Below are positions 1 to 64,000 of a stretch of DNA of 64,000 nt, piece after piece. Location: NCBI RefSeq assembly GCF_018881795.1, contig NZ_JACVPQ010000001.1:1029633-1093632 (forward strand). The letters run 5' to 3'. The DNA is from Polynucleobacter sp. MWH-Jannik1A5 (GTDB lineage Bacteria > Pseudomonadota > Gammaproteobacteria > Burkholderiales > Burkholderiaceae). The number at the start of each line of letters is the position of its first letter. Position 1 is the stretch's first letter. A program made the position numbers and the translations under genes. The notes under the pieces were generated by a model that was not told the DNA's origin, made no database searches, and saw only the letters and a program-made list of their open reading frames with translations.

Positions 1-34
1 AGGAGTGCTAATTTCGATGATTATTGGTTCTAAT

Positions 35-50
35 ATGCAACAGATTGCAT
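35..50. promoter_or_regulatory. Small inverted repeat upstream of the AOR operon
   Basis: A 6-bp inverted repeat (ATGCAA / TTGCAT, 4-bp spacer) lies 21 bp before the first gene of the aldehyde oxidoreductase operon. It could be an operator half-site pair or chance; the window begins just upstream, so the promoter cannot be fully judged. Confidence 0.25.
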
Positions 51-71
51 TTATTGCTAAAAGGAATCGAC

Positions 72-548
72 ATGCAAAAGTCACTGCTTATTAACGCAGA
101 CAAATGTACTGGGTGTCTTCAATGCGAGATGGCCTGCAGTTATGAGAATTACGGAGTGTTTAATACCTCCAAATCTCGTATCAAGGTATTTGAGTTTCAC
201 CTGACCGGCAAAAAAGTCCCCTATACCTGTACGCAATGCTCGGAGGCTTGGTGTTTGCAGGCTTGCCCTGTAGACGCCATTCGAGTGGACTTGGTTACTG
301 GCGCCAAAGTAGTTTCAGAAGATACTTGTGTGGGTTGCAAGGTTTGCACAATTTCTTGCCCTTTTGGCACTATCAACTATGTGCAAGATACCGGTAAAGT
401 TCAAAAGTGCGATTTATGCGGTGGTGATCCTGCGTGCGCCACAGCATGTCCAACCCAAGCTATTACATACGTGGATGCAGATTGGACTGGTTTAGACAAA
501 ATGCGTGAATGGGCCGATAAGCTCGGCAATCAAGATAGCGCTAACTAA
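72..548 (+). CDS. aorA: Four-cluster [4Fe-4S] ferredoxin-like subunit of aldehyde oxidoreductase
   Basis: An iron-sulfur electron-transfer protein of 158 residues in the DmsB/HycB style. Four cysteine groups are visible: CTGCLQCEMAC near residue 13, CTQC followed by CLQACP near 55, CVGCKVCTISCP near 93, and CDLCGGDPACATACP near 118. This suits four [4Fe-4S] clusters. It sits 20 bp before the aldehyde ferredoxin oxidoreductase gene and probably passes electrons from that enzyme to the FAD protein encoded third, as in the AorABC enzyme of Aromatoleum (family knowledge). The ATG at 72 is chosen over an in-frame upstream start at 24 because AAGGA lies a good distance before it and homology begins there. 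Confidence 0.85.
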   Translation: MQKSLLINADKCTGCLQCEMACSYENYGVFNTSKSRIKVFEFHLTGKKVPYTCTQCSEAWCLQACPVDAIRVDLVTGAKVVSEDTCVGCKVCTISCPFGTINYVQDTGKVQKCDLCGGDPACATACPTQAITYVDADWTGLDKMREWADKLGNQDSAN

Positions 549-568
549 AAAAGTATAGGAAAAATATC

Positions 569-2416
569 ATGTCATGGGCTGGAAAACTACTCCGCGTTAA
601 CTTAAGCAAGGGCACTTGCCAATCTGAACCGCTCAATATGAAGTGGGCTAAAGAATATTTAGGCTCTCGTGGTTTAGCTTCTAAATATTTAGTGGAGGAG
701 TTGGATCCAAAAACTGACCCCCTTTCTGTAGATAACAAAATTATTTGGGCAACAGGCCCTTTGACAGGAACGATGGCATCCACTGGCGGTCGTTACACCG
801 TGGTTACTAAAGGTCCTTTAACAGGAGCTATAGCCTGTTCAAACTCTGGTGGTTATTGGGGTGCTGAGCTCAAGATGGCTGGTTGGGACATGGTGATATT
901 TGAGGGCAAGTCCCCTAAGCCCGTGTACCTCTTCATTGAAAATGACAACGCCAAATTAATAGATGCTTCTGATCTTTGGGGTAAGACAGTTTGGGAAACT
1001 GAGCCGGCGATTAAAGCGAAGCATCAAGATCCGCAAATTAGAGTCTCTTGCATTGGACGTGCTGGTGAAAATCAAGTTCTTTATGCCGCAGTTGTAAATG
1101 ATCTGCATCGCGCTGCTGGGCGCTCTGGTGTTGGCGCGGTGATGGGCAGCAAAAATCTTAAGGCTATTGCTGTTAGAGGTACTAAGGGGGTTGGCAATCT
1201 AAAAGATCCAAAAGGCTTTATGGCAGCAACCGCTGCTGCAAAAGCAGTGCTGGCTGGTAATGCTGTTACTGGACAGGGCCTACCAACATATGGCACCCAA
1301 GTGTTGATGAACGTCATCAATGAAATTGGAGGTCTGCCAACACGTAATCATCAAGATGTGCAGTTCGATGGGGCTAAGGATATTTCTGCTGAAGCTATGG
1401 CTACTCCACGACCCTCGGATGGCAAAGCGCATTTAGTTACCAATCAAGCTTGTTTTGGATGCACGATTGCCTGTGGACGAATTTCAAAGATTGATGAAAC
1501 CCACTTTACAGTTGAAAACAAGCCGCAGTATTTTGGAGCGAGCGGTGGATTGGAGTATGAGGCAGCTTGGGCGCTAGGTGCAGCCAATGGCGTGAATGAT
1601 CTCGAAGCATTGCAGTATGCCAATATGCTCTGTAATGAAGATGGCTTTGACCCGATCTCCTTTGGGGCTACTGTAGGTGCTGTCATGGAACTCTATGAGA
1701 TGGGTGTTCTGACAAAAGAGCAGTTAGGGATTGAGGCGCCGTTTGGTTCAGCAAAAGCTTTAAGTTATTTTGCAGAAATTACTGCTAATGGAACAGGCTT
1801 TGGTAAAGAGCTTGGCCAGGGATCCGCACGCCTCACCAAAAAATATGGACATCCAGATTTGTCTATGAGTGTGAAGGGTCAAGAGTTTCCTGCTTATGAC
1901 GGTCGCGTTATTCAGGGGATTGGTTTAGCCTATGCCACATCAAATCGCGGTGCTTGCCATTTGCGTGGATACACCATTGCCTCTGAAGTACTAGGTATTC
2001 CAGTTAAAACAGAGCCGGCTGATACTCAGGGCAAACCTGAGCTAGTGAAGGCTTTCCAGGATGCTACTGCAGCATTTGATGCCGCTGGTATTTGTATTTT
2101 TACCAGCTTTGCATGGACCTTAGCTGATGTGGCCCCACAACTACAGGCTGCATGCGGTGATGAATTCACGGTTGAGAATTTAACTACGATCGGTGAGCGT
2201 ATCTGGAATATGGAGCGTGACTTTAATAATCGTGCTGGTTTTACAAACAAGGACGATAAATTGCCTAAACGTTTGATGGAAGAGGCTGCTAAAACTGGCC
2301 CAGGCAAGGGCATAGTCAGTGGTCTAGATAAGATGCTTCCCGAGTATTACCAAGTTCGTGGTTGGGATGCTGAAGGTCGTCCAAGTGCTGAAACATTGAA
2401 GCGTCTAGGTCTTTGA
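569..2416 (+). CDS. aorB: Tungsten-containing aldehyde ferredoxin oxidoreductase
   Basis: Catalytic subunit (615 residues, normal for the family) that oxidises aldehydes to acids, and in some relatives reduces acids, using a tungsten bis-pyranopterin cofactor and one [4Fe-4S] cluster. The N-terminal AOR domain has the GRYTVVTKGPLTG region and a GYWGAELKMAGWD segment. The cluster ligands CFGCTIAC lie near residue 295 and the fourth Cys is probably in DAAGICIF near 510. AGGA precedes the ATG. The ferredoxin, FAD protein and MoaD-like protein around it make an electron chain to NAD and a cofactor helper. The physiological aldehyde cannot be told from sequence. Confidence 0.93.
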   Translation: MSWAGKLLRVNLSKGTCQSEPLNMKWAKEYLGSRGLASKYLVEELDPKTDPLSVDNKIIWATGPLTGTMASTGGRYTVVTKGPLTGAIACSNSGGYWGAELKMAGWDMVIFEGKSPKPVYLFIENDNAKLIDASDLWGKTVWETEPAIKAKHQDPQIRVSCIGRAGENQVLYAAVVNDLHRAAGRSGVGAVMGSKNLKAIAVRGTKGVGNLKDPKGFMAATAAAKAVLAGNAVTGQGLPTYGTQVLMNVINEIGGLPTRNHQDVQFDGAKDISAEAMATPRPSDGKAHLVTNQACFGCTIACGRISKIDETHFTVENKPQYFGASGGLEYEAAWALGAANGVNDLEALQYANMLCNEDGFDPISFGATVGAVMELYEMGVLTKEQLGIEAPFGSAKALSYFAEITANGTGFGKELGQGSARLTKKYGHPDLSMSVKGQEFPAYDGRVIQGIGLAYATSNRGACHLRGYTIASEVLGIPVKTEPADTQGKPELVKAFQDATAAFDAAGICIFTSFAWTLADVAPQLQAACGDEFTVENLTTIGERIWNMERDFNNRAGFTNKDDKLPKRLMEEAAKTGPGKGIVSGLDKMLPEYYQVRGWDAEGRPSAETLKRLGL

Positions 2417-2426
2417 GCTTGCATCT

Positions 2427-3683
2427 ATGAAGCATGTCATCTTGGGCAACGGCCCTGCCGGCGTCATTGCGGCAGAAACAATTCGAAAACGTTCGCCTAG
2501 CGATCAAATCGTCATGATTGGATCTGAGGATGCGCCACCATATTCTCGAATGGCTATTCCTTACTTACTGATGGGTAACATTCAGGAGTCGGGCACTTAT
2601 TTGCGCAAGGATGCTGATCATTATCAAAAACTTAATATTGAGCAGGTGCGCGCAAAAGTTATTTCAGTTGATTCAAAAGCAAAGAAATTAGAGTTAGAAA
2701 ATGGTCAGTCTATTCAATTTGACAAATTGCTGATTGCTGCGGGTTCTGTTCCTGTTCAGCCGCCAATTCCGGGAATTGATTTGCCTGGAGTTCATCCATG
2801 CTGGACTCTGGATGATGCGCGTGCGATTACGAAGTTAGCGAAACCAGGGTCGCGTGTGTTGCAGATGGGTGCGGGCTTTATCGGATGCATCATTCTTGAG
2901 GCGTTAGCTAGTAGAAAAGTAGAGCTAACGGTCGTAGAAATGGGTGATCGTATGGTTCCGAGAATGATGACTTCTGTAGCCGGGGGCATGATCAAAAAAT
3001 GGGTTGAAGGTAAAGGCGTGCAGGTCCATACCAACACTAAGGTGGAAGCTATTACAAAAGCCAACTCAGGTTTGACGGTAAAACTGTCGAATGGAGAGTC
3101 TTTAGATGTGGATTTGGTTATCTCAGCAACAGGCGTTCAGCCTAATATCGCTTATCTGAAATCATCTGGACTTGAAACTCAAAGAGGAATTTTAGTCAAC
3201 GAGAGAATGCAAACTTCTGATCTGGATATTTATGCGGCAGGGGATGTAACAGAAAGCATTGATTTTTCCACTGGAGAACGTATTGTTAACGCGATCCAGC
3301 CCAATGCTGCTGAGCAGGCCAGAATTGCTGCTATAGCCATGACTGGTGGCGATGTTGAAAGTTTGGGCGCACTTCAAATTAACGTTCTTGATACCTTGGG
3401 CTTAATTTCCTCTTCTTTTGGTTTGTGGTCTGGCGCCAAAGGTGGAGACCATGTGGAGTGGGTTGATTTGCAACAATACAAATACTTACGCCTAGAGTTT
3501 CTTGGAGATGTTTTAGTTGGTGCAACATGCGTTGGCAGCACTGAACATATCGGCGTACTTCGGGGCTTAATCCAAGGAAAAATTCCATTAGGCGAATGGA
3601 AAGAAGTCTTAATGTCAGATCCCACCCAAGCAATGAAAGCTTATTTAGCAGCAGGTCAAGCACAATCGGCTTGGATCAATTAA
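2427..3683 (+). CDS. aorC: FAD/NAD(P)-dependent oxidoreductase of the AOR operon
   Basis: Pyridine nucleotide-disulfide reductase-type flavoprotein, 418 residues. The N-terminal FAD fold has GNGPAGVIAAE at residues 7-17, a second Rossmann motif GAGFIGC lies near 150 for NAD(P)H, and an AAGDVTE flavin-binding motif lies near 271. It most likely moves electrons between NAD and the ferredoxin subunit of the aldehyde oxidoreductase encoded just upstream. The gene starts 10 bp after aorB, so it is co-transcribed. A rubredoxin or nitrite reductase-like flavoprotein is the alternative by fold, but the position decides for AorC. Confidence 0.82.
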   Translation: MKHVILGNGPAGVIAAETIRKRSPSDQIVMIGSEDAPPYSRMAIPYLLMGNIQESGTYLRKDADHYQKLNIEQVRAKVISVDSKAKKLELENGQSIQFDKLLIAAGSVPVQPPIPGIDLPGVHPCWTLDDARAITKLAKPGSRVLQMGAGFIGCIILEALASRKVELTVVEMGDRMVPRMMTSVAGGMIKKWVEGKGVQVHTNTKVEAITKANSGLTVKLSNGESLDVDLVISATGVQPNIAYLKSSGLETQRGILVNERMQTSDLDIYAAGDVTESIDFSTGERIVNAIQPNAAEQARIAAIAMTGGDVESLGALQINVLDTLGLISSSFGLWSGAKGGDHVEWVDLQQYKYLRLEFLGDVLVGATCVGSTEHIGVLRGLIQGKIPLGEWKEVLMSDPTQAMKAYLAAGQAQSAWIN

Positions 3684-3692
3684 GCTTCAGGA

Positions 3693-3947
3693 ATGCAAAT
3701 TACTTTGAAGTTGTTTGCCAGCTTGGCAAGCTATTTACCGCCCAATAAAAAGAATGGCATTGAAGCTGATATCGAGGTTGCCGCTGGTAGTACGATCGGC
3801 GACATCATCAAGCTCTTCAATATTCCTGGTAAATCGGCCCACTTAGTGATGGTCAATGGTGTTTATATCAAGCCTGATCAACGCGACCAATACGTTCTCA
3901 GCGAGAAAGACGCCCTTGCTATTTGCCCACCAGTGGCCGGTGGTTAA
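3693..3947 (+). CDS. MoaD/ThiS-family sulfur carrier
   Basis: Ubiquitin-like sulfur carrier of 84 residues ending in PPVAGG, the diglycine tail that is adenylated and thiocarboxylated in MoaD/ThiS proteins. It begins 9 bp after the flavoprotein gene. Such proteins supply the dithiolene sulfur of molybdopterin, and a dedicated copy inside an AOR operon (AorD in Aromatoleum) suggests service to the tungsten cofactor. Whether it replaces or adds to a housekeeping MoaD cannot be seen here. Confidence 0.85.
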   Translation: MQITLKLFASLASYLPPNKKNGIEADIEVAAGSTIGDIIKLFNIPGKSAHLVMVNGVYIKPDQRDQYVLSEKDALAICPPVAGG

Positions 3948-3967
3948 GGCTTTGGGCTGTTCGCGGC

Positions 3968-4264
3968 ATGTATCAGATTAAAAGAGAGATGGGTTGCTCC
4001 ATCGAGGATTTGACTCGCTGGCTGCCTCAAGCATTGGGCGAACTCTATTCGTCAGCATCTTTGGATCTCAATGGAAAAGTATTGCTTCAGGCTCAGAGTC
4101 CCCTCGTAGAGATCTCTGGCTTTAGCCGTCCCAGCCGCAAAATTGCGCTTCTCAATATCCCAGTTCTAGAATTGAAACTTGTTTTTGCTCAAAGCCTCAG
4201 TCCTTCTCAGGTTGAGCAGGCCTTAAACCGATTTGATCTTTATACTCGGAGGGGTGGAGGTTAG
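3968..4264 (+). CDS. Unrecognised 98-residue protein, last gene of the AOR operon
   Basis: I do not recognise this family. The protein starts MYQIKREMGC, is mixed alpha/beta in character, and ends in RFDLYTRRGGG, a glycine-ended tail after a conserved-looking helix (SPSQVEQALNRFDLYT). There is no signal peptide or membrane segment and only one Cys. It begins 20 bp after the MoaD-like gene, so it is probably translated from the same message. The ATG at 3968 is preferred to an in-frame start at 3923 that would overlap the MoaD-like gene, and 3989 is also possible. A role in cofactor insertion or subunit maturation is only inferred from position. Confidence 0.6.
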   Translation: MYQIKREMGCSIEDLTRWLPQALGELYSSASLDLNGKVLLQAQSPLVEISGFSRPSRKIALLNIPVLELKLVFAQSLSPSQVEQALNRFDLYTRRGGG

Positions 4265-4302
4265 GCCTCCCTCTTATTTACTTCAAATGATCGAGTGTTC
4301 TT

Positions 4303-5538
4303 ATGGCTGTTAATTTACCCCTCCCGCAAAAATCCGAACTCAAGCCTGTTAAAGGCTTTCAAATGGGTATTGCCGAAGCCGGCATTAAAAAGGCGAATCG
4401 CAAAGATCTTTTGGTGATGACTTTGGCGCCTGGTTCGCAGGTAGCAGGTGTTTTTACCTTAAATCGATTTTGCGCTGCCCCCGTACAAGTCTGTCGCGAG
4501 CACTTGGCACAAGAGGGTCGTAATGGTGAGATCAGAGCTCTAGTGGTGAATACGGGTAATGCGAATGCCGGTACGGGTGAGTCAGGCATGAAGCATGCCC
4601 TGGAAACCTGCACAGCATTGGCAAAAGATCTGCAGATTCATCCTGAGCAAATTTTGCCTTTTTCAACAGGCGTAATTCTTGAGCCGCTACCGATTGAAAA
4701 GATTATCACCGCCTTGCCAAAAGCAGTATCCAATTTAGGTGAGGACAACTGGTTTGATGCGGCTGAAGCCATCATGACCACCGATACTCAGCCTAAAGCC
4801 ACATCAGTCACCGTGGAGATGCCTGCTGGCGTAGTTACCATTACAGGCATCTGTAAAGGTGCGGGGATGATTCATCCTAATATGGCCACGATGCTTGGGT
4901 TTATTGCGACTGATGCAGGATTTGCGCCAGGCCTATTGGGTAACCTGACACGTGAAGTTGCAGACCTTTCTTTTAATGCCATCACGATTGATGGCGATAC
5001 ATCTACCAATGACTCATTCATCATCATGGCGACGGGTCAGTCAGCAGTGCAAATTAAATCAATCAATGATGCCGGTTATGCAATCTTGCGCGATGCGTTA
5101 ATTGCTTTAGCTCGCAAGCTGGCGCAAATGATCGTGCGTGATGGTGAGGGCGCCACTAAATTCATGACTATTGAAGTAGTTGGCGGAAAAACTCCTGAAG
5201 AGTGTCGTTTGGTTGCCAAAGCGGTTGCGCATTCACCCTTGGTTAAAACAGCCTTCTTTGCTAGTGATCCTAATTTAGGCCGCATCCTTGCTGCTATTGG
5301 TTATGCCGGCATTACAGACTTAGATGTTAACCGTGTACAAATGTGGTTAGGCGACGTTTGGGTCGCTAAAAATGGTGGTCGTAATCCTGATTATCAAGAG
5401 GCAGATGGTCAGCGAGTAATGCAGGCCCCAGAAATTACCGTGAAGATTGATTTGGGTCGTGGCACAGCTACACAAATTATGTGGACATGTGATTTATCTC
5501 ATGACTACGTATCGATTAATGCAGACTACCGCTCATAA
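4303..5538 (+). CDS. argJ: Bifunctional glutamate N-acetyltransferase / amino-acid acetyltransferase ArgJ
   Basis: Arginine biosynthesis enzyme (411 residues) that transfers acetyl from N-acetylornithine to glutamate, and in bifunctional members can also use acetyl-CoA. The precursor cleaves itself before the nucleophilic Thr in the HPNMATML motif; here this is Thr196. KGAGMIHP just before it and a C-terminal [10 protein letters not shown] ending are typical. It is followed by a DUF815 ATPase and a Nudix gene, the usual order in Burkholderiales. A weak GGAGG-CCTCC hairpin at 4256-4270 separates it from the AOR operon. Confidence 0.95.
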
Positions 5539-5553
5539 AAGACTTCTTGAAAT

Positions 5554-6411
5554 ATGAATGAAAAATTAGACCGTCTTTTAGACCACCTCGATACTTTTTT
5601 ACCCAAGCCTTTAACTGAAGAGCAGTGGAAATCGTCAACTGCATTTAGATGGCGTCGTCGCGATAGTATTTTTGGCAGCATTGGTTTTTTGCAGCCAGTA
5701 AAGCATGTATCCGATATCACCTTCGAGGATCTACAGAATATTGATCGTCAACGAGACGCTATTCGTGACAACACTAAAAACTTTATTCAGAAAAAACCGG
5801 CTAACAATATCTTATTGACTGGCGCGAGAGGGACTGGAAAGTCTTCTCTCATTAAGGCGAGCTTGCACGAATTTGCTAGCCAGGGTCTGCGTCTAGTTGA
5901 GGTTGAAAAAGAGCATCTGGCGGATTTGGCAGACATTACCGAGCTTTTGGCAGAGCGTCCGGAGCGTTTCATTATTTTCTGTGATGACCTATCCTTTGAG
6001 GATGGAGAATCTGGATATAAGGCCATGAAATCAGCCTTAGACGGCTCTGTTTCTGCCCAAGTCGACAATATTTTGATTTACGCCACCTCAAATCGACGCC
6101 ATTTGTTGCCCGAGTACATGAAAGATAACGAGAGTTATGTTCATAACGATGATGGCGAAATTCATCCTGGTGAAGTGGTAGAAGAAAAAATTTCTTTATC
6201 TGAACGCTTCGGCCTCTGGCTATCTTTTTATCCACCTAAGCAAGATGAGTATTTGGCAATCGTGGCACATTGGTTGCAGCATTTTGGATTGAGTTCTAAA
6301 GAAATTGAAGCTGCTCGGTCTGAGGCTTTGGTGTGGGCACTAGAGCGTGGTTCACGTTCGGGGCGTGTTGCTTGGCAATTTGCCAAGCATTGGGCTGGCT
6401 CAAAAGCCTAA
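5554..6411 (+). CDS. DUF815-family AAA-like ATP-binding protein
   Basis: P-loop ATPase of 285 residues belonging to the DUF815 family. Walker A GARGTGKSS lies near residue 90 and a Walker B-like IIFCDDLSF near 143. A sensor-type segment YATSNRRHLLPE lies near 177. No membrane segments are seen. It starts 15 bp after argJ and ends 10 bp before the Nudix gene, a conserved trio in this order of bacteria. Its biological role is not known to me; the fold suggests a MoxR/DnaA-like remodelling ATPase. Confidence 0.85.
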   Translation: MNEKLDRLLDHLDTFLPKPLTEEQWKSSTAFRWRRRDSIFGSIGFLQPVKHVSDITFEDLQNIDRQRDAIRDNTKNFIQKKPANNILLTGARGTGKSSLIKASLHEFASQGLRLVEVEKEHLADLADITELLAERPERFIIFCDDLSFEDGESGYKAMKSALDGSVSAQVDNILIYATSNRRHLLPEYMKDNESYVHNDDGEIHPGEVVEEKISLSERFGLWLSFYPPKQDEYLAIVAHWLQHFGLSSKEIEAARSEALVWALERGSRSGRVAWQFAKHWAGSKA

Positions 6412-6421
6412 GCTACTTTTC

Positions 6422-6838
6422 ATGTCTGAAATCCAACGCCCCATTACTGTTGTTGCTGCGGGAATATTGATTGATTCTGAGGGGCGCTATCTTTTAGGTC
6501 AGAGGCCTGCAGGAAAACCTTACGCAGGTTATTGGGAAGTTCCTGGTGGAAAGGTTGAGAAAGGGGAGACCGTTTTTCAGGCGCTGCAACGCGAGCTTCA
6601 AGAAGAGCTTGGCATCGATATTCATGCAAGTGAAGAGCTGACAGTTCTCGAACATGATTATCCACATGCCTATGTTCGTTTATATGTGAGCATTATTCGG
6701 AATTGGTCTGGCACACCCGGGGGGTGTGAAGGACAGGCATTATCTTGGGAATCAGTTGCCGCAGAATCACCGAGCGTTGAACCTTTGCTGCCGGCCGCTT
6801 GGCCAATGCTGGAGTGCCTTAAAAGGGCTTTAGCTTAA
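6422..6838 (+). CDS. MutT-like Nudix hydrolase
   Basis: A 138-residue Nudix protein. The full Nudix box GX5EX7REUXEEXGU is present at about residues 42-65 (GGKVEKGET, then RELQEELGI). The YWEVPGGK lead-in resembles MutT, which removes 8-oxo-dGTP from the nucleotide pool, so this may be the 8-oxo-dGTP diphosphatase, although substrates cannot be assigned from the box alone. The ATG at 6422 is chosen over 6347 because homology begins there and the longer form would overlap the ATPase gene. Its last bases overlap the end of convergent zapD. Confidence 0.85.
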   Translation: MSEIQRPITVVAAGILIDSEGRYLLGQRPAGKPYAGYWEVPGGKVEKGETVFQALQRELQEELGIDIHASEELTVLEHDYPHAYVRLYVSIIRNWSGTPGGCEGQALSWESVAAESPSVEPLLPAAWPMLECLKRALA

Positions 6839-7587
6839 AACTGACAGAGTGTTAGCTTAAAGGGCACATCGGCATTTACCAGCTGCGCTTTTTTATCACG
6901 CTCAGACTGTAAAAAGCGTACCGAGAGTAAATATTTATTCGCGCTTATCTCTGAAAATAACGAATCATCTTCAATAGCGATACGCATTAGTTGATACACC
7001 TTGCCAGATGGGGCTTGCTGAAAAGACCCATTATGCGCAACAACATCTTTAGCTTCACCTGATTGGCGAAGAAGCCTTAAAAATAATTGACATGCTTCTT
7101 GCCAAGGCAAGAGAGGGCCAATATATTTCTCTAGTAACTCACGACGCTCAGATGTAGGGCTATTTTTCCAGGCATGGTAACTTGGCAAATCAATTGGACT
7201 TGTGCCACCTGGAATATTTAAGCGAGTGCGAATAGCATTTAACCATTCGCTTTCGGTAATAACTGAATTAGGGCGCCCAGCAGAATGGTTGATGCTGGTT
7301 GCAACCGCATCAATTTCAGAAAGTGTTTGTGAGAGTGCCTCTTGATCAACTTTTTGTGATGACTTTAATCCATTGAGAGCATATTTTTGGCGCTCAAATT
7401 CTTTCAGTAGCAATGACTTGATATCTCCGCGTGCACCAATGTCACCAAGATCAAACAAAATAGAGATAGCGTTGTGATGTAACTCTGGGTCATCGGAGCG
7501 GATAAAGTGATTAAAGCGGGCGAACAAATACTCCAGTCGAAGCATGCTTCGAACTAATTCATTGAAGGGGTATTCGTAGACAATCAC
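6835..7587 (-). CDS. zapD: Cell division protein ZapD
   Basis: FtsZ-bundling cytoplasmic protein of 250 residues (family also called YacF/DUF1342). The N-terminal YEYPFNELVRSMLRLE segment and the later YLPHYHAW-like region (LPSYHAWKNSP) mark the family. ZapD crosslinks FtsZ filaments at the division ring. It is the last gene of a minus-strand run pilB-pilC-pilD-coaE-zapD, starting 11 bp after coaE, an order also known in other beta- and gammaproteobacteria. Confidence 0.92.
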   Translation of the reverse strand: MIVYEYPFNELVRSMLRLEYLFARFNHFIRSDDPELHHNAISILFDLGDIGARGDIKSLLLKEFERQKYALNGLKSSQKVDQEALSQTLSEIDAVATSINHSAGRPNSVITESEWLNAIRTRLNIPGGTSPIDLPSYHAWKNSPTSERRELLEKYIGPLLPWQEACQLFLRLLRQSGEAKDVVAHNGSFQQAPSGKVYQLMRIAIEDDSLFSEISANKYLLSVRFLQSERDKKAQLVNADVPFKLTLCQF

Positions 7588-7598
7588 AAGCCCATATT

Positions 7599-8237
7599 CT
7601 ATGACGAACTTGAGCGATCTTTCTGAATTTGTAGGATTTTTTGGTGCAAGTTCAAAACCTCTGCCCCCAACTCAGCTAGGGTGCCCTGATTTTCAATGAC
7701 TATATCTGCGCAGGCAAGACGCTCTGCTCTGCTGGCTTGGGCCTTCAGGATTCTTTCAACTTCATTTCGAGGTAATTTGCTGCGGTGCATCACCCGCTCA
7801 ATCTGAGTTTCTTCTGGGCAATCCACCACAACTAAGTAATCTAGTAAGGGCTTCCAGCTACCTGACTCAACCAGAAGGGGGACAACAAAAACAAGATAAG
7901 GGACACCTTCTTGCTTTAGATGCTGCGCCTGCCTTATTGTTTCCTGCTTAATGAGGGGGTGCGTGATGGCCTCTAATGATTTTCTGGCTGCAGGGTCGGC
8001 AAACACTAAGCTACGCATCTTGACTCTATCAAGCGCTCCACTAGGGTCAATAAATTCTGCGCCAAACTGTTTTTGAATTAAAGGAATTGCCGATCCCTGG
8101 GGGGCGGTAATCTGATGGGCAATCAAATCGGTATCCACTATGCCCGCTCCCAATTTAGCCAGTCCGTCACTAACAGCGGTTTTGCCTGAGCCAATGCCGC
8201 CTGTAAGACCTACAAGGGGTAACTGCCCTTTTAGCAT
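7599..8237 (-). CDS. coaE: Dephospho-CoA kinase
   Basis: Catalyses the last step of coenzyme A synthesis, phosphorylating dephospho-CoA with ATP. The P-loop [11 protein letters not shown] is near the N-terminus and DTDLIAHQ follows as the substrate-binding part; [13 protein letters not shown] lies further on. The start at 8237 gives 212 residues with the P-loop about 12 residues in, as usual, and lies 2 bp after the pilD stop. An alternative start at 8285 would add 16 residues and overlap pilD by 46 bp; neither has a strong ribosome binding site. Confidence 0.93.
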
Positions 8238-8239
8238 GC

Positions 8240-8740
8240 CTAAGCTAGATTGCTCAGAAGGAAGATTTGTATTGTCTGTGGCCATAACAACTCAATGATG
8301 CCAGCAATAGCTAGAAATGGTCCAAATGGAAAAGCTGACATGCGATTTTGCTTATTCCATTGCAGCCAAGCAATGCCACCAATCAGCCCAGTTAAAGATG
8401 CTACTAGCAAGATATTCGGTAAGGCCAACCAGCCAAGCCAGGCCCCTAGAGCTGCTAATAGTTTTGCATCTCCCATACCAATACCATCCTGTTTTTTGAG
8501 TGCCCGATAGAGTGCATTTAAGAGCCATAGGCCGGCATAACCAAGAAAGGCGCCAATAATCGAATCCTGAAAAGAAACGAAACCCTGTTTTGAGAGTCCG
8601 TTAAACAAGAGGCCCGCCAGGGTGAGTGGCAGTGTGATGGCATCTGGTAGTCGGAAAGTGCGGACATCAAAGTATGCCAAATAGCCCAAGACCAATATTA
8701 GGAATATTTGAATCCAACCCGCAAAAGCAATATTACCCAT
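8240..8740 (-). CDS. pilD: Prepilin peptidase (A24) lacking the N-methyltransferase domain
   Basis: Membrane aspartic protease that removes the leader of type IV prepilins. The two catalytic Asp motifs are present: [11 protein letters not shown] near residue 24 and [16 protein letters not shown] near 91, with several hydrophobic helices between and after. The protein is only 166 residues, about 120 short of typical PilD, because the N-terminal cytoplasmic methyltransferase region with its paired CxxC motifs is absent; translation begins with TAATG coupling to pilC, so no hidden upstream part fits. It resembles TadV/CpaA-size peptidases but sits in the normal pilBCD order. Confidence 0.85.
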
Positions 8741-9786
8741 TAAACAATTTGCCCAAGGTTAAAGATAGGGAGATACAAAATGATGACTAGACTTCCAATA
8801 ATGAGTCCAATAATAATAATTAATAAAGGCTCTAGGCTATGACTTAGAGTGTTCAAGCGATTACTTAACCGAGAGCTCAATATTGTTGCGCGCCTCTGTA
8901 GCATATCAGCTAGCGCACCACTTTCAGATGCAATTGTTAAGAGCTGTAGTGTTTCCTGATCAAATAGTATGTGTCTTGGATCCGCTTTAATGATGGCATC
9001 TCCAAGTGACCAGCCACGGGTTAGGTGTTTGAATATTTCTGCGCTGAAATCATGGCTAAGCCAATGGTTGGATGATTGGGCGGTCACCCTGAGGGCATCT
9101 GGCAAGGGTAATCCAGATTGCAGTAGATGACCTAGTGTGCGACACCAATAAGTCAGGGTGGCTAGCTGGAGTAGTCGTCCAACTAAGGGTAGGTAGAAGC
9201 CAAGTCGATCACAATATTTTTGTAACTTAGGCAACTTGGCCCATGCGATGCTAAAGAATCCGGCAATGACTACTAAAGTAATCAGCAGCTCAATGTAAAA
9301 CGCTTCGAACCATGCTGATATATCGATCAATACCTTGGTTGGGGTTGGTAACTCCGCTTGAAAATGAGTGAAAACATCCTTAAAGACAGGCACAACCCAA
9401 ATCATCATCACCATCACCAAAAGAAACGAGCTTGTCAGGGTGATAGTGGGGTAACTCATTGCCTGTTGAATTTTTTGACGCAGTTCAATTTGAGCCTCTA
9501 GCTGTTTGCAGATTGTTTGAAGTGCTAGATCAAGGTCGCCTGTACGCTCGCTTACTCGTATTAGGTTAATAAACTCCATGGAGAATTGATTATTTTGCTT
9601 TCCCAAGCATTGAGAAAAACTCTCTCCCTTTTTTAACTCCGCATAAATGCTACTGATCCAGGGAAGCCAAGACTTTGGTGCAGTGGAGTAAATGAGCGCA
9701 ACTGCATTAAGAAGTGGTAGACCAGACTCTAGGAGTGTCAAGAGCTGGTCAGCAAAATGTAATTGATTTTGCTTGCTTAGCGCCAT
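8740..9786 (-). CDS. pilC: Type IV pilus inner-membrane platform protein PilC
   Basis: Two T2SSF domains in 348 residues, with hydrophobic segments near 110-135, 155-180 and 320-342. It recruits the assembly ATPase and carries pilin into the growing fibre. The motifs FINLIRVSERTGDLD in the first repeat and LLTIASESGALADML in the second are diagnostic. It is shorter than the usual roughly 400 residues because it starts directly in the first repeat. The start overlaps the pilB end by 10 bp and the stop overlaps the pilD start (TAATG), so these genes are translationally linked. Confidence 0.9.
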   Translation of the reverse strand: MALSKQNQLHFADQLLTLLESGLPLLNAVALIYSTAPKSWLPWISSIYAELKKGESFSQCLGKQNNQFSMEFINLIRVSERTGDLDLALQTICKQLEAQIELRQKIQQAMSYPTITLTSSFLLVMVMMIWVVPVFKDVFTHFQAELPTPTKVLIDISAWFEAFYIELLITLVVIAGFFSIAWAKLPKLQKYCDRLGFYLPLVGRLLQLATLTYWCRTLGHLLQSGLPLPDALRVTAQSSNHWLSHDFSAEIFKHLTRGWSLGDAIIKADPRHILFDQETLQLLTIASESGALADMLQRRATILSSRLSNRLNTLSHSLEPLLIIIIGLIIGSLVIILYLPIFNLGQIV

Positions 9787-10856
9787 AAGCCGACTTCTGA
9801 CTCTAGGTCTGCCTGAGTAATATGACCTGCATGTACATGAACTAATCCGGCATCCCGCATTCGAGTATATGAAATGGATGAGTCAAAAATTTTGCTGCTG
9901 TTGAGTACCTCATGAACTCCAATACGGCCAAAGTAGCCGCTGCCACCACAGCTAGAGCATTGGACTTTTTCAGTTGACTTGAGTTTTTGGCATTGGCGGC
10001 AAGCCATTCTGATTAAGCGCTGTGAACTGACACTTAACAAGCAAGATTCAAGTGACTCTTGATCAATTCCAAGACTCTTTAGTCGAGGCAATACTCCACG
10101 AGCATTGCGGGTGTGTAATGTGCTCAAAACAAGGTGCCCAGTTTGTGCCGCCTGAATCGCTAATTGTGATGTGGCAGCATCGCGAATTTCGCCAATCATG
10201 ATGACGTCGGGATCTTGGCGTAGCAGGGCGCGAATGATCGTTGGAAAATCGAGTCCTGCCCGCGGGTGATATGCAACCTGATTAATTCCCGCTAGTCGAA
10301 TTTCAATCGGATCCTCTATAGAACAAAGATTACGATGAGATTGATTGAGATATCTCAAGCAACTATAAAGCGTACGTGTTTTACCACTACCTGTTGGCCC
10401 ACTTACCAGAATGAGTCCATTCGGTTGAGAAAGTGCTTGTTGAAATAAAGTGAATTGATCTGGCAGGAGACCAATTTCCGTAAGATCAAGATCTTCAATA
10501 CGGCTTGGCAATATACGGATAACCGCTTTTTCTCCATAAAGAGTGGGTAGGATTGAAACGCGGCAATCCATATTGGGTTTAGAGAAATTGAGACCAATAC
10601 AAAGACGGCCATCCTGCGGAAGACGTTTCTCTGCAAGATCAAGGCGAGCTAGGACCTTGATGCGAGCAATCAGGCGCTCATGTAATTCAATAGGAAAGTG
10701 TGAGTGGACTTGAAGTAAACCGTCTATGCGAAAGCGAACGAGGGTTGCTTGTGACCCAGCCTCAATATGAATATCACTCGCTCTAGCATTAATGGCATGA
10801 GCAGCAATTTCATACCATGTGCGAATAATTAGCGAATCATCTTTGGCAACGCTCAA
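9777..10856 (-). CDS. pilB: Type IV pilus assembly ATPase PilB (GspE family), short form
   Basis: Hexameric secretion ATPase that powers pilus extension. Walker A GPTGSGKT is at 153-160, the Asp box near 181 (IEDPIE), Walker B near 218-228 (DVIMIGEIRD) and the His box near 241-249 (HLVLSTLHT). Four cysteines C286, C289, C300 and C303 form the zinc-binding motif of PilB/GspE. At 359 residues it has the N2 and ATPase domains but lacks the roughly 200-residue N-terminal MshEN-type domain. It shares four bases with the preceding CNNM/CBS gene. Confidence 0.9.
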   Translation of the reverse strand: MSVAKDDSLIIRTWYEIAAHAINARASDIHIEAGSQATLVRFRIDGLLQVHSHFPIELHERLIARIKVLARLDLAEKRLPQDGRLCIGLNFSKPNMDCRVSILPTLYGEKAVIRILPSRIEDLDLTEIGLLPDQFTLFQQALSQPNGLILVSGPTGSGKTRTLYSCLRYLNQSHRNLCSIEDPIEIRLAGINQVAYHPRAGLDFPTIIRALLRQDPDVIMIGEIRDAATSQLAIQAAQTGHLVLSTLHTRNARGVLPRLKSLGIDQESLESCLLSVSSQRLIRMACRQCQKLKSTEKVQCSSCGGSGYFGRIGVHEVLNSSKIFDSSISYTRMRDAGLVHVHAGHITQADLESEVGLWR

Positions 10857-12142
10857 TCTTGTTCTTGAGCTTGGCTTGGCCGATAGAGTTTTACAGTTTT
10901 TACGCCGTGTTCATCAAATTGAACAATTTCCATAACGATGCCAGCAATTCGAATGCTGACATCATGATCGGGAATGGCTTCTAGCTTCTCAAGAATGAGG
11001 CCATTTAATGTACGCGGCCCGTCTAGCGGAAGATTGAGATTGAGCAGACGATTGAGGTCTCTTAGAGAGGCGCTGCCGCTGGCGAGGTAAGTGCCATCAG
11101 CAAGCCAATGAGGATCGGTTGAAAGGTTTGAGAACGAGGTGGTGAACTCTCCAATCAGTTCCTCAACAATATCCTCAAAAGTTACTAGACCTAATACTTC
11201 ACCATATTCATTTACCACTAAGCTCAAGCGCTGCTGGTTGTCTTGAAAGAACTGCATTTGTTGCAGTACTGGCGTGCCGCTAGGAATAAAGTAGGGCTCA
11301 TTCAACAGGACTCTAAAGTCCTCATGTTTTAAATCGGTATCACCCAATAATGACAAAGCTTTTTTCACTGAGAGGATGCCTACAATGCGTTCCGAATCCT
11401 GGTCGCATACTGGTAATTTGTTGTGATAGCAGGTTTCTAATTGCTGAACAACTTCATCAATTGGTCTTGATAAGTCCAAAACCTCAATCTTCGACCTAGG
11501 GGTCATCACATCATCAACAGTGATGTTTTCGAGGTTAAACAAGTTGAGCAAAATATTGCGATGATGATTGGAGACAAAGCGGTTTGATTCCAAAACTAGG
11601 CTGCGTAACTCCTCTTTGCTCATGGCTCTGCTATCGGAAGATGACTGCAAGCCGGATACTTTCATCAAGCCTGAGACAAAGCTATTAATAAACCAGAGTA
11701 AAGGCTTGAGTAAAAAAGTGAGTGGCAAAATAAACCAGCCAACATTGGACGCGATTTTTTCTGGAAATGCTGCTCCAATCACCTTGGGGGTAATTTCGCT
11801 AAAGATAATGATGAGCAGTGCAACCACTAGAGTTGCAATAGAGAGCACAAGACCGCTATCACCAAAAATATGCAGGGCAATGCCCGTTACCAGAATTGGT
11901 AAAACAGTATTAATAAGGTTATTGGAGATGAGTAGTACTGATAGCAGTGAATCAATGCGCTTTAAGAGTCTTTCAGCCAGTGCTGCGCCCGCATTACCAC
12001 TATTGGCCATTGCACGGAGGCGATGACGGTTAGAGGACAGCATGCTGGTTTCTGCCATCGAGAAGAAGCCAGATAACGCAAGTAAGAATAGGACTAGAGC
12101 AACTTGGCTATAAAACGGCCAATCGTCAAAAAAGGTGTCCAT
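10853..12142 (-). CDS. CNNM/CBS/CorC-domain membrane protein (HlyC/CorC family)
   Basis: A 429-residue membrane protein. The N-terminal CNNM (DUF21) region has about four hydrophobic segments up to residue 150, with the FFSMAETSMLS signature near 27-37. Two CBS domains follow (VDDVMTPRSKI near 210, then a second near 270-335 with LVVNEYGEVLGLVTFEDIVEELIGE), and a small CorC_HlyC domain ends the protein. Relatives include YfjD/CorB and MpfA, implicated in magnesium efflux. It overlaps pilB by 4 bp and probably leads the minus-strand operon. Confidence 0.88.
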   Translation of the reverse strand: MDTFFDDWPFYSQVALVLFLLALSGFFSMAETSMLSSNRHRLRAMANSGNAGAALAERLLKRIDSLLSVLLISNNLINTVLPILVTGIALHIFGDSGLVLSIATLVVALLIIIFSEITPKVIGAAFPEKIASNVGWFILPLTFLLKPLLWFINSFVSGLMKVSGLQSSSDSRAMSKEELRSLVLESNRFVSNHHRNILLNLFNLENITVDDVMTPRSKIEVLDLSRPIDEVVQQLETCYHNKLPVCDQDSERIVGILSVKKALSLLGDTDLKHEDFRVLLNEPYFIPSGTPVLQQMQFFQDNQQRLSLVVNEYGEVLGLVTFEDIVEELIGEFTTSFSNLSTDPHWLADGTYLASGSASLRDLNRLLNLNLPLDGPRTLNGLILEKLEAIPDHDVSIRIAGIVMEIVQFDEHGVKTVKLYRPSQAQEQD

Positions 12143-12259
12143 GAGTTTTGCCTAAAAAAGTAAGTATGAGTCAATATAGCAAAGTGCTATTTAGGGGGCT
12201 ATAGCTATAGAGTAAAGGGAAGTCAGCTACCGTGTTTAATTGTGTAAGAATAAATCCCT

Positions 12260-12772
12260 ATGACAGCATTTCGAATGCCAAAAATCGCAAATTCCCCCAG
12301 TTACTGCGTGATTGCAGCGCCTTTCGGGCGCCTGGGAGTTACGACGGAGTTGGTGGAGGGGAGTTTGATGTTATCCAAAATCGACTACTTGCCAACAGAT
12401 GCGGCATTGATTCCGCCTAAGAACGCATTGGCAAAAGAGGTAGCGCGTCAGTGCAAGGAATACTTTAAAGATCCTCATTGGCAATTCGATTTACCTATAA
12501 AACCAGCAGGTACTGAGCATCAGAAAAAAGTATGGTCTAGCATTCAAGATATTCCTGCCGGTAAAACGAAGACCTATGGCGAGTTAGCTAAGAAAATCAA
12601 AAGCGGGCCACGCGCAGTAGGTACGGCATGTGGTGCGAATCCCTATCCTCTTATTGCACCTTGTCATAGGGTGGTTTCAGCCCAAGGAATTGGCGGATTT
12701 ATGAAAGAAAATTCTCCCGGTTTGTATCGCCAAATAAAGCTTTGGCTTTTAAAGCATGAGGGTGCTTTATAG
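12260..12772 (+). CDS. ogt: Methylated-DNA-protein-cysteine S-methyltransferase
   Basis: Repairs O6-alkylguanine by moving the alkyl group to its own cysteine. The active-site PCHRV is preceded by NPYPLIA, near residue 134, and the helix-turn-helix with GKTKTYGELA (near 106) and RAVGTA is present. An N-terminal ribonuclease-H-like domain fills residues 15-85. The 170-residue length fits Ogt without an Ada domain. The ATG at 12260 has only a weak ribosome binding site. It converges with the squalene synthase-like gene, with 4 bp between stops. Confidence 0.92.
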   Translation: MTAFRMPKIANSPSYCVIAAPFGRLGVTTELVEGSLMLSKIDYLPTDAALIPPKNALAKEVARQCKEYFKDPHWQFDLPIKPAGTEHQKKVWSSIQDIPAGKTKTYGELAKKIKSGPRAVGTACGANPYPLIAPCHRVVSAQGIGGFMKENSPGLYRQIKLWLLKHEGAL

Positions 12773-12776
12773 GTTT

Positions 12777-13751
12777 TTACTTGGCCAGGGTTCTGCTGTT
12801 GAGATAGAAAAAAGCTTTCATCAGCATATCGCTTTTCACGGCCAGCTTGGTAAAGCCATAAAACTGCATTACCGTACTTTTGGAGAGTTTTACTTCATCT
12901 TTGCTATTAAATTCTGTGCGATTAGCAATTTTTGTAAGCGTCATTACTGCCAAGCCAAAAGCTAAAAAACAAAAACGCCTCATGCCCTGTTCTTGCTTGG
13001 GAATCAGCAGGATGTACTTTAAAGAGTCTTGTAATTTTTGGTAGGCGATCTTCAATAGCTCTGCCTGACTCATATTGATTGGCTTCCAGGAGACTCCGCG
13101 CGCCCTGTCTTCAGGGGAATCCTTAAGAATATTGGTCATTTGCAGTGCTTGACCAAATGCAATGGCTAAATTCTCATGCCCTACGAGCTCTTTTTTAAAA
13201 GCGTGTGAGTGATTGCTAAATATGGTGGTGAGTAACTCGCCAACTACGCCAGCAACCACATAGCAGTATTTCTCAAACTCAGCGAGGTCTTGAAGGCCGG
13301 CTTGATTTTGTTTTCCATGAAAAAAAGACATTCCTTCTGACATGATGGAAACGCATCGACTCACAGCCTGTTGGTCGTCGCTAGAGCAGGTATGCAGAAT
13401 TCTTAAAACAGTCGGTGTATTTGCAATTAAATCGAGCTCATCTGGATTGCTGTAATTCTTTAATGCCTCAAGACAAGACTTAACAAAATTTTCAACGGAG
13501 ACCTTTTCAAGTACGGCATCTAAAAAAAGCGCCGATAGCGCCTGCTTGGTTTGAGCGCTTAATTCTGCAGCATCCTCAATGGTGTCAACAATGCGGCAAA
13601 GTAGGTAGGTATTGCCAACTACCTTTTCAATACTTGGGGGGAGAAGCGGTATGGTGAGAGCAAAAGTGCGCGATACGGAGTTCAGAATGGCCTTTTGGTA
13701 TGCCAGATCAGCGAACGGGCTTGATATTGGGATTTGCTTGGGTGCTCTCAC
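12777..13751 (-). CDS. Squalene/phytoene synthase family protein, squalene synthase-like
   Basis: Trans-isoprenyl diphosphate synthase head-to-head condensing enzyme of 324 residues. The N-terminal SRTFALTIPLLP near residue 27 and the first aspartate motif DTIED near 56 resemble squalene synthases rather than phytoene synthases; the second acidic motif is NILKDSPEDRARG near 215. The substrate is probably farnesyl diphosphate. No hopanoid (hpn) genes, shc or carotenoid genes are beside it, so the end product cannot be read from this window. Confidence 0.82.
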   Translation of the reverse strand: MRAPKQIPISSPFADLAYQKAILNSVSRTFALTIPLLPPSIEKVVGNTYLLCRIVDTIEDAAELSAQTKQALSALFLDAVLEKVSVENFVKSCLEALKNYSNPDELDLIANTPTVLRILHTCSSDDQQAVSRCVSIMSEGMSFFHGKQNQAGLQDLAEFEKYCYVVAGVVGELLTTIFSNHSHAFKKELVGHENLAIAFGQALQMTNILKDSPEDRARGVSWKPINMSQAELLKIAYQKLQDSLKYILLIPKQEQGMRRFCFLAFGLAVMTLTKIANRTEFNSKDEVKLSKSTVMQFYGFTKLAVKSDMLMKAFFYLNSRTLAK

Positions 13752-13868
13752 TCTTGAATTATGTCAGACCGGCGTCTTTCATGGAGTGTTACAAGGAGAT
13801 GTTTTTGCTAACTGTCAAAAGTGACATGGCCATATAATTTCATCAAATTTCAGAAGGAGCATATAGGC

Positions 13869-15284
13869 GTGCTAATTTGGTTCGTCATTATTTACTGGGT
13901 TGTCTCGGTAGGAATTGGTTTGTGGGCTGCCCTGCGAGTCAAAAATACCGCTGACTTTGCTGCGGCTGGACATAGTCTGCCGTTGCCGATTGTCACCGCT
14001 ACAGTATTTGCTACCTGGTTTGGATCTGAAACTGTTTTAGGCATTCCCGCTACTTTTCTAAAAGAGGGTTTAGGAGGCGTAGTTTCTGATCCATTCGGAT
14101 CATCCCTATGTCTAATTTTGGTTGGCCTCTTTTTTGCACGACATTTGTATAACCGTCGCATGCTGACCATTGGTGATTTCTTTCGTGAAAAGTATGGCCG
14201 TACGGTGGAGGTTTTAGTGACCCTCTGCATTGTGGTTTCTTATTTAGGTTGGGTGGCTGCACAAATTAAAGCCTTGGGCCTCGTATTTAACGTCGTTTCT
14301 GAGGGCAGCATTTCTCAGACGGGTGGCATGTTGATTGGTGCGGGTAGCGTTTTGATTTACACCTTATTTGGTGGGATGTGGTCAGTTGCCATTACGGACT
14401 TTATTCAAATGATCATCATCGTCATTGGCATGCTCTATATCGGCGGTGAAATGACATCACAGACTGGTGGTATTGGTGTGGTCATTGAGCATGCTGCCGC
14501 AGCTGGTCAATTCAGTAACTTCTGGCCGGATATGAATTTGGCATCCATCTTGGGTTTTGTTGCTGCTTTGTGCACCATGATGTTGGGCTCTATTCCGCAA
14601 CAAGACGTATTCCAGCGGATTACCTCATCTAAGAATGTCAATATTGCCGTTCAGGCTGCTTTACTGGGTGGTGTACTGTATTTCATATTTGCTTTTGTGC
14701 CGATGTACTTGGCTTACTCAGCAATCTTGATTAGTCCGGATTTGGTGAAGCAATATTTAAATACCGATCCACAAATGATCTTACCGAAACTGATTCTGAA
14801 TCATGCGCCACTCATTGCGCAGGTCATGTTCTTTGGCGCCCTCTTATCGGCCATCAAGAGTTGTGCGAGTGCAACTTTATTGGCGCCCTCAGTCACCTTT
14901 GCTGAAAACATTGTGCGCGGTTTTTTCAAGCATTTATCCGACCAGGATTTATTGAAGGTGATGCGAATTACCGTTCTTTGTTTTGCTGTGGTCGTAACAT
15001 TTTTTGCCATTAATTCAAACCTATCTATTTTCAAGATGGTCGAGAACGCATACAAGGTGACTTTAGTAGCCGCATTTGTTCCTTTGGCTTTTGGCGTGTA
15101 TTGGTCAAGAGCGAATTCTTTAGGGGGATTGTTGGCGGTAGTTGGGGGTCTTACGGTCTGGATCAGCTGCGAAACTTTGGCGCCGGATGCCATCATGCCG
15201 CCACAATTGGCCGGTCTCATGGCCAGTATTGCAGGCATGCTTTTAGGTAGCTTGGTACCCAGAGATCAATTAAAGGCGATTTAG
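13869..15284 (+). CDS. Sodium:solute symporter family (SSS) transporter
   Basis: Integral membrane transporter of 471 residues with about 13 hydrophobic segments. The FAAAGHSLP and ATWFGSETVLGIP segments near residues 30-65 are typical of SSS members. The GTG at 13869 is chosen because AAGGAG lies 9 bp before it; an in-frame GTG at 13821 lacks a site. The next genes encode a ketopantoate reductase-family enzyme and a fumarylacetoacetate hydrolase-family enzyme, so the substrate may be an organic acid, but PanF-like or other specificity is not shown by the sequence. Confidence 0.88.
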   Translation: MLIWFVIIYWVVSVGIGLWAALRVKNTADFAAAGHSLPLPIVTATVFATWFGSETVLGIPATFLKEGLGGVVSDPFGSSLCLILVGLFFARHLYNRRMLTIGDFFREKYGRTVEVLVTLCIVVSYLGWVAAQIKALGLVFNVVSEGSISQTGGMLIGAGSVLIYTLFGGMWSVAITDFIQMIIIVIGMLYIGGEMTSQTGGIGVVIEHAAAAGQFSNFWPDMNLASILGFVAALCTMMLGSIPQQDVFQRITSSKNVNIAVQAALLGGVLYFIFAFVPMYLAYSAILISPDLVKQYLNTDPQMILPKLILNHAPLIAQVMFFGALLSAIKSCASATLLAPSVTFAENIVRGFFKHLSDQDLLKVMRITVLCFAVVVTFFAINSNLSIFKMVENAYKVTLVAAFVPLAFGVYWSRANSLGGLLAVVGGLTVWISCETLAPDAIMPPQLAGLMASIAGMLLGSLVPRDQLKAI

Positions 15285-15384
15285 GACAATAGTTGCTTAA
15301 AAAATAGGCAACCATAATTGCTGCAGCGCAAAAAGCCAATTAAAATGTCAGTAATTGAAAATTTTTAGTTCTTATGGAGTTCCT

Positions 15385-16404
15385 ATGAAAATCTGTGTGA
15401 TCGGTGGGGGTGGCGCTATTGGCGGTTACCTGGCTGTCATGTTGGCGCGAGCAGGCAACGATGTCACTGTTGTTGCTCGTGGCGCAACTTTAGCGGCGAT
15501 TAAAGAGCGTGGCCTTGCTCTCATTATGGATGACCAACCAGAGCCTTTGGTTGCCCAAGTAAAAGCTGTTGAAAAAATTCGCGATGCTGAAACTCCAGAT
15601 GTAGTCATTCTGGCAGTGAAGGCGCATCAAGTGGAGCCGATCATTGATGACTTGGCTGCGATCATGGGGCCGGAAACCATTTTGATTCCGATGCAAAACG
15701 GTATTCCCTGGTGGTATTTCCAAAAGCTGGGTGGCGAGTATCAAGACCACTCCGTGGAAACGGTGGATGCTGGTGGCGTTGCTAAGAATGCGATTAATCC
15801 AAACAACATTATTGGTTGCGTAGTGTATCCGGCAACCTTTACACAAGCGCCTGGCGTGATTCGTCACGTGGAAGGCAACCGCTTCCCATTGGGCGAGCTG
15901 GATGGCAAGACTACAGAGCGCATTCAGAAGATGTCTGAGATGATGGGCGCAGCTGGATTTAAGTCACCTATCTTGGACGATATTCGTTCTGAGATCTGGC
16001 TCAAGCTTTGGGGCAATATGACTTTCAACCCAATTAGCTCACTGACTCATGGCACCTTGGAAGGTATCTGCCAATACCCATTAACCAAAGAGTTAGCGCG
16101 CAACATGATGGCAGAAGCACAGACCATTGCTGAGAAGTTGGGCGTTACTTTCCGTGTTGATATTGAGCGTCGTATCGCAGGCGCTGAAAAAGTTGGCAAG
16201 CACAAAACCTCCATGTTGCAAGACTTAGAGGCTGGCCGTAGCTTGGAGATTGATGCATTGTTGGGTTCAGTTATTGAGCTTGGCAAGATCACACAAACTC
16301 CAACCCCTTGCTTGAATACCGTTTTTGCTTTGACGAAGTATCTAGATGAAAATGTCCAAGCTTCTAAAGGCAGCTTAGCGTTACCTTCAGTATCGGGTTA
16401 CTAA
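15385..16404 (+). CDS. 2-dehydropantoate 2-reductase family protein (ApbA/PanE-like)
   Basis: NADPH-dependent ketopantoate reductase-family enzyme of 339 residues. The Rossmann motif GGGGAIGGYLA is at residues 6-16, AVKAHQ near 84 gives the conserved Lys region, and the C-terminal domain has KLWGNMTFNPIS near 214 with its catalytic Lys and Asn. Many genomes carry several paralogues with other 2-oxoacid substrates, so pantothenate synthesis is possible but not proven. The ATG at 15385 has GGAG just upstream. A strong two-way terminator follows. Confidence 0.85.
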   Translation: MKICVIGGGGAIGGYLAVMLARAGNDVTVVARGATLAAIKERGLALIMDDQPEPLVAQVKAVEKIRDAETPDVVILAVKAHQVEPIIDDLAAIMGPETILIPMQNGIPWWYFQKLGGEYQDHSVETVDAGGVAKNAINPNNIIGCVVYPATFTQAPGVIRHVEGNRFPLGELDGKTTERIQKMSEMMGAAGFKSPILDDIRSEIWLKLWGNMTFNPISSLTHGTLEGICQYPLTKELARNMMAEAQTIAEKLGVTFRVDIERRIAGAEKVGKHKTSMLQDLEAGRSLEIDALLGSVIELGKITQTPTPCLNTVFALTKYLDENVQASKGSLALPSVSGY

Positions 16405-16424
16405 AAAGCAAAGCTTTCGCAAAT

Positions 16425-16461
16425 AAAAAACCCTTGCTACTGAACATAGCAAGGGTTTTTG
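16425..16461. terminator. Bidirectional intrinsic terminator
   Basis: A perfect 9-bp stem (CCCTTGCTA at 16431-16439, TAGCAAGGG at 16447-16455) with a 7-base loop is flanked by an A-run and a T-run. It serves the convergent ketopantoate reductase-family and FAH-family genes. Confidence 0.92.
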
Positions 16462-16478
16462 TTTTATGTGCACCTCAA

Positions 16479-17246
16479 TTATTCGAAGCGATTATCGAGT
16501 TGTCCTACGCCATCAATGATGATGCTGACATTGCTACCGGGCTTCATTGAGCCAACGCCAACCGAAGTTCCGCAAGCAATGATGTCGCCCGCTTCGAGTG
16601 GAACGTCTTGCGAGATCAGGCTAACTAATTTCGCGGGTTGGAAAATCATGTCGGCGATAGGATAGTTTTGACGCTCTTGATCATTGAGGATCGTCTTGAT
16701 GCTTAGTTTGCTTGGGTCAACATCAGTGGTGATATAGGGGCCAAACACACCAAAGGTATTAAAGCTTTTTGCACGAGTCCACTGCGCATAACCAGGGTCG
16801 CGATTGAGAATTTCAATAGCAGTTACATCATTGATGCAGGTGTATCCAAAGATCGCTTTTGCAGCTTCTGCTTCATCCACCTCATGACAGCGCTTGCCAA
16901 TAACAATGCCAAGCTCGCCTTCGTAAACTACTTTTCCTGTGTAGGACTTCGGCGTACGAATCACTTGGTTTGCTGCCAAGAAAGAGTTGTTGCCTTTAAG
17001 AAAGTAGAGGGGCTCAGCTGGAACAGCATGCTCAAGCTTGGTGACCAGAGCATGAAAGTTATCCACCATGGCAACCATTTTTGAAGGGGTGCATGGGATA
17101 TCGATAGTGACATCGGATAATTTGATGGTTTCACCGGTCGCCTTGGGGCCGTTGAATAAATCCCCTTCATACACGGCGATTTGGTCGCCCTGCACCTGTC
17201 CCAAACCACTTTTTCCTTGATGCTGAAATCTAAGCCACTGAGCCAT
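16479..17246 (-). CDS. Fumarylacetoacetate hydrolase family protein
   Basis: FAH-fold enzyme of 255 residues. The metal-binding acids are visible in YEGELGIVIG near 109-118 and GYTCINDVTA near 134, and PLYFLKGNNSF near 79 is the usual core entry. Family members hydrolyse, isomerise or decarboxylate 2-oxo compounds from aromatic or sugar-acid breakdown; the exact reaction is open. AGGAAC precedes the start. It diverges from the GrdB-like gene. Confidence 0.88.
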   Translation of the reverse strand: MAQWLRFQHQGKSGLGQVQGDQIAVYEGDLFNGPKATGETIKLSDVTIDIPCTPSKMVAMVDNFHALVTKLEHAVPAEPLYFLKGNNSFLAANQVIRTPKSYTGKVVYEGELGIVIGKRCHEVDEAEAAKAIFGYTCINDVTAIEILNRDPGYAQWTRAKSFNTFGVFGPYITTDVDPSKLSIKTILNDQERQNYPIADMIFQPAKLVSLISQDVPLEAGDIIACGTSVGVGSMKPGSNVSIIIDGVGQLDNRFE

Positions 17247-17302
17247 AATAAGTTCCTATGAAGTTAAATATTTGATATGCAATATCTTACAGGGATGAAT
17301 TG

Positions 17303-18238
17303 ATGTCTAGGACTTCTGAGCTTACTTTTGCACCAGAACAGGATCAACCGGTTCGTTACATGGAGCGCACCCGCAGTTATTACTTGGGTTTGGGTTACGA
17401 GAACCCTTATGTTTGGGCGCACTATATTGATGTTCCCTTTAGCCCCCTAAAAAAACCGTTGGCTCAATCAGTGTTGGGACTCATTACAACGGCCGTCCCA
17501 TATGACTCGGATAAGGGTCCACAGGGTCAGGGCGCGCCTTACAACGCTGCAGCTAAGTTTTATCAGCCATACCAGCAAGCGATTGAGAAAAAAATTGATT
17601 TGCGTATCGCCCATGTGGGAATTGATCGCAAAAACGCGAATATGGAGGATGTTAATTGTTGGTTTCCGCTCGAAGCTGCTAAGAGAGTAGTTACTGCTGG
17701 AGGGGTGAAGGCAATCTCGCCGAATTTTTATGGCTTACCTACCAATCGGAGTCAGCGCCACACATTGGAAATTGATGCTCCTCGTGTTTTAGAAATGCTT
17801 CAGGCGGATGGGGTTGATGTCGCAGTATTGATCCCGAATTGCCCAATCTGTCATCAGAGCCAAAGTTTATTAGCGCGCTATTTAGAGGCTGCTGGAATTT
17901 CAACGGTAGTGATGGCTGCAGCAAAAGATATTGTTGAGTATTGCGGGGTGCCGCGATTGTTGTTTAGCGATTTTCCATTAGGTAACGCAGCTGCTAAACC
18001 GAATGATATTGTTTCGCAGGATTTCAATTTTCAATTAGCACTACGTCTTTTGGAATCAGCTCCCGCGCCGCGCACAACAGTTCAATCGCCGTTGATATGG
18101 TCAGCTGACCCATCTTGGAAATTGGATTATTCCAATCTAGATAAATTGTCTTCGCAAGAAATTGTGCGATTACGTGAAGAGGCCGAGCAGGTCCGGATTA
18201 CTGCGCGTGAGCTCAGAGTCAGTAGTCTAGGAACTTAA
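17303..18238 (+). CDS. GrdB/PrdB-like reductase family protein with CPIC motif
   Basis: A 311-residue soluble protein resembling the glycine/sarcosine/betaine or D-proline reductase selenoprotein B family. Its core is a DVAVLIPNCPICHQS segment with Cys180 and Cys183 after a beta strand, then VEYCGVPR and FSDFPLGN. In the clostridial relatives a redox Cys/Sec site lies at such a position; here both residues are ordinary cysteines and no in-frame TGA is read. The partner subunits of an amino-acid reductase are not nearby, so an amino-acid reductase function is doubtful. ACAGGG precedes the ATG at 17303; a TTG lies one codon upstream. Confidence 0.55.
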   Translation: MSRTSELTFAPEQDQPVRYMERTRSYYLGLGYENPYVWAHYIDVPFSPLKKPLAQSVLGLITTAVPYDSDKGPQGQGAPYNAAAKFYQPYQQAIEKKIDLRIAHVGIDRKNANMEDVNCWFPLEAAKRVVTAGGVKAISPNFYGLPTNRSQRHTLEIDAPRVLEMLQADGVDVAVLIPNCPICHQSQSLLARYLEAAGISTVVMAAAKDIVEYCGVPRLLFSDFPLGNAAAKPNDIVSQDFNFQLALRLLESAPAPRTTVQSPLIWSADPSWKLDYSNLDKLSSQEIVRLREEAEQVRITARELRVSSLGT

Positions 18239-19239
18239 GTTTGTCTTGTAAGTGAGTAAGCGCACAGAGCTTCTAGCGCTTTACTGGCTTCATTTACAGG
18301 GAAGTCTCTGAGGTATGACTGAGCTAGATCAGCTTCACGTTTAGCTGCAGCTTGCGTGTAATCGAGTGCACCCGAGTTTTGGACGGCAGCGAGTATTTGT
18401 GTAAAAACATCATCCGGTAAGTCTTGATTTTGCTCAATCGCTGCGCGTACTAAAAGTTGCTCTTCGTGGCTGCCATTTTCTAGCAAGTAGATGAGAGGCA
18501 GCGTAGGCTTGCCCTCACGTAAATCATCACCCGCATTTTTCCCCATCTGTGCAGCATTGGCGGTGTAGTCTAGTAAATCATCCATTAACTGAAAAGCAGT
18601 GCCAATGTGACGCCCAAATGCAGCAGCTTGTTCGCGTTGCACATCGGTGGCATTGGCCAAAATAGCGCCTAACTCAGTAGAGGCTTCAAATAGTTTGGCT
18701 GTTTTATAACGAATGACTTGCAAATAGCTGGCTTCATCTACTTCCGGGTCGTTCATGTTGAGGAGTTGCAGAACTTCGCCTTCAGCAATCGTATTAGTTG
18801 CATCAGACAGGATTTGCATCACTCTTAAATCATTTGGGCTCACCATCATTTGGAAAGCTCGTGAATATAAGAAATCCCCCACCAAAACACTGGCCGCATT
18901 ACCAAAAGCGGCGTTGGCGGTTTCGCGACCTCTTCTGAGGGTGGATTCATCCACGACATCATCATGAAGGAGGGTGGCTGTGTGGATAAATTCCACAACG
19001 GCCGACATTTCTAGAATGTGGGGCGTTTCTTTACCATTAGCCAGGGCCTTGGCTACCAGCATCAGGAGGGCAGGTCGGACTCGTTTACCGCCGGCCTGGA
19101 TGATATAGGTCGAAATCTGGTCAATTAAGGCCACTTTTGAGGCTAAACGCTGACGAATAACCTCATCTAAGGCCTTGAAATCTAAGGCAATTGGGGCCAG
19201 GATTTGGCTTAAGTCATTGATTTTGACAGTGCTGGGCAT
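18235..19239 (-). CDS. ispB: Octaprenyl (polyprenyl) diphosphate synthase
   Basis: Trans-prenyltransferase that makes the side chain of ubiquinone. The first aspartate-rich motif LLHDDVVDES (near residue 91) and the second LMDDLLDYT (near 218) are intact, with GGKRVRPAL near 52. The 334-residue form starting at 19239 is chosen; the open frame extends 62 codons upstream, through the divergent rplU promoter and start, with no homology there. ispB beside rplU-rpmA is a common order in proteobacteria. Confidence 0.93.
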   Translation of the reverse strand: MPSTVKINDLSQILAPIALDFKALDEVIRQRLASKVALIDQISTYIIQAGGKRVRPALLMLVAKALANGKETPHILEMSAVVEFIHTATLLHDDVVDESTLRRGRETANAAFGNAASVLVGDFLYSRAFQMMVSPNDLRVMQILSDATNTIAEGEVLQLLNMNDPEVDEASYLQVIRYKTAKLFEASTELGAILANATDVQREQAAAFGRHIGTAFQLMDDLLDYTANAAQMGKNAGDDLREGKPTLPLIYLLENGSHEEQLLVRAAIEQNQDLPDDVFTQILAAVQNSGALDYTQAAAKREADLAQSYLRDFPVNEASKALEALCAYSLTRQT

Positions 19240-19251
19240 GCAAGATATAAT
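19223..19251 (+). promoter_or_regulatory. Consensus sigma-70 promoter of rplU-rpmA
   Basis: TTGACA at 19223-19228 and TATAAT at 19246-19251 are both perfect and 17 bp apart. The -35 box lies inside the first codons of divergent ispB, so strong L21/L27 transcription could interfere with ispB. Confidence 0.88.
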
Positions 19252-19314
19252 AATGGGCTTAGCTGGTCCAGGGTGGATTAGCTTAAATGTAGATATTAAT
19301 TGAGGTTTCAAACC

Positions 19315-19626
19315 ATGTACGCGGTCATAAAAACCGGTGGCAAACAGTATAAAGTTGCTGCAGGCGAAAAATTGAAAATAGAACAGATACCAGCGGAAAT
19401 CGGCAGCGAAATCACTCTTGACCAAGTCCTCGCCGTTGGCGAAGGCGCTTCACTGAAATTAGGTGATCCATTGGTTAATGGTGCAGCTGTGATGGCCACT
19501 GTCGTCTCCCAAGGACGTCACGATAAAGTGACAATCTTTAAGATGCGCCGTCGCAAGCATTATCAAAAGCACCAAGGCCATCGTCAGAATTTCACTGAAA
19601 TTTTGATCAACACGATTAAAGCCTAA
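19315..19626 (+). CDS. rplU: 50S ribosomal protein L21
   Basis: Ribosomal protein of 103 residues that binds 23S rRNA in the large subunit. It begins [14 protein letters not shown] and ends with the basic [15 protein letters not shown] region, both typical. The ATG at 19315 is the family start; an in-frame start five codons earlier is ignored. It is first in rplU-rpmA and has a near-perfect promoter 64 bp upstream. Confidence 0.97.
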
Positions 19627-19644
19627 TTCAGGTAGGAGAAAGAT

Positions 19645-19905
19645 ATGGCACAGAAAAAAGGCGGCGGCTCAACACGAAATGGTCGCGACTCAGAATCGAA
19701 ACGCTTAGGCGTTAAGGTATTTGGCGGCGAGCACATTAATGCTGGCAGCATCATCATTCGTCAGCGTGGCACACGTGTTCATCCGGGTGCTAACGTTGGT
19801 ATTGGTAAAGATCACACTTTGTTCGCCTTAATTGACGGTCAAGTGGAATTCGGCGTTAAGGGTGCTTTGAAGAAGGCCCAAGTTTCAGTCTTGCCTCGTT
19901 CATAA
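19645..19905 (+). CDS. rpmA: 50S ribosomal protein L27
   Basis: Ribosomal protein of 86 residues whose N-terminal tail reaches the peptidyl transferase centre. It begins [16 protein letters not shown] and carries [10 protein letters not shown], both conserved. There is no cleavable N-terminal extension of the Firmicutes kind. AGGAG precedes the ATG. An intrinsic terminator follows 57 bp after the stop. Confidence 0.98.
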
Positions 19906-19962
19906 GGCGCCTGACTGAGACACGTTTGATTCAGATTTATTCCGAATTTAACTCTTAGGAAC

Positions 19963-19988
19963 AGGCCTCGCTAAGCGAGGCCTTTTTT
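19963..19988 (+). terminator. Intrinsic terminator after rpmA, directly before obg
   Basis: A perfect 9-bp GC-rich stem (AGGCCTCGC / GCGAGGCCT, TAA loop) runs into a T tract ending only a few bases before the obg start codon. Confidence 0.88.
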
Positions 19989-19992
19989 ATTC

Positions 19993-21081
19993 ATGAAATT
20001 TATAGACGAAGCACGTATCGAAGTGATTGCCGGGCAAGGCGGTGCCGGAAGCGCCTCTATGCGCCGTGAAAAGTTCATTGAATTTGGCGGTCCTGACGGT
20101 GGAGATGGCGGTAAGGGTGGTAGCGTGTGGGCAACTGCCGATCGCAATATCAACACTTTGATTGATTACCGCTACGCAAAAACGCACACTGCAAAAAATG
20201 GTGAGCCTGGCCGTGGTGCCGATTGTTATGGTCGTGCTGGAGATGATATTGAACTGCGTATGCCAGTTGGTACCATTATTTCTGATTACGAAACAGGTGA
20301 ACCCATTGCTGACTTAACAACTCACGGCGAGCGCCTTTGCTTGGCGCAAGGTGGAGTTGGTGGTTGGGGCAATATTCACTTTAAGAGCAGCACGAACAGA
20401 GCGCCACGTCAAAAGACGAACGGCAAACCTGGCGAGCGCCGTAAGCTGAAGCTAGAGCTTAAGGTGTTAGCCGACGTTGGTTTATTGGGCATGCCTAATG
20501 CCGGTAAGTCAACATTGATTACTGCAGTTTCAAATGCGCGTCCAAAAATTGCCGATTATCCATTTACCACTTTGCATCCAAACCTGGGTGTGGTGCGTGT
20601 GGGTGCCGAACGAAGCTTTGTGATTGCCGATATTCCTGGATTAATTGAGGGTGCCGCAGAGGGTGCTGGCCTTGGCCATCGTTTCTTAAGGCACTTGCAG
20701 CGCACTGGTGTGCTTTTACATTTAGTGGACATTGCTCCATTTGATGCGAATGTTGATCCAGTAGCAGATGCTGTAGCGATTGTGAATGAGTTACGTAAGT
20801 ACGATGAAGCTTTAGTTGAGAAGCCACGTTGGTTGGTGCTCAACAAGGTCGATATGATTCCGGAAGAGGATCGCAAAAAGGTTGTTGCAGACTTTGTGAA
20901 AAAGTTTAAGTGGAAAGGTCCTGTTTTTGAGATTTCCGCTTTGACTGGCATGGGTTGCGATAAGCTTTGTTACTCTTTGCAGGATTATTTGGATTCCGTA
21001 CGCCGTGATCGTGATGATGCTGATGAGCGTGCGCAAGATCCTCGCTATAAAGATCAGTTAGAAGATAAAAAACCAGATTAA
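19993..21081 (+). CDS. obg: GTPase Obg/CgtA
   Basis: Large-subunit assembly GTPase (362 residues). The glycine-rich Obg domain covers residues 1-158, followed by the G domain with G1 GMPNAGKST at 166-174, G3 DIPGLIEGA, and NKVD near 282. The short, charged C-terminal tail is typical of proteobacteria. The start is clear from [11 protein letters not shown], yet no ribosome binding site is present: a terminator T tract ends 4 bp before the ATG, so initiation or read-through here is unusual. proB follows 21 bp later. Confidence 0.96.
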
Positions 21082-21102
21082 ATATTTCATTTGTTCTTTG
21101 TT

Positions 21103-21885
21103 ATGAATGCTAAAAAATCCCAACGAATTGTTGTCAAAGTAGGCTCTAGTCTCGTCACCAATAATGGTGAGGGCTTAGATCATGCTGCGATTGCTATGTG
21201 GGCTGAGCAAATGGCTGGTCTGCTAAAGGATGGCCACGAAGTATTGATGGTGAGCTCTGGCGCTATTGCTGAAGGAATGCAACGCTTAGGCTGGACTAAG
21301 CGCCCACAAGAAATCCACCAATTACAAGCAGCTGCCGCAGTTGGCCAAATGGGTTTGGTACAGGTATATGAAAGTTGTTTTGCGCGATTTAATTTGCGTA
21401 GCGCTCAGATTCTCCTGACTAATGCAGACTTGGCAGATGCTGAACGAAACGCAAATGCTAGGGGCACCTTAGATACTCTTCTGAAATTGGGTGTCGTTCC
21501 GATTATTAATGAGAATGACACAGTAGTAACTGATGAAATTAAATTTGGTGACAACGATAGCCTTGCGGCATTAGTAACGAATTTAATTCATGCAGATCTT
21601 TTGATTATTTTGACTGACCAGGGCGGTCTTTTTACCGCTGATCCACGTCAAAATCCTAACGCCACATTATTGACGGATGCTGTTGCTGGTGATCCTGCCT
21701 TAGAAAAAATGGCTGGTGGAGCTGCTAGCGAATTGAGTAAGGGCGGCATGTTGACCAAGGTCCTGGCTGCCAAGATCGCGGTCAAAACTGGAGCAGCCAC
21801 CATCATTGCTTCTGGACGTGAGCCTAATGTACTGACTCGCCTAGTCAAAGGCGAGAAGATTGGAACCCGTCTTAACGCGCGTTAA
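21103..21885 (+). CDS. proB: Glutamate 5-kinase without PUA domain
   Basis: First enzyme of proline synthesis; phosphorylates glutamate. The amino-acid kinase domain is complete: KVGSSLVT near residue 13, SSGAIAEGM near 50, [17 protein letters not shown] near 146 and [12 protein letters not shown] near 170. The protein stops at residue 260, just after the kinase core, so the roughly 100-residue PUA domain of E. coli-type enzymes is missing; the convergent next gene overlaps the stop, leaving no room for it. The ATG at 21103 replaces a TTG four codons earlier. proA is 41 kb away. Confidence 0.92.
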
Positions 21886-22454
21886 TAACCAATGATTTGA
21901 CCCATTGAATTGCTGGGTTTTGTGCCGCCAGTAAATCCATTTGGGTTGAGAGAATTCAAGATTGTCTTAATATTTTTTTCTTGATTATTGAAGTCGCAAA
22001 AAGCGCCTTGAGCTAAAGCGGCCTGATAGCGATTTGGAATATCGCTATGAATTTTTTGCCAGCTGCTCAGAGGATTTTCTTTCCAACCACTACTTTCAAA
22101 GGTGCCATAAAGGCGCCACTGATATGAATCGCAACGAATACCTTCGTACTGGGTCTGCTGACCACCACTTGGATTGGTAATCACTACGATGTAGCGTGTA
22201 ATACCATCCGCACCAATCAATATGGAATCCGTATCTACTGCAAACTTGAAAATGGTGCGTTGGGAGACATAAAACGGCAACAGGGTTTTTGGGTTCGGTG
22301 GATTCAGTGGCATGGTTGTTGTGCCCTCTTTAAACACCATGGGCGCAAAAGGATCCAAGCCACTTTGTAGTGGATCTCCAGCGCAGGCTGCTAAACCCAC
22401 GGCTAAGATGAGGCATTGCAGGTACACAGCCAGTCTGGAAAATAGCTTTTTCAT
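21882..22454 (-). CDS. CNP1-like family lipoprotein
   Basis: A 190-residue envelope protein with signal peptide and lipobox AVGLAACAG (Cys near 24). The mature part has the CNP1-like segments [32 protein letters not shown] and [15 protein letters not shown], with two later cysteines. The family is found mainly in betaproteobacteria next to rppH/proS and has no known function. It overlaps the rppH stop by 4 bp, so the two are co-expressed. Confidence 0.85.
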
Positions 22455-23050
22455 TTTTGTTTGTCTGATTTTTCTGAAGATTTAGGTTGATCTTCATTGT
22501 CGGCATATAAAGACTGGAAGATATCTAACGGCGTGCCCCAGGCTAGTTGCTGCATGCGCATACCCCGAGAAAGATAACGCGCCAATTCTGATAATGCTAG
22601 TTGATAGACTTCGCGCTTAAAGCCAATGACTGCATCAAGTTGAATCCAGAATGGTACCCAACGCCATGCATCAAACTCGGGGTGTTCTGATGCGCGTAAT
22701 TGAATATCGCTATCTAGACCTACTAAACGCAAGAGAAACCAAATTTGTTTTTGACCACGATAAGCGGCTCTATGAACGCGGGTGGAGTTTTGGCGGCGCA
22801 AATATTCCTCAGGGACGTCGTAACGAAGCCAATCCCTGGTCCGTCCAATAATCTGGACATGTTCCGGCAGTAAGCCCACCTCCTCGTGCAATTCGCGGTA
22901 CATAGCCTGTTCAGGGCTTTCACCATGCTGAATCCCGCCCTGCGGGAACTGCCACGAATGCTGCCCAACGCGTTTTCCCCAGAAAACCTCGTTACGGCTG
23001 TTGAGGAGGACAATGCCGACATTCGGGCGATACCCTTCACGGTCAAGCAT
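22451..23050 (-). CDS. rppH: RNA pyrophosphohydrolase
   Basis: Nudix hydrolase that converts 5' triphosphate mRNA ends to monophosphate and starts 5'-end-dependent decay. It begins [17 protein letters not shown], and the Nudix box GGIQHGESP...RELHEEVGL is at about residues 38-60. The 199-residue length includes a polar C-terminal tail of KSSEKSDKQ type. It diverges from proS with 48 bp between starts. Confidence 0.94.
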
Positions 23051-23098
23051 GATCGTGCCTCAAATCCTTTAAAATCAATGATTTGATTATATCCATAC

Positions 23099-24841
23099 AT
23101 GAAAGCCTCACAATCATTTCTTGCCACGCTCAAAGAAGCCCCCTCTGATGCTGAGGTGGTTTCGCACAAACTCATGGTGCGAGCAGGTTTAATTCGCAAG
23201 TTAAGCGCTGGCGTCTACAACTATTTGCCTTTGGGTTTGAAAGTGATTCGCAAGGTGGAAAACATCATTCGCGAAGAAATGAACCGTGCTGGCGCCATCG
23301 AATTGCTAATGCCAATGATTCAGCCAGCTGAATTATGGCAAGAGACGGGTCGCTGGGAAAAGATGGGCCCAGAGTTGCTGCGCATCAAAGATCGCCACGA
23401 TCGTGATTTCTTAATTCAGCCAACCTCTGAAGAGGTGATTACTGATTTGGCTCGAAATGAGATTAAGAGTTATAAACAGCTGCCAGTGAACTTCTATCAA
23501 ATTCAAACCAAGTTCCGTGATGAGCGTCGCCCTCGTTTTGGCATCATGCGTGGTCGTGAGTTCAGCATGAAAGATGCTTACTCATTTGATCGCGATACTG
23601 AAGGCTTAAAAAAGTCTTATCAAATCATGTTTGATGCATACACCCGCATCTTCAAACGTATGGGTTTACAGTTCCGCGCAGTAACTGCAGATAATGGCGC
23701 GATTGGCGGATCCGGTAGTCAAGAGTTCCATGTGATTGCCGATACTGGTGAGGATGCGATTGTCTATTGCCCTGATTCAGGCTACGCCGCGAACTTGGAA
23801 GCGGCAGAATCATTAGCGTTGATCGCTAGTCGTGCTGCAGCATCTGCGGCAATGAGTAAGGTGCCAACACCGGATAAAACAAACTGTGCCGATGTAGCAA
23901 AGTTCTTAAATATTCCGATTGAGTCTACCGTTAAATCATTATTGTTTGCTGCAGATCAAGAAAGTGGCCCCGCAAAACTCTTTCTGTTATTGGTGCGCGG
24001 AGATCACGAGCTCAATGAGGTAAAGGCTAGCAAGATTCCTGGCATGGCCGAATCTCGTTTTGCTACCGAAGCAGAAATCAAGCAAGCTTGTAATGCGCCT
24101 GCAGGTTACTTAGGCCCCGTTGGAGTGAGTGCTGATGTGACCGTAGTTGCTGATCGCACCGTTGCCAATATGGCAGATTTTGTTTGTGGCGCAAATGATG
24201 CCGGGCATCATTTAACTGGTGTCAATTGGGGTCGCGATTTGCCGGAGCCTTTGGTATTGGATATTCGTAATGCCGTCATTGGTGATCCTTCTCCAGATGG
24301 CAAAGGTGTTGTTGATATATGCCGCGGCATTGAAGTGGGTCACGTATTCCAATTGGGCACACGCTATTCAGAAGCGATGGGATGCACCTACTTAGATCAG
24401 CAAGGTAAAGCTCAGCCCATGGTGATGGGTTGCTATGGTATTGGTGTAACGCGCTTGCTTGGTGCCGCTATCGAGCAAGGACATGATGAAAAGGGCATTA
24501 TCTGGCCTATCTCAATGGCACCATTTGAGGTGGTCATCTGCCCAATGGGTTACGAAAAGTCAGAAGCGGTGAAGGCTGCATGCGACCAATTGCATGACGA
24601 GCTATTGGCAGCAGGTGTCGATGTCATTCTAGATGACCGCAATGAGCGTCCAGGGGCGATGTTTGCAGACTGGGAGTTAATCGGGGCACCATTCCGAGTA
24701 GTGGTTGGTGATCGTGGTTTGGCAGATGCTCAAGTGGAATTCAAAGGACGCACTGACGCTGAGTCTCAAAATATTCCATTAGCGCAAATTAAAGATAAAG
24801 TGATTGCCGCAGTTCAAGCAGCCAAACAATCTATCTCTTAA
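23099..24841 (+). CDS. proS: Prolyl-tRNA synthetase
   Basis: Class II aminoacyl-tRNA synthetase of the bacterial type (580 residues). Motif 1, motif 2 ([18 protein letters not shown] near 140) and motif 3 ([13 protein letters not shown] near 443) are visible, and the YbaK-like editing insert that clears Ala-tRNAPro fills about residues 225-390. The C-terminal anticodon domain follows. Its ATG has only an AT-rich leader shared with rppH. Confidence 0.97.
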
Positions 24842-24860
24842 GTTTTATTTTCGGATTTAA

Positions 24861-26243
24861 TTATTTTTTGAAGAGTCCGCCAATACCCTTGGCGGCTCCT
24901 TTTGCAGCCATGCTTGCCATGGTGCGCGCCATTTTTCCACCTTTAAATTGCTTCATCATGGTTTGCATTTGCTCAAACTGAGCAAGCAGGCGATTAATTT
25001 CTTGAACTTCCACACCGGAGCCTGCAGCAATACGACGTTTGCGACTGGCTTTGAGCAGTTCTGGCTTTCTGCGTTCTTGAGGGGTCATGCTGTCAATAAT
25101 TCCACGCATGCGCGTGGTTTGTTTATCGGCATTACTTAAATTAGTTTTAGAGGCGGCTTGTGCCATCTGACTTGGCAATTTATCCATCAGGCTGGCCATG
25201 CCACCCATCTTTTGCATTTGCATTAACTGATCGCGGAAGTCTTCAAGATCAAAACCACCCTTAGAAATCTTGCTGGCTAATTTTTCTGCTTTAGCAACAT
25301 CAACGTGCTGTTGAGCTTGCTCGACCAGGGCCAGAATATCGCCCATACCCAAGATGCGGTTAGCCATGCGTTCTGCATCAAACGCCTCTAGGCCATCCAT
25401 CTTTTCGGCGACACCAATAAATTTGAGCGGTACACCGGTTACTTGGCGAACGGAGAGTGCTGCGCCGCCACGAGAGTCGCCATCTAACTTCGTGAGAATC
25501 ACACCGGTTAATGGCAGCGCTTCGTGGAAGGCCTTGGCAGTATTGACCGCATCTTGACCGAGCATTGCATCTACCACGAATAAGGTTTCAATTGGGTTGA
25601 GGCTGGCATGCAAGGTTTTGATTTCTTGCATCAGCGCTTCATCAATACCAAGGCGACCTGCGGTATCCACCAGCACTACGTCGAAATAATGGCGCCTTGC
25701 CCAGTCAAGTGCGGCAAGCGCGATGTCATTTGGTTTTTGACTAATGTTGCTTGGGAAAAACTCAGCACCAACTTGTTTGGTAACGGTTTCTAATTGCTCA
25801 ATCGCTGCTGGACGATAGACGTCACAAGAAACCGTGAGAACTTTCTTCTTCTTTTTCTCTTGCAACCACTTTGCCAGTTTCCCGACGGAGGTGGTTTTAC
25901 CCGCGCCTTGTAAACCCGCCATCAATATCACTGCAGGTGGCTGGGTTGCTAAATTGAGTTCGCCGCTTTGATTGGTATCGCCCCTCATTACTTGGGCTAG
26001 CTCGCGTTGGACTACGCCAACCAATGCTTGACCAGGACTCAGGCTGCCAACCACTTCCTCGCCAAGGGCTTTAAATTTAATTTGTTCCAGCAAAGACTTC
26101 ACTACAGGCAGTGCTACGTCAGCCTCTAATAAGGCTAAACGGATTTCCCGCAGCATTTCTGCGGTATTGGCTTCAGTGAGGCGGGCTTGACCCCGCATTG
26201 TTTTAACAACGCGAGATAGGCGGTCGGTGAGGTTTTCTAGCAT
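24861..26243 (-). CDS. ffh: Signal recognition particle protein Ffh
   Basis: SRP GTPase (460 residues) that binds signal sequences and 4.5S RNA for co-translational membrane targeting. N domain to about 90; G1 GLQGAGKTT at 110-118; DTAGR near 192; TKLDGD near 251. The methionine-rich M domain occupies roughly 300-460 (QLMQMQKMGGM, QMQTMMKQFKGGKM). It diverges from ccsA with only 20 bp between the start codons, so each promoter must lie inside the other gene's 5' region. Confidence 0.97.
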   Translation of the reverse strand: MLENLTDRLSRVVKTMRGQARLTEANTAEMLREIRLALLEADVALPVVKSLLEQIKFKALGEEVVGSLSPGQALVGVVQRELAQVMRGDTNQSGELNLATQPPAVILMAGLQGAGKTTSVGKLAKWLQEKKKKKVLTVSCDVYRPAAIEQLETVTKQVGAEFFPSNISQKPNDIALAALDWARRHYFDVVLVDTAGRLGIDEALMQEIKTLHASLNPIETLFVVDAMLGQDAVNTAKAFHEALPLTGVILTKLDGDSRGGAALSVRQVTGVPLKFIGVAEKMDGLEAFDAERMANRILGMGDILALVEQAQQHVDVAKAEKLASKISKGGFDLEDFRDQLMQMQKMGGMASLMDKLPSQMAQAASKTNLSNADKQTTRMRGIIDSMTPQERRKPELLKASRKRRIAAGSGVEVQEINRLLAQFEQMQTMMKQFKGGKMARTMASMAAKGAAKGIGGLFKK

Positions 26244-26263
26244 TTATCGATTAGACTTTCCAG

Positions 26264-27112
26264 ATGGATATTTTAGGTTACTCAAGTTCCGGTTGGCTCC
26301 CTTCCGCACTTTATTTAGCGCTTTTGCTTGTTTTGAGCTTCAAAGCCAAGAGCGGCGTGGAGTCTCGGCTCTCAAGCGCCCTTGTGCAGGCCGCTATTTT
26401 TGTGATTTTGGTGATTCATGGGGTGCAACTGCATGACTCCGTATTCACCCCTCAAGGCTTCGTATTTGGTTTTGCGCAAGATTTGTCTTTGATTGCTTGG
26501 GTTGGCCTAGCTTTTTACTGGTTCCAATCTTGGTTTTTGCCTATTTCAAGTTTGCGTTGGATGGCCTTAATGTTTGCGCTTGTTTGCGCATTTCTTCCTC
26601 ACTTATTTCCCGGTGTTTTGATATCGCCTAAGGCTGTTTCGGATCCCTGGTTTAAAGGCCATTTTGTTGTGGCAACAGTCGCAGTGGGTCTATTAAGTTT
26701 GGCGGCCATGCACGCCATGCTCATGAGTGTGCAAGACCGCGCTTTACATCGTCAGCTAGCCATTATTCCTAATAGCCGTTTTGCGCATTGGCTCGAAGAC
26801 CTTCCACCACTAATGACCATGGAAAGCCTCCTGTTTAACTTGCTCTACGTTGGTTTTGCATTATTGAGTTTGACAGTCTTCTCCGGTTTACTCTTTTCTC
26901 AAACGCTGTTTGGTAAGCCACTAGTGTTTGATCACAAAACTATTTTTGCTTTGATATCGTGGTTTTTATTTGCTGGCTTACTGCTGGCTCGCTGGCGAGT
27001 GGGCTTGCGCGGCAGAGCAGCCATTCGCTGGGTATTAAGTGCTTATACGGCTTTACTGCTTGCTTATGTAGGCAGTCGCTTTGTGCTTGAAGTTATTTTG
27101 CAGAGAACATAA
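26264..27112 (+). CDS. Cytochrome c assembly protein CcsA/HemX-type
   Basis: Inner-membrane protein of 282 residues with about eight hydrophobic segments, in the CcsA/CcmC/HemX superfamily. Candidate haem-ligand histidines occur in HGVQLHD near residue 50 and in FKGHFVVATV near 130. Homologues (YpjD) commonly sit beside ffh, as here. A haem-handling role is suggested by family, but the WWD motif of true haem exporters is not evident. Confidence 0.82.
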   Translation: MDILGYSSSGWLPSALYLALLLVLSFKAKSGVESRLSSALVQAAIFVILVIHGVQLHDSVFTPQGFVFGFAQDLSLIAWVGLAFYWFQSWFLPISSLRWMALMFALVCAFLPHLFPGVLISPKAVSDPWFKGHFVVATVAVGLLSLAAMHAMLMSVQDRALHRQLAIIPNSRFAHWLEDLPPLMTMESLLFNLLYVGFALLSLTVFSGLLFSQTLFGKPLVFDHKTIFALISWFLFAGLLLARWRVGLRGRAAIRWVLSAYTALLLAYVGSRFVLEVILQRT

Positions 27113-27115
27113 TTC

Positions 27116-27934
27116 TTGTTTAAGTGGCTTTTATTATTTGCAGGCGCTGGCCTTGTTTATCTTTGGATTAAAGGTAAAAAGCAGGCTAAGCGCAATGCAG
27201 AAAATCCTCCAAAACCCAATAAAAATAAGGCTGAGAAGGCTGTTGGTCCTGAGGCTATGGTGCAGTGCCAGTATTGCAAAGTACATCTTCCACAATCAGA
27301 GGCAATTAGTCATGACGGACGTTTTTATTGTTCGAAAGATCATTTTCATGAGTTGGATTCAGAAGGTTGGATTGGTGATGCGCAGTGGCGTATTTCACCC
27401 AACCAAGATGTCAGGCCTGAAAATATTCAGCCCGACTTAGCGGTGATTCATCACATTAGCCTTCCGCCCGGGGAATTCAGGCAGCGAGAATCCAGTAAGT
27501 ACATCGTGGATTTTTTTCAAAACAAGCTAAACCCAAATGAACATGCCTATTTTGCGGAGATTGCTGCTCAAAAGGTCTCCAGTCATTTTTTGATTACACG
27601 CTCTGGAGCTTTGGTACAGTTTGTGCCCACTCAAAAAAAGGCATGGCATGCCGGGGCCTCTGAATTTCTGGGCAGGGAAAAATGCAATGACTTCTCTATT
27701 GGTATTGAATTAGAGGGCGATGGTGATACGCCATTTGAGCCCACTCAATATCAAGTATTGGCCAACCTTATTCAGAAATTGACAAGTACTTATCCTGATT
27801 TGCAATTTGCTGGACATAGCGACATCGCCCCCGAGCGAAAAACAGATCCTGGAATATTTTTTGATTGGAAAAAGTTCCAAAAAGAGACAGGAATTTCCGC
27901 CAAAAAACTGCCATACGGGCTGGACCCTCGGTAA
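27116..27934 (+). CDS. ampD: Membrane-anchored zinc-ribbon (PP0621) fused to AmpD amidase
   Basis: A 272-residue fusion. Residues 2-19 form a hydrophobic anchor; 20-46 are a basic, proline-rich linker; C51, C54, C72 and H76 give a zinc ribbon of the PP0621 family, normally a separate small gene before ampD. From about residue 82 the protein is 1,6-anhydro-N-acetylmuramyl-L-alanine amidase, with zinc ligands H112, H234 and D244, the GIELEG acid and Lys242 visible. AmpD recycles anhydromuropeptides and keeps AmpR-type beta-lactamase control off. The start is TTG at 27116, 3 bp after ccsA; no later start gives a complete amidase. Confidence 0.85.
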   Translation: MFKWLLLFAGAGLVYLWIKGKKQAKRNAENPPKPNKNKAEKAVGPEAMVQCQYCKVHLPQSEAISHDGRFYCSKDHFHELDSEGWIGDAQWRISPNQDVRPENIQPDLAVIHHISLPPGEFRQRESSKYIVDFFQNKLNPNEHAYFAEIAAQKVSSHFLITRSGALVQFVPTQKKAWHAGASEFLGREKCNDFSIGIELEGDGDTPFEPTQYQVLANLIQKLTSTYPDLQFAGHSDIAPERKTDPGIFFDWKKFQKETGISAKKLPYGLDPR

Positions 27935-28068
27935 GCTTTTTTTGTATGTGAGCGTACGCTTACTTTTACAGCCTTTGTCTAAAAAGGGCAAAAAAATCCG
28001 CACCAAAATGACCCCAAAATTAGGGGAAAACTTAGTAAAAGTACTAGTAAATATTTGTAATAAATAGC

Positions 28069-28097
28069 TTACCAAATACTAAATATTTCCCTATACT
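28069..28097 (+). promoter_or_regulatory. Predicted nrdAB promoter
   Basis: TTACCA at 28069-28074 and TATACT at 28092-28097 are 17 bp apart, placing the start of transcription near 28104. The -10 box lies inside the upstream NrdR box. The 273-bp region before nrdA otherwise holds only AT-rich DNA. Confidence 0.7.
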
Positions 28098-28103
28098 TAG
28101 TGC
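28088..28103 (+). promoter_or_regulatory. NrdR box 1 (degenerate)
   Basis: TCCCTATACTTAGTGC matches the known NrdR consensus ACACWATATATWGTGT at 11 of 16 positions and covers the -10 box. It begins exactly 31 bp (three helical turns) before box 2, the usual spacing of paired NrdR sites. Confidence 0.75.
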
Positions 28104-28118
28104 CTAATGCACTTCAAG

Positions 28119-28134
28119 ACACTAGATGTAGTGT
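28119..28134 (+). promoter_or_regulatory. NrdR box 2
   Basis: ACACTAGATGTAGTGT is a near-perfect palindrome matching the NrdR consensus at 14 of 16 positions. It lies just downstream of the predicted start of transcription, where bound NrdR-ATP/dATP would block nrdAB. Confidence 0.88.
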
Positions 28135-28207
28135 TTGAATCCAGCAATACCCCATTGTTTTTTAACGATATTTTGTCCAAATAACTATATATAGACGCAG
28201 GAGCAAC

Positions 28208-31189
28208 ATGACATACGCTAATCCACAAACAGCAGGCCAACCAACTGGTGCTAATAATCCAGGAATGAGTCCTGCAGGAGCTATTAACCAAGCTCCTTCT
28301 GCCGGTTTTGTTGCCGGTGGTGTTGGTGGTACTCAGGCAACCCAATTGTCTGATTACAAAATTATTCGCCGCAACGGATCAGTTGTTGCGTTTGAACCAT
28401 CCAAAATTGCCATTGCTGTAACTAAGGCGTTTTTAGCAGTTAATGGCGGCCAGGGCGCCGCTTCTGCACGTGTGCGTGAACAAGTAGAGCAATTGACTCA
28501 CTCTGTTGTGCGTGCATTGTTGCGTAGTCGTCCAAATGGCGGCACTTTCCACATTGAAGATATTCAAGATCAAGTTGAATTGGCTTTGATGCGTAGCGGA
28601 GAGCACAACGTTGCTCGCGCGTATGTTCTTTATCGTGAAAAGCGCAACCAAGAACGTGCTGCTCAGCAAGAAGTTTCGCAAGAAGCACAAACAGCTAATC
28701 AGGCTGGTGAGTCCGGTATTAAAGTGACTGATAACGGTGTTGAGAAGTGGCTGGATATGGCTGCTTTGCGTACCGTCATCGAAGCTGCCTGTGAGGGGTT
28801 AGGCACGCATATTGATGCCACCCCAATCATTACTGAAACCATTAAGAATTTGTACGATGGCGTGCCAATGGCGCAGGTGTATGACTCTGCGATTTTGGCT
28901 TCACGTACTTTGATTGAAAAAGATCCTGCGTATAGCCAAGTAACAGCGCGCATCTTGATGCACGTGATTCGTAAAGAAATTTTTGGCAAGGAAGTATTAC
29001 AAGGTGATACTCAAGCTGAGTACAGCACCTATTTCGCTAAGTACATCAACGAAGGTATTTCTGCGGAGTTATTGGACCCACGTATGCGTGAGTTCGACTT
29101 GCCACGCTTGGCTGCAGCCTTGAATGCGAGTCGTGACTTGCAGTTCAATTACCTCGGTTTGCAAACTTTGTATGACCGCTATTTCTTGCATATTGAAGAG
29201 CGTCGTATTGAAATGCCACAGGCATTCTTTATGCGTGTTGCAATGGGCTTGGCTTTGAATGAGATGGATCGTGAACGTCGTGCTATCGAGTTCTATGAAA
29301 TCCTCTCTACTTTTGATTTCATGTCCAGCACGCCAACATTGTTCAATTCAGCCACAACCCGTCCACAGCTCTCAAGCTGCTACTTGACGACTGTGGATGA
29401 TGACCTTGATGGCATCTACGAAGCATTGAAAGAAAATGCTTTGTTATCTAAATTTGCTGGCGGCTTGGGTAACGACTGGACCAATGTTCGTGCATTGGGT
29501 AGTCACATCAAAGGCACTAACGGTAAGTCACAAGGTGTCGTGCCATTCTTGAAAGTGGTGAATGACACTGCTGTTGCTGTTAACCAAGGTGGTAAGCGTA
29601 AGGGCGCGGTTTGCGCCTACTTGGAAACATGGCACTTAGATATTGAAGAATTCTTGGAGTTGCGCAAGAACACCGGCGATGATCGTCGTCGTACACATGA
29701 CATGAACACTTCTAACTGGATTCCAGACTTGTTCATGAAGCGCGTGATGGAGGGTGGCGATTGGACATTATTCTCACCATCCAATACCCCTGACTTGCAT
29801 GACAAATTTGGTAGAGCCTTTGAAGAAGCTTATGTTGCTTATGAGCAAAAAGCTGACCGTGGCGAATTGAAGCCATTCCGCCGTATTCCGGCGCAGCAAT
29901 TGTGGCGCAAGATGCTTGGCATGTTGTTTGAAACTGGCCACCCATGGATCACTTTCAAAGACCCTTGCAACATCCGTAGCCCACAGCAGCATATTGGTGT
30001 GGTGCACTCTTCTAACCTCTGTACTGAGATCACCCTCAATACCAACGAGACTGAGATTGCGGTTTGTAACTTGGGTTCTGTGAACTTAACTGCTCATATG
30101 ACTACCGATGCCAATGGCAAGATGATTTTGGATCACGAGAAGCTCCAAAGAACCGTGCGCACTGCAATGCGTATGCTGGATAACGTGATTGATATCAACT
30201 ACTACGCAGTTGCTAAGGCTCGTAACTCAAACTTAAAGCACCGTCCAGTTGGTATGGGCATCATGGGCTTCCAGGATTGCTTGCATATGCAGCGCATTCC
30301 TTACGCTAGCGATGAGGCTGTGAAGTTTGCAGATTCTTCTATGGAAGCGGTTTGCTACTACGCTTATCAAGCATCCAATGAGTTGGCTGAAGAACGTGGC
30401 GTTTACAGTACCTACAAAGGCTCCTTATGGGATCGCGGCATCCTCCCGCAGGATTCAGTAGCAATGTTGGCAGCTGAGCGCGGCGGCTACGTAGAAGTAG
30501 ACAACTCCTCCACTATGGACTGGAGTGGTTTGCGTGCACGTATTAAGCAACACGGTATGCGTAACTCGAATTGCGTGGCAATTGCGCCAACTGCAACGAT
30601 TTCAAACATCATTGGTGTTTCCGCTTGTATTGAGCCTACATTCCAGAACTTGTTTGTGAAATCCAACCTTTCCGGGGAATTCACAGTGGTTAACGAGTAC
30701 TTGGTGCGTGATTTGAAGGATCGCGGCCTCTGGGATGAAGTCATGATTGCCGATTTGAAGTACTTTGATGGCACTTTGTCTAAGATCGATCGTATTCCTC
30801 AGGATTTACGCGATTTATATGCAACAGCGTTTGAAGTTGAGCCAACTTGGTTGGTTGAAGCTGCTTCCCGCCGTCAAAAGTGGATCGATCAAGCTCAATC
30901 ACTCAATATTTACATGGGCGGCGCTTCTGGTAAGAAACTGGACGACACCTATAAGTTGGCTTGGTTGCGTGGCTTGAAGACTACTTATTACCTCCGCACT
31001 ATGGCAGCAACCCACGTTGAGAAATCAACTGTTGCTAGTGGCCAGCTGAACTCAGTTTCTAGTGGCGGCGGTGTAAATGGTACTGATGCTACTGCTGCGG
31101 GCGCTGCTGGTGGAGTCGAAGCTGATGGCCCAGTTTGCACAATGCGCCCAGGCGACGCTGGTTTCGAAGAATGTGAAGCATGCCAATAA
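28208..31189 (+). CDS. nrdA: Class Ia ribonucleoside-diphosphate reductase, alpha subunit
   Basis: Large catalytic subunit (993 residues) that reduces ribonucleoside diphosphates. An ATP-cone allosteric domain is near residues 50-145 after a Gly/Pro/Ala-rich lead. The barrel carries STPTLFNSAT and SSCYL near 380-395, and NLCTEI with N, C and E of the active site near 601-606. The end ECEACQ holds the swinging redox cysteine pair after a Gly/Ala-rich linker (VSSGGGVNGTDATAAG). It has a good AGGAGCAAC ribosome site and two NrdR boxes. nrdB follows 44 bp later. Confidence 0.96.
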   Translation: MTYANPQTAGQPTGANNPGMSPAGAINQAPSAGFVAGGVGGTQATQLSDYKIIRRNGSVVAFEPSKIAIAVTKAFLAVNGGQGAASARVREQVEQLTHSVVRALLRSRPNGGTFHIEDIQDQVELALMRSGEHNVARAYVLYREKRNQERAAQQEVSQEAQTANQAGESGIKVTDNGVEKWLDMAALRTVIEAACEGLGTHIDATPIITETIKNLYDGVPMAQVYDSAILASRTLIEKDPAYSQVTARILMHVIRKEIFGKEVLQGDTQAEYSTYFAKYINEGISAELLDPRMREFDLPRLAAALNASRDLQFNYLGLQTLYDRYFLHIEERRIEMPQAFFMRVAMGLALNEMDRERRAIEFYEILSTFDFMSSTPTLFNSATTRPQLSSCYLTTVDDDLDGIYEALKENALLSKFAGGLGNDWTNVRALGSHIKGTNGKSQGVVPFLKVVNDTAVAVNQGGKRKGAVCAYLETWHLDIEEFLELRKNTGDDRRRTHDMNTSNWIPDLFMKRVMEGGDWTLFSPSNTPDLHDKFGRAFEEAYVAYEQKADRGELKPFRRIPAQQLWRKMLGMLFETGHPWITFKDPCNIRSPQQHIGVVHSSNLCTEITLNTNETEIAVCNLGSVNLTAHMTTDANGKMILDHEKLQRTVRTAMRMLDNVIDINYYAVAKARNSNLKHRPVGMGIMGFQDCLHMQRIPYASDEAVKFADSSMEAVCYYAYQASNELAEERGVYSTYKGSLWDRGILPQDSVAMLAAERGGYVEVDNSSTMDWSGLRARIKQHGMRNSNCVAIAPTATISNIIGVSACIEPTFQNLFVKSNLSGEFTVVNEYLVRDLKDRGLWDEVMIADLKYFDGTLSKIDRIPQDLRDLYATAFEVEPTWLVEAASRRQKWIDQAQSLNIYMGGASGKKLDDTYKLAWLRGLKTTYYLRTMAATHVEKSTVASGQLNSVSSGGGVNGTDATAAGAAGGVEADGPVCTMRPGDAGFEECEACQ

Positions 31190-31233
31190 GCCATTCGCTT
31201 ATTGGCCATAAATAGAAGAATCAGGAGAAAGTT

Positions 31234-32418
31234 ATGTTGAATTGGGAAGAGGAAGTTGCTCCAGCACTAGCGAAAGCTGGTCTTGCACCGCAGCCGGTTG
31301 CAGTGGAGCCACAACGTCCACAGCCAGATCAAGTGGCAATGGCACCACAAGCTGCAGCACCTGCGCCAGTAGCGGCCGCTAATGTATCTGGCGGCGCAGC
31401 CTTGCGTGTAAATGCTGCTGATAAGCGCGTGATTAATGCTAAGACTGACGTAAATCAGTTAGTTCCATTTAAGTACAAATGGGCTTGGGAGAAGTATTTG
31501 GCAGGTTGTGCAAACCACTGGATGCCACAAGAGATCAATATGAATCGCGATATTGCGCTTTGGAAAGATCCAAATGGTCTGACCGAAGATGAGCGTCGCA
31601 TTATTAAGCGCAACCTTGGTTTCTTTACGACTGCTGATTCTTTGGCTGCAAACAACATTGTTTTGGGTACTTATCGCCACATTACTGCCCCAGAATGCCG
31701 TCAATACCTATTGCGCCAGGCTTTTGAAGAGGCAATTCATACCCACGCGTACCAATATATTGTGGAATCTTTGGGCTTAGATCAGTCTGAAATCTTTAAT
31801 GCGTACAACGAGATTGAGTCAATTCGTGCCAAAGATGAGTTCTTGATTCCTTATATTGATGTGCTTACTAACCCAAATTTCAAGACTGGCACGCTTGAAG
31901 CTGACCAAACTTTGCTCCGATCACTAATTGTTTTTGCTTGTGTGATGGAAGGTTTGTTCTTTTATGTTGGTTTTACGCAAATACTTGCAATGGGTCGTCA
32001 AAACAAAATGACGGGTGCTGCTGAGCAGTATCAATACATCCTTCGCGATGAGTCTATGCACTGCAATTTTGGTATCGATTTGATTAACCAAATCAAGCTG
32101 GAGAACCCGCAGTTATGGACTTCCGCGTTCAAAGACGAGATCAAATCGATCTTCGAAAAAGCGGTCGAATTAGAGTACCGTTATGCCGAAGATACGATGC
32201 CTCGCGGAGTGCTCGGATTGAACGCTCCGATGTTCAAAGGGTACCTAAGATACATTTGTAATCGCAGATGTTTGCAAATAGGACTTGACGCGATGTTCCC
32301 AAATGAAGAGAATCCATTTCCATGGATGTCAGAAATGATTGATCTGAAAAAAGAACGAAACTTTTTTGAGACACGCGTTATTGAGTATCAAACCGGTGGT
32401 GCGCTTAGTTGGGAGTAG
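31234..32418 (+). CDS. nrdB: Class Ia ribonucleoside-diphosphate reductase, beta subunit
   Basis: Radical-generating subunit (394 residues). The di-iron ligands are in [10 protein letters not shown] (near 170) and DESMHCNFG (near 272), with an earlier Asp in TADSLA. The Tyr after HTHA is placed like the radical Tyr122 of E. coli. The first 65 residues are an Ala/Pro/Gln-rich extension absent from E. coli NrdB, seen in relatives. AGGAGAAAG precedes the ATG. A UUCG-capped terminator lies about 150 bp after the stop. Confidence 0.95.
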
Positions 32419-32751
32419 TTGGGTAAGTAATGAAGCGCATAACTGGCTAAATAGGAGATTAGACGGTTGGATAGTTTTAGAAGTCAGCAAAACCAGACTC
32501 AAATCCGAAAACCCTTGCTCAAGGGTGCCTGGGCTATTCTCTCTATTTTTTCCAGCACATTTAAGAAGCCGTTGTCCTTCGGGGCCACGGCTTTTTTTCC
32601 AGGATTCATTAGCGTGCAGCACTTAGCATCAAGCCGCGCGCCGATGAATGGCTCGCTCGTCAGATCCAAGAGGTTGCAAAACCAGGCGGAAATGAGTGGT
32701 CGGGTCTTCTTAATGTAGTTTGTACTAATCCTCACGTGAAGGAGCAATACT
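32419..32751 (+). other. 333-bp intergenic region between nrdB and the H1-like gene
   Basis: No convincing gene is present. It holds a short hairpin at 32511-32526 (ACCCTT / AAGGGT), the nrdB terminator at 32566-32598, and then about 150 bp that must contain the promoter of the H1-like gene. An 83-codon open frame at 32467-32718 runs through the terminator and is not believed. Confidence 0.6.
32566..32598 (+). terminator. Intrinsic terminator with UUCG tetraloop after nrdAB
   Basis: An approximately 12-bp stem (AAGCCGTTGTCC / GGGCCACGGCTT, one mismatch and one G-U pair) closes on C(UUCG)G, an exceptionally stable tetraloop, and is followed by seven T. Confidence 0.92.
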
Positions 32752-33066
32752 ATGGCAACTGCCAAGAAAAAACCTGCTGCAAAGAAACCAGCTGCTAAGA
32801 AAAAAGTAGCTGCTAAGAAGCCTGCTGCTAAAAAAGTAGCTAAAAAGAAGCCTGCTGCTAAGAAAAAAGTAGCTGCTAAGAAGCCTGCTGCTAAAAAAGT
32901 AGCTAAAAAGCGTCCTGCTGCTAAAAAAGCTGCGGCTAAAAAGCCAGCTGCTAAAAAAGTAGCTAAAAAGCGTCCTGCTGCTAAGAAAAAAGCTGCGGCT
33001 AAAAAGCCTGCTGCTAAAAAAGCTGCAAAAAAGGTTGCTAAAAAGCGCGTAGCAAAAAAAAAGTAA
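32752..33066 (+). CDS. Histone H1-like Lys/Ala-rich DNA-binding protein
   Basis: A 104-residue protein made almost wholly of Lys, Ala, Pro and Val, with repeated KKPAAKK/KKVAAKK units like eukaryotic histone H1 tails and bacterial HctB/AlgP proteins. It probably binds DNA without sequence specificity and compacts the nucleoid. AAGGAG sits 7 bp before the ATG. The annotated frame ends KKK-stop right after a nine-A run, whereas the -1 frame stays Lys/Ala-rich for 42 more residues and ends in a Trp/Pro-containing tail. The true full-length product may therefore be 146 residues. A strong terminator follows the extended frame, not the short one. Confidence 0.85.
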   Translation: MATAKKKPAAKKPAAKKKVAAKKPAAKKVAKKKPAAKKKVAAKKPAAKKVAKKRPAAKKAAAKKPAAKKVAKKRPAAKKKAAAKKPAAKKAAKKVAKKRVAKKK

Positions 33067-33191
33067 GTAAGCCTGCTGCGAAGAAAGCGGGCTCTGCTGT
33101 AAAAAAGCCCGCGGCTAAGAAAGCTGCACCAGCGACTAGTGCGTTGAATCCTGCCGCTGCTTGGCCCTTCCCAACTGGCACACGTCCTTAA
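33054..33191 (+). other. Slippery A9 run and -1 frame extension of the H1-like gene
   Basis: Nine A (33054-33062) then G form an in-frame A_AAA_AAG heptamer at 33057-33063, the same heptamer as the dnaX frameshift site of E. coli, with the zero-frame stop TAA immediately after. In the -1 frame translation continues from 33063 as VSKPAAKKAGSAVKK and onwards for 42 residues to a stop at 33189-33191, ending LNPAAAWPFPTGTRP. A 7-bp GC-rich hairpin (33087-33093 with 33106-33112) lies 23 nt downstream, farther than the usual stimulatory distance. Programmed frameshift, transcript slippage, a mutation or an assembly error could each explain it. Confidence 0.7.
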
Positions 33192-33210
33192 TTGGACGGG
33201 TGTTACTAGA

Positions 33211-33238
33211 AGGGGTCTCTCACGAGACCCCTTTTTTT
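33211..33238 (+). terminator. Intrinsic terminator after the H1-like gene
   Basis: A perfect 9-bp stem (AGGGGTCTC / GAGACCCCT, loop TCAC) ends in a T-run, 20 bp after the stop of the -1 frame tail. Confidence 0.93.
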
Positions 33239-33281
33239 ATTTCCTAAATTTGGATGACTCGGACTGGAGTCGGAGAGGTGT

Positions 33282-34241
33282 TTAGAAGCTGAAGCCAAAA
33301 GCCGTTTTAAATTGCTCGGCGATCTGATCTTTGCTGAGTTGGTGATTTTGTGGTCCTTGGTGGGTAATTTTGATTGAACCCATGAGACTGGCTAGGCGAC
33401 CGGTAGTTTCCCAATCCATGCCATTTTCCAGTCCAAACAGTAAACCACCCCGGAATGCGTCACCGCAACCAGTTGGATCAACCACTTTCGCTGCTGGTAC
33501 AGGTGGAATGGCAATGCATTTGCCTTCAAAGTAGATGTCAGCACCTTCAGCACCCTTGGTAACGATGAGCGCTTTAACGCGTTCAGCTACTTTTGCCAAA
33601 CTTAAACCCGTTCTTTGAGAAAGCATTTCCCCTTCATAGTCGTTTACGGCAAGATAGCTCGCGATGTCAACGAGCTCTAGGAGCTCTGGACCATTAAACA
33701 TTGGCAAGCCTTGGCCTGGATCAAAAATAAATGGAATATTGGCATTAGCCAACTGATGGCAATGCTCCCACATACCTTGGCGACCATCGGGAGCAACAAT
33801 TCCTAATTTAGCCTCACCTTTAGCGTTCTTACTGCGCTCAGCTATCACGGCTGATACTTGGTTGAGGTGTGACTCGCCCATTGCTCCTGGATGAAAAGCT
33901 GTAATCTGATTATTGGCCTGATCGGTTGTGATCATTGCTTGTGCGGTAAAAGCATTCTGGATCTGGCGAATATGGCTGGCATCAATTTGAAGCTGTTCAA
34001 GACGTGTCATGTAGGGGGCGGCATCTCCTCCAACGGTCGCCATGATGATGGGGTCGCCACCCAAAAGGTTAAGGTTGTAGGCAATATTGCCAGCACAACC
34101 ACCAAACTCTCGACGCATTGTCGGAACCAGGAAGGCTACGTTCAGGATGTGAATTTGCTCAGGCAGAATCTGATCGGCAAATTTGCCTTCAAAGTTCATG
34201 ATGGTGTCGTAGGCAATAGAGCCACAGATCAAGCTAGCCAT
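33282..34241 (-). CDS. PfkB-family carbohydrate/nucleoside kinase
   Basis: Ribokinase-fold sugar or nucleoside kinase of 319 residues. The GGCAGNIAYNLNLLGG segment near residue 47 is the first PfkB signature, and DPTGCGDAFRGG near 255 holds the catalytic Asp and anion hole. The sequence resembles proteins annotated as adenosine kinase in Burkholderiales. Substrate is not proven. It lies downstream of prmA-DUF3426 on the same strand with a 52-bp gap. Confidence 0.85.
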   Translation of the reverse strand: MASLICGSIAYDTIMNFEGKFADQILPEQIHILNVAFLVPTMRREFGGCAGNIAYNLNLLGGDPIIMATVGGDAAPYMTRLEQLQIDASHIRQIQNAFTAQAMITTDQANNQITAFHPGAMGESHLNQVSAVIAERSKNAKGEAKLGIVAPDGRQGMWEHCHQLANANIPFIFDPGQGLPMFNGPELLELVDIASYLAVNDYEGEMLSQRTGLSLAKVAERVKALIVTKGAEGADIYFEGKCIAIPPVPAAKVVDPTGCGDAFRGGLLFGLENGMDWETTGRLASLMGSIKITHQGPQNHQLSKDQIAEQFKTAFGFSF

Positions 34242-34293
34242 AAATTACTTTCTTTATAGAAATAGGAGGTAAAGGTGATGTTAATCAATGGAT

Positions 34294-35823
34294 TTAAGGG
34301 TAAAGCACCCGCACGCGATAGCCTGCAGCATTGGGTGGCAAGTTGATTGGTAATTCAATCTGTAATAGCTCACCTGAAGGAATACCTTTTTTCAAAACGT
34401 CTGGATGCGTGTCTTGCCAAGTTTGAGGAATCCACTCTTGCGGAGAAAATTGCAGTGATTTGATTTCAGATTCTTCTGCATCTGTCAGAGTAATTTCTAA
34501 ATTTGGCGGTAAAACAGCAATCGCAAGACGATTTTGTATTTCAACTTGCAATAGAGATTGATTTGCGGGGCTTTTAAGGCCTTCTCGCACGTTTTCTGGT
34601 GAAAGTGCAGCTGAAGTTATTTTCCAGGCAGCAAAATCGCTTACAGCGCGATCTAGACATCCTAGTGCGCTACAAAGTTTTGCATCAATACGCTGTAAAA
34701 CTTGAAATGCGTTTACAGAAATCGCATGAGATGTTCCATCCACGCGTGGTGCGACTGCAGGAAGTAATGCATTTCTCGATAAATGCTCTCCAAAAACAAG
34801 TAAGAGCACCAAGAAAACAGCGTAAAGAGCTAACTTAAAACTTTTTTTTTGAGCAGGTGCAACAAAAGCAGTATCTGTACCGCTCTGTTTATCTTTGTTT
34901 AGGGTGCCATGCAAGCAAACCCAACCTTCGCTCTCTTTCCAGACTGAGAGTTTGAGCCATTGACTATATGTGGCAATGACCTCTTCAGCTTGGCGGGCAA
35001 GCACTCCCGATAAAACAATGCGTCCGCCTAATTTCATCTTATTTACCAGTGCAGGTGCAAGCACTTGCAGTGGGTTGGCCAAAATATTAGCCATCACGAT
35101 GTCGTATTTGGTCTCAGCGGCGAGTTCAACCGCACCTTCGTTTGGCAGAACAAAGCGAATGGTGGTGTTATTGATTTCTGCATTGCTACGGGCTGCAACC
35201 ATGGCTTGGGGGTCGATATCAGTACCGACGACGGGATTGCAACCCAGCTTTGCCGCAGCAATTGCCAAAATTCCTGAGCCACAGCCGTAATCCAAGAGGC
35301 TTTGGTTTTGTAAATTACCTTGTTGTTCAAGCCAAAGTAGGCATAAATGCGTAGTGGGATGACTGCCTGTACCAAAGGCAAGTCCAGGATCAACAGCAAG
35401 ACAAATCGCATTCGGATCACTTGGCGCATCGTGCCATGAAGGTACTACCCAAATGCGTTCACCAATCTGAATGGGGGCAAATTGACTTTGCGTAAGTCTG
35501 ACCCAATCTTGTTCTTCAACCGTCTTTTCTTGAGGAGGCGCTAACTGGAAGCCGGCCTCTTTAAGGGATTCCAGCAACTCAGGAATAAACTCTGCGGAAC
35601 CCGATGCATCAATATCGGGATTAAAGAGAGCGGTTACAGCGGATCGATCCCAGGCTTGTACTTCTGGAGAAAGTCCCGGCTCTCCATAGAGAGGGTTTTC
35701 ATCGTATCCGCCAGCGGCGTCGTCTTCAACAGTGACTGATAGGGCGCCCAATTCCAAAAGCGCATCACCCAGAGGTTCTGCGATTTCAGCTGCTACCGTG
35801 AATACCAGCTCACGATAAGACAT
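34294..35823 (-). CDS. prmA: PrmA (L11 methyltransferase) fused to a DUF3426 membrane domain
   Basis: One 509-residue frame joins two normally separate proteins. Residues 1-310 are PrmA, which trimethylates ribosomal protein L11: substrate-binding N-terminal domain, SAM motif LLDYGCGSGILA at 177-188 and ANILANPL near 245. Residues 331-347 form one transmembrane helix, and the rest is the DUF3426 periplasmic-type domain. The N-terminal zinc ribbon usual for DUF3426 proteins is missing. The join, at residues 325-328, is coded by nine consecutive A (34842-34850 on the minus strand); slippage by one base either way gives a stop within a few codons and frees PrmA. No ATG exists after residue 263. 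Confidence 0.88.
   Translation of the reverse strand: MSYRELVFTVAAEIAEPLGDALLELGALSVTVEDDAAGGYDENPLYGEPGLSPEVQAWDRSAVTALFNPDIDASGSAEFIPELLESLKEAGFQLAPPQEKTVEEQDWVRLTQSQFAPIQIGERIWVVPSWHDAPSDPNAICLAVDPGLAFGTGSHPTTHLCLLWLEQQGNLQNQSLLDYGCGSGILAIAAAKLGCNPVVGTDIDPQAMVAARSNAEINNTTIRFVLPNEGAVELAAETKYDIVMANILANPLQVLAPALVNKMKLGGRIVLSGVLARQAEEVIATYSQWLKLSVWKESEGWVCLHGTLNKDKQSGTDTAFVAPAQKKSFKLALYAVFLVLLLVFGEHLSRNALLPAVAPRVDGTSHAISVNAFQVLQRIDAKLCSALGCLDRAVSDFAAWKITSAALSPENVREGLKSPANQSLLQVEIQNRLAIAVLPPNLEITLTDAEESEIKSLQFSPQEWIPQTWQDTHPDVLKKGIPSGELLQIELPINLPPNAAGYRVRVLYP
34842..34850 (-). other. A9 run at the PrmA/DUF3426 junction
   Basis: On the coding strand the codons read CAA AAA AAA AGT, so A_AAA_AAA is in frame. 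A -1 shift gives AAG TTT TAA (stop after Lys-Phe); a +1 shift gives GTT TTA AGT TAG. Only the unshifted frame enters the membrane helix. Confidence 0.75.
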
Positions 35824-35839
35824 CGGGCGCCTGCATTAA

Positions 35840-37204
35840 TTAGGATTTACCGCGACTTGCAGCTTGCTCTTCTAAGCGATGCTCCAAGTAATGAATGCTG
35901 GTACCGCCTTCAATGAAGTTGGGATCAAGCATCAGTTCACGATGAAGTGGCACGTTGGTTGTAATTCCATCAATCACCATTTCGGACAAAGCAATTTGCA
36001 TACGACGAATGGCTTGCTCGCGAGTATTGCCGTAAGAAATGAGTTTGCCAATCATAGAGTCGTAATTGGATGGCACTACATAACCGCTATAAGCATGTGA
36101 GTCGACGCGAATGCCAGGACCGCCCGGCATATGGAATGAACCAATCTTGCCTGGGCTTGGAGTGAATTTGAATGGATCTTCAGCATTTAAGCGGCACTCA
36201 ATGGCATGTCCACGGAAAACGATATCTTTCTGGCGATAACTGAGTTTTAGGCCAGCAGTAATACGAATCTGCTCTTGAACAATGTCCACGCCCGTAATCA
36301 TTTCAGTAACCGGGTGCTCTACTTGAACACGGGTATTCATCTCAATGAAGAAGAACTCACCATTTTCATAAAGGAATTCGAATGTGCCTGCGCCGCGGTA
36401 GCCAATCTTGCGACAAGCTTCTGCACAACGCTCGCCAATTTTGGCGATTAGACGGCGATCAATGCCGGGTGCCGGAGCTTCCTCAATCACTTTTTGGTGA
36501 CGACGCTGCATGGAGCAATCGCGTTCACCCAGCCAAATCGCGTTGCCATGGGTATCAGCCAGAATTTGAATCTCTACGTGTCGAGGTTTTTCTAAAAACT
36601 TCTCCATATAGACTTCTGGGTTGCCAAAGGCGCGACCAGCTTCTTCGCGAGTCATATTCACCGCATTGATTAAGTGCGCTTCTGTGTGAACCACGCGCAT
36701 ACCGCGTCCACCACCACCACCAGCCGCTTTAATAATGACTGGGTAGCCTACTTTTTTTGCTGCTGCAACGATCTCTTTTGGATTATCAGGAAGAGCACCT
36801 TCAGATCCGGGAACGCAAGGCACACCCGCTTTAATCATGGCGCGTTTAGCAGAAACCTTGTCACCCATTAAACGAATAGATGCTGCCGTAGGCCCGATAA
36901 AGGCAAAGCCAGATTTCTCAACGCGTTCAGCAAAGTCTGCGTTTTCGGAAAGGAAGCCATACCCAGGATGGATTGCTTCTGCATCAGTTACTTCTGCTGC
37001 AGAAATAATCGCTGGCATATTGAGATAGCTTAGCGGAGACGGCGCTGGTCCAATGCACACCGCTTCATCAGCGAGCCTCACATACTTGGCTTCTTTATCT
37101 GCGGTTGAATACACCACCACAGTTTTAATTCCCAACTCGCGGCATGCGCGTTGGATGCGGAGAGCAATTTCTCCCCGATTGGCAATCAGAATCTTATCGA
37201 ACAT
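35840..37204 (-). CDS. accC: Acetyl-CoA carboxylase biotin carboxylase subunit
   Basis: ATP-grasp enzyme (454 residues) that carboxylates biotin on AccB for malonyl-CoA synthesis. [17 protein letters not shown] begins the protein; the glycine-rich ATP loop [12 protein letters not shown] is near 159, and the [14 protein letters not shown] catalytic segment is near 288. It follows accB by 51 bp on the same strand; aroQ-accB-accC-prmA is a conserved order in betaproteobacteria. Confidence 0.97.
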
Positions 37205-37255
37205 GTCGGCTCTGAGTTAAGTAACGGTGAATTGGAATAGATCTAAGTTGATCTA

Positions 37256-37720
37256 TTAGGCGATGATGAAAAGAGGTTGGTCAAATTCAACACCTTGACC
37301 GTTTTCACACAGAATTTCTTTGATCACACCTGCTTTTTCAGACTCAATTTCATTGAGCAACTTCATTGCTTCAATAATGCAAAGGGTTTGACCTACTTTG
37401 ACGGTATCGCCAATGCTGACGAAGTTTGGAGACTCTGGATTTGGTGCTCGATAGAAAGTGCCCACCATTGGGGACTTCGCAACAAAACCAGTTTCAGTAG
37501 CGGGAGCTTCAACAGCCGCTACTGGGGCAGGAGAATTAGGAACTGGGGCAGCCTGAAGAGATGGTGCTGGCGCCGGATTGGCATAAACCATTTGGCCAGC
37601 AGGAGCTGGAGATCCGGCGTTGACGATGCGAACGCGATCTTCACCTTCATTTACTTCTAACTCAGAAATACCTGATTCAGAGACTAAGTCGATCAAGGTT
37701 TTTAGTTTTCTCAGATCCAT
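37256..37720 (-). CDS. accB: Biotin carboxyl carrier protein of acetyl-CoA carboxylase
   Basis: Carrier of the biotin shuttled between AccC and the carboxyltransferase (154 residues). The C-terminal biotinyl domain covers about 77-154, and Lys120 in IIEAMKLLNEIE is the biotin site; the more common form is EAMKMMN. An Ala/Pro-rich flexible linker spans about 36-75. It is 36 bp after aroQ. Confidence 0.96.
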   Translation of the reverse strand: MDLRKLKTLIDLVSESGISELEVNEGEDRVRIVNAGSPAPAGQMVYANPAPAPSLQAAPVPNSPAPVAAVEAPATETGFVAKSPMVGTFYRAPNPESPNFVSIGDTVKVGQTLCIIEAMKLLNEIESEKAGVIKEILCENGQGVEFDQPLFIIA

Positions 37721-37756
37721 ACGAGTGCTTCCTCTCTTGTAATTCTTTAAATAGAT

Positions 37757-38206
37757 TTACTTCTTTAGACGTGTAATAGCTGCTTGGAGTGCTAATTCAT
37801 AGCCAATTGCGCCAAGCCCACAAATAACTCCCGTCGCAATATCAGACAAGTAGGAGTGCTTGCGGAATTCTTCGCGCTGGTGAATATTGGATAAATGAAT
37901 TTCAATAAATGGAATGGCTACACCGGCTAGAACATCCCGAAGGGCAACGCTAGTGTGGGTAAAAGCACCTGGGTTAATGATGATGAAATCAACACCATCT
38001 ACTTTTGCCTTTTGAATGCGATCAATTAATTCACCTTCATGATTGCTTTGATAGGTGTCCAAATCAATAGACTGAGCTTTGGCTAGTTCACCCAGCCTTT
38101 GATGAATGTCTTCCAGAGTCGTTTTGCCGTAAACATCGGGTTCACGGGTGCCTAATAGGTTTAGGTTTGGGCCCTGAATTACGAGAATTGAAGCTTTTTT
38201 CGACAT
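37757..38206 (-). CDS. aroQ: Type II 3-dehydroquinate dehydratase
   Basis: Third enzyme of the shikimate pathway, a dodecameric type II dehydratase (149 residues). Conserved parts are [16 protein letters not shown] (7-22), [14 protein letters not shown] near 80 and [14 protein letters not shown] near 103. It heads the aroQ-accB-accC-prmA run; the upstream 250 bp contain several operator-like repeats. Confidence 0.96.
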
Positions 38207-38456
38207 AGATCCCTGTTTTTAGAGGCAGTTAAGCGTTAATTGACGATCTGGGCTTTCCGCCCTACATACAACTTCATGCTCGATTGCTTATGAAGGGAAG
38301 TATACCTTCATAAGATAGATAGAAAGCCAAAAAATTGCCTCAAAAATAGGAATTTTCTGAACTTTTAAATGCAGATATTGAAAAATAATGAATATATTAC
38401 CTAAAATTTAGGCGAAGGCAGATCAAAAATGAGTCGTTAAAATTACCTAAAATTCA
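38207..38456 (-). promoter_or_regulatory. Repeat-rich upstream region of aroQ-accB-accC
   Basis: A 250-bp AT-rich gap between the TlpA-like gene and aroQ. A 10-bp inverted repeat at 38287-38314 (CTTATGAAGG / CCTTCATAAG, 8-base spacer) encloses TATACT on the minus strand, a likely -10 box. Two exact copies of ATTACCTAAAATT lie at 38396-38408 and 38442-38454, and the first forms a 13-bp palindrome CCTAAAATTTAGG. These look like regulator sites, but no regulator is identified. Confidence 0.5.
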
Positions 38457-38984
38457 TTATAAAGCTGATTTAATTGCACTTCTGAGCTCATCTTCGCTTA
38501 TTTTTCCTAATTTGCTGTAATTTGACTTGCCTTTGGCATTAATGATGATGGTGTAGGGAAGGGCGCCTTGAGAATTGCCCATTTGCTTTGAAAGAGCGCT
38601 GCCTTGCAAACCACCAATCATGATGGGGTAGCTAACTGGGGTTTTTTCGAGAAATTCACGAATGTTAGAGGGAGAATCGATACCGATGCCGACAAATAAG
38701 ACATTTTGCTGCAAAAATTCTTGCTGAAGCTTATCTAAAGTGGGCATTTCTTCAACACAAGGAGGGCACCAGGAGGCCCAAAAGTTCACTACCAGGACTT
38801 TTCCTTGCCATTCTTGGGTATTGGCAGTTTTTCCATCCGGAGTTTGCCAGGGGTTATCAAAAAAAGCTTTTACGGCTGGATCGCTAGCCAACCCAGTTTT
38901 ATAAATCCATTGTGAGGTCAGCACCCCTCCAGTAAGCGCTATGAGGCCTGTTAGGGCAATCATGATCCATTGTCTGCGGTTCAC
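38457..38984 (-). CDS. TlpA/ResA-like membrane-anchored thioredoxin-family protein
   Basis: Periplasmic thiol-disulfide oxidoreductase of 175 residues, anchored by a hydrophobic N-terminus (residues 7-27). The thioredoxin fold carries WASWCPPCVEEMP near residues 69-81, the CPPC active site of TlpA/ResA/CcmG-like reductases. It probably keeps cysteines of cytochrome c or other periplasmic proteins reduced. It diverges from mpl with 26 bp between starts. Confidence 0.87.
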   Translation of the reverse strand: MNRRQWIMIALTGLIALTGGVLTSQWIYKTGLASDPAVKAFFDNPWQTPDGKTANTQEWQGKVLVVNFWASWCPPCVEEMPTLDKLQQEFLQQNVLFVGIGIDSPSNIREFLEKTPVSYPIMIGGLQGSALSKQMGNSQGALPYTIIINAKGKSNYSKLGKISEDELRSAIKSAL

Positions 38985-39010
38985 TGCAACTCCTTCGCTA
39001 AAATTCGTTA

Positions 39011-40411
39011 ATGCATATACATATCTTGGGCATTTGCGGTACTTTCATGGGCGGCATTGCCGCAATCGCCAGGCAGGCTGGACACCGCGTTACAGGCTGC
39101 GATGCCAACGTATATCCACCAATGAGTACGCAGCTTGAAGCACAAGGCATCGAACTGATTGAGGGATTCTCACCCGAGCAATTATCTCAGTTTGAGACCA
39201 TGCCTGATTTATTCGTGATTGGCAATGTGGTTTCACGCGGCAATCCGTTAATGGAGGCAATTCTGAATCAAGGTCTGCCCTATATTTCTGGTCCGCAGTG
39301 GTTGGGTGAGCAAGTTTTATATGGCAGACATGTTTTAGCTGTTGCTGGCACACATGGCAAGACGACTACTTCGGCGATGCTGACTTGGATTTTAGAATTC
39401 AACGGCTATAAACCAGGATATCTCATTGGCGGCGTGCCTTTGAACTTCACGGTATCTGCGCGTTTGGGTGAAAGTAAATATTTTGTAATCGAGGCGGATG
39501 AATACGACACTGCATTCTTTGATAAGCGTAGTAAGTTTGTGCACTATCGCCCACGTACCGCCCTATTAAATAATTTGGAATTTGATCACGCTGATATTTT
39601 TGCTGACCTTGCTGCAATCGAAACCCAGTTTCACCATTTAGTACGTACCGTACCTGGTGATGGCTTATTGGTAGTAAATGGCGAAGAGCCAGCATTAGCA
39701 AGTGTGATTACACGTGGTGCTTGGGCCCCTGTAGAGCGCTTTGGCCAAGAGCTTGCAAATGAATGGTCCTTAATTTCGCAAGAGAATGACGGATTTATTG
39801 TGCGCAAGTCCGGTAAGGAAGTGGCAACCGTAAAGTGGGCGCCTGATTCTGGGGTGATGGGTCGACACAATCAACTGAATGCGCTTGCTGCGATTGCTTC
39901 CGCTAACCACATTGGAATTACTCCAGCGGATTCTGCGCGCGCCTTGTCTGAGTTTAAGAATGTGAAGCGCCGTTTAGAAACGATTGGCGTTGCAAATGAC
40001 ATTACGGTCTACGACGATTTTGCACATCATCCAACAGCAATCACCACAACTGTGGATGGTCTTCGTCGGCGCGTTGGCAAGTCTCGCATCCTGGCGGTAT
40101 TGGAACCGCGTTCCAATACGATGAAGCTTGGCGTGATGAAAGCTCAACTTCCTGGCAGTCTTGAGGCTGCAGATAAAGTTTTTGCTTATGGCGCAAACTC
40201 AGGGAAAGAATCATTAGGGTGGGATTTGGCCGAGGTCTTATCCCCGTTAAACCAGCAGGAACAGGCTAAAGCACAGGCTTTCGATGATCTTGAAGCTTTA
40301 GTGAAAGCGGTTGCCCAAGAAGCAAGGCCAGGGGATCATATCTTGGTTATGAGTAATGGCGGATTTGGCGGCGTGCATCAAAAAATATTAAAAGCCATTT
40401 CGGCAAAGTAA
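39011..40411 (+). CDS. mpl: UDP-N-acetylmuramate:L-alanyl-gamma-D-glutamyl-meso-diaminopimelate ligase
   Basis: Mur-ligase-family enzyme (466 residues) that reattaches recycled tripeptide to UDP-MurNAc. MHIHILGICGTFMGG begins the Rossmann part, the ATP loop AGTHGKTTTSAML is near 114, and EADEYDTAFFDKRSKF near 161 is typical of Mpl rather than MurC. It works in the same recycling route as the AmpD encoded at 27116. Confidence 0.95.
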   Translation: MHIHILGICGTFMGGIAAIARQAGHRVTGCDANVYPPMSTQLEAQGIELIEGFSPEQLSQFETMPDLFVIGNVVSRGNPLMEAILNQGLPYISGPQWLGEQVLYGRHVLAVAGTHGKTTTSAMLTWILEFNGYKPGYLIGGVPLNFTVSARLGESKYFVIEADEYDTAFFDKRSKFVHYRPRTALLNNLEFDHADIFADLAAIETQFHHLVRTVPGDGLLVVNGEEPALASVITRGAWAPVERFGQELANEWSLISQENDGFIVRKSGKEVATVKWAPDSGVMGRHNQLNALAAIASANHIGITPADSARALSEFKNVKRRLETIGVANDITVYDDFAHHPTAITTTVDGLRRRVGKSRILAVLEPRSNTMKLGVMKAQLPGSLEAADKVFAYGANSGKESLGWDLAEVLSPLNQQEQAKAQAFDDLEALVKAVAQEARPGDHILVMSNGGFGGVHQKILKAISAK

Positions 40412-40431
40412 GAAAATACAGAAAGTAAAAA

Positions 40432-41166
40432 ATGGGCGATAGATTAAAAGACAAAGTAGCCATCATCACCGGTGCCGCTAAAGGCATTGGGTTCGCTACT
40501 GCCCAGCGTTTTTCGGAAGAGGGTGCGAAAGTTATCATCACCGATATCAACCAAGAAGCTGTCAATGGAGCGGCCAAACAAGTGGCCAATGCTGAAGGCT
40601 ACGCAATGAATGTGACTGATCGCGCAAGCATTCAGGCGGTAGTGGATCAGGTAATGCAAAAACATGGACATATTGATATCTTGATTAATAACGCTGGCAT
40701 CACTCAAGATGCGCGCTTAATTAAGATGACCGAGGCACAGTTTGATACGGTAATTGATGTCAACTTAAAGGGTGTATTTAATTGTACTCAGCTGATTGTT
40801 CCGCACATGCTCGAGGCTGGCTCCGGCGCAGTAGTGAATGCATCTAGCGTCGTAGGTCTCTACGGTAATTTTGGCCAAACCAATTACTCGGCTACAAAAT
40901 TTGGCGTCATTGGTTTTACAAAAACCTGGGCTCGCGAATTAGGCCCTAAAGGTATTCGAGTCAATGCAGTGTGTCCTGGTTTTATCGCCACCGAAATGGT
41001 GAAAGCTATGCCAGAAAATATTTTGCAGGATATTGAGAGGCGTAGCTGGTTGGGCCGTCTAGGCACTCCTACAGAAATGGCGAATGTGTATTTGTTCCTA
41101 GCTAGCGATGAGGCAAGCTATGTCAATGGTGTGGCACTAGAGGCTAGCGGCGGGATCTCGCTCTAA
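40432..41166 (+). CDS. fabG: 3-oxoacyl-ACP reductase FabG-type SDR
   Basis: Classical short-chain dehydrogenase (244 residues) that reduces 3-oxoacyl-ACP with [13 protein letters not shown] near 14-21 binds cofactor, NNAG near 84, the catalytic Ser is in NASSVVG near 136, and YSATK near 149-153 holds the catalytic Tyr and Lys. The FabG label fits length and sequence, but acetoacetyl-CoA reductase paralogues are similar and no fab cluster is adjacent. Confidence 0.85.
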
Positions 41167-41168
41167 GC

Positions 41169-43214
41169 ATGAATCTTTTATATGAAGAGGGTGGCGATAT
41201 TAAGATCGCTACAGTTCAGTCTGCATCTGGTGCGGGAGATGCAGAGTCTTGGCAGGCTACCAGCCTTTCAGGTAAAAAAATCAAACTCAAAGCCAAAGAG
41301 GTCTGGCTGCGCTTTGAAAAGCCAGAAGCACAAGCTGCTATGGATGAGGCCAACACACTCAGTGCCGATATTGATTTGCAGTTACTTTGGGATTGTGCGC
41401 CTGATGAAGAGTTTGGTTTGGTAGATGTGGCTCAGGAGTACTTTGGATCACAAGTCAGCGTTCCGCAGCAAGTGGCATTAGCCATTGCTTTGCAAGGTGC
41501 CCCTGTATTTTTTCGTCGCAAAGGACGTGGCCGCTTTCAGAGGGCGCCACTAGAGCAGCTGCAGGCAGGTCTGGCCGCATTAGAGCGCAAGCAAAAAGAG
41601 CTTGAGCAGCAATCGGTTTGGCAACAGGAATTGGTTGATGGAACTTTCCCTGAAACGCTCAAGTCTTCAGCCAAGCAATTACTTTTTTCTCCCGATAAAA
41701 ATACGTCTGCGTACAAGGCGCTTATTGCTGCCTGTACCGAGACCGGTGAATCTCCAGCTCAACTGATAATTCGTTGTGGCGCAATTGATTCACCCTTGGC
41801 TTATCACCAGGGAATGTTTCTTAAAGCGCATTTTCCAAATGGTGCGAATCACAATCCAGCTATTGGGGTTGATCAAGCAGCATATGCATCTGCTATAGCT
41901 GAGCTGCCAGTCGCCCAAGTGCAGGCATTTTCAATCGATGATTCCGGTACTACTGAGATTGATGATGCTCTATCAGTCACGCCAATTGAGGGCGGTCATA
42001 GGGTGGGCATTCATATTGCGGCTCCAGGATTAGCGATTACTAAAGATGACCCATTGGATCAAGTCGCTCGCAATCGAATGTCAACAGCGTATTTCCCTGG
42101 CGACAAAATTACGATGTTGCCTGATTCGGTCATTGAGCAATTCTCATTGGATGAGGGCATGCCAAGACCTGCTTTATCAATCTATGTAGATATTGATGCT
42201 CAAGGAGTGGTGAATCGCGAGACCTTGCAGATGCGATCTGAAATGGTCCCAATGGCAGCTAATTTACGCTTAGAGGATATCGAGCATCTTGTGAGTGAAG
42301 AAAGTTTGGCGGATGAGTTTGCAAGCTATCCTTATCGCAAAGAATTAGCTATCTTGTGGCGGGCCGCTAAGCATCTTCATGCTGGACGCCAAGAAAAGCG
42401 AGTAGCAAATGGTTTGCGGGCTGAGCAATTAGGGCTCATTGACCCCAATGCTTTGGCTAGAGATTTTCATTTCCTAATCCAAGAAGTGGATGGAGTTCAG
42501 CGTGTAGAGATCCTACCGCGTCAACGTGGGTCTATTTTGGACACTATTGTTGCTGAATGGATGATTTTCTGTAACAGCGCTTCTGGTCAGCTTCTGGCAG
42601 ATCACGGTCTTCCTGGCTTATTTAGAACCCAGAAGGGTTGGGGTCCATTGCGTACTCGCATGCAGATCACTCCTGGGCCGCATGAAGGATTGGGCTTGGA
42701 CTATTACGCTTGGTGTACTTCGCCTTTGCGCCGGTATTCTGATTTAGTCAATCAATGGCAATTAATTGCACTTGCGAAGCATGGCGTCGCCGCCAAAATG
42801 GTTGCGCCATTTCCGCCGCGTGATGCAACCCTGATGGGAATTGCGGCTGACTTCGAATCTTGTTACCAGGCTTATGGTGAGTTCCAGGACCGACTAGAGA
42901 AATATTGGTGTTTGCGTTGGGTTGTGCAAGACGGTGAATCAAAGACAGTGCATGTTCGTCATTTGAAGGAGGGTATGTCTCGCGTGGAGTTGGTCCCACT
43001 ACACTTGCCCATTCCTGAATTAGCAACCCATCCCCGCATGACTCGAGCAGAAGTGGTCATTGCTGACGTAGATTTATTGCAACTGAGCGTAGGCGTTCGT
43101 GTTTTGGAGATTGAAGCAAAGGCAGAATCCCCTGAAAAGGAATCGGCTGACCAGGGCGTAGATTCTGGGTCAGGAGCATCAGACAATCCAGAAGAAGATG
43201 CTAGCCCAAATTAA
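41169..43214 (+). CDS. RNB-domain ribonuclease (RNase II/R family)
   Basis: Exoribonuclease-like protein of 681 residues. The RNB catalytic domain begins near 235 with VQAFSIDDSGTTEIDDALSV, which carries the magnesium-binding aspartates, and continues through PLRRYSDLVNQ near 519. The N-terminal 230 residues are divergent, and the C-terminus is a short acidic, Ser-rich tail without a clear S1 domain. It starts 2 bp after fabG and overlaps the TonB-like gene by 17 bp. Confidence 0.88.
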   Translation: MNLLYEEGGDIKIATVQSASGAGDAESWQATSLSGKKIKLKAKEVWLRFEKPEAQAAMDEANTLSADIDLQLLWDCAPDEEFGLVDVAQEYFGSQVSVPQQVALAIALQGAPVFFRRKGRGRFQRAPLEQLQAGLAALERKQKELEQQSVWQQELVDGTFPETLKSSAKQLLFSPDKNTSAYKALIAACTETGESPAQLIIRCGAIDSPLAYHQGMFLKAHFPNGANHNPAIGVDQAAYASAIAELPVAQVQAFSIDDSGTTEIDDALSVTPIEGGHRVGIHIAAPGLAITKDDPLDQVARNRMSTAYFPGDKITMLPDSVIEQFSLDEGMPRPALSIYVDIDAQGVVNRETLQMRSEMVPMAANLRLEDIEHLVSEESLADEFASYPYRKELAILWRAAKHLHAGRQEKRVANGLRAEQLGLIDPNALARDFHFLIQEVDGVQRVEILPRQRGSILDTIVAEWMIFCNSASGQLLADHGLPGLFRTQKGWGPLRTRMQITPGPHEGLGLDYYAWCTSPLRRYSDLVNQWQLIALAKHGVAAKMVAPFPPRDATLMGIAADFESCYQAYGEFQDRLEKYWCLRWVVQDGESKTVHVRHLKEGMSRVELVPLHLPIPELATHPRMTRAEVVIADVDLLQLSVGVRVLEIEAKAESPEKESADQGVDSGSGASDNPEEDASPN

Positions 43215-44085
43215 ATCCTTTGAGATTCCATGCCCTGAGAAGCTGGGCAAAGTCTTGCATTACCTTGGCCGCACGTGGAATCGCTACCCGTTTCGTTTTG
43301 CCTTATGTGCCTCGATTCTGATTCATATTGTGTTTTTATCATTTCGCTGGGGTATTGGGGAAATTCAGAATCGCAGACTTAATACGCCCTTAAGTGTGGT
43401 TTTAGTCAATGCCAGCAATAAAACACCTCCCCTAAAAGCTAGCAAATTAGCTCAAGCTGATTTACAGGGCGGTGGCAAAACAGAGAGTCAAGATGCAACA
43501 GCGCTACATCGCGCTCGATTGGGTGCTGAAGCAAGACTTGAAGTTTTGGAGAAACAGCAAAAGCAAATGCTGGCAAAGTTAGATGAACAGCGCAATCGAT
43601 CTGGCGGTCGTAAGAGTGGTGATGAGCAAAAAATTACTCCTCAACTAAATTCTTTAGAGGCTGAGTTAGCAAAGCGACTCCAGTCAGATGGCAGGGAGCC
43701 AAGGCGCAAGGTCTTAACTGGCGCTAATACAAAGGCAGTGAGCTTTGCACATTATTACGATGCCATGCGCCAAAAAATTGAAGCTTATGGCAGTGCTTTT
43801 TTCCCCAGGGCGAATGGGCGCCCCTTATATGGCAGCCTAGTGATCGTAGTGAGTGTGGATAACCAGGGAAGGATCACTTCAAATGCTCGGGGTAAAGATG
43901 GGCTCTCAATTGGCCGCAGCTCCGGTAATCCTGAGTTAGATCGCCAAGCCCTCGCCATCGTCAGAGCTTCCGCCCCATTTGGCCCTTTTCCTTCAGAAAT
44001 GCGTAATCAAATCGATGTATTGGATTGGATCTCGACTTTTGAGTTCACGCGGGATGGGATAGATCGTTTAGAGCTACGTCATTAA
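43198..44085 (+). CDS. TonB C-terminal domain envelope protein
   Basis: A 295-residue inner-membrane protein. A single transmembrane segment is near residues 35-52 (LCASILIHIVFLSFRWGIG), followed by a long Lys/Gln-rich, partly coiled region and a TonB-like C-terminal domain (YGSLVIVVSVDNQGRITS, near 215). It could transmit proton-motive energy to an outer-membrane receptor, but no ExbB/ExbD or receptor is nearby and a structural role is as likely. Confidence 0.78.
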   Translation: MLAQIKSFEIPCPEKLGKVLHYLGRTWNRYPFRFALCASILIHIVFLSFRWGIGEIQNRRLNTPLSVVLVNASNKTPPLKASKLAQADLQGGGKTESQDATALHRARLGAEARLEVLEKQQKQMLAKLDEQRNRSGGRKSGDEQKITPQLNSLEAELAKRLQSDGREPRRKVLTGANTKAVSFAHYYDAMRQKIEAYGSAFFPRANGRPLYGSLVIVVSVDNQGRITSNARGKDGLSIGRSSGNPELDRQALAIVRASAPFGPFPSEMRNQIDVLDWISTFEFTRDGIDRLELRH

Positions 44086-44127
44086 AGCAATAACTAACTT
44101 TATAAATTCGCTTATTCTGTAATCATT

Positions 44128-45033
44128 ATGAGTTCCGTAAATACCACCCCTTTGCATACAGACCCAAGCCTCTTTGCTGGCGTAGATGTCTATGCTGTGG
44201 CTGGTAATCCGATTGTTCACAGCAAGTCTCCAGTAATCCATCAACGTTTTGCGGAGCAAGCAAAACAACGAATGCACTATGGGCGTCTACAACCCGAGTT
44301 GGAGGCTTTTGCAGAAGTAGCCAAAGCGTTTTTTTCTGCGGGCGGCAAGGGAATGAACGTCACCGTACCATTCAAACTTGATGCACAAAATTTAGCTGAT
44401 GTATTGACGCCCCGCGCGCAATTGGCAGGCGCGGTCAATACCTTGTGGAAAACAGAGGGCAAAATTTTTGGTGACAATACTGATGGCGCCGGTCTCGTGC
44501 GCGATCTTTTAGCGCAAGGCATTGCATTACATAGCGCCCGCATTTTGTTGATTGGCGCTGGTGGAGCTGCGCGCGGTGTGATTGGTCCTTTGTTGGAGCA
44601 AGCTCCTAAAGCTCTCATCATTGCAAACCGCTCCAGTGCTAAAGCAGATGAATTGGTTAAGTTATTTGCTGATCTAGCCGCCTCTAAGGAAGTGGCTTTA
44701 GAGTCGCGAACATTGGCTGATTTAGAGGATCCTGCAAAAACACAGTACCCATTTGATTTGGTAATTAATGCCACTGCTGCTGGCCTCACGGATGAGTCCC
44801 CCTTAAGTTCAATGGCAGTGAGCAATATTTTTGTACCCAGTTCTTTTGCTTATGACATGGTCTATGGCAAAACCACTGCCTTTATGCAGCAAGCTCTTCA
44901 ACGGGGTGCGCGGGTTAGTGATGGCCTTGGTATGTTGGTCGAGCAGGCGGCTGATGCATTCTTGCTATGGCGAGGTGCGCAGTTGGCAGCCTCTATTGAT
45001 CCTCGCGTAGTGTTGGCAGAGTTACGTAGTTAA
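44128..45033 (+). CDS. aroE: Shikimate dehydrogenase
   Basis: NADPH-dependent reductase of dehydroshikimate (301 residues). The substrate site has NPIVHSKSP near 29 and GMNVTVPFK near 72 with the catalytic Lys; IGAGGAARGV near 140 binds NADPH, and DGLGMLVEQAA near 263 ends the fold. mtgA starts 9 bp later. Confidence 0.95.
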   Translation: MSSVNTTPLHTDPSLFAGVDVYAVAGNPIVHSKSPVIHQRFAEQAKQRMHYGRLQPELEAFAEVAKAFFSAGGKGMNVTVPFKLDAQNLADVLTPRAQLAGAVNTLWKTEGKIFGDNTDGAGLVRDLLAQGIALHSARILLIGAGGAARGVIGPLLEQAPKALIIANRSSAKADELVKLFADLAASKEVALESRTLADLEDPAKTQYPFDLVINATAAGLTDESPLSSMAVSNIFVPSSFAYDMVYGKTTAFMQQALQRGARVSDGLGMLVEQAADAFLLWRGAQLAASIDPRVVLAELRS

Positions 45034-45042
45034 ATTATTCTG

Positions 45043-45786
45043 ATGCGCTGGCTTCTTTATCCAGTGAAGTGTTTGCTAGCGGGGCTTATCGCTATGCAAA
45101 TCTTTTTTGCCCTGCAGATTGCTTTGTGGACTGTTTTAGATCCGAGTAGTACTGCATTCCAGAGGGCAGAGCGTTGGCGCCTATGTTCATGGCATTGGAG
45201 TTGCTCAGTGCAATCCCAGTGGGCGCCTTATGACAAGATCTCCAATAATCTCAAGCGCGCAGTGCTGGTCAGTGAAGATGATATCTTCTTTCAGCATAGT
45301 GGCGTTCGGGTAGAGGATATGCAAAAAGCTTGGCAGAAGAATCAACAGCAAAATCAGCAAAACACCCAATCAGGCAATAAATCAAAAACAGCTTTGCGAG
45401 GTGGTTCAACCATTACGCAGCAGTTGGCAAAGAATTTATTCCTTTCCTCGGAGCAAAACTATTTACGCAAAGGACAAGAGCTCATCATTACGGGGCTTTT
45501 AGAGTTAATACTCTCTAAACAGAGATTGTTTGAGATTTATCTCAATTCTGTTGAGTGGGGCGAGGGTGTTTTTGGAGTTGGCGCTGCCTCTAAACACTAT
45601 TTTGCTATTTCGCCAGCAGTTTTAGACCGAGAGCAGGCTGCGGCTCTAGCTTCTGCCTTGCCTGCGCCAAAGTGTTTTGATAAACAGCAGTATTGCCGTC
45701 GAGGAAGTATTAACTACTCTGCTCGCCAAGAATTTATCTTGGAGAATATGGACCGAGTAGCTCTGGCGCCTTATCCAAAGAAATAA
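45043..45786 (+). CDS. mtgA: Monofunctional peptidoglycan transglycosylase
   Basis: Inner-membrane GT51 glycosyltransferase that polymerises lipid II (247 residues). One N-terminal hydrophobic helix (residues 5-28) is followed by the GT51 motifs: VSEDDIFFQHSG with catalytic Glu near 77, GGSTITQQLAKNLFLS near 124, and KQRLFEIYLNSVEWGEGVFG near 160. A Gln/Asn-rich insert sits near 100-115. No transpeptidase domain is present. Confidence 0.95.
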   Translation: MRWLLYPVKCLLAGLIAMQIFFALQIALWTVLDPSSTAFQRAERWRLCSWHWSCSVQSQWAPYDKISNNLKRAVLVSEDDIFFQHSGVRVEDMQKAWQKNQQQNQQNTQSGNKSKTALRGGSTITQQLAKNLFLSSEQNYLRKGQELIITGLLELILSKQRLFEIYLNSVEWGEGVFGVGAASKHYFAISPAVLDREQAAALASALPAPKCFDKQQYCRRGSINYSARQEFILENMDRVALAPYPKK

Positions 45787-45805
45787 GGGCGCTTAGTTTT
45801 CTTGG

Positions 45806-46651
45806 TTATTTATTTGCTGCAGCTCTGAGAGCATCGCGCGTACTCAGGGCAACTGCCCTGGCAGCTTCTGCAAAATCACTTCCAGAGCTGGCGTACAGAA
45901 TGGCTCGGGAAGAGTTGATGATCATGCCAGTTCCTGGCTTGCCTACAATCTTTCCGGCGCTGACTGTAGCGTCTATATCGCCGCCTTGTGCACCTATACC
46001 TGGAATCAACAAAGGCATCTCACCAACAATGGCTCGTACTTTGGCAATTTCCTCTGGGAAGGTGGCTCCGACGACTAGGCTAACCTGACCGGACGTATTC
46101 CATTGCTGTGCAGCGAGTTTAGCTACATGCAAATACAGCGGTTCACCATTAGGGGCAATATTCAGAAACTGCAAATCTGACCCGCCAGGGTTTGAGGTCC
46201 GGCACAAGACGATGACTCCTTTGCCGGCATGCTTAAGGTAAGGCTCGATCGTGTCAAAGCCCATATAGGGGTTCACAGTTACCGCATCAGCGCCATAGCG
46301 ATCAAAGGCCTCCAGAGCGTAATGGTCTGCGGTGCTGCCAATATCCCCACGCTTGGAATCGAGAATTACAGGAATATGGGGGTATTTATCTTTGAGATGC
46401 TGAATCAGTTTTTCTAGTTGAGCCTCGGCTCTTTGGGAGGCAAAGTAGGCAAACTGGGGTTTAAAGGCACAGACCAAATCCGCAGTCGCGTCAGCGATTT
46501 CACGGCAGAACTCATAGATGGCTTCTGGATTCCCTTGTAGGGATGGGGGTAAGCGCTTAGGATCTGGGTCAAAACCAACGCACAGCATGCTGCCTTGGGA
46601 AGCCCATGCAGACTGGAGTTGCTGGTTAAAGGTATTTGAGCGAGAGTTCAT
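45806..46651 (-). CDS. pyrF: Orotidine 5'-phosphate decarboxylase (type 2)
   Basis: Final enzyme of UMP synthesis, of the longer type 2 class (281 residues). [13 protein letters not shown] near residue 23, [18 protein letters not shown] near 95 with the catalytic Lys-Asp network, and [11 protein letters not shown] near 215 are visible. It converges on mtgA and diverges from corA. Confidence 0.95.
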
Positions 46652-46724
46652 TGGATTTAGCTTATTTTAGTGAAACTGTGATGTTCTATAGGATAAACTA
46701 GCGCACATTCCTTAGGAGTTCACC

Positions 46725-47690
46725 ATGATCAACTTGTTCGTCCTGCAAAATGGCCGCCTCTCTCAAGAGCAAGTCGAAGATCGCAATGAATTGTTGCAAT
46801 ATGCCAATCCTATCTGGATTGACGTGGTTGATCCAGAAGAAGAGGAATTAATCTGGATTAAAGAGGCGTTTGGCGTACTCTTGCCTGAGTTGGATGACTT
46901 GGGTGACTTAGAAGCTTCTGCGCGTTACTTTGAAGCAGATGATGGCCACCTCCATATTCGTACCGATTTCTTATTGGATGAAGAAGAAACTTCTCGTAAC
47001 GTTCGAGTCGCCTTCGTTCTTACCAAGCAAGTATTGTTCTCGATTCATGATGAAGATTTGCCAGTGTTCCGCTTGGTTCGCTTGCGTGCGCGTTTGCGTC
47101 CTGGATCAGTAAGTAATGCAAAAGATGTATTGCTAGATTTATATTCAACTGATGCCGAGTACTCTGCAGATGCTTTAGAAGAGGTTTATGAAAACCTGGA
47201 ACAAGCAGGTAAGCGCGTACTTTCTGACAGCATTAATGATGCTGATGCTGCAGAGGTTTTGGAGACAATTGCAAAAGAGGAAGATACCAACGGACGTATT
47301 CGTCGCAATGTGATGGATACCCGTAGAGCCTTATCTTTCCTAATGCGCAGCAAGTTACTCTCCGATGAGCAGCAAGAGGAAGCGCGTCAAATTTTGCGTG
47401 ATATTGATTCACTCGAAAACCATACTGCCTTCTTGTTCGACAAAATTAACTTCTTAATGGATGCGACCGTTGGTTTCATTAATTTGAATCAATCCAAAAT
47501 TATTAAGATCTTCTCGGTGGTATCCGTAGCTTTAATGCCGCCAACATTGCTCGCAAGTGTTTGGGGCATGAACTACAAACACATGCCTGAGTTAGATGCG
47601 ACTTGGGGTTACCCAATGGCGATTGGTGCGATGGTTATTTCTGCGATCATCCCGCTAGGTTATTTCCACAGCAAAGGCTGGATGAAGTAA
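46725..47690 (+). CDS. corA: Magnesium/cobalt transporter CorA
   Basis: Pentameric divalent cation channel (321 residues). A large cytosolic N-terminal part with long helices precedes two C-terminal transmembrane segments; the GMN selectivity motif is in WGMNYKHMPEL near 283. TTAGGAG precedes the ATG. No magnesium riboswitch is seen in the 73-bp leader. Confidence 0.95.
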   Translation: MINLFVLQNGRLSQEQVEDRNELLQYANPIWIDVVDPEEEELIWIKEAFGVLLPELDDLGDLEASARYFEADDGHLHIRTDFLLDEEETSRNVRVAFVLTKQVLFSIHDEDLPVFRLVRLRARLRPGSVSNAKDVLLDLYSTDAEYSADALEEVYENLEQAGKRVLSDSINDADAAEVLETIAKEEDTNGRIRRNVMDTRRALSFLMRSKLLSDEQQEEARQILRDIDSLENHTAFLFDKINFLMDATVGFINLNQSKIIKIFSVVSVALMPPTLLASVWGMNYKHMPELDATWGYPMAIGAMVISAIIPLGYFHSKGWMK

Positions 47691-47710
47691 TCGGCGGTTT
47701 GGAGTTTCTT

Positions 47711-48190
47711 TTAGCTTCTGAGTAGAGCAATTAGCTCGGTAAGTGCGAACTCGGTTGCTTGCTCTCTCACCTTTTGACGATCGCCGTCAAAACGCATGGT
47801 TTTGGTCTGGGTTTGATTTGCAGTTGCCCAGCCAAACCAAACAGTTCCAACCGGTTTTTCGGGTGTGCCACCAGATGGCCCTGCCACTCCGGTGATGGAG
47901 ATCGCCACATTGCCCCCCGAATTGATCCTGGCACCCTCGGCCATAGCCCTGGCAACGGCCTCGCTGACTGCCCCATGGGTCTCGATGATCTCTGCTGGCA
48001 CCCCAAGGCATTCAGTTTTGGCTTCGTTGCTATAGGTAATGTACCCACGTTCAAACCATTCGCTTGATCCCGCCAATTCAGTCAAGGTGGCACAGACCAG
48101 TCCGCCAGTACATGACTCGGCCAGCGATACCGTCCAGTTTCTGGAAAGCAAAATTTCAGCTAATGTTTTGGTGAGGTCAGTAGTCTTCAT
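47711..48190 (-). CDS. pncC: Nicotinamide-nucleotide amidohydrolase PncC (CinA C-terminal family)
   Basis: Deamidates NMN to NaMN for NAD recycling. The protein of 159 residues is the CinA C-terminal domain alone, with SLAESCTGG near 25, GYITYSNEAK near 50 and ITGVAGPSGGTPEKPVGTV near 102. The ATG at 48190 overlaps the pgpA stop (TAATG), so it is translationally coupled; an upstream in-frame start would add 15 residues inside pgpA. Confidence 0.92.
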   Translation of the reverse strand: MKTTDLTKTLAEILLSRNWTVSLAESCTGGLVCATLTELAGSSEWFERGYITYSNEAKTECLGVPAEIIETHGAVSEAVARAMAEGARINSGGNVAISITGVAGPSGGTPEKPVGTVWFGWATANQTQTKTMRFDGDRQKVREQATEFALTELIALLRS

Positions 48191-48750
48191 TATTGAATTA
48201 AAAACTGTAGCAAAGCAATGACAAGTAGCGTACAAAAGGCAGCCGCAAGATCATCAACCACAATGCCAAAACCACGCCAAGTAATTTGTAAGATGCTGGA
48301 GGAATGACTACTATCACCTGCCGAATGTTTAAAGTGACGATCAATTATTCCAATGGGGCCAGGTTTAATTGCATCGAAATAACGGAATAGTGCAAATGCA
48401 AGAATCTGCATCCAAATATTCGTTGGCATGATGAAGATGAGGACTAGCCAAAAGGCAACAATCTCATCCCATACAATTCCGCCAAAATCTTTTTTACCAA
48501 GCTCTTCGCTGACATGTCCGCAGATCCAGCAGCCAAGCAGGATGCCGCCACCAATAATCCAGAGAAAGTCTTCAGTACTCAGAAAATATTCTCCCACTAG
48601 AAAGGCCGCCCAGGCCCAAAGCGTACCGGCAGTACCTGGTGCTACCGGGCTGAGCCCGCTGCCAAAGCCAAATGCAATGGTTCGGCTAGCAGTTTGAAAT
48701 ACCCACTTAAACGTTGGCTTTACTTCTGAGGAATGATGAATATTCGTCAT
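48190..48750 (-). CDS. pgpA: Phosphatidylglycerophosphatase A
   Basis: Membrane phosphatase (186 residues) that makes phosphatidylglycerol. GFGSGLSPVAPGTAGTLWA near 28 and VWDEIVAFW near 94 are the PgpA signatures; DRHFKHSAG and a C-terminal hydrophobic helix follow. It lies between thiL (4-bp overlap) and pncC, an order shared by many proteobacteria. Confidence 0.94.
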   Translation of the reverse strand: MTNIHHSSEVKPTFKWVFQTASRTIAFGFGSGLSPVAPGTAGTLWAWAAFLVGEYFLSTEDFLWIIGGGILLGCWICGHVSEELGKKDFGGIVWDEIVAFWLVLIFIMPTNIWMQILAFALFRYFDAIKPGPIGIIDRHFKHSAGDSSHSSSILQITWRGFGIVVDDLAAAFCTLLVIALLQFLIQ

Positions 48751-49772
48751 GATGCAAAGTGATCAAATGAATTTAAAAATGGCGCAGCTTCAACGTCACT
48801 CAAAAGGGTGCCGGAATCATCTAATAAATCTACTTTTACCTCGACATCTTTTTTTGAAACTATTTTGCCAATGATAGTGAGAGGTAATCCGATCGATTTA
48901 CTGATGGCTTGAATATTCTCGCGCTGACTTGCTGGAGCAGTGAAGCAGATTTCATAATCATCACCACCGCATGCGGCGAATTGATTTTGAATACTCACAT
49001 TTTGTTTTTGTAGTGTGGCCGATTTTGGTAATTGATCCAACTGAATTTCTGCATCGACTTGTGACTGCTTCAAAATGTGACGTAAGTCGCCAAGAAGACC
49101 ATCGGATACATCCAAAGCAGCGCTTGCAATATTTCTGAGTTGCATACCCAATTCAATTCTGGGTGTGGGGTTGTGCATGCGGCGCTCTATTTTCTGTAAA
49201 TCCTCGGCAGGCAGGATAATTTCATGACGCAGTGCAGCAAGAATGAGTCTGGCATCGCCAACAGTTCCAGAAACCCAGATGTCATCACCAGCTTTTGCAC
49301 CTGATCTGCGAATGGCTTTTCCAGTGGGAATTGAGCCAAAGGCAGTAATAGAGATCGTAAGTGGTCCAGCAGTAGTGTCCCCGCCAATAAGGGGGCAGGA
49401 ATACTCTTTAGCGATGGCAAAAAGACCCTTAGAAAATGCCTCCAGCCATGCGTGGTCTACTGTTGGCAGGGCAATGGCCAGCGTAAACCCAGTAGGCTTT
49501 GCGCCCATGGCGGCGAGGTCTGAGAGGTTGACTGCTAGGGCTTTGCGGCCTAATTGCTCGGGAGCGGCGCCTACAAAAAAATGCCTACCTTCAACTAGCA
49601 TGTCACTAGTAATGGCAATTTCCTCGTCCCCTCGCGGTTGGATCAGCGCGCAGTCATCGCCGATTCCTAGGGTGACTGCCTGGTCTACATTTATGCGCAA
49701 TGAGTCCGAACCCGTTTTAAAAAAACGTTCGATCAGATCAAATTCCCCAAAGGGTTTGGAATGAGAGGACAT
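48747..49772 (-). CDS. thiL: Thiamine-monophosphate kinase
   Basis: Last step of thiamine diphosphate synthesis (341 residues). GEFDLIERFF at the N-terminus, GIGDDCALI near 37, the metal site SDLAAMGAKP near 84, and GGDTTAGPLTIS near 126 are typical of ThiL of the PurM-like ATPase group. It leads the thiL-pgpA-pncC operon and diverges from maeB. No TPP riboswitch is evident in the 106-bp gap. Confidence 0.95.
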   Translation of the reverse strand: MSSHSKPFGEFDLIERFFKTGSDSLRINVDQAVTLGIGDDCALIQPRGDEEIAITSDMLVEGRHFFVGAAPEQLGRKALAVNLSDLAAMGAKPTGFTLAIALPTVDHAWLEAFSKGLFAIAKEYSCPLIGGDTTAGPLTISITAFGSIPTGKAIRRSGAKAGDDIWVSGTVGDARLILAALRHEIILPAEDLQKIERRMHNPTPRIELGMQLRNIASAALDVSDGLLGDLRHILKQSQVDAEIQLDQLPKSATLQKQNVSIQNQFAACGGDDYEICFTAPASQRENIQAISKSIGLPLTIIGKIVSKKDVEVKVDLLDDSGTLLSDVEAAPFLNSFDHFAS

Positions 49773-49878
49773 ACCCCATTTTATGGTGGTTATGTGGTCA
49801 GCGCCCGGGAGGAATAGAATTAAGCTCTTAACAGTCTTAGATAAAACAAAGATAAGACGAAATTTAGCGAGCTAGTGA

Positions 49879-52200
49879 ATGAGCAAAGAAAATAATAAAG
49901 AGCAACAAATTGCGGCCTTAAGAGAGGCTGCCCTCCAGTACCACGAGTTTCCTACTCCGGGCAAAATTGAAATTGCCCCCACAAAACAACTAACCAACCA
50001 ACGAGATCTAGCCTTGGCATACACGCCAGGTGTTGCCGCTCCTTGCGAAGAGATCGTTAAAGACCCTGCGAATGCATTCAAGTACACAGCACGTGGAAAT
50101 TTAGTGGGCGTGATCACGAACGGTACTGCTGTTTTGGGTTTAGGCAATATTGGACCATTAGCAAGTAAGCCAGTGATGGAGGGTAAAGCAGTTCTCTTTA
50201 AGAAATTTGCTGGCATTGATGTTTTCGATATCGAAGTCAATGAAAACGATCCAGACAAATTAGTGGAAATTATTGCGGCATTAGAGCCAACATTTGGCGG
50301 CATTAATTTAGAAGATATTAAAGCGCCTGACTGTTTCGTAGTAGAGCGAAAGTTGCAAGCGCGCATGAAGATCCCGGTCTTCCATGACGACCAGCATGGT
50401 ACGGCGATTGTGGTTGCAGCCGCTATTCTCAATGGCTTGAAGGTGGTTGGCAAAAAAGTAGAGGACGTAAAACTCGTTACCTCTGGAGCAGGTGCAGCAG
50501 CATTGGCTTGTTTAGATTTACTAGTTGATCTTGGTATTCAACGCAAAAATATCTGGGTAACGGACTTGGCTGGCGTTGCTTACAAAGGTCGAAAAGAGTT
50601 GATGGATCCAGAGAAGGAGCCATTCTGCCAAGATACTGATTTACGCACACTCGATCAAGCAATTGAAGGTGCCGATATTTTCTTGGGCCTTTCTGCTGGC
50701 GGTGTTCTGAAACAAGACATGGTGAAGAAGATGGCGCCTAAGCCATTGGTATATGCCTTGGCTAATCCAACCCCAGAAATCTTGCCTGAAGAAGTCAAAG
50801 CAGTTCGTCCGGATGCGGTGATGGCGACTGGTCGCACTGACTATCCTAACCAAGTGAATAACGTACTGTGTTTTCCATTCATCTTCCGCGGGGCGTTAGA
50901 TGTTGGTGCAACGACCATTACTCGCGGCATGGAAGTCGCAGCAGTAAAGGCTGTAGCTGAGTTGGCCCAGGCTGAGCAGAGTGAAGTGGTTGCTTCCGTT
51001 TACGGCATTGAGAACCTTTCTTTTGGCGCGGAGTATTTGATTCCAAAACCATTTGATCCGCGTTTGATTACTGTAATTGCACCAGCCGTTGCTAAAGCCG
51101 CAATGGATGATGGCGTAGCTTCACGTCCGATTAAAGATTTCGATGCCTATCGCAATCAGTTGCAACAATTTGTGTACCACTCTGGTACTTTGATGAAACC
51201 ACTCTTTAGCATCGCTAAACGTGTACCTGCAAATCAAAAACGGATTGTCTTTGCTGAGGGCGAAGATGAGCGCGTATTACGTGCTGTACAGATCATTATT
51301 GACGAACACTTGGCAACTCCAATTTTGATTGGTCGTCCTGCTGTTATTGAGCATCGCATTGGGAAGTTTGGTCTTCGCATGAAGGCTGGCGATGACTTTG
51401 AGATAGTAAATCCAGAAAACGATCCACGTTACCGTGATTTCTGGCAAACCTACCTTGGCCTTACAGAACGTAAGGGCGTCACAGAGTCTTTCGCCAAGCT
51501 AGAGATGCGCCGCCGCAATAGTTTGATTGGTTCCATCATGATCATTAAAGGCATGGCTGATGGCATGATTTGTGGAACGGTAGGTAATTCTGCAACGCAT
51601 CTGAAATATGTAGATGAGGTGGTTGGTCGTGAAGCTGGTGCGAATGTTTATGGTGCGATGTCTGGTTTGATTTTGCCTGGCCGCCAAGTATTCTTGCTTG
51701 ATACCCATATCAACATTGATCCAACTGCTTGTGAATTAACTGAGCTCACTTTGATGGCTGCAAGCGAAATGCGTAAGCTGGGTCTCGTACCAAAAGTAGC
51801 GCTACTTTCTCATTCCAATTTTGGTTCAAGCAACGCGCCATCCGCAGTCAAAATGCGCGAAGTATTGGCAATGATTCAAAAAGCAGATCCAACCTTGGAA
51901 GTTGATGGTGAAATGCACGGCGATAGCGCTTTGGATGCAACGATTCGCGCGGGTGCGGTAACTTCATCACCATTGAAGGGTGATGCGAATCTTTTAGTTC
52001 TGCCAAATATTGATGCGGCGAATATTTCTTACAACTTGCTTAAAACAGCAGCAGGTAATGGGATTGCAATTGGCCCATTACTTTTAGGTGTTGCTAAGCC
52101 GATTCATATTTTGACTCCGGCAGCTACAGTTCGCCGTATTGTGAATGTGACAACTTTGGCGGTTGTGGAAGCTGCAAGCAACGCAAGAGGCATTTCTTAA
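49879..52200 (+). CDS. maeB: NADP-dependent malic enzyme with phosphotransacetylase-like domain
   Basis: Converts malate to pyruvate with NADPH formation. In 773 residues the malic enzyme part covers 1-430 (YTPGVAAPCEEI, FHDDQHGTAIVVAA, SGAGAAALA) and a phosphate acetyltransferase-like regulatory domain covers about 440-773 (VFAEGEDERVLRA, LLSHSNFGSSN). The second domain is thought to sense acetyl-CoA. A 15-bp inverted repeat follows the stop. Confidence 0.95.
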   Translation: MSKENNKEQQIAALREAALQYHEFPTPGKIEIAPTKQLTNQRDLALAYTPGVAAPCEEIVKDPANAFKYTARGNLVGVITNGTAVLGLGNIGPLASKPVMEGKAVLFKKFAGIDVFDIEVNENDPDKLVEIIAALEPTFGGINLEDIKAPDCFVVERKLQARMKIPVFHDDQHGTAIVVAAAILNGLKVVGKKVEDVKLVTSGAGAAALACLDLLVDLGIQRKNIWVTDLAGVAYKGRKELMDPEKEPFCQDTDLRTLDQAIEGADIFLGLSAGGVLKQDMVKKMAPKPLVYALANPTPEILPEEVKAVRPDAVMATGRTDYPNQVNNVLCFPFIFRGALDVGATTITRGMEVAAVKAVAELAQAEQSEVVASVYGIENLSFGAEYLIPKPFDPRLITVIAPAVAKAAMDDGVASRPIKDFDAYRNQLQQFVYHSGTLMKPLFSIAKRVPANQKRIVFAEGEDERVLRAVQIIIDEHLATPILIGRPAVIEHRIGKFGLRMKAGDDFEIVNPENDPRYRDFWQTYLGLTERKGVTESFAKLEMRRRNSLIGSIMIIKGMADGMICGTVGNSATHLKYVDEVVGREAGANVYGAMSGLILPGRQVFLLDTHINIDPTACELTELTLMAASEMRKLGLVPKVALLSHSNFGSSNAPSAVKMREVLAMIQKADPTLEVDGEMHGDSALDATIRAGAVTSSPLKGDANLLVLPNIDAANISYNLLKTAAGNGIAIGPLLLGVAKPIHILTPAATVRRIVNVTTLAVVEAASNARGIS

Positions 52201-52217
52201 GCTGTATAAGTACTATT

Positions 52218-52251
52218 AAATTATGTAAGTTAGTGATAACTTACATAATTT
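52218..52251. repeat. 15-bp perfect AT-rich inverted repeat after maeB
   Basis: AAATTATGTAAGTTA and its exact complement TAACTTACATAATTT are separated by GTGA. It may form a weak terminator for maeB or a regulator site for the downstream barstar-like gene; there is no long T tract. Confidence 0.6.
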
Positions 52252-52337
52252 ATTTCTATATAAATCAGTGTGTTACATAAAATGCACTGTATTTGGGCTT
52301 GATTTGATGGCGTGTTACGGGTAACCTAGCACCCATC

Positions 52338-52958
52338 ATGAATAATCGCTCTGAAAACAGCAATACAGCCAGCTTCGAAGAACATAGCCGCGCTGAAAGT
52401 TGGGATAGCAATGATCGACTGGAAACCGAATCATCCGCTGCCAATATTTATGCTGAAGGCGGTTTATCTCGTTTACAAACCTATGCAGCAAATCAAGTTT
52501 CGGGGAAAAAAGTGACAGCTTCTTGGCGTGCCGCTTTGGCCGTTCGCGATGCCGGACCGCCGGCAATGTTGCGCAGTGTGCGCCCTAATATTGTGCAATC
52601 AATTCGTGCCTTCCGTACTCCGGATTTGCAGGAAGCGGCAACAGAATTAGGCCAACACTTCATTTATGCCAATTGCGCTAATGCAATGACTAAGGGTGAG
52701 GTTTTGGAGTCTATTGCGATTGCTTATTCGTTTACTAAGCAGCAGGCAAAAAACTACGATCCTTTATTAGACGCTTTGACTACTACAGTTGATAAGTCTG
52801 GTCCGCAGCCTGGCTTCGTTGTCGTACTCGAAGGTTTGCCATGCACTCAGAAGTTTGACAAAGAAGCTCGTGAAACGTTGTTAGACGTTTTCCGTGATGC
52901 TGTTGATTTCTGGGCTGAACGCCGCACTCCATATCGCGTCTTCTACTCTTTCGCTTAA
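52338..52958 (+). CDS. Barstar-family protein without visible barnase partner
   Basis: A 206-residue soluble protein. Residues 1-110 are polar and low in recognisable motifs; the last 95 match the barstar ribonuclease-inhibitor fold: MTKGEVLESIAIAYSF, a YDPLLDALTTT segment, then FVVVLEGLP, a helix LLDVFRDAVDFWAER and a final strand RVFYSF. In many Burkholderiales, as I recall, a secreted guanyl-specific ribonuclease gene is next to it; here neither neighbour encodes one. It may be an orphan immunity protein or have another role. Confidence 0.7.
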   Translation: MNNRSENSNTASFEEHSRAESWDSNDRLETESSAANIYAEGGLSRLQTYAANQVSGKKVTASWRAALAVRDAGPPAMLRSVRPNIVQSIRAFRTPDLQEAATELGQHFIYANCANAMTKGEVLESIAIAYSFTKQQAKNYDPLLDALTTTVDKSGPQPGFVVVLEGLPCTQKFDKEARETLLDVFRDAVDFWAERRTPYRVFYSFA

Positions 52959-52982
52959 TCGCTAAGGCCTCAGAAGTTCCAT

Positions 52983-53008
52983 AAATCGCCTCTTATTTGA
53001 GGCGATTT
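52983..53008. terminator. Stem-loop between barstar-like gene and rsmE
   Basis: A perfect 10-bp stem (AAATCGCCTC / GAGGCGATTT) whose loop contains the rsmE stop codon. It probably terminates both convergent genes, though T tracts are short. Confidence 0.65.
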
Positions 53009-53754
53009 TGCATTTCAGGGTTCCATACGCTATGAACGGCTGTAATCGCCACCACGCCAGCAGTTTCTGTTCTCAGTACTCGCTCACCTAGGGAAACTAG
53101 TTGATAGCCTGCAGCCTCTGCCTGAGCCTCTTCTTCGGGAGAATGGCCACCTTCAGGTCCAATCATTAATACAACATCTTGGGGTTCACTCTTTATGAGC
53201 ACGGAATACAAGCTTTTGGTGGCATCAGGACTCAGTAGTAGCTTTAAGGCTGGTTTTGGAGTTGCCTTTAAATAGCTCTCAAAAGTTTGGATGGGCTCTA
53301 GGTTCGCAAAGACAGTGCGGTCGCATTGTTCGCATGCTGCCTGAATAATGCCTTCCCAGTGAGCAAGGCGTTTTTGGGCGCGCTCAGCATCGCTTGAGCG
53401 TGTCAGTTTCAAGATAGAGCGTTCACATTGCATCGGCGCAATATTTTGGGCGCCAGTCTCAACCGCTTTTTCGACAATCCAGTCCATTTTGTCGCCGCCA
53501 GCCAGTCCCTGGGCCAGGGTAATGGCATATGGGGTCTCGCGGTGGGTATCTTCGCGGATGTCGGTTAATTGAACTTGACCTGTTTTTCCGCTTAAAGCAA
53601 GGAGTTCTCCCTTGGCAACCTGGCCTTTTCCATCAAATACTGGGAAGAATTCCCCGGTCTGAATGCGTCGAACACGCAAATGGTGGGCAACCTCAGGTGT
53701 GAGGGTAGTTGGCTTTTGGGATTCCCATGGCCCGGGAAGATAAAATTGAGGCAT
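52993..53754 (-). CDS. rsmE: 16S rRNA m3U1498 methyltransferase
   Basis: SPOUT-class methyltransferase of 253 residues acting on 16S rRNA U1498. MPQFYLPG starts the PUA-like N-terminal part; the deep-knot region has [17 protein letters not shown] near 197 and [16 protein letters not shown] near 223. It diverges from tkt, with 44 bp between starts. Confidence 0.95.
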
Positions 53755-53798
53755 TACTGAAATATAGCCAATTTATTTTCCTCGAGACCACTTTTACG

Positions 53799-55790
53799 AT
53801 GTCAAACCTTCAAATTCGCATGGCCAATGCCATTCGCGCTTTATCCATGGATGCAGTACAGCAGGCAAATTCTGGTCACCCTGGTATGCCGATGGGTATG
53901 GCAGATATTGCTGTAGGTCTTTGGAACGAACATTTAAAACATAACCCAACCGATCCACATTGGATGGATCGCGACCGTTTTGTTTTATCCAATGGTCACG
54001 GCTCTATGTTGTTGTATTCGCTCTTGCATCTTTCCGGTTACGACTTACCGATCGAAGAGTTGAAAAATTTCCGTCAATTGCATAGCAAGACTCCGGGACA
54101 TCCTGAATATGGAATTACTCCTGGAGTAGAAACAACTACTGGACCATTGGGACAGGGAATTTCTAATGCTGTGGGAATGGCATTGGCTGAAAAATTACTC
54201 GCTGAAGAATTTAATCGTCCTGGTCACAACATTGTTGACCACTACACCTATGTATTTTTAGGTGATGGTTGTTTGATGGAAGGTATTAGCCATGAAGTCT
54301 GTTCATTGGCTGGCACACTCAAGCTCAATAAGTTAATTGCATTGTGGGATGACAACGGTATCTCGATTGACGGCAAAGTAGTTTCTTGGTTTAACGAAGA
54401 TACGCCTAAGCGCTTTGAGGCCTATGGTTGGAATGTGATTCGTGATGTCGATGGACATGATGCCGAAGCGATATCTGCGGCAATTACCAAAGCTAAAAAG
54501 AGCGATAAACCTACCCTGATTTGCTGCAAGACCGCGATTGGTCAAGGCTCGCCGAATATGGCTGGTAGCGATAAAGTACATGGTTCACCATTGGGTGCCG
54601 CTGAGATTGCAGCTACACGTGTAGCCTTGAATTGGCCTTATGCGCCATTTGAAATTCCGAAAGATATTTATGCGGCATGGGATTTTAAAAAGCGTGGTCA
54701 AGCTGCTGAGCATGAATGGAATAAAGAATTTCAGAAATACAAAAACAAATTCCCAGAACTTGCTTCTGAATTGCAGCGTCGCATGGAAGGTGAGTTATCA
54801 AAAGACTTTTCATCTACCTTAAATGCGTATTTAAAAACTTGCCAAACTAAAGCAGAAACGATTGCTACTCGTAAGGCTAGTCAAAACGCGATTGAAGCAT
54901 TGGCACCTGCATTGCCAGAATTTATGGGCGGCTCTGCCGACTTAACGGGCTCTAACTTAACCAATTGGTCTACATGTAAAGCAGTCCGTGGCGATCAATG
55001 GGGTAATCACATTAATTATGGTGTGCGCGAATTCGGCATGAGCGCCATCATGAACGGCATTGCCTTGCATGGCGGATATATTCCATTCGGCGGCACATTC
55101 TTAACTTTCTCAGACTACAGTCGCAACGCTTTGCGTATGGCCGCCCTGATGAAATTACGCAGCATTTTTGTCTTTACCCATGATTCGATTGGTTTGGGCG
55201 AGGATGGCCCAACCCATCAGTCTGTAGAGCATGTAGCTAGCCTACGCCTCATTCCAAATCTCATGGTTTGGCGTCCTTGCGATACCACCGAGAGCGCCGT
55301 CGCTTGGGGCTCAGCCATTGAGCGCAAAAATGGTCCTAGCGCTTTGATCTTTAGTCGTCAAAATTGCCCGTTTGTATCACGCACTTCTGCACAAATTAAA
55401 GAGATTGCTCGTGGCGGTTATGTATTGCGCGACCCTTCTGGAAAGATTGATGCGGTAATTATTGCGACTGGTTCTGAAATTGCTCTCGCATTGCAAACTG
55501 CAGAGCGTCTTGAAAAAGAAGGCTTGGGCGTACGAGTTGTTTCCATTCCTTCGACTACTGTTTTCGATCAGCAAGATGCTCCATATAAAGCAAAAGTATT
55601 GCCAGCCAATATTCCACGTATTGCAGTAGAAGCTGGCGTAAGCGATTTCTGGTGGAAGTATGGCTGTGCAGCAGTGCACGGTGTTGACACTTTTGGCGAG
55701 TCTGCGCCAGCACCAGTGTTATATGAATATTTTGGTTTAACAGTGGATCAAATTGCCAAGACTGTTAAGCAATGTATCTCGAAGAAGTAA
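53799..55790 (+). CDS. tkt: Transketolase
   Basis: Thiamine diphosphate enzyme of the pentose phosphate pathway (663 residues). [26 protein letters not shown] starts the fold (in part), [13 protein letters not shown] near 150 binds TPP-Mg, and [13 protein letters not shown] near 465 is the transketolase signature. The ATG at 53799 is chosen over 53709, which runs into divergent rsmE. gap follows 35 bp later, so sugar-phosphate enzymes are grouped. Confidence 0.96.
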
Positions 55791-55825
55791 ATTGAAATAA
55801 ATTCAAAATTAGTAAGGGGGAATAA

Positions 55826-56854
55826 ATGACAATTCGTGTCGCAATTAATGGTTATGGGCGTATCGGCCGCATGGTATTGCGTGCTTTATATGAAGATCAA
55901 GTAAACGGCAAACCACGCCGCGATATCAAGATTGTTGCAATTAATGCGATGGGTGATATTGCTATTAATGCCCATTTGACGCAGTACGATTCAGCGCACG
56001 GCCGCTTCCCGGCTGAAGTTTCAGTAGACGGTGACTGCATGGTAGTTAATGGCGATCGCATCAAAATGTTTTGTACACGTAATCCAGCTGAAACACCATG
56101 GGGTGAGTTGGGTGTGGATTTAGTTTTAGAGTGCACTGGCAAGTTCACCTCTAAAGAAAAAGCCATGATCCACATTCAACAGGGCGCGAAAAAAGTATTG
56201 ATTTCTGCTCCGGGTGAAAAAGATGTCGACGCAACAATTGTGTATGGCGTTAATCAAAACGTATTGAAGCCAAGCGATGTCGTTGTATCTAATGCAAGCT
56301 GCACTACAAACTGTTTGGCTCCACTGGTTAAGCCGCTCTTAGAGAAAATTGGCATTGAATCTGGTTTGATGACTACGATTCATGCGTTTACAAATGATCA
56401 AGTATTGACTGATGTGTATCACAAAGATATGCGCCGGGCGCGCTCTGCAGTTACCAGTATGATCCCAACCAAGACTGGTGCAGCTAAGGCAGTTGGTTTA
56501 GTTTTGCCAGCGTTGGCAGGTCGTTTCGATGGGTTTGCAATGCGCGTTCCAGTGATCAACGTTTCCGTTGTGGATTTAACGTTTGCAGCAAGTCGCGCCA
56601 CTAGCGTGGATGAAGTGAATTCAATTCTCAAAGCGGCAAGTGAGGGTGAGCTCAAAGGCATTTTGGGCTTTAATACTTTGCCCTTGGTTTCAATCGACTT
56701 TAACCATGATCCGCGCCCAAGTATTTACGACGCCTCTCAAACTCGTGTTTCTGCAGATGGCAAGTTGGTCAAAGTATTGGCTTGGTATGACAACGAATGG
56801 GGTTATTCAGTACAAATGCTCAATGCTGCTGAAGCATTAATGGCGGTAAAGTAA
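55826..56854 (+). CDS. gap: Glyceraldehyde-3-phosphate dehydrogenase, type I
   Basis: Glycolytic or gluconeogenic dehydrogenase (342 residues). [13 protein letters not shown] binds the dinucleotide, the nucleophile is Cys159 in [12 protein letters not shown], and [10 protein letters not shown] and [14 protein letters not shown] follow. The residue after VAIN at position 41 is Ala where NAD-specific enzymes carry Asp (AINDL), so cofactor preference may be relaxed towards NADP. AAGGGGG precedes the ATG. Phased A-tracts and a terminator follow. Confidence 0.94.
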
Positions 56855-56900
56855 TAAAAAGTAGCTAAAAGTCGTTAAAATTCCTTAAAAGTTGTTAAAA
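56851..56900 (+). repeat. Five decamers with A-tracts phased at 10 bp
   Basis: Five successive 10-base units each end in AAAA (56857-60, 56867-70, 56877-80, 56887-90, 56897-900), three resembling GTNGTTAAAA. Such exact helical phasing predicts intrinsic DNA bending. The unit GTAGTTAAAA recurs at 56995-57004. Confidence 0.6.
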
Positions 56901-56934
56901 AGTATTTTGATGAAGAGCTGAAATACTCTGAATG

Positions 56935-56966
56935 TAAAAAAAGACCTCGATTTGAGGTCTTTTTTA
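56935..56966. terminator. Bidirectional terminator between gap and fur
   Basis: An 8-bp stem (AAGACCTC / GAGGTCTT, loop GATTT) is flanked by A and T runs and serves both convergent genes. A second AT-rich hairpin (AATAATCG / CGATTATT) lies at 56971-56993. Confidence 0.9.
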
Positions 56967-57008
56967 TTTTAATAATCGCTAAAAACGATTATTTGTAGTT
57001 AAAAGTTC

Positions 57009-57458
57009 TTATTTTTGTTTATTTCGACAGTTTTTCTTTTGACAATGGCCATACATAGCTAATGAGTGCTCCTGGAGCTTGAATCCCAGGTTTTTAGCGA
57101 TATCTTGCTGCCTTTTTTCAATGGCCTCATCTACAAACTCTTCAACATGGCCGCAATCTATGCATACCAGGTGGTCGTGGTGCTGACCTTCATTTAACTC
57201 ATAAATTGCTCGGCTATCGCCCTTGCTGGATTCAAAGTGACTCCTCAACAGCAGGCCAGCCTGTTCAAACTGGGTGAGAACTCGATAAACCGTGGCTAAG
57301 CCAATTTCCTTGTCATCTTTCGCCAGAGCCATAAAGACATCTTCAGCGCTGAAATGGGTGCCGCCATTTTGATGGAAAAAATCCAGAATTTTCATTCGTG
57401 GCCCAGTAGCTTTAAGGCCAATATCACGTAAATTTTCAGGGGTAGGGATTTGGGTCAT
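57009..57458 (-). CDS. fur: Ferric uptake regulator Fur
   Basis: Iron-sensing transcription repressor (149 residues). A winged-helix DNA-binding part (GPRMKILDFF, GLATVYRVLTQFE near 55) precedes the metal sites in HHDHLVCIDCGHVEEF near 90 and the C-terminal cysteines CQKKNC. The ATG at 57458 is preferred to an upstream in-frame start at 57509 that would cross into bamE. It diverges from bamE, an order common in betaproteobacteria. Confidence 0.95.
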   Translation of the reverse strand: MTQIPTPENLRDIGLKATGPRMKILDFFHQNGGTHFSAEDVFMALAKDDKEIGLATVYRVLTQFEQAGLLLRSHFESSKGDSRAIYELNEGQHHDHLVCIDCGHVEEFVDEAIEKRQQDIAKNLGFKLQEHSLAMYGHCQKKNCRNKQK

Positions 57459-57507
57459 ATATATGGCATTGGGAGCTAAAATCAATGTCTTAATGATACG
57501 GCCAGCC

Positions 57508-58224
57508 ATGCAAAATTGCCTCGAACTTTTTTCCCGCTTTTTTAGCCCAACTTTGAAGGGTGCTTATTCCCCACTCAGATTGGGATTTGTGGCAATGGCC
57601 GTTTCTGGCCTCTTGGGAGTGACTGGGTGCACAAGTGCGGTTGATGAAACTCAGCGTAACTGGGTAAACAAGATTTTCAGGCCATATGTGCCAGACGTTG
57701 TGCAGGGTAACTTTATTTCTAGCGAGCAGTATGCGAAGTTGCAATTGGGCATGACTCGTGAACAGGTGCGACAAATTTTAGGTACTCCATTATTAGCAAG
57801 TTACTTTCATGCAAACCGCTGGGATTATATTTTTGAATTCAAGCGCTCTGGTCAGCCTATAGGTAAAGAACGTCATGTCACGGTTTTTTTTGATGGCGAC
57901 AAGGTAGTGAAGTTTGAAGGTGATGCATTGCCAACCGAGATTGAATTGGTTGCTGAAATTGATAACTATGCAAAATCAAAACGTTCATTCTGGGACGTCA
58001 TGACTGGTGCTAATAAGCCGCCAGTAACACCTAAATTACAAAGCCCTGAAGTATTGGTTCCAAGTAAGACTGACAACTTAGCGGCAGGTGTGCCTGTGCC
58101 TCCAGCAAATACCAGTTCATTCTGGGATTTCTTCGGCTCTTCTGATAAGAAGTCGGATGCACAAGCTCCCGCCCTAGGTCCTGGCGCTCTAAATGATGTG
58201 CCAAAGGCAGTAGAGCCTAAGTAG
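57508..58224 (+). CDS. bamE: Outer membrane assembly lipoprotein BamE
   Basis: Small BAM-complex lipoprotein (238 residues) that helps fold outer-membrane proteins. The signal peptide ends in lipobox LLGVTGC (Cys near 41). The SmpA/OmlA domain has KLQLGMTREQVRQILGTPLL near 77 and WDYIFEFKR near 106. The C-terminal 80 residues are an extra Pro/Ser-rich extension not found in E. coli BamE. The ATG at 57508 is the first that does not overlap fur. Confidence 0.9.
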   Translation: MQNCLELFSRFFSPTLKGAYSPLRLGFVAMAVSGLLGVTGCTSAVDETQRNWVNKIFRPYVPDVVQGNFISSEQYAKLQLGMTREQVRQILGTPLLASYFHANRWDYIFEFKRSGQPIGKERHVTVFFDGDKVVKFEGDALPTEIELVAEIDNYAKSKRSFWDVMTGANKPPVTPKLQSPEVLVPSKTDNLAAGVPVPPANTSSFWDFFGSSDKKSDAQAPALGPGALNDVPKAVEPK

Positions 58225-58294
58225 TAGAAATCTCTTTTGTATTGATGCCAATAAGAACCGTATTGGTTCACTTGAATAAGAAGCGAAGAAACAC

Positions 58295-59098
58295 ATGATG
58301 AAGATTGCAATTGCTGGCGCAACTGGTCGTATGGGAAAGATGTTGATTGAGGCTGTACTCAATACTCCAGATGCTCAACTGGTCGGCGCACTAGAACATA
58401 CCTCTTGCCCACAATTGGGAGAGGATGCAGGGTCATTCTTGGGTAAAAAGACTGGCGTATTGATTTCTTCTGATGTTGCGCAGGTATTGTCGGGCGCACA
58501 ATTCTTAATCGACTTCACTAGACCTGAAGGCACGATGGGCCATTTGGTGGTTGCGGAAAAAACTGGCACCAAGATGATTATTGGTACTACTGGCTTAACC
58601 GCAGATCAAATTGCTAGCTTGAAGAAGGCCTCTGCAAAGTTAGCTATTGTTTTTGCGCCCAATATGAGTGTGGGCGTGAATGCCACATTTAAGCTTCTTG
58701 AGATTGCAGCCAAGATGCTCAATCAAGGATATGACATTGAAATTATTGAAGCTCATCACAAGCATAAGGTAGATGCGCCTTCGGGCACAGCTCTCAAGAT
58801 GGGTGAAGTAATTGCGGATGCGTTGGGCGAGAAATTAGATGATGTCGCGGTTTACGCACGCGAGGGTCATACCGGTGAGCGTAAACAGGGTTCGATCGGT
58901 TTTGCAACGATTCGTGGTGGCGATATCGTAGGCGATCACACTGTTTTATTTGCTGGCGATGGTGAGCGTATTGAAATTAGTCACAAGTCTTCAAGCCGTC
59001 AGTCCTATGCACAAGGATCTTTGCGTGCAGCACGCTTCTTGCAAAATCAAAGCAATGGTTTATTCGATATGCAAGATGTTCTTGGCTTACGTAAATAA
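58295..59098 (+). CDS. dapB: 4-hydroxy-tetrahydrodipicolinate reductase
   Basis: Lysine and diaminopimelate synthesis enzyme (267 residues). AGATGRMGK near the N-terminus binds NAD(P)H, DFTRPEG near 74 and the [19 protein letters not shown] segment near 150 carry the catalytic His and Lys. Two adjacent ATG codons (58295 and 58298) are possible starts. Confidence 0.96.
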
Positions 59099-59110
59099 AA
59101 AGTCACTTAA

Positions 59111-61813
<2,703 letters not shown>

Positions 61814-61827
61814 TCAAAGATAGAGAC

Positions 61828-62355
61828 ATGAATGTAAATTCCCTGCGTCGCGCAATGCTTGGTTTGATCGCTACTGCACCTCTAGGTGGATTGCTTGCTT
61901 GTGGCTATCGTTTGCGCGGCATGGTCGATGTACCTTTCAAAGTCATTGCCATTACTGGTAATCCATCGCCACCTTTGCGGGCGGATTTGCAGACAGCAAT
62001 TTTGACTGGTACCGATGCCAAGGTCGCTATCAACCCCAAAGATGCTGATCTCATTCTAGAAATTACCAATGACATTCAGGGTCGCGAGATATTAGCTTAT
62101 AACGCTAGTGGTCAGGTGTCAGCCTATCGCTTAAACATTCGCGTTGGCTTTAGAGCATTTGATTTGAGTGGGGCTGAAGTGGTTCCAGAGGCTGAGATTT
62201 ATATGACACGCGATATGGACTTTACGGTGTCTACAGTTCTGGCAACAGACGTACAAATGCAGCAGTTCATAACGCTGATGCGTAAAGACTTGGCTATTCA
62301 AATATTGCGTCGTGTAGCGGCAGCCGCTAAGGCACCGCAAGCCCGTTCTTTTTAG
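61828..62355 (+). CDS. lptE: LPS-assembly lipoprotein LptE
   Basis: Outer-membrane lipoprotein (175 residues) that plugs LptD for lipopolysaccharide export. A signal peptide ends in lipobox GGLLACGYRLRG (Cys near 26). The LptE core shows an ILEITNDIQGREILAYNASGQVSAY segment, given here in short: ITNDIQGREIL near 71. Position after leuS and before holA is diagnostic. Confidence 0.92.
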   Translation: MNVNSLRRAMLGLIATAPLGGLLACGYRLRGMVDVPFKVIAITGNPSPPLRADLQTAILTGTDAKVAINPKDADLILEITNDIQGREILAYNASGQVSAYRLNIRVGFRAFDLSGAEVVPEAEIYMTRDMDFTVSTVLATDVQMQQFITLMRKDLAIQILRRVAAAAKAPQARSF

Positions 62356-62370
62356 GTAAACAGAGCTCGC

Positions 62371-63432
62371 ATGGTTAAAGTCGATGCCTTGCAAGTGCAC
62401 CTTAAGTCCCTAAGTTCAGGCGGCGTAATGTTGCCGCTATATATTTTTAGTGGCGATGAGCCGTTATTAATGATGGAGGCTATGGACCAATTGCGATCTG
62501 CAGCTAAGAAGCAGAACTTTACTGAACGTGAGGTATTGCTACAGGAGCGCGGCTTTGATTGGAGCACCCTTTTAAATGCTGGTCAGACCATGTCTCTGTT
62601 TGGGGATAAGCGTTGGGTCGAGTTACGCATTCCAACTGGGAAGCCTGGGCGTGATGGGGCTGACGCTCTAAAACAATTCGCGGCACAAATTGCTTCGCAA
62701 TCTATTGGCTCAGAAGGCCCAGATACCGTAGTTTGTATTGTCTTACCACGCTTAGATGGCAAGACCAAAACCTCTGCATGGTTTAGTGCTCTAGATGATG
62801 CTGGCATGGCAATACAGATTGATTCCTTGGATCGCAGTCATTTACCGCAGTGGATTGCAGGACGTCTTAAGCGTCAAGATCAAGAGGTTGAGCCGGGTCC
62901 TGAAGGTCAACGTGCACTTCAATTTATCGCTGATCAGGTAGAAGGCAATTTAATCGCTGCCCATCAAGAAATTCTGAAACTAGGTCTGCTATATCCCACG
63001 GGAAAATTAACTGAAGAGCAAATTCGTTCTTCTATTCTGAAAGTGGCGCGCTATAACGTCTTTGAGTTAACTGAAGCAATGTTGGCTGGTGATTTAGCAC
63101 GATTAAATCGCATGCTTGATGGCTTAAAGGGTGAGGGTGAGCCGCTCGTATTGATTCTGTGGAGCGTAACAGAGGAGCTTCGGATACTATCTAAGCTAAA
63201 GGCGGCAAGTGATGCTGGCGAGTCTTTGCAAAACCTGATGCGCGCTAACCGGATATGGGGAAATAAGGAGCGCTTATACCCAGCGGCAATTAGAAGGGTT
63301 CAGCCTCTGAAATTGCGAAGAGCTATGCAGGTAGCTGCCGGTTTAGATCGACAGGTAAAGGGGTTGCATGCTGCGGAGTTGCCAGCTGATCCCTGGGATG
63401 GTTTGCGTTTAGTTGGAAATTTATTGCGCTAA
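62371..63432 (+). CDS. holA: DNA polymerase III subunit delta
   Basis: Clamp-loader subunit (353 residues) that opens the beta clamp. LYIFSGDEPLLMMEAMDQLR near 26 and FIADQVEGNLIAAHQEI near 190 match HolA, with ARYNVFELTEAML near 225. The protein has no Walker motif, as expected. It is 15 bp after lptE. Confidence 0.94.
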   Translation: MVKVDALQVHLKSLSSGGVMLPLYIFSGDEPLLMMEAMDQLRSAAKKQNFTEREVLLQERGFDWSTLLNAGQTMSLFGDKRWVELRIPTGKPGRDGADALKQFAAQIASQSIGSEGPDTVVCIVLPRLDGKTKTSAWFSALDDAGMAIQIDSLDRSHLPQWIAGRLKRQDQEVEPGPEGQRALQFIADQVEGNLIAAHQEILKLGLLYPTGKLTEEQIRSSILKVARYNVFELTEAMLAGDLARLNRMLDGLKGEGEPLVLILWSVTEELRILSKLKAASDAGESLQNLMRANRIWGNKERLYPAAIRRVQPLKLRRAMQVAAGLDRQVKGLHAAELPADPWDGLRLVGNLLR

Positions 63433-63497
63433 GAGAATTATTTAGTAAATACATAACAGTTTATAAAGTAACAAGAGAGCAACAAGAGAATACAAAA

Positions 63498-64000
63498 TGA
63501 GTTCAGCGATTCAAGTAATGATGCAAGATATTGGAATGCGAGCGCGAGCGGCATCGCGTGCAATGGCGCGTGCATCAAGTGAGCAAAAGAATCAAGCTTT
63601 ATTGCATATTGCTAAAGTGGTTCGCCAAAAGACAGATGAGATTCAGCGAGTGAATCAAGTGGACGTGGAGCGTGCCAAGGCGAATGGTCAAGATGCAGCT
63701 TTTGTAGATCGCTTAACGATGACACCAAAAACCATTGAAACGATGGCTTTAGGTCTAGAGCAAATTGTTTCGTTAGAAGATCCTATTGGCAAAATTACAC
63801 CCTTACAAAAACAGGCTTCAGGTATTGAGCTTGGACAGATGCGTGTGCCATTAGGTGTCATCGGCATTATTTATGAGTCACGTCCCAATGTCACTATTGA
63901 TGCAGCTGCTTTGTGCTTAAAGTCCGGTAATGCCGTGATTCTGCGTGGGGGCTCTGAGGCAATTGATTCCAATACTTTATTGGCCCAGATTATTCAAGAA
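63498..64000 (+). CDS. proA: Glutamate-5-semialdehyde dehydrogenase (5' part)
   Basis: Second enzyme of proline synthesis; the gene runs off the window after about 167 codons. [33 protein letters not shown] near 118 and [13 protein letters not shown] near 140 identify ProA. It is separated from proB (21103) by more than 40 kb, unlike the proBA operon of E. coli. Confidence 0.95.

Follow-up and report, generated by a model that had tools for sequence, protein, structure and literature searches.

In this Polynucleobacter genome, the gene for ribosomal protein L11 methyltransferase (PrmA) continues in frame into a membrane helix and a DUF3426 domain, and nine consecutive adenines lie at the join. 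Does such a gene make only the membrane-bound fusion, or does it also supply a soluble methyltransferase? We propose, with a probability of roughly two in three, that programmed transcriptional slippage at the A9 run, similar to that in Thermus dnaX, would yield soluble PrmA together with membrane-bound PrmA–DUF3426; the proposal is built on sequence comparison.

The A9 run at the PrmA–DUF3426 junction

The fused prmA–TM–DUF3426 frame, whose unslipped product has 509 residues, occupies positions 34294..35823 on the minus strand of the window, the whole stretch of 64,000 nucleotides that was analysed. The PrmA domain covers residues 3–307 (34903..35817, minus strand; Pfam PF06325, E 1.3e-84), and its identity is supported by the curated equivalog TIGR00406, which it matches with 227.6 bits against a cut-off of 183.15. 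The DUF3426 domain covers residues 335–506 (34306..34821, minus strand) and matches PF11906 with an E-value of 2.3e-13 and 50.9 bits, above the gathering cut-off of 27.7. Between the two, residues 325–328 (Q K K S) are encoded by CAA AAA AAA AGT, which places nine A on the coding (minus) strand at 34842..34850, where the plus strand of the window reads T9. A membrane helix is predicted from the end of the run onwards (residues 328–357; 34753..34842, minus strand), and Kyte–Doolittle hydropathy is maximal, at 2.06, at residue 331. In the AlphaFold model, which was built from 22 sequences and has a mean pLDDT of 72.9 and a pTM of 0.43, residues 313–327 have a pLDDT below 50 and a long helix begins at residue 328. 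This low-confidence linker followed by a helix would place the run where the soluble enzyme gives way to the membrane portion.

Both other frames close soon after the run. The −1-frame stop, TAA at 34835..34837 (minus strand), would be reached if the RNA gained an A or if the ribosome shifted by −1, and the A10 product is predicted to end in Lys-Phe after 329 residues. The +1-frame stop, TAG at 34830..34832 (minus strand), would be reached through loss of one A from the RNA, and the A8 product is predicted to have 330 residues. An earlier note on this DNA had located the run at this junction, with a nearby stop after a shift in either direction and entry into a membrane helix in the unshifted frame; the sequence bears out each of these statements.

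The source genome (2.0 Mb) contains five A9 runs. In the window, only two A/T runs of at least nine occur, the one described here and another 1.8 kb away, and A8 stretches number 5 versus 14.2 expected from dinucleotide shuffling, that is, fewer. Given the shuffling result, a single A9 is unremarkable by itself; what is remarkable is its conservation.

Conservation of the run among relatives

A9 was found at the same place in 72 of the 80 loci of a first scan, which covered the best 80 of 99 relatives' loci. A de-duplicated set that included distant genomes comprised 164 sequences with a readable PrmA core, of which 137 are fused and 27 unfused; the run was scored as the longest A-run within about 45 codons past PrmA. 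A9 or A10 is present in 115 of the 137 distinct fused PrmA–DUF3426 sequences (A9 in 114, A10 in one), a count whose members share ancestry, are not independent and partly come from MAGs. The remaining 22 fused sequences carry A4–A8. Only 4 of the 27 unfused sequences have A9, namely three split genomes, described below, and a truncated fused copy (L152). In the main clade of the PrmA tree, the rooting of which is weak, there are 99 sequences, 98 of them scored; the run is exactly nine in 91/98, and the unscored one, L033, also reads A9. L179 and L180, read directly, have A9, as do both genomes of the source species (the source itself and L087).

The run is not tied to one peptide motif, since it occurs in three codon registers: CAA AAA AAA A, encoding QKKS, QKKR or QKKT; GTA AAA AAA AA, encoding VKKN with AAC as the last codon; and CTC/CCC AAA AAA AAA, encoding LKKK where CTC precedes the run. 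The nearest named relatives are Polynucleobacter. A protein match was obtained in 185 of the 186 genus genomes searched, although in a few of them the match is a fragment or a different methyltransferase. Of the 14 distant loci L131–L144, 12 were read at the junction, and in all 12 PrmA is separate from the ORF that follows; a search across the family, covering 120 genomes of which 11 belong to the genus, returned mainly PrmA-only matches outside the genus. The A9 run is conserved inside the predicted coding sequence, a property of slippage sites of the Thermus dnaX type.

Selection on the run and on the off-frame stops

Synonymous rates were analysed in 88 main-clade sequences with their tree, ten sequences of other linker length and L033, which was unmeasurable, having been dropped from the 99. 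Codons 0–4 and 6, counted from the start of the run, show 15 synonymous changes versus 73.8 expected. Within the run, the observed and expected numbers are 0/7.6 for Gln, 0/6.0 and 2/6.0 for the two Lys, and 5/16.2 for Ser; after it, they are 4/19.0 for Leu, 10/5.8 for Lys +5 and 4/19.0 for Leu +6. The first of these Leu codons, CTT, contributes the T to the TAA of the −1 frame, and the +1-frame stop comes from TTA. Lys +5 is the only free position here, and either AAA or AAG leaves both off-frame stops intact. Farther downstream, Leu +8 (25 versus 24.6) and Leu +9 (30 versus 20.5) are at or above expectation; the Ala codon preceding the run is also constrained (2 versus 22.3).

In windows of 10 and 12 codons, the run site has the lowest synonymous rate in the gene. 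In 8-codon windows, the site was lowest in an earlier alignment, which a linker insertion split at the run, and codons +91 to +97 fall below it with the 88 sequences. This second stretch lies in the DUF3426 part (about 34561–34581, minus strand), has 3 changes versus 62.4 expected, and also lies below the run site in 6-codon windows.

The codon following AAA AAA starts with A in 91/98 sequences. Where it encodes Ser it is AGY in 75/75, and where it encodes Arg it is AGR in 11/11; gene-wide, TCN makes up 69% of Ser codons and CGN 82% of Arg codons. Use of AGY and AGR against the preference of the gene indicates that the ninth A itself is maintained. Among the 91 A9 sequences, a stop within five codons is found in the −1 frame in 82, in the +1 frame in 68, in both in 61, and in at least one in 89; both stops are near at 6.9% of all codon positions in the same genes. 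Taken as single columns, the −1 and +1 stops rank only 8th and 9th or so, out of 506, by conservation of off-frame stops. The seven main-clade sequences that have lost A9 (A6–A8) include none with a near −1 stop, and all seven keep a near +1 stop; they form one tree neighbourhood, and the coincidence of run loss with stop loss reflects few events. Taken together, the data support maintenance of A9 and of the near off-frame stops by selection, which fits the mixture that the earlier note had supposed, with a short, soluble PrmA beside a long PrmA in the membrane.

Split genomes with swapped frames

Three genomes, L127, L128 and L130 (G111, G023 and G030), present the reverse arrangement. In them, prmA reads ...CTC AAA AAA AAA CTC and closes within a few further codons, and the DUF3426 ORF lies in the −1 frame and overlaps the end of prmA. 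The split ORF of L128 matches PF11906 with 52.5 bits. From the run to the membrane helix, L128 contains no ATG, GTG or TTG, L127 contains one GTG and one TTG, and L130 contains two TTGs; owing to these candidate start codons, internal starts could serve in L127 and L130. As judged from dN/dS, DUF3426 in the −1 frame of the split genomes is under purifying selection, with values of about 0.10 (L127–L128), 0.13 (L127–L130) and 0.20 (L128–L130), where both L127 comparisons have a dS above 2, near saturation. L171, the sister of the split genomes, has A10 and is in frame.

In the split lineages, unslipped mRNA would encode soluble PrmA, and slipped mRNA would encode the PrmA–DUF3426 fusion. Because the frames are swapped, what slipping at the same run yields would depend on the lineage, the long form in the split genomes and the short form elsewhere. 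In 89 of the 91 A9 sequences at least one off-frame closes soon after the run, and in the split genomes the −1 frame continues into a conserved extension, as is characteristic of sites of the Thermus dnaX type.

A second A9 site in an H1-like gene

The other long run in the window is a second conserved A9 at 33054..33062 (plus strand), at the 3′ end of an H1-like gene with AAKK repeats (32752–33066) whose HC2 match is below the cut-off. The gene terminates in GCA AAA AAA AAG TAA, and past the run its −1 frame continues for 42 codons, VSKPAAKKAGSAVKKPAAKKAAPATSALNPAAAWPFPTGTRP, up to a stop whose last base is 33191; this tail ends in AAWPFPTGTRP. A survey of the relatives' loci gave 99 distinct tails, of which 6 were too near an end and 93 were usable. 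A stop at the A-run severs the tail from the AAKK repeats in 89/93, and the tail is in frame in the other four (L047, L107, L118 and L121), which indicates that it is the C-terminus of the H1-like gene itself. A separate count of run lengths at this site gave A9 in 82 cases, A8 in 5, A10 in one and A7 in one. The codon preceding KKK has A as its third base in 70/75; before KK elsewhere in these genes, GCA accounts for 45 of 452 Ala codons. The H1-like site is probably a second programmed slippage or frameshift site, whose tail plain ORF calling would lose. Its A9 suggests, independently of prmA, that these cells make use of A9 slippage.

A9 is scarce in most of 101 genomes, often 3–10 copies each, with dozens in a few. 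In 41 genomes, the pattern CARAARAARAG has 1265 matches, only 87 of which are all-A, versus about 639 expected from prmA–DUF3426 codon usage; this expectation is rough, as the pattern counts ignore frame. Exactly two CA9G occur in 23/41 genomes, and the two in the source genome are the PrmA–DUF3426 and H1-like sites. An opposite-strand CA9G pair 1.74–1.81 kb apart is present in 28/41 genomes (counted from listed places). A broader reading, offered tentatively at somewhat under even odds, is of a genus-wide pair: A9 would be avoided mostly and kept at two neighbouring genes, RNA polymerase slippage would set how much of the L11 methyltransferase is soluble and how much membrane-anchored, and likewise the balance between a short and a long H1-like nucleoid protein, and at both genes the frames of the products would swap between lineages, with the run length remaining near nine.

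Proposed mechanism and alternatives

We propose the following mechanism for prmA. RNA polymerase would slip at A9 during transcription of prmA–DUF3426. Transcripts with 9 (or 12) A would encode the 509-residue PrmA–TM–DUF3426 membrane protein, and those with 8, 10 or 11 A would meet an early stop and encode a soluble PrmA of about 330 residues. One gene would in this way set the ratio of free L11 methyltransferase to an anchored form whose DUF3426 domain is presumed to lie in the periplasm. Free PrmA would methylate L11, and, by analogy with ZitP, the DUF3426 part of the tethered form may have a role in the envelope. The sequence, its domains, their conservation, the selection on run and stops and the swapped frames are observed; that slippage takes place and at what level, that the polymerase is the slipping agent, the orientation in the membrane and the use of two forms are inferred. 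According to excerpts of two papers (PMC5009743, PMC1088944), bacterial RNA polymerase slips in vivo at nine A or T; excerpts of another (PMC6260861) describe less slippage by E. coli RNA polymerase on A than on T runs, which counts against slippage at A9.

The best-surviving alternative, which we consider unlikely but well worth weighing, is ribosomal −1 frameshifting on A_AAA_AAA. The RNA would then be uniform; where the gene is fused, ribosomes moving back by one base would make the short PrmA, and in the split species, which require exactly a −1 shift, they would make the fusion. The heptamer A_AAA_AAA lies in frame within CAA AAA AAA and conforms to X_XXY_YYZ, and A_AAA_AAG is kept in frame in five A7 sequences and also in the H1-like gene. 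One tRNA-Lys was recovered (30/37 tRNA loci read), with anticodon UUU as in E. coli, and this tRNA makes ribosomal slipping on A-runs plausible too. In E. coli dnaX, the frameshift site is A_AAA_AAG plus stimulators. Like the PrmA site, the E. coli site combines an A-run heptamer with a single tRNA-Lys (PMC5009743, in part), and its short product ends near the shift; unlike it, the PrmA site also conserves a ninth A and a +1 stop, and a stimulator is not evident. A ribosomal shift needs neither the ninth A nor the +1-frame stop, yet both are conserved, and the H1-like gene keeps an additional upstream A. A Shine–Dalgarno-like upstream motif is present in 1/98 sequences, and synonymous sites just downstream, past codon +6, are unconstrained. 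Because the ninth A and both stops are conserved, and ribosomal stimulators are not evident from upstream motifs or downstream synonymous sites, we favour the polymerase over the ribosome.

It is improbable, in our estimate, that no recoding takes place and that A9 arises as a by-product when a conserved positive-inside anchor (Gln-Lys-Lys-Ser) ahead of the helix is written in A-rich codons. QKK is indeed highly conserved in the main clade, the gene uses CAA for 83% of Gln and AAA for 78% of Lys, and several other Gln and Lys columns are equally invariant. However, the run persists where the peptide is V-K-K-N or L-K-K-K, and in the VKKN clade it lies well before the helix. Codon usage notwithstanding, Ser stays AGY, Arg stays AGR, and both CTT and TTA are retained, while the third base of Lys +5 is free. 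Avoidance of A9 elsewhere in the genomes and the split species also speak against a by-product.

A pure amino-acid constraint was rejected, given the synonymous pattern together with the multiple registers.

Phase variation at the DNA level, in which indels in the run would toggle single cells between membrane and soluble PrmA as the earlier note had suggested, is highly improbable and was rejected as the main reading. In its favour, A-runs are mutable and L171 (A10) differs from its A9 sister species, a length difference between species. Against it, a run length so nearly fixed (nine in 91/98, and in L087) reads better as a slippage ratio than as an on/off switch.

Relation to known systems

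Transcriptional slippage at the PrmA run would resemble that in Thermus thermophilus dnaX (tau/gamma). According to excerpts of PMC5009743 and PMC1088944, that gene likewise has nine sense-strand A in a single ORF, near stops in both other frames, and a short and a long form, about half of its output being the short product. Unlike there, the long form of PrmA would gain a membrane helix and DUF3426, three relatives are frame-swapped, and slippage is predicted from sequence. In tssM1 of Citrobacter rodentium and tssM3 of Yersinia pseudotuberculosis, poly-A slippage gives truncated and full-length products, and, as proposed here, one species slips to the long form and the other to the short (PMC4256274, partial text). 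Unlike prmA, tssM is an unrelated secretion gene and has A11 in C. rodentium; slippage sites are uncommon among tssM genes according to the same partial text, whereas the prmA run is kept across most of the genus. For the membrane form, the likeness is to ZitP of Caulobacter (zinc finger–TM–DUF3426), which excerpts of PMC5182063 describe as bitopic with a predicted periplasmic DUF3426; where ZitP has an N-terminal zinc ribbon, PrmA stands here.

A literature search found DUF3426 and PrmA together in no paper, an L11 methyltransferase with slippage only in a Helicobacter genome paper, and nothing on this H1-like gene among the matches listed. For slippage in Polynucleobacter, the matches include a paper on chlD (PMC9227772, in part), which is a different gene. 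The terms 'L11', 'histone' and 'Polynucleobacter' are absent from the accessible main text of the GeneTack paper (PMC3711429), whose supplements could hold an earlier listing. The prmA site would appear to be a known type of recoding in a new gene, with frames swapped in sister species. In the accessible parts of this literature, productive transcriptional slippage in cellular genes has few examples (Thermus dnaX, tssM and type III secretion genes). If true, our reading would add an instance in a housekeeping gene related to translation, conserved through most of a genus. The long ORF probably represents just one of two forms in which PrmA is made. The fusion would be tolerable as slippage still supplies the unfused product. 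With swapped frames in sister species as a natural control and a second site close by, these culturable freshwater bacteria offer a testable case.

Fused lineages without the run

A clade of nine sequences (L124, L125, L129, L157, L163–L165, L167 and L168) is fused in frame through a linker that has no run of nine. PrmA of this clade may be wholly membrane-bound, in which case slippage is not essential everywhere and membrane-only PrmA is viable there. In other genomes, the fused gene is truncated or interrupted: L152 (G032) has an open frame of 409 residues, and internal stops occur in G031 (L162) and G033 (L153). The junction of L162 reads CAA AAG AAA AGT and hence has no A9.
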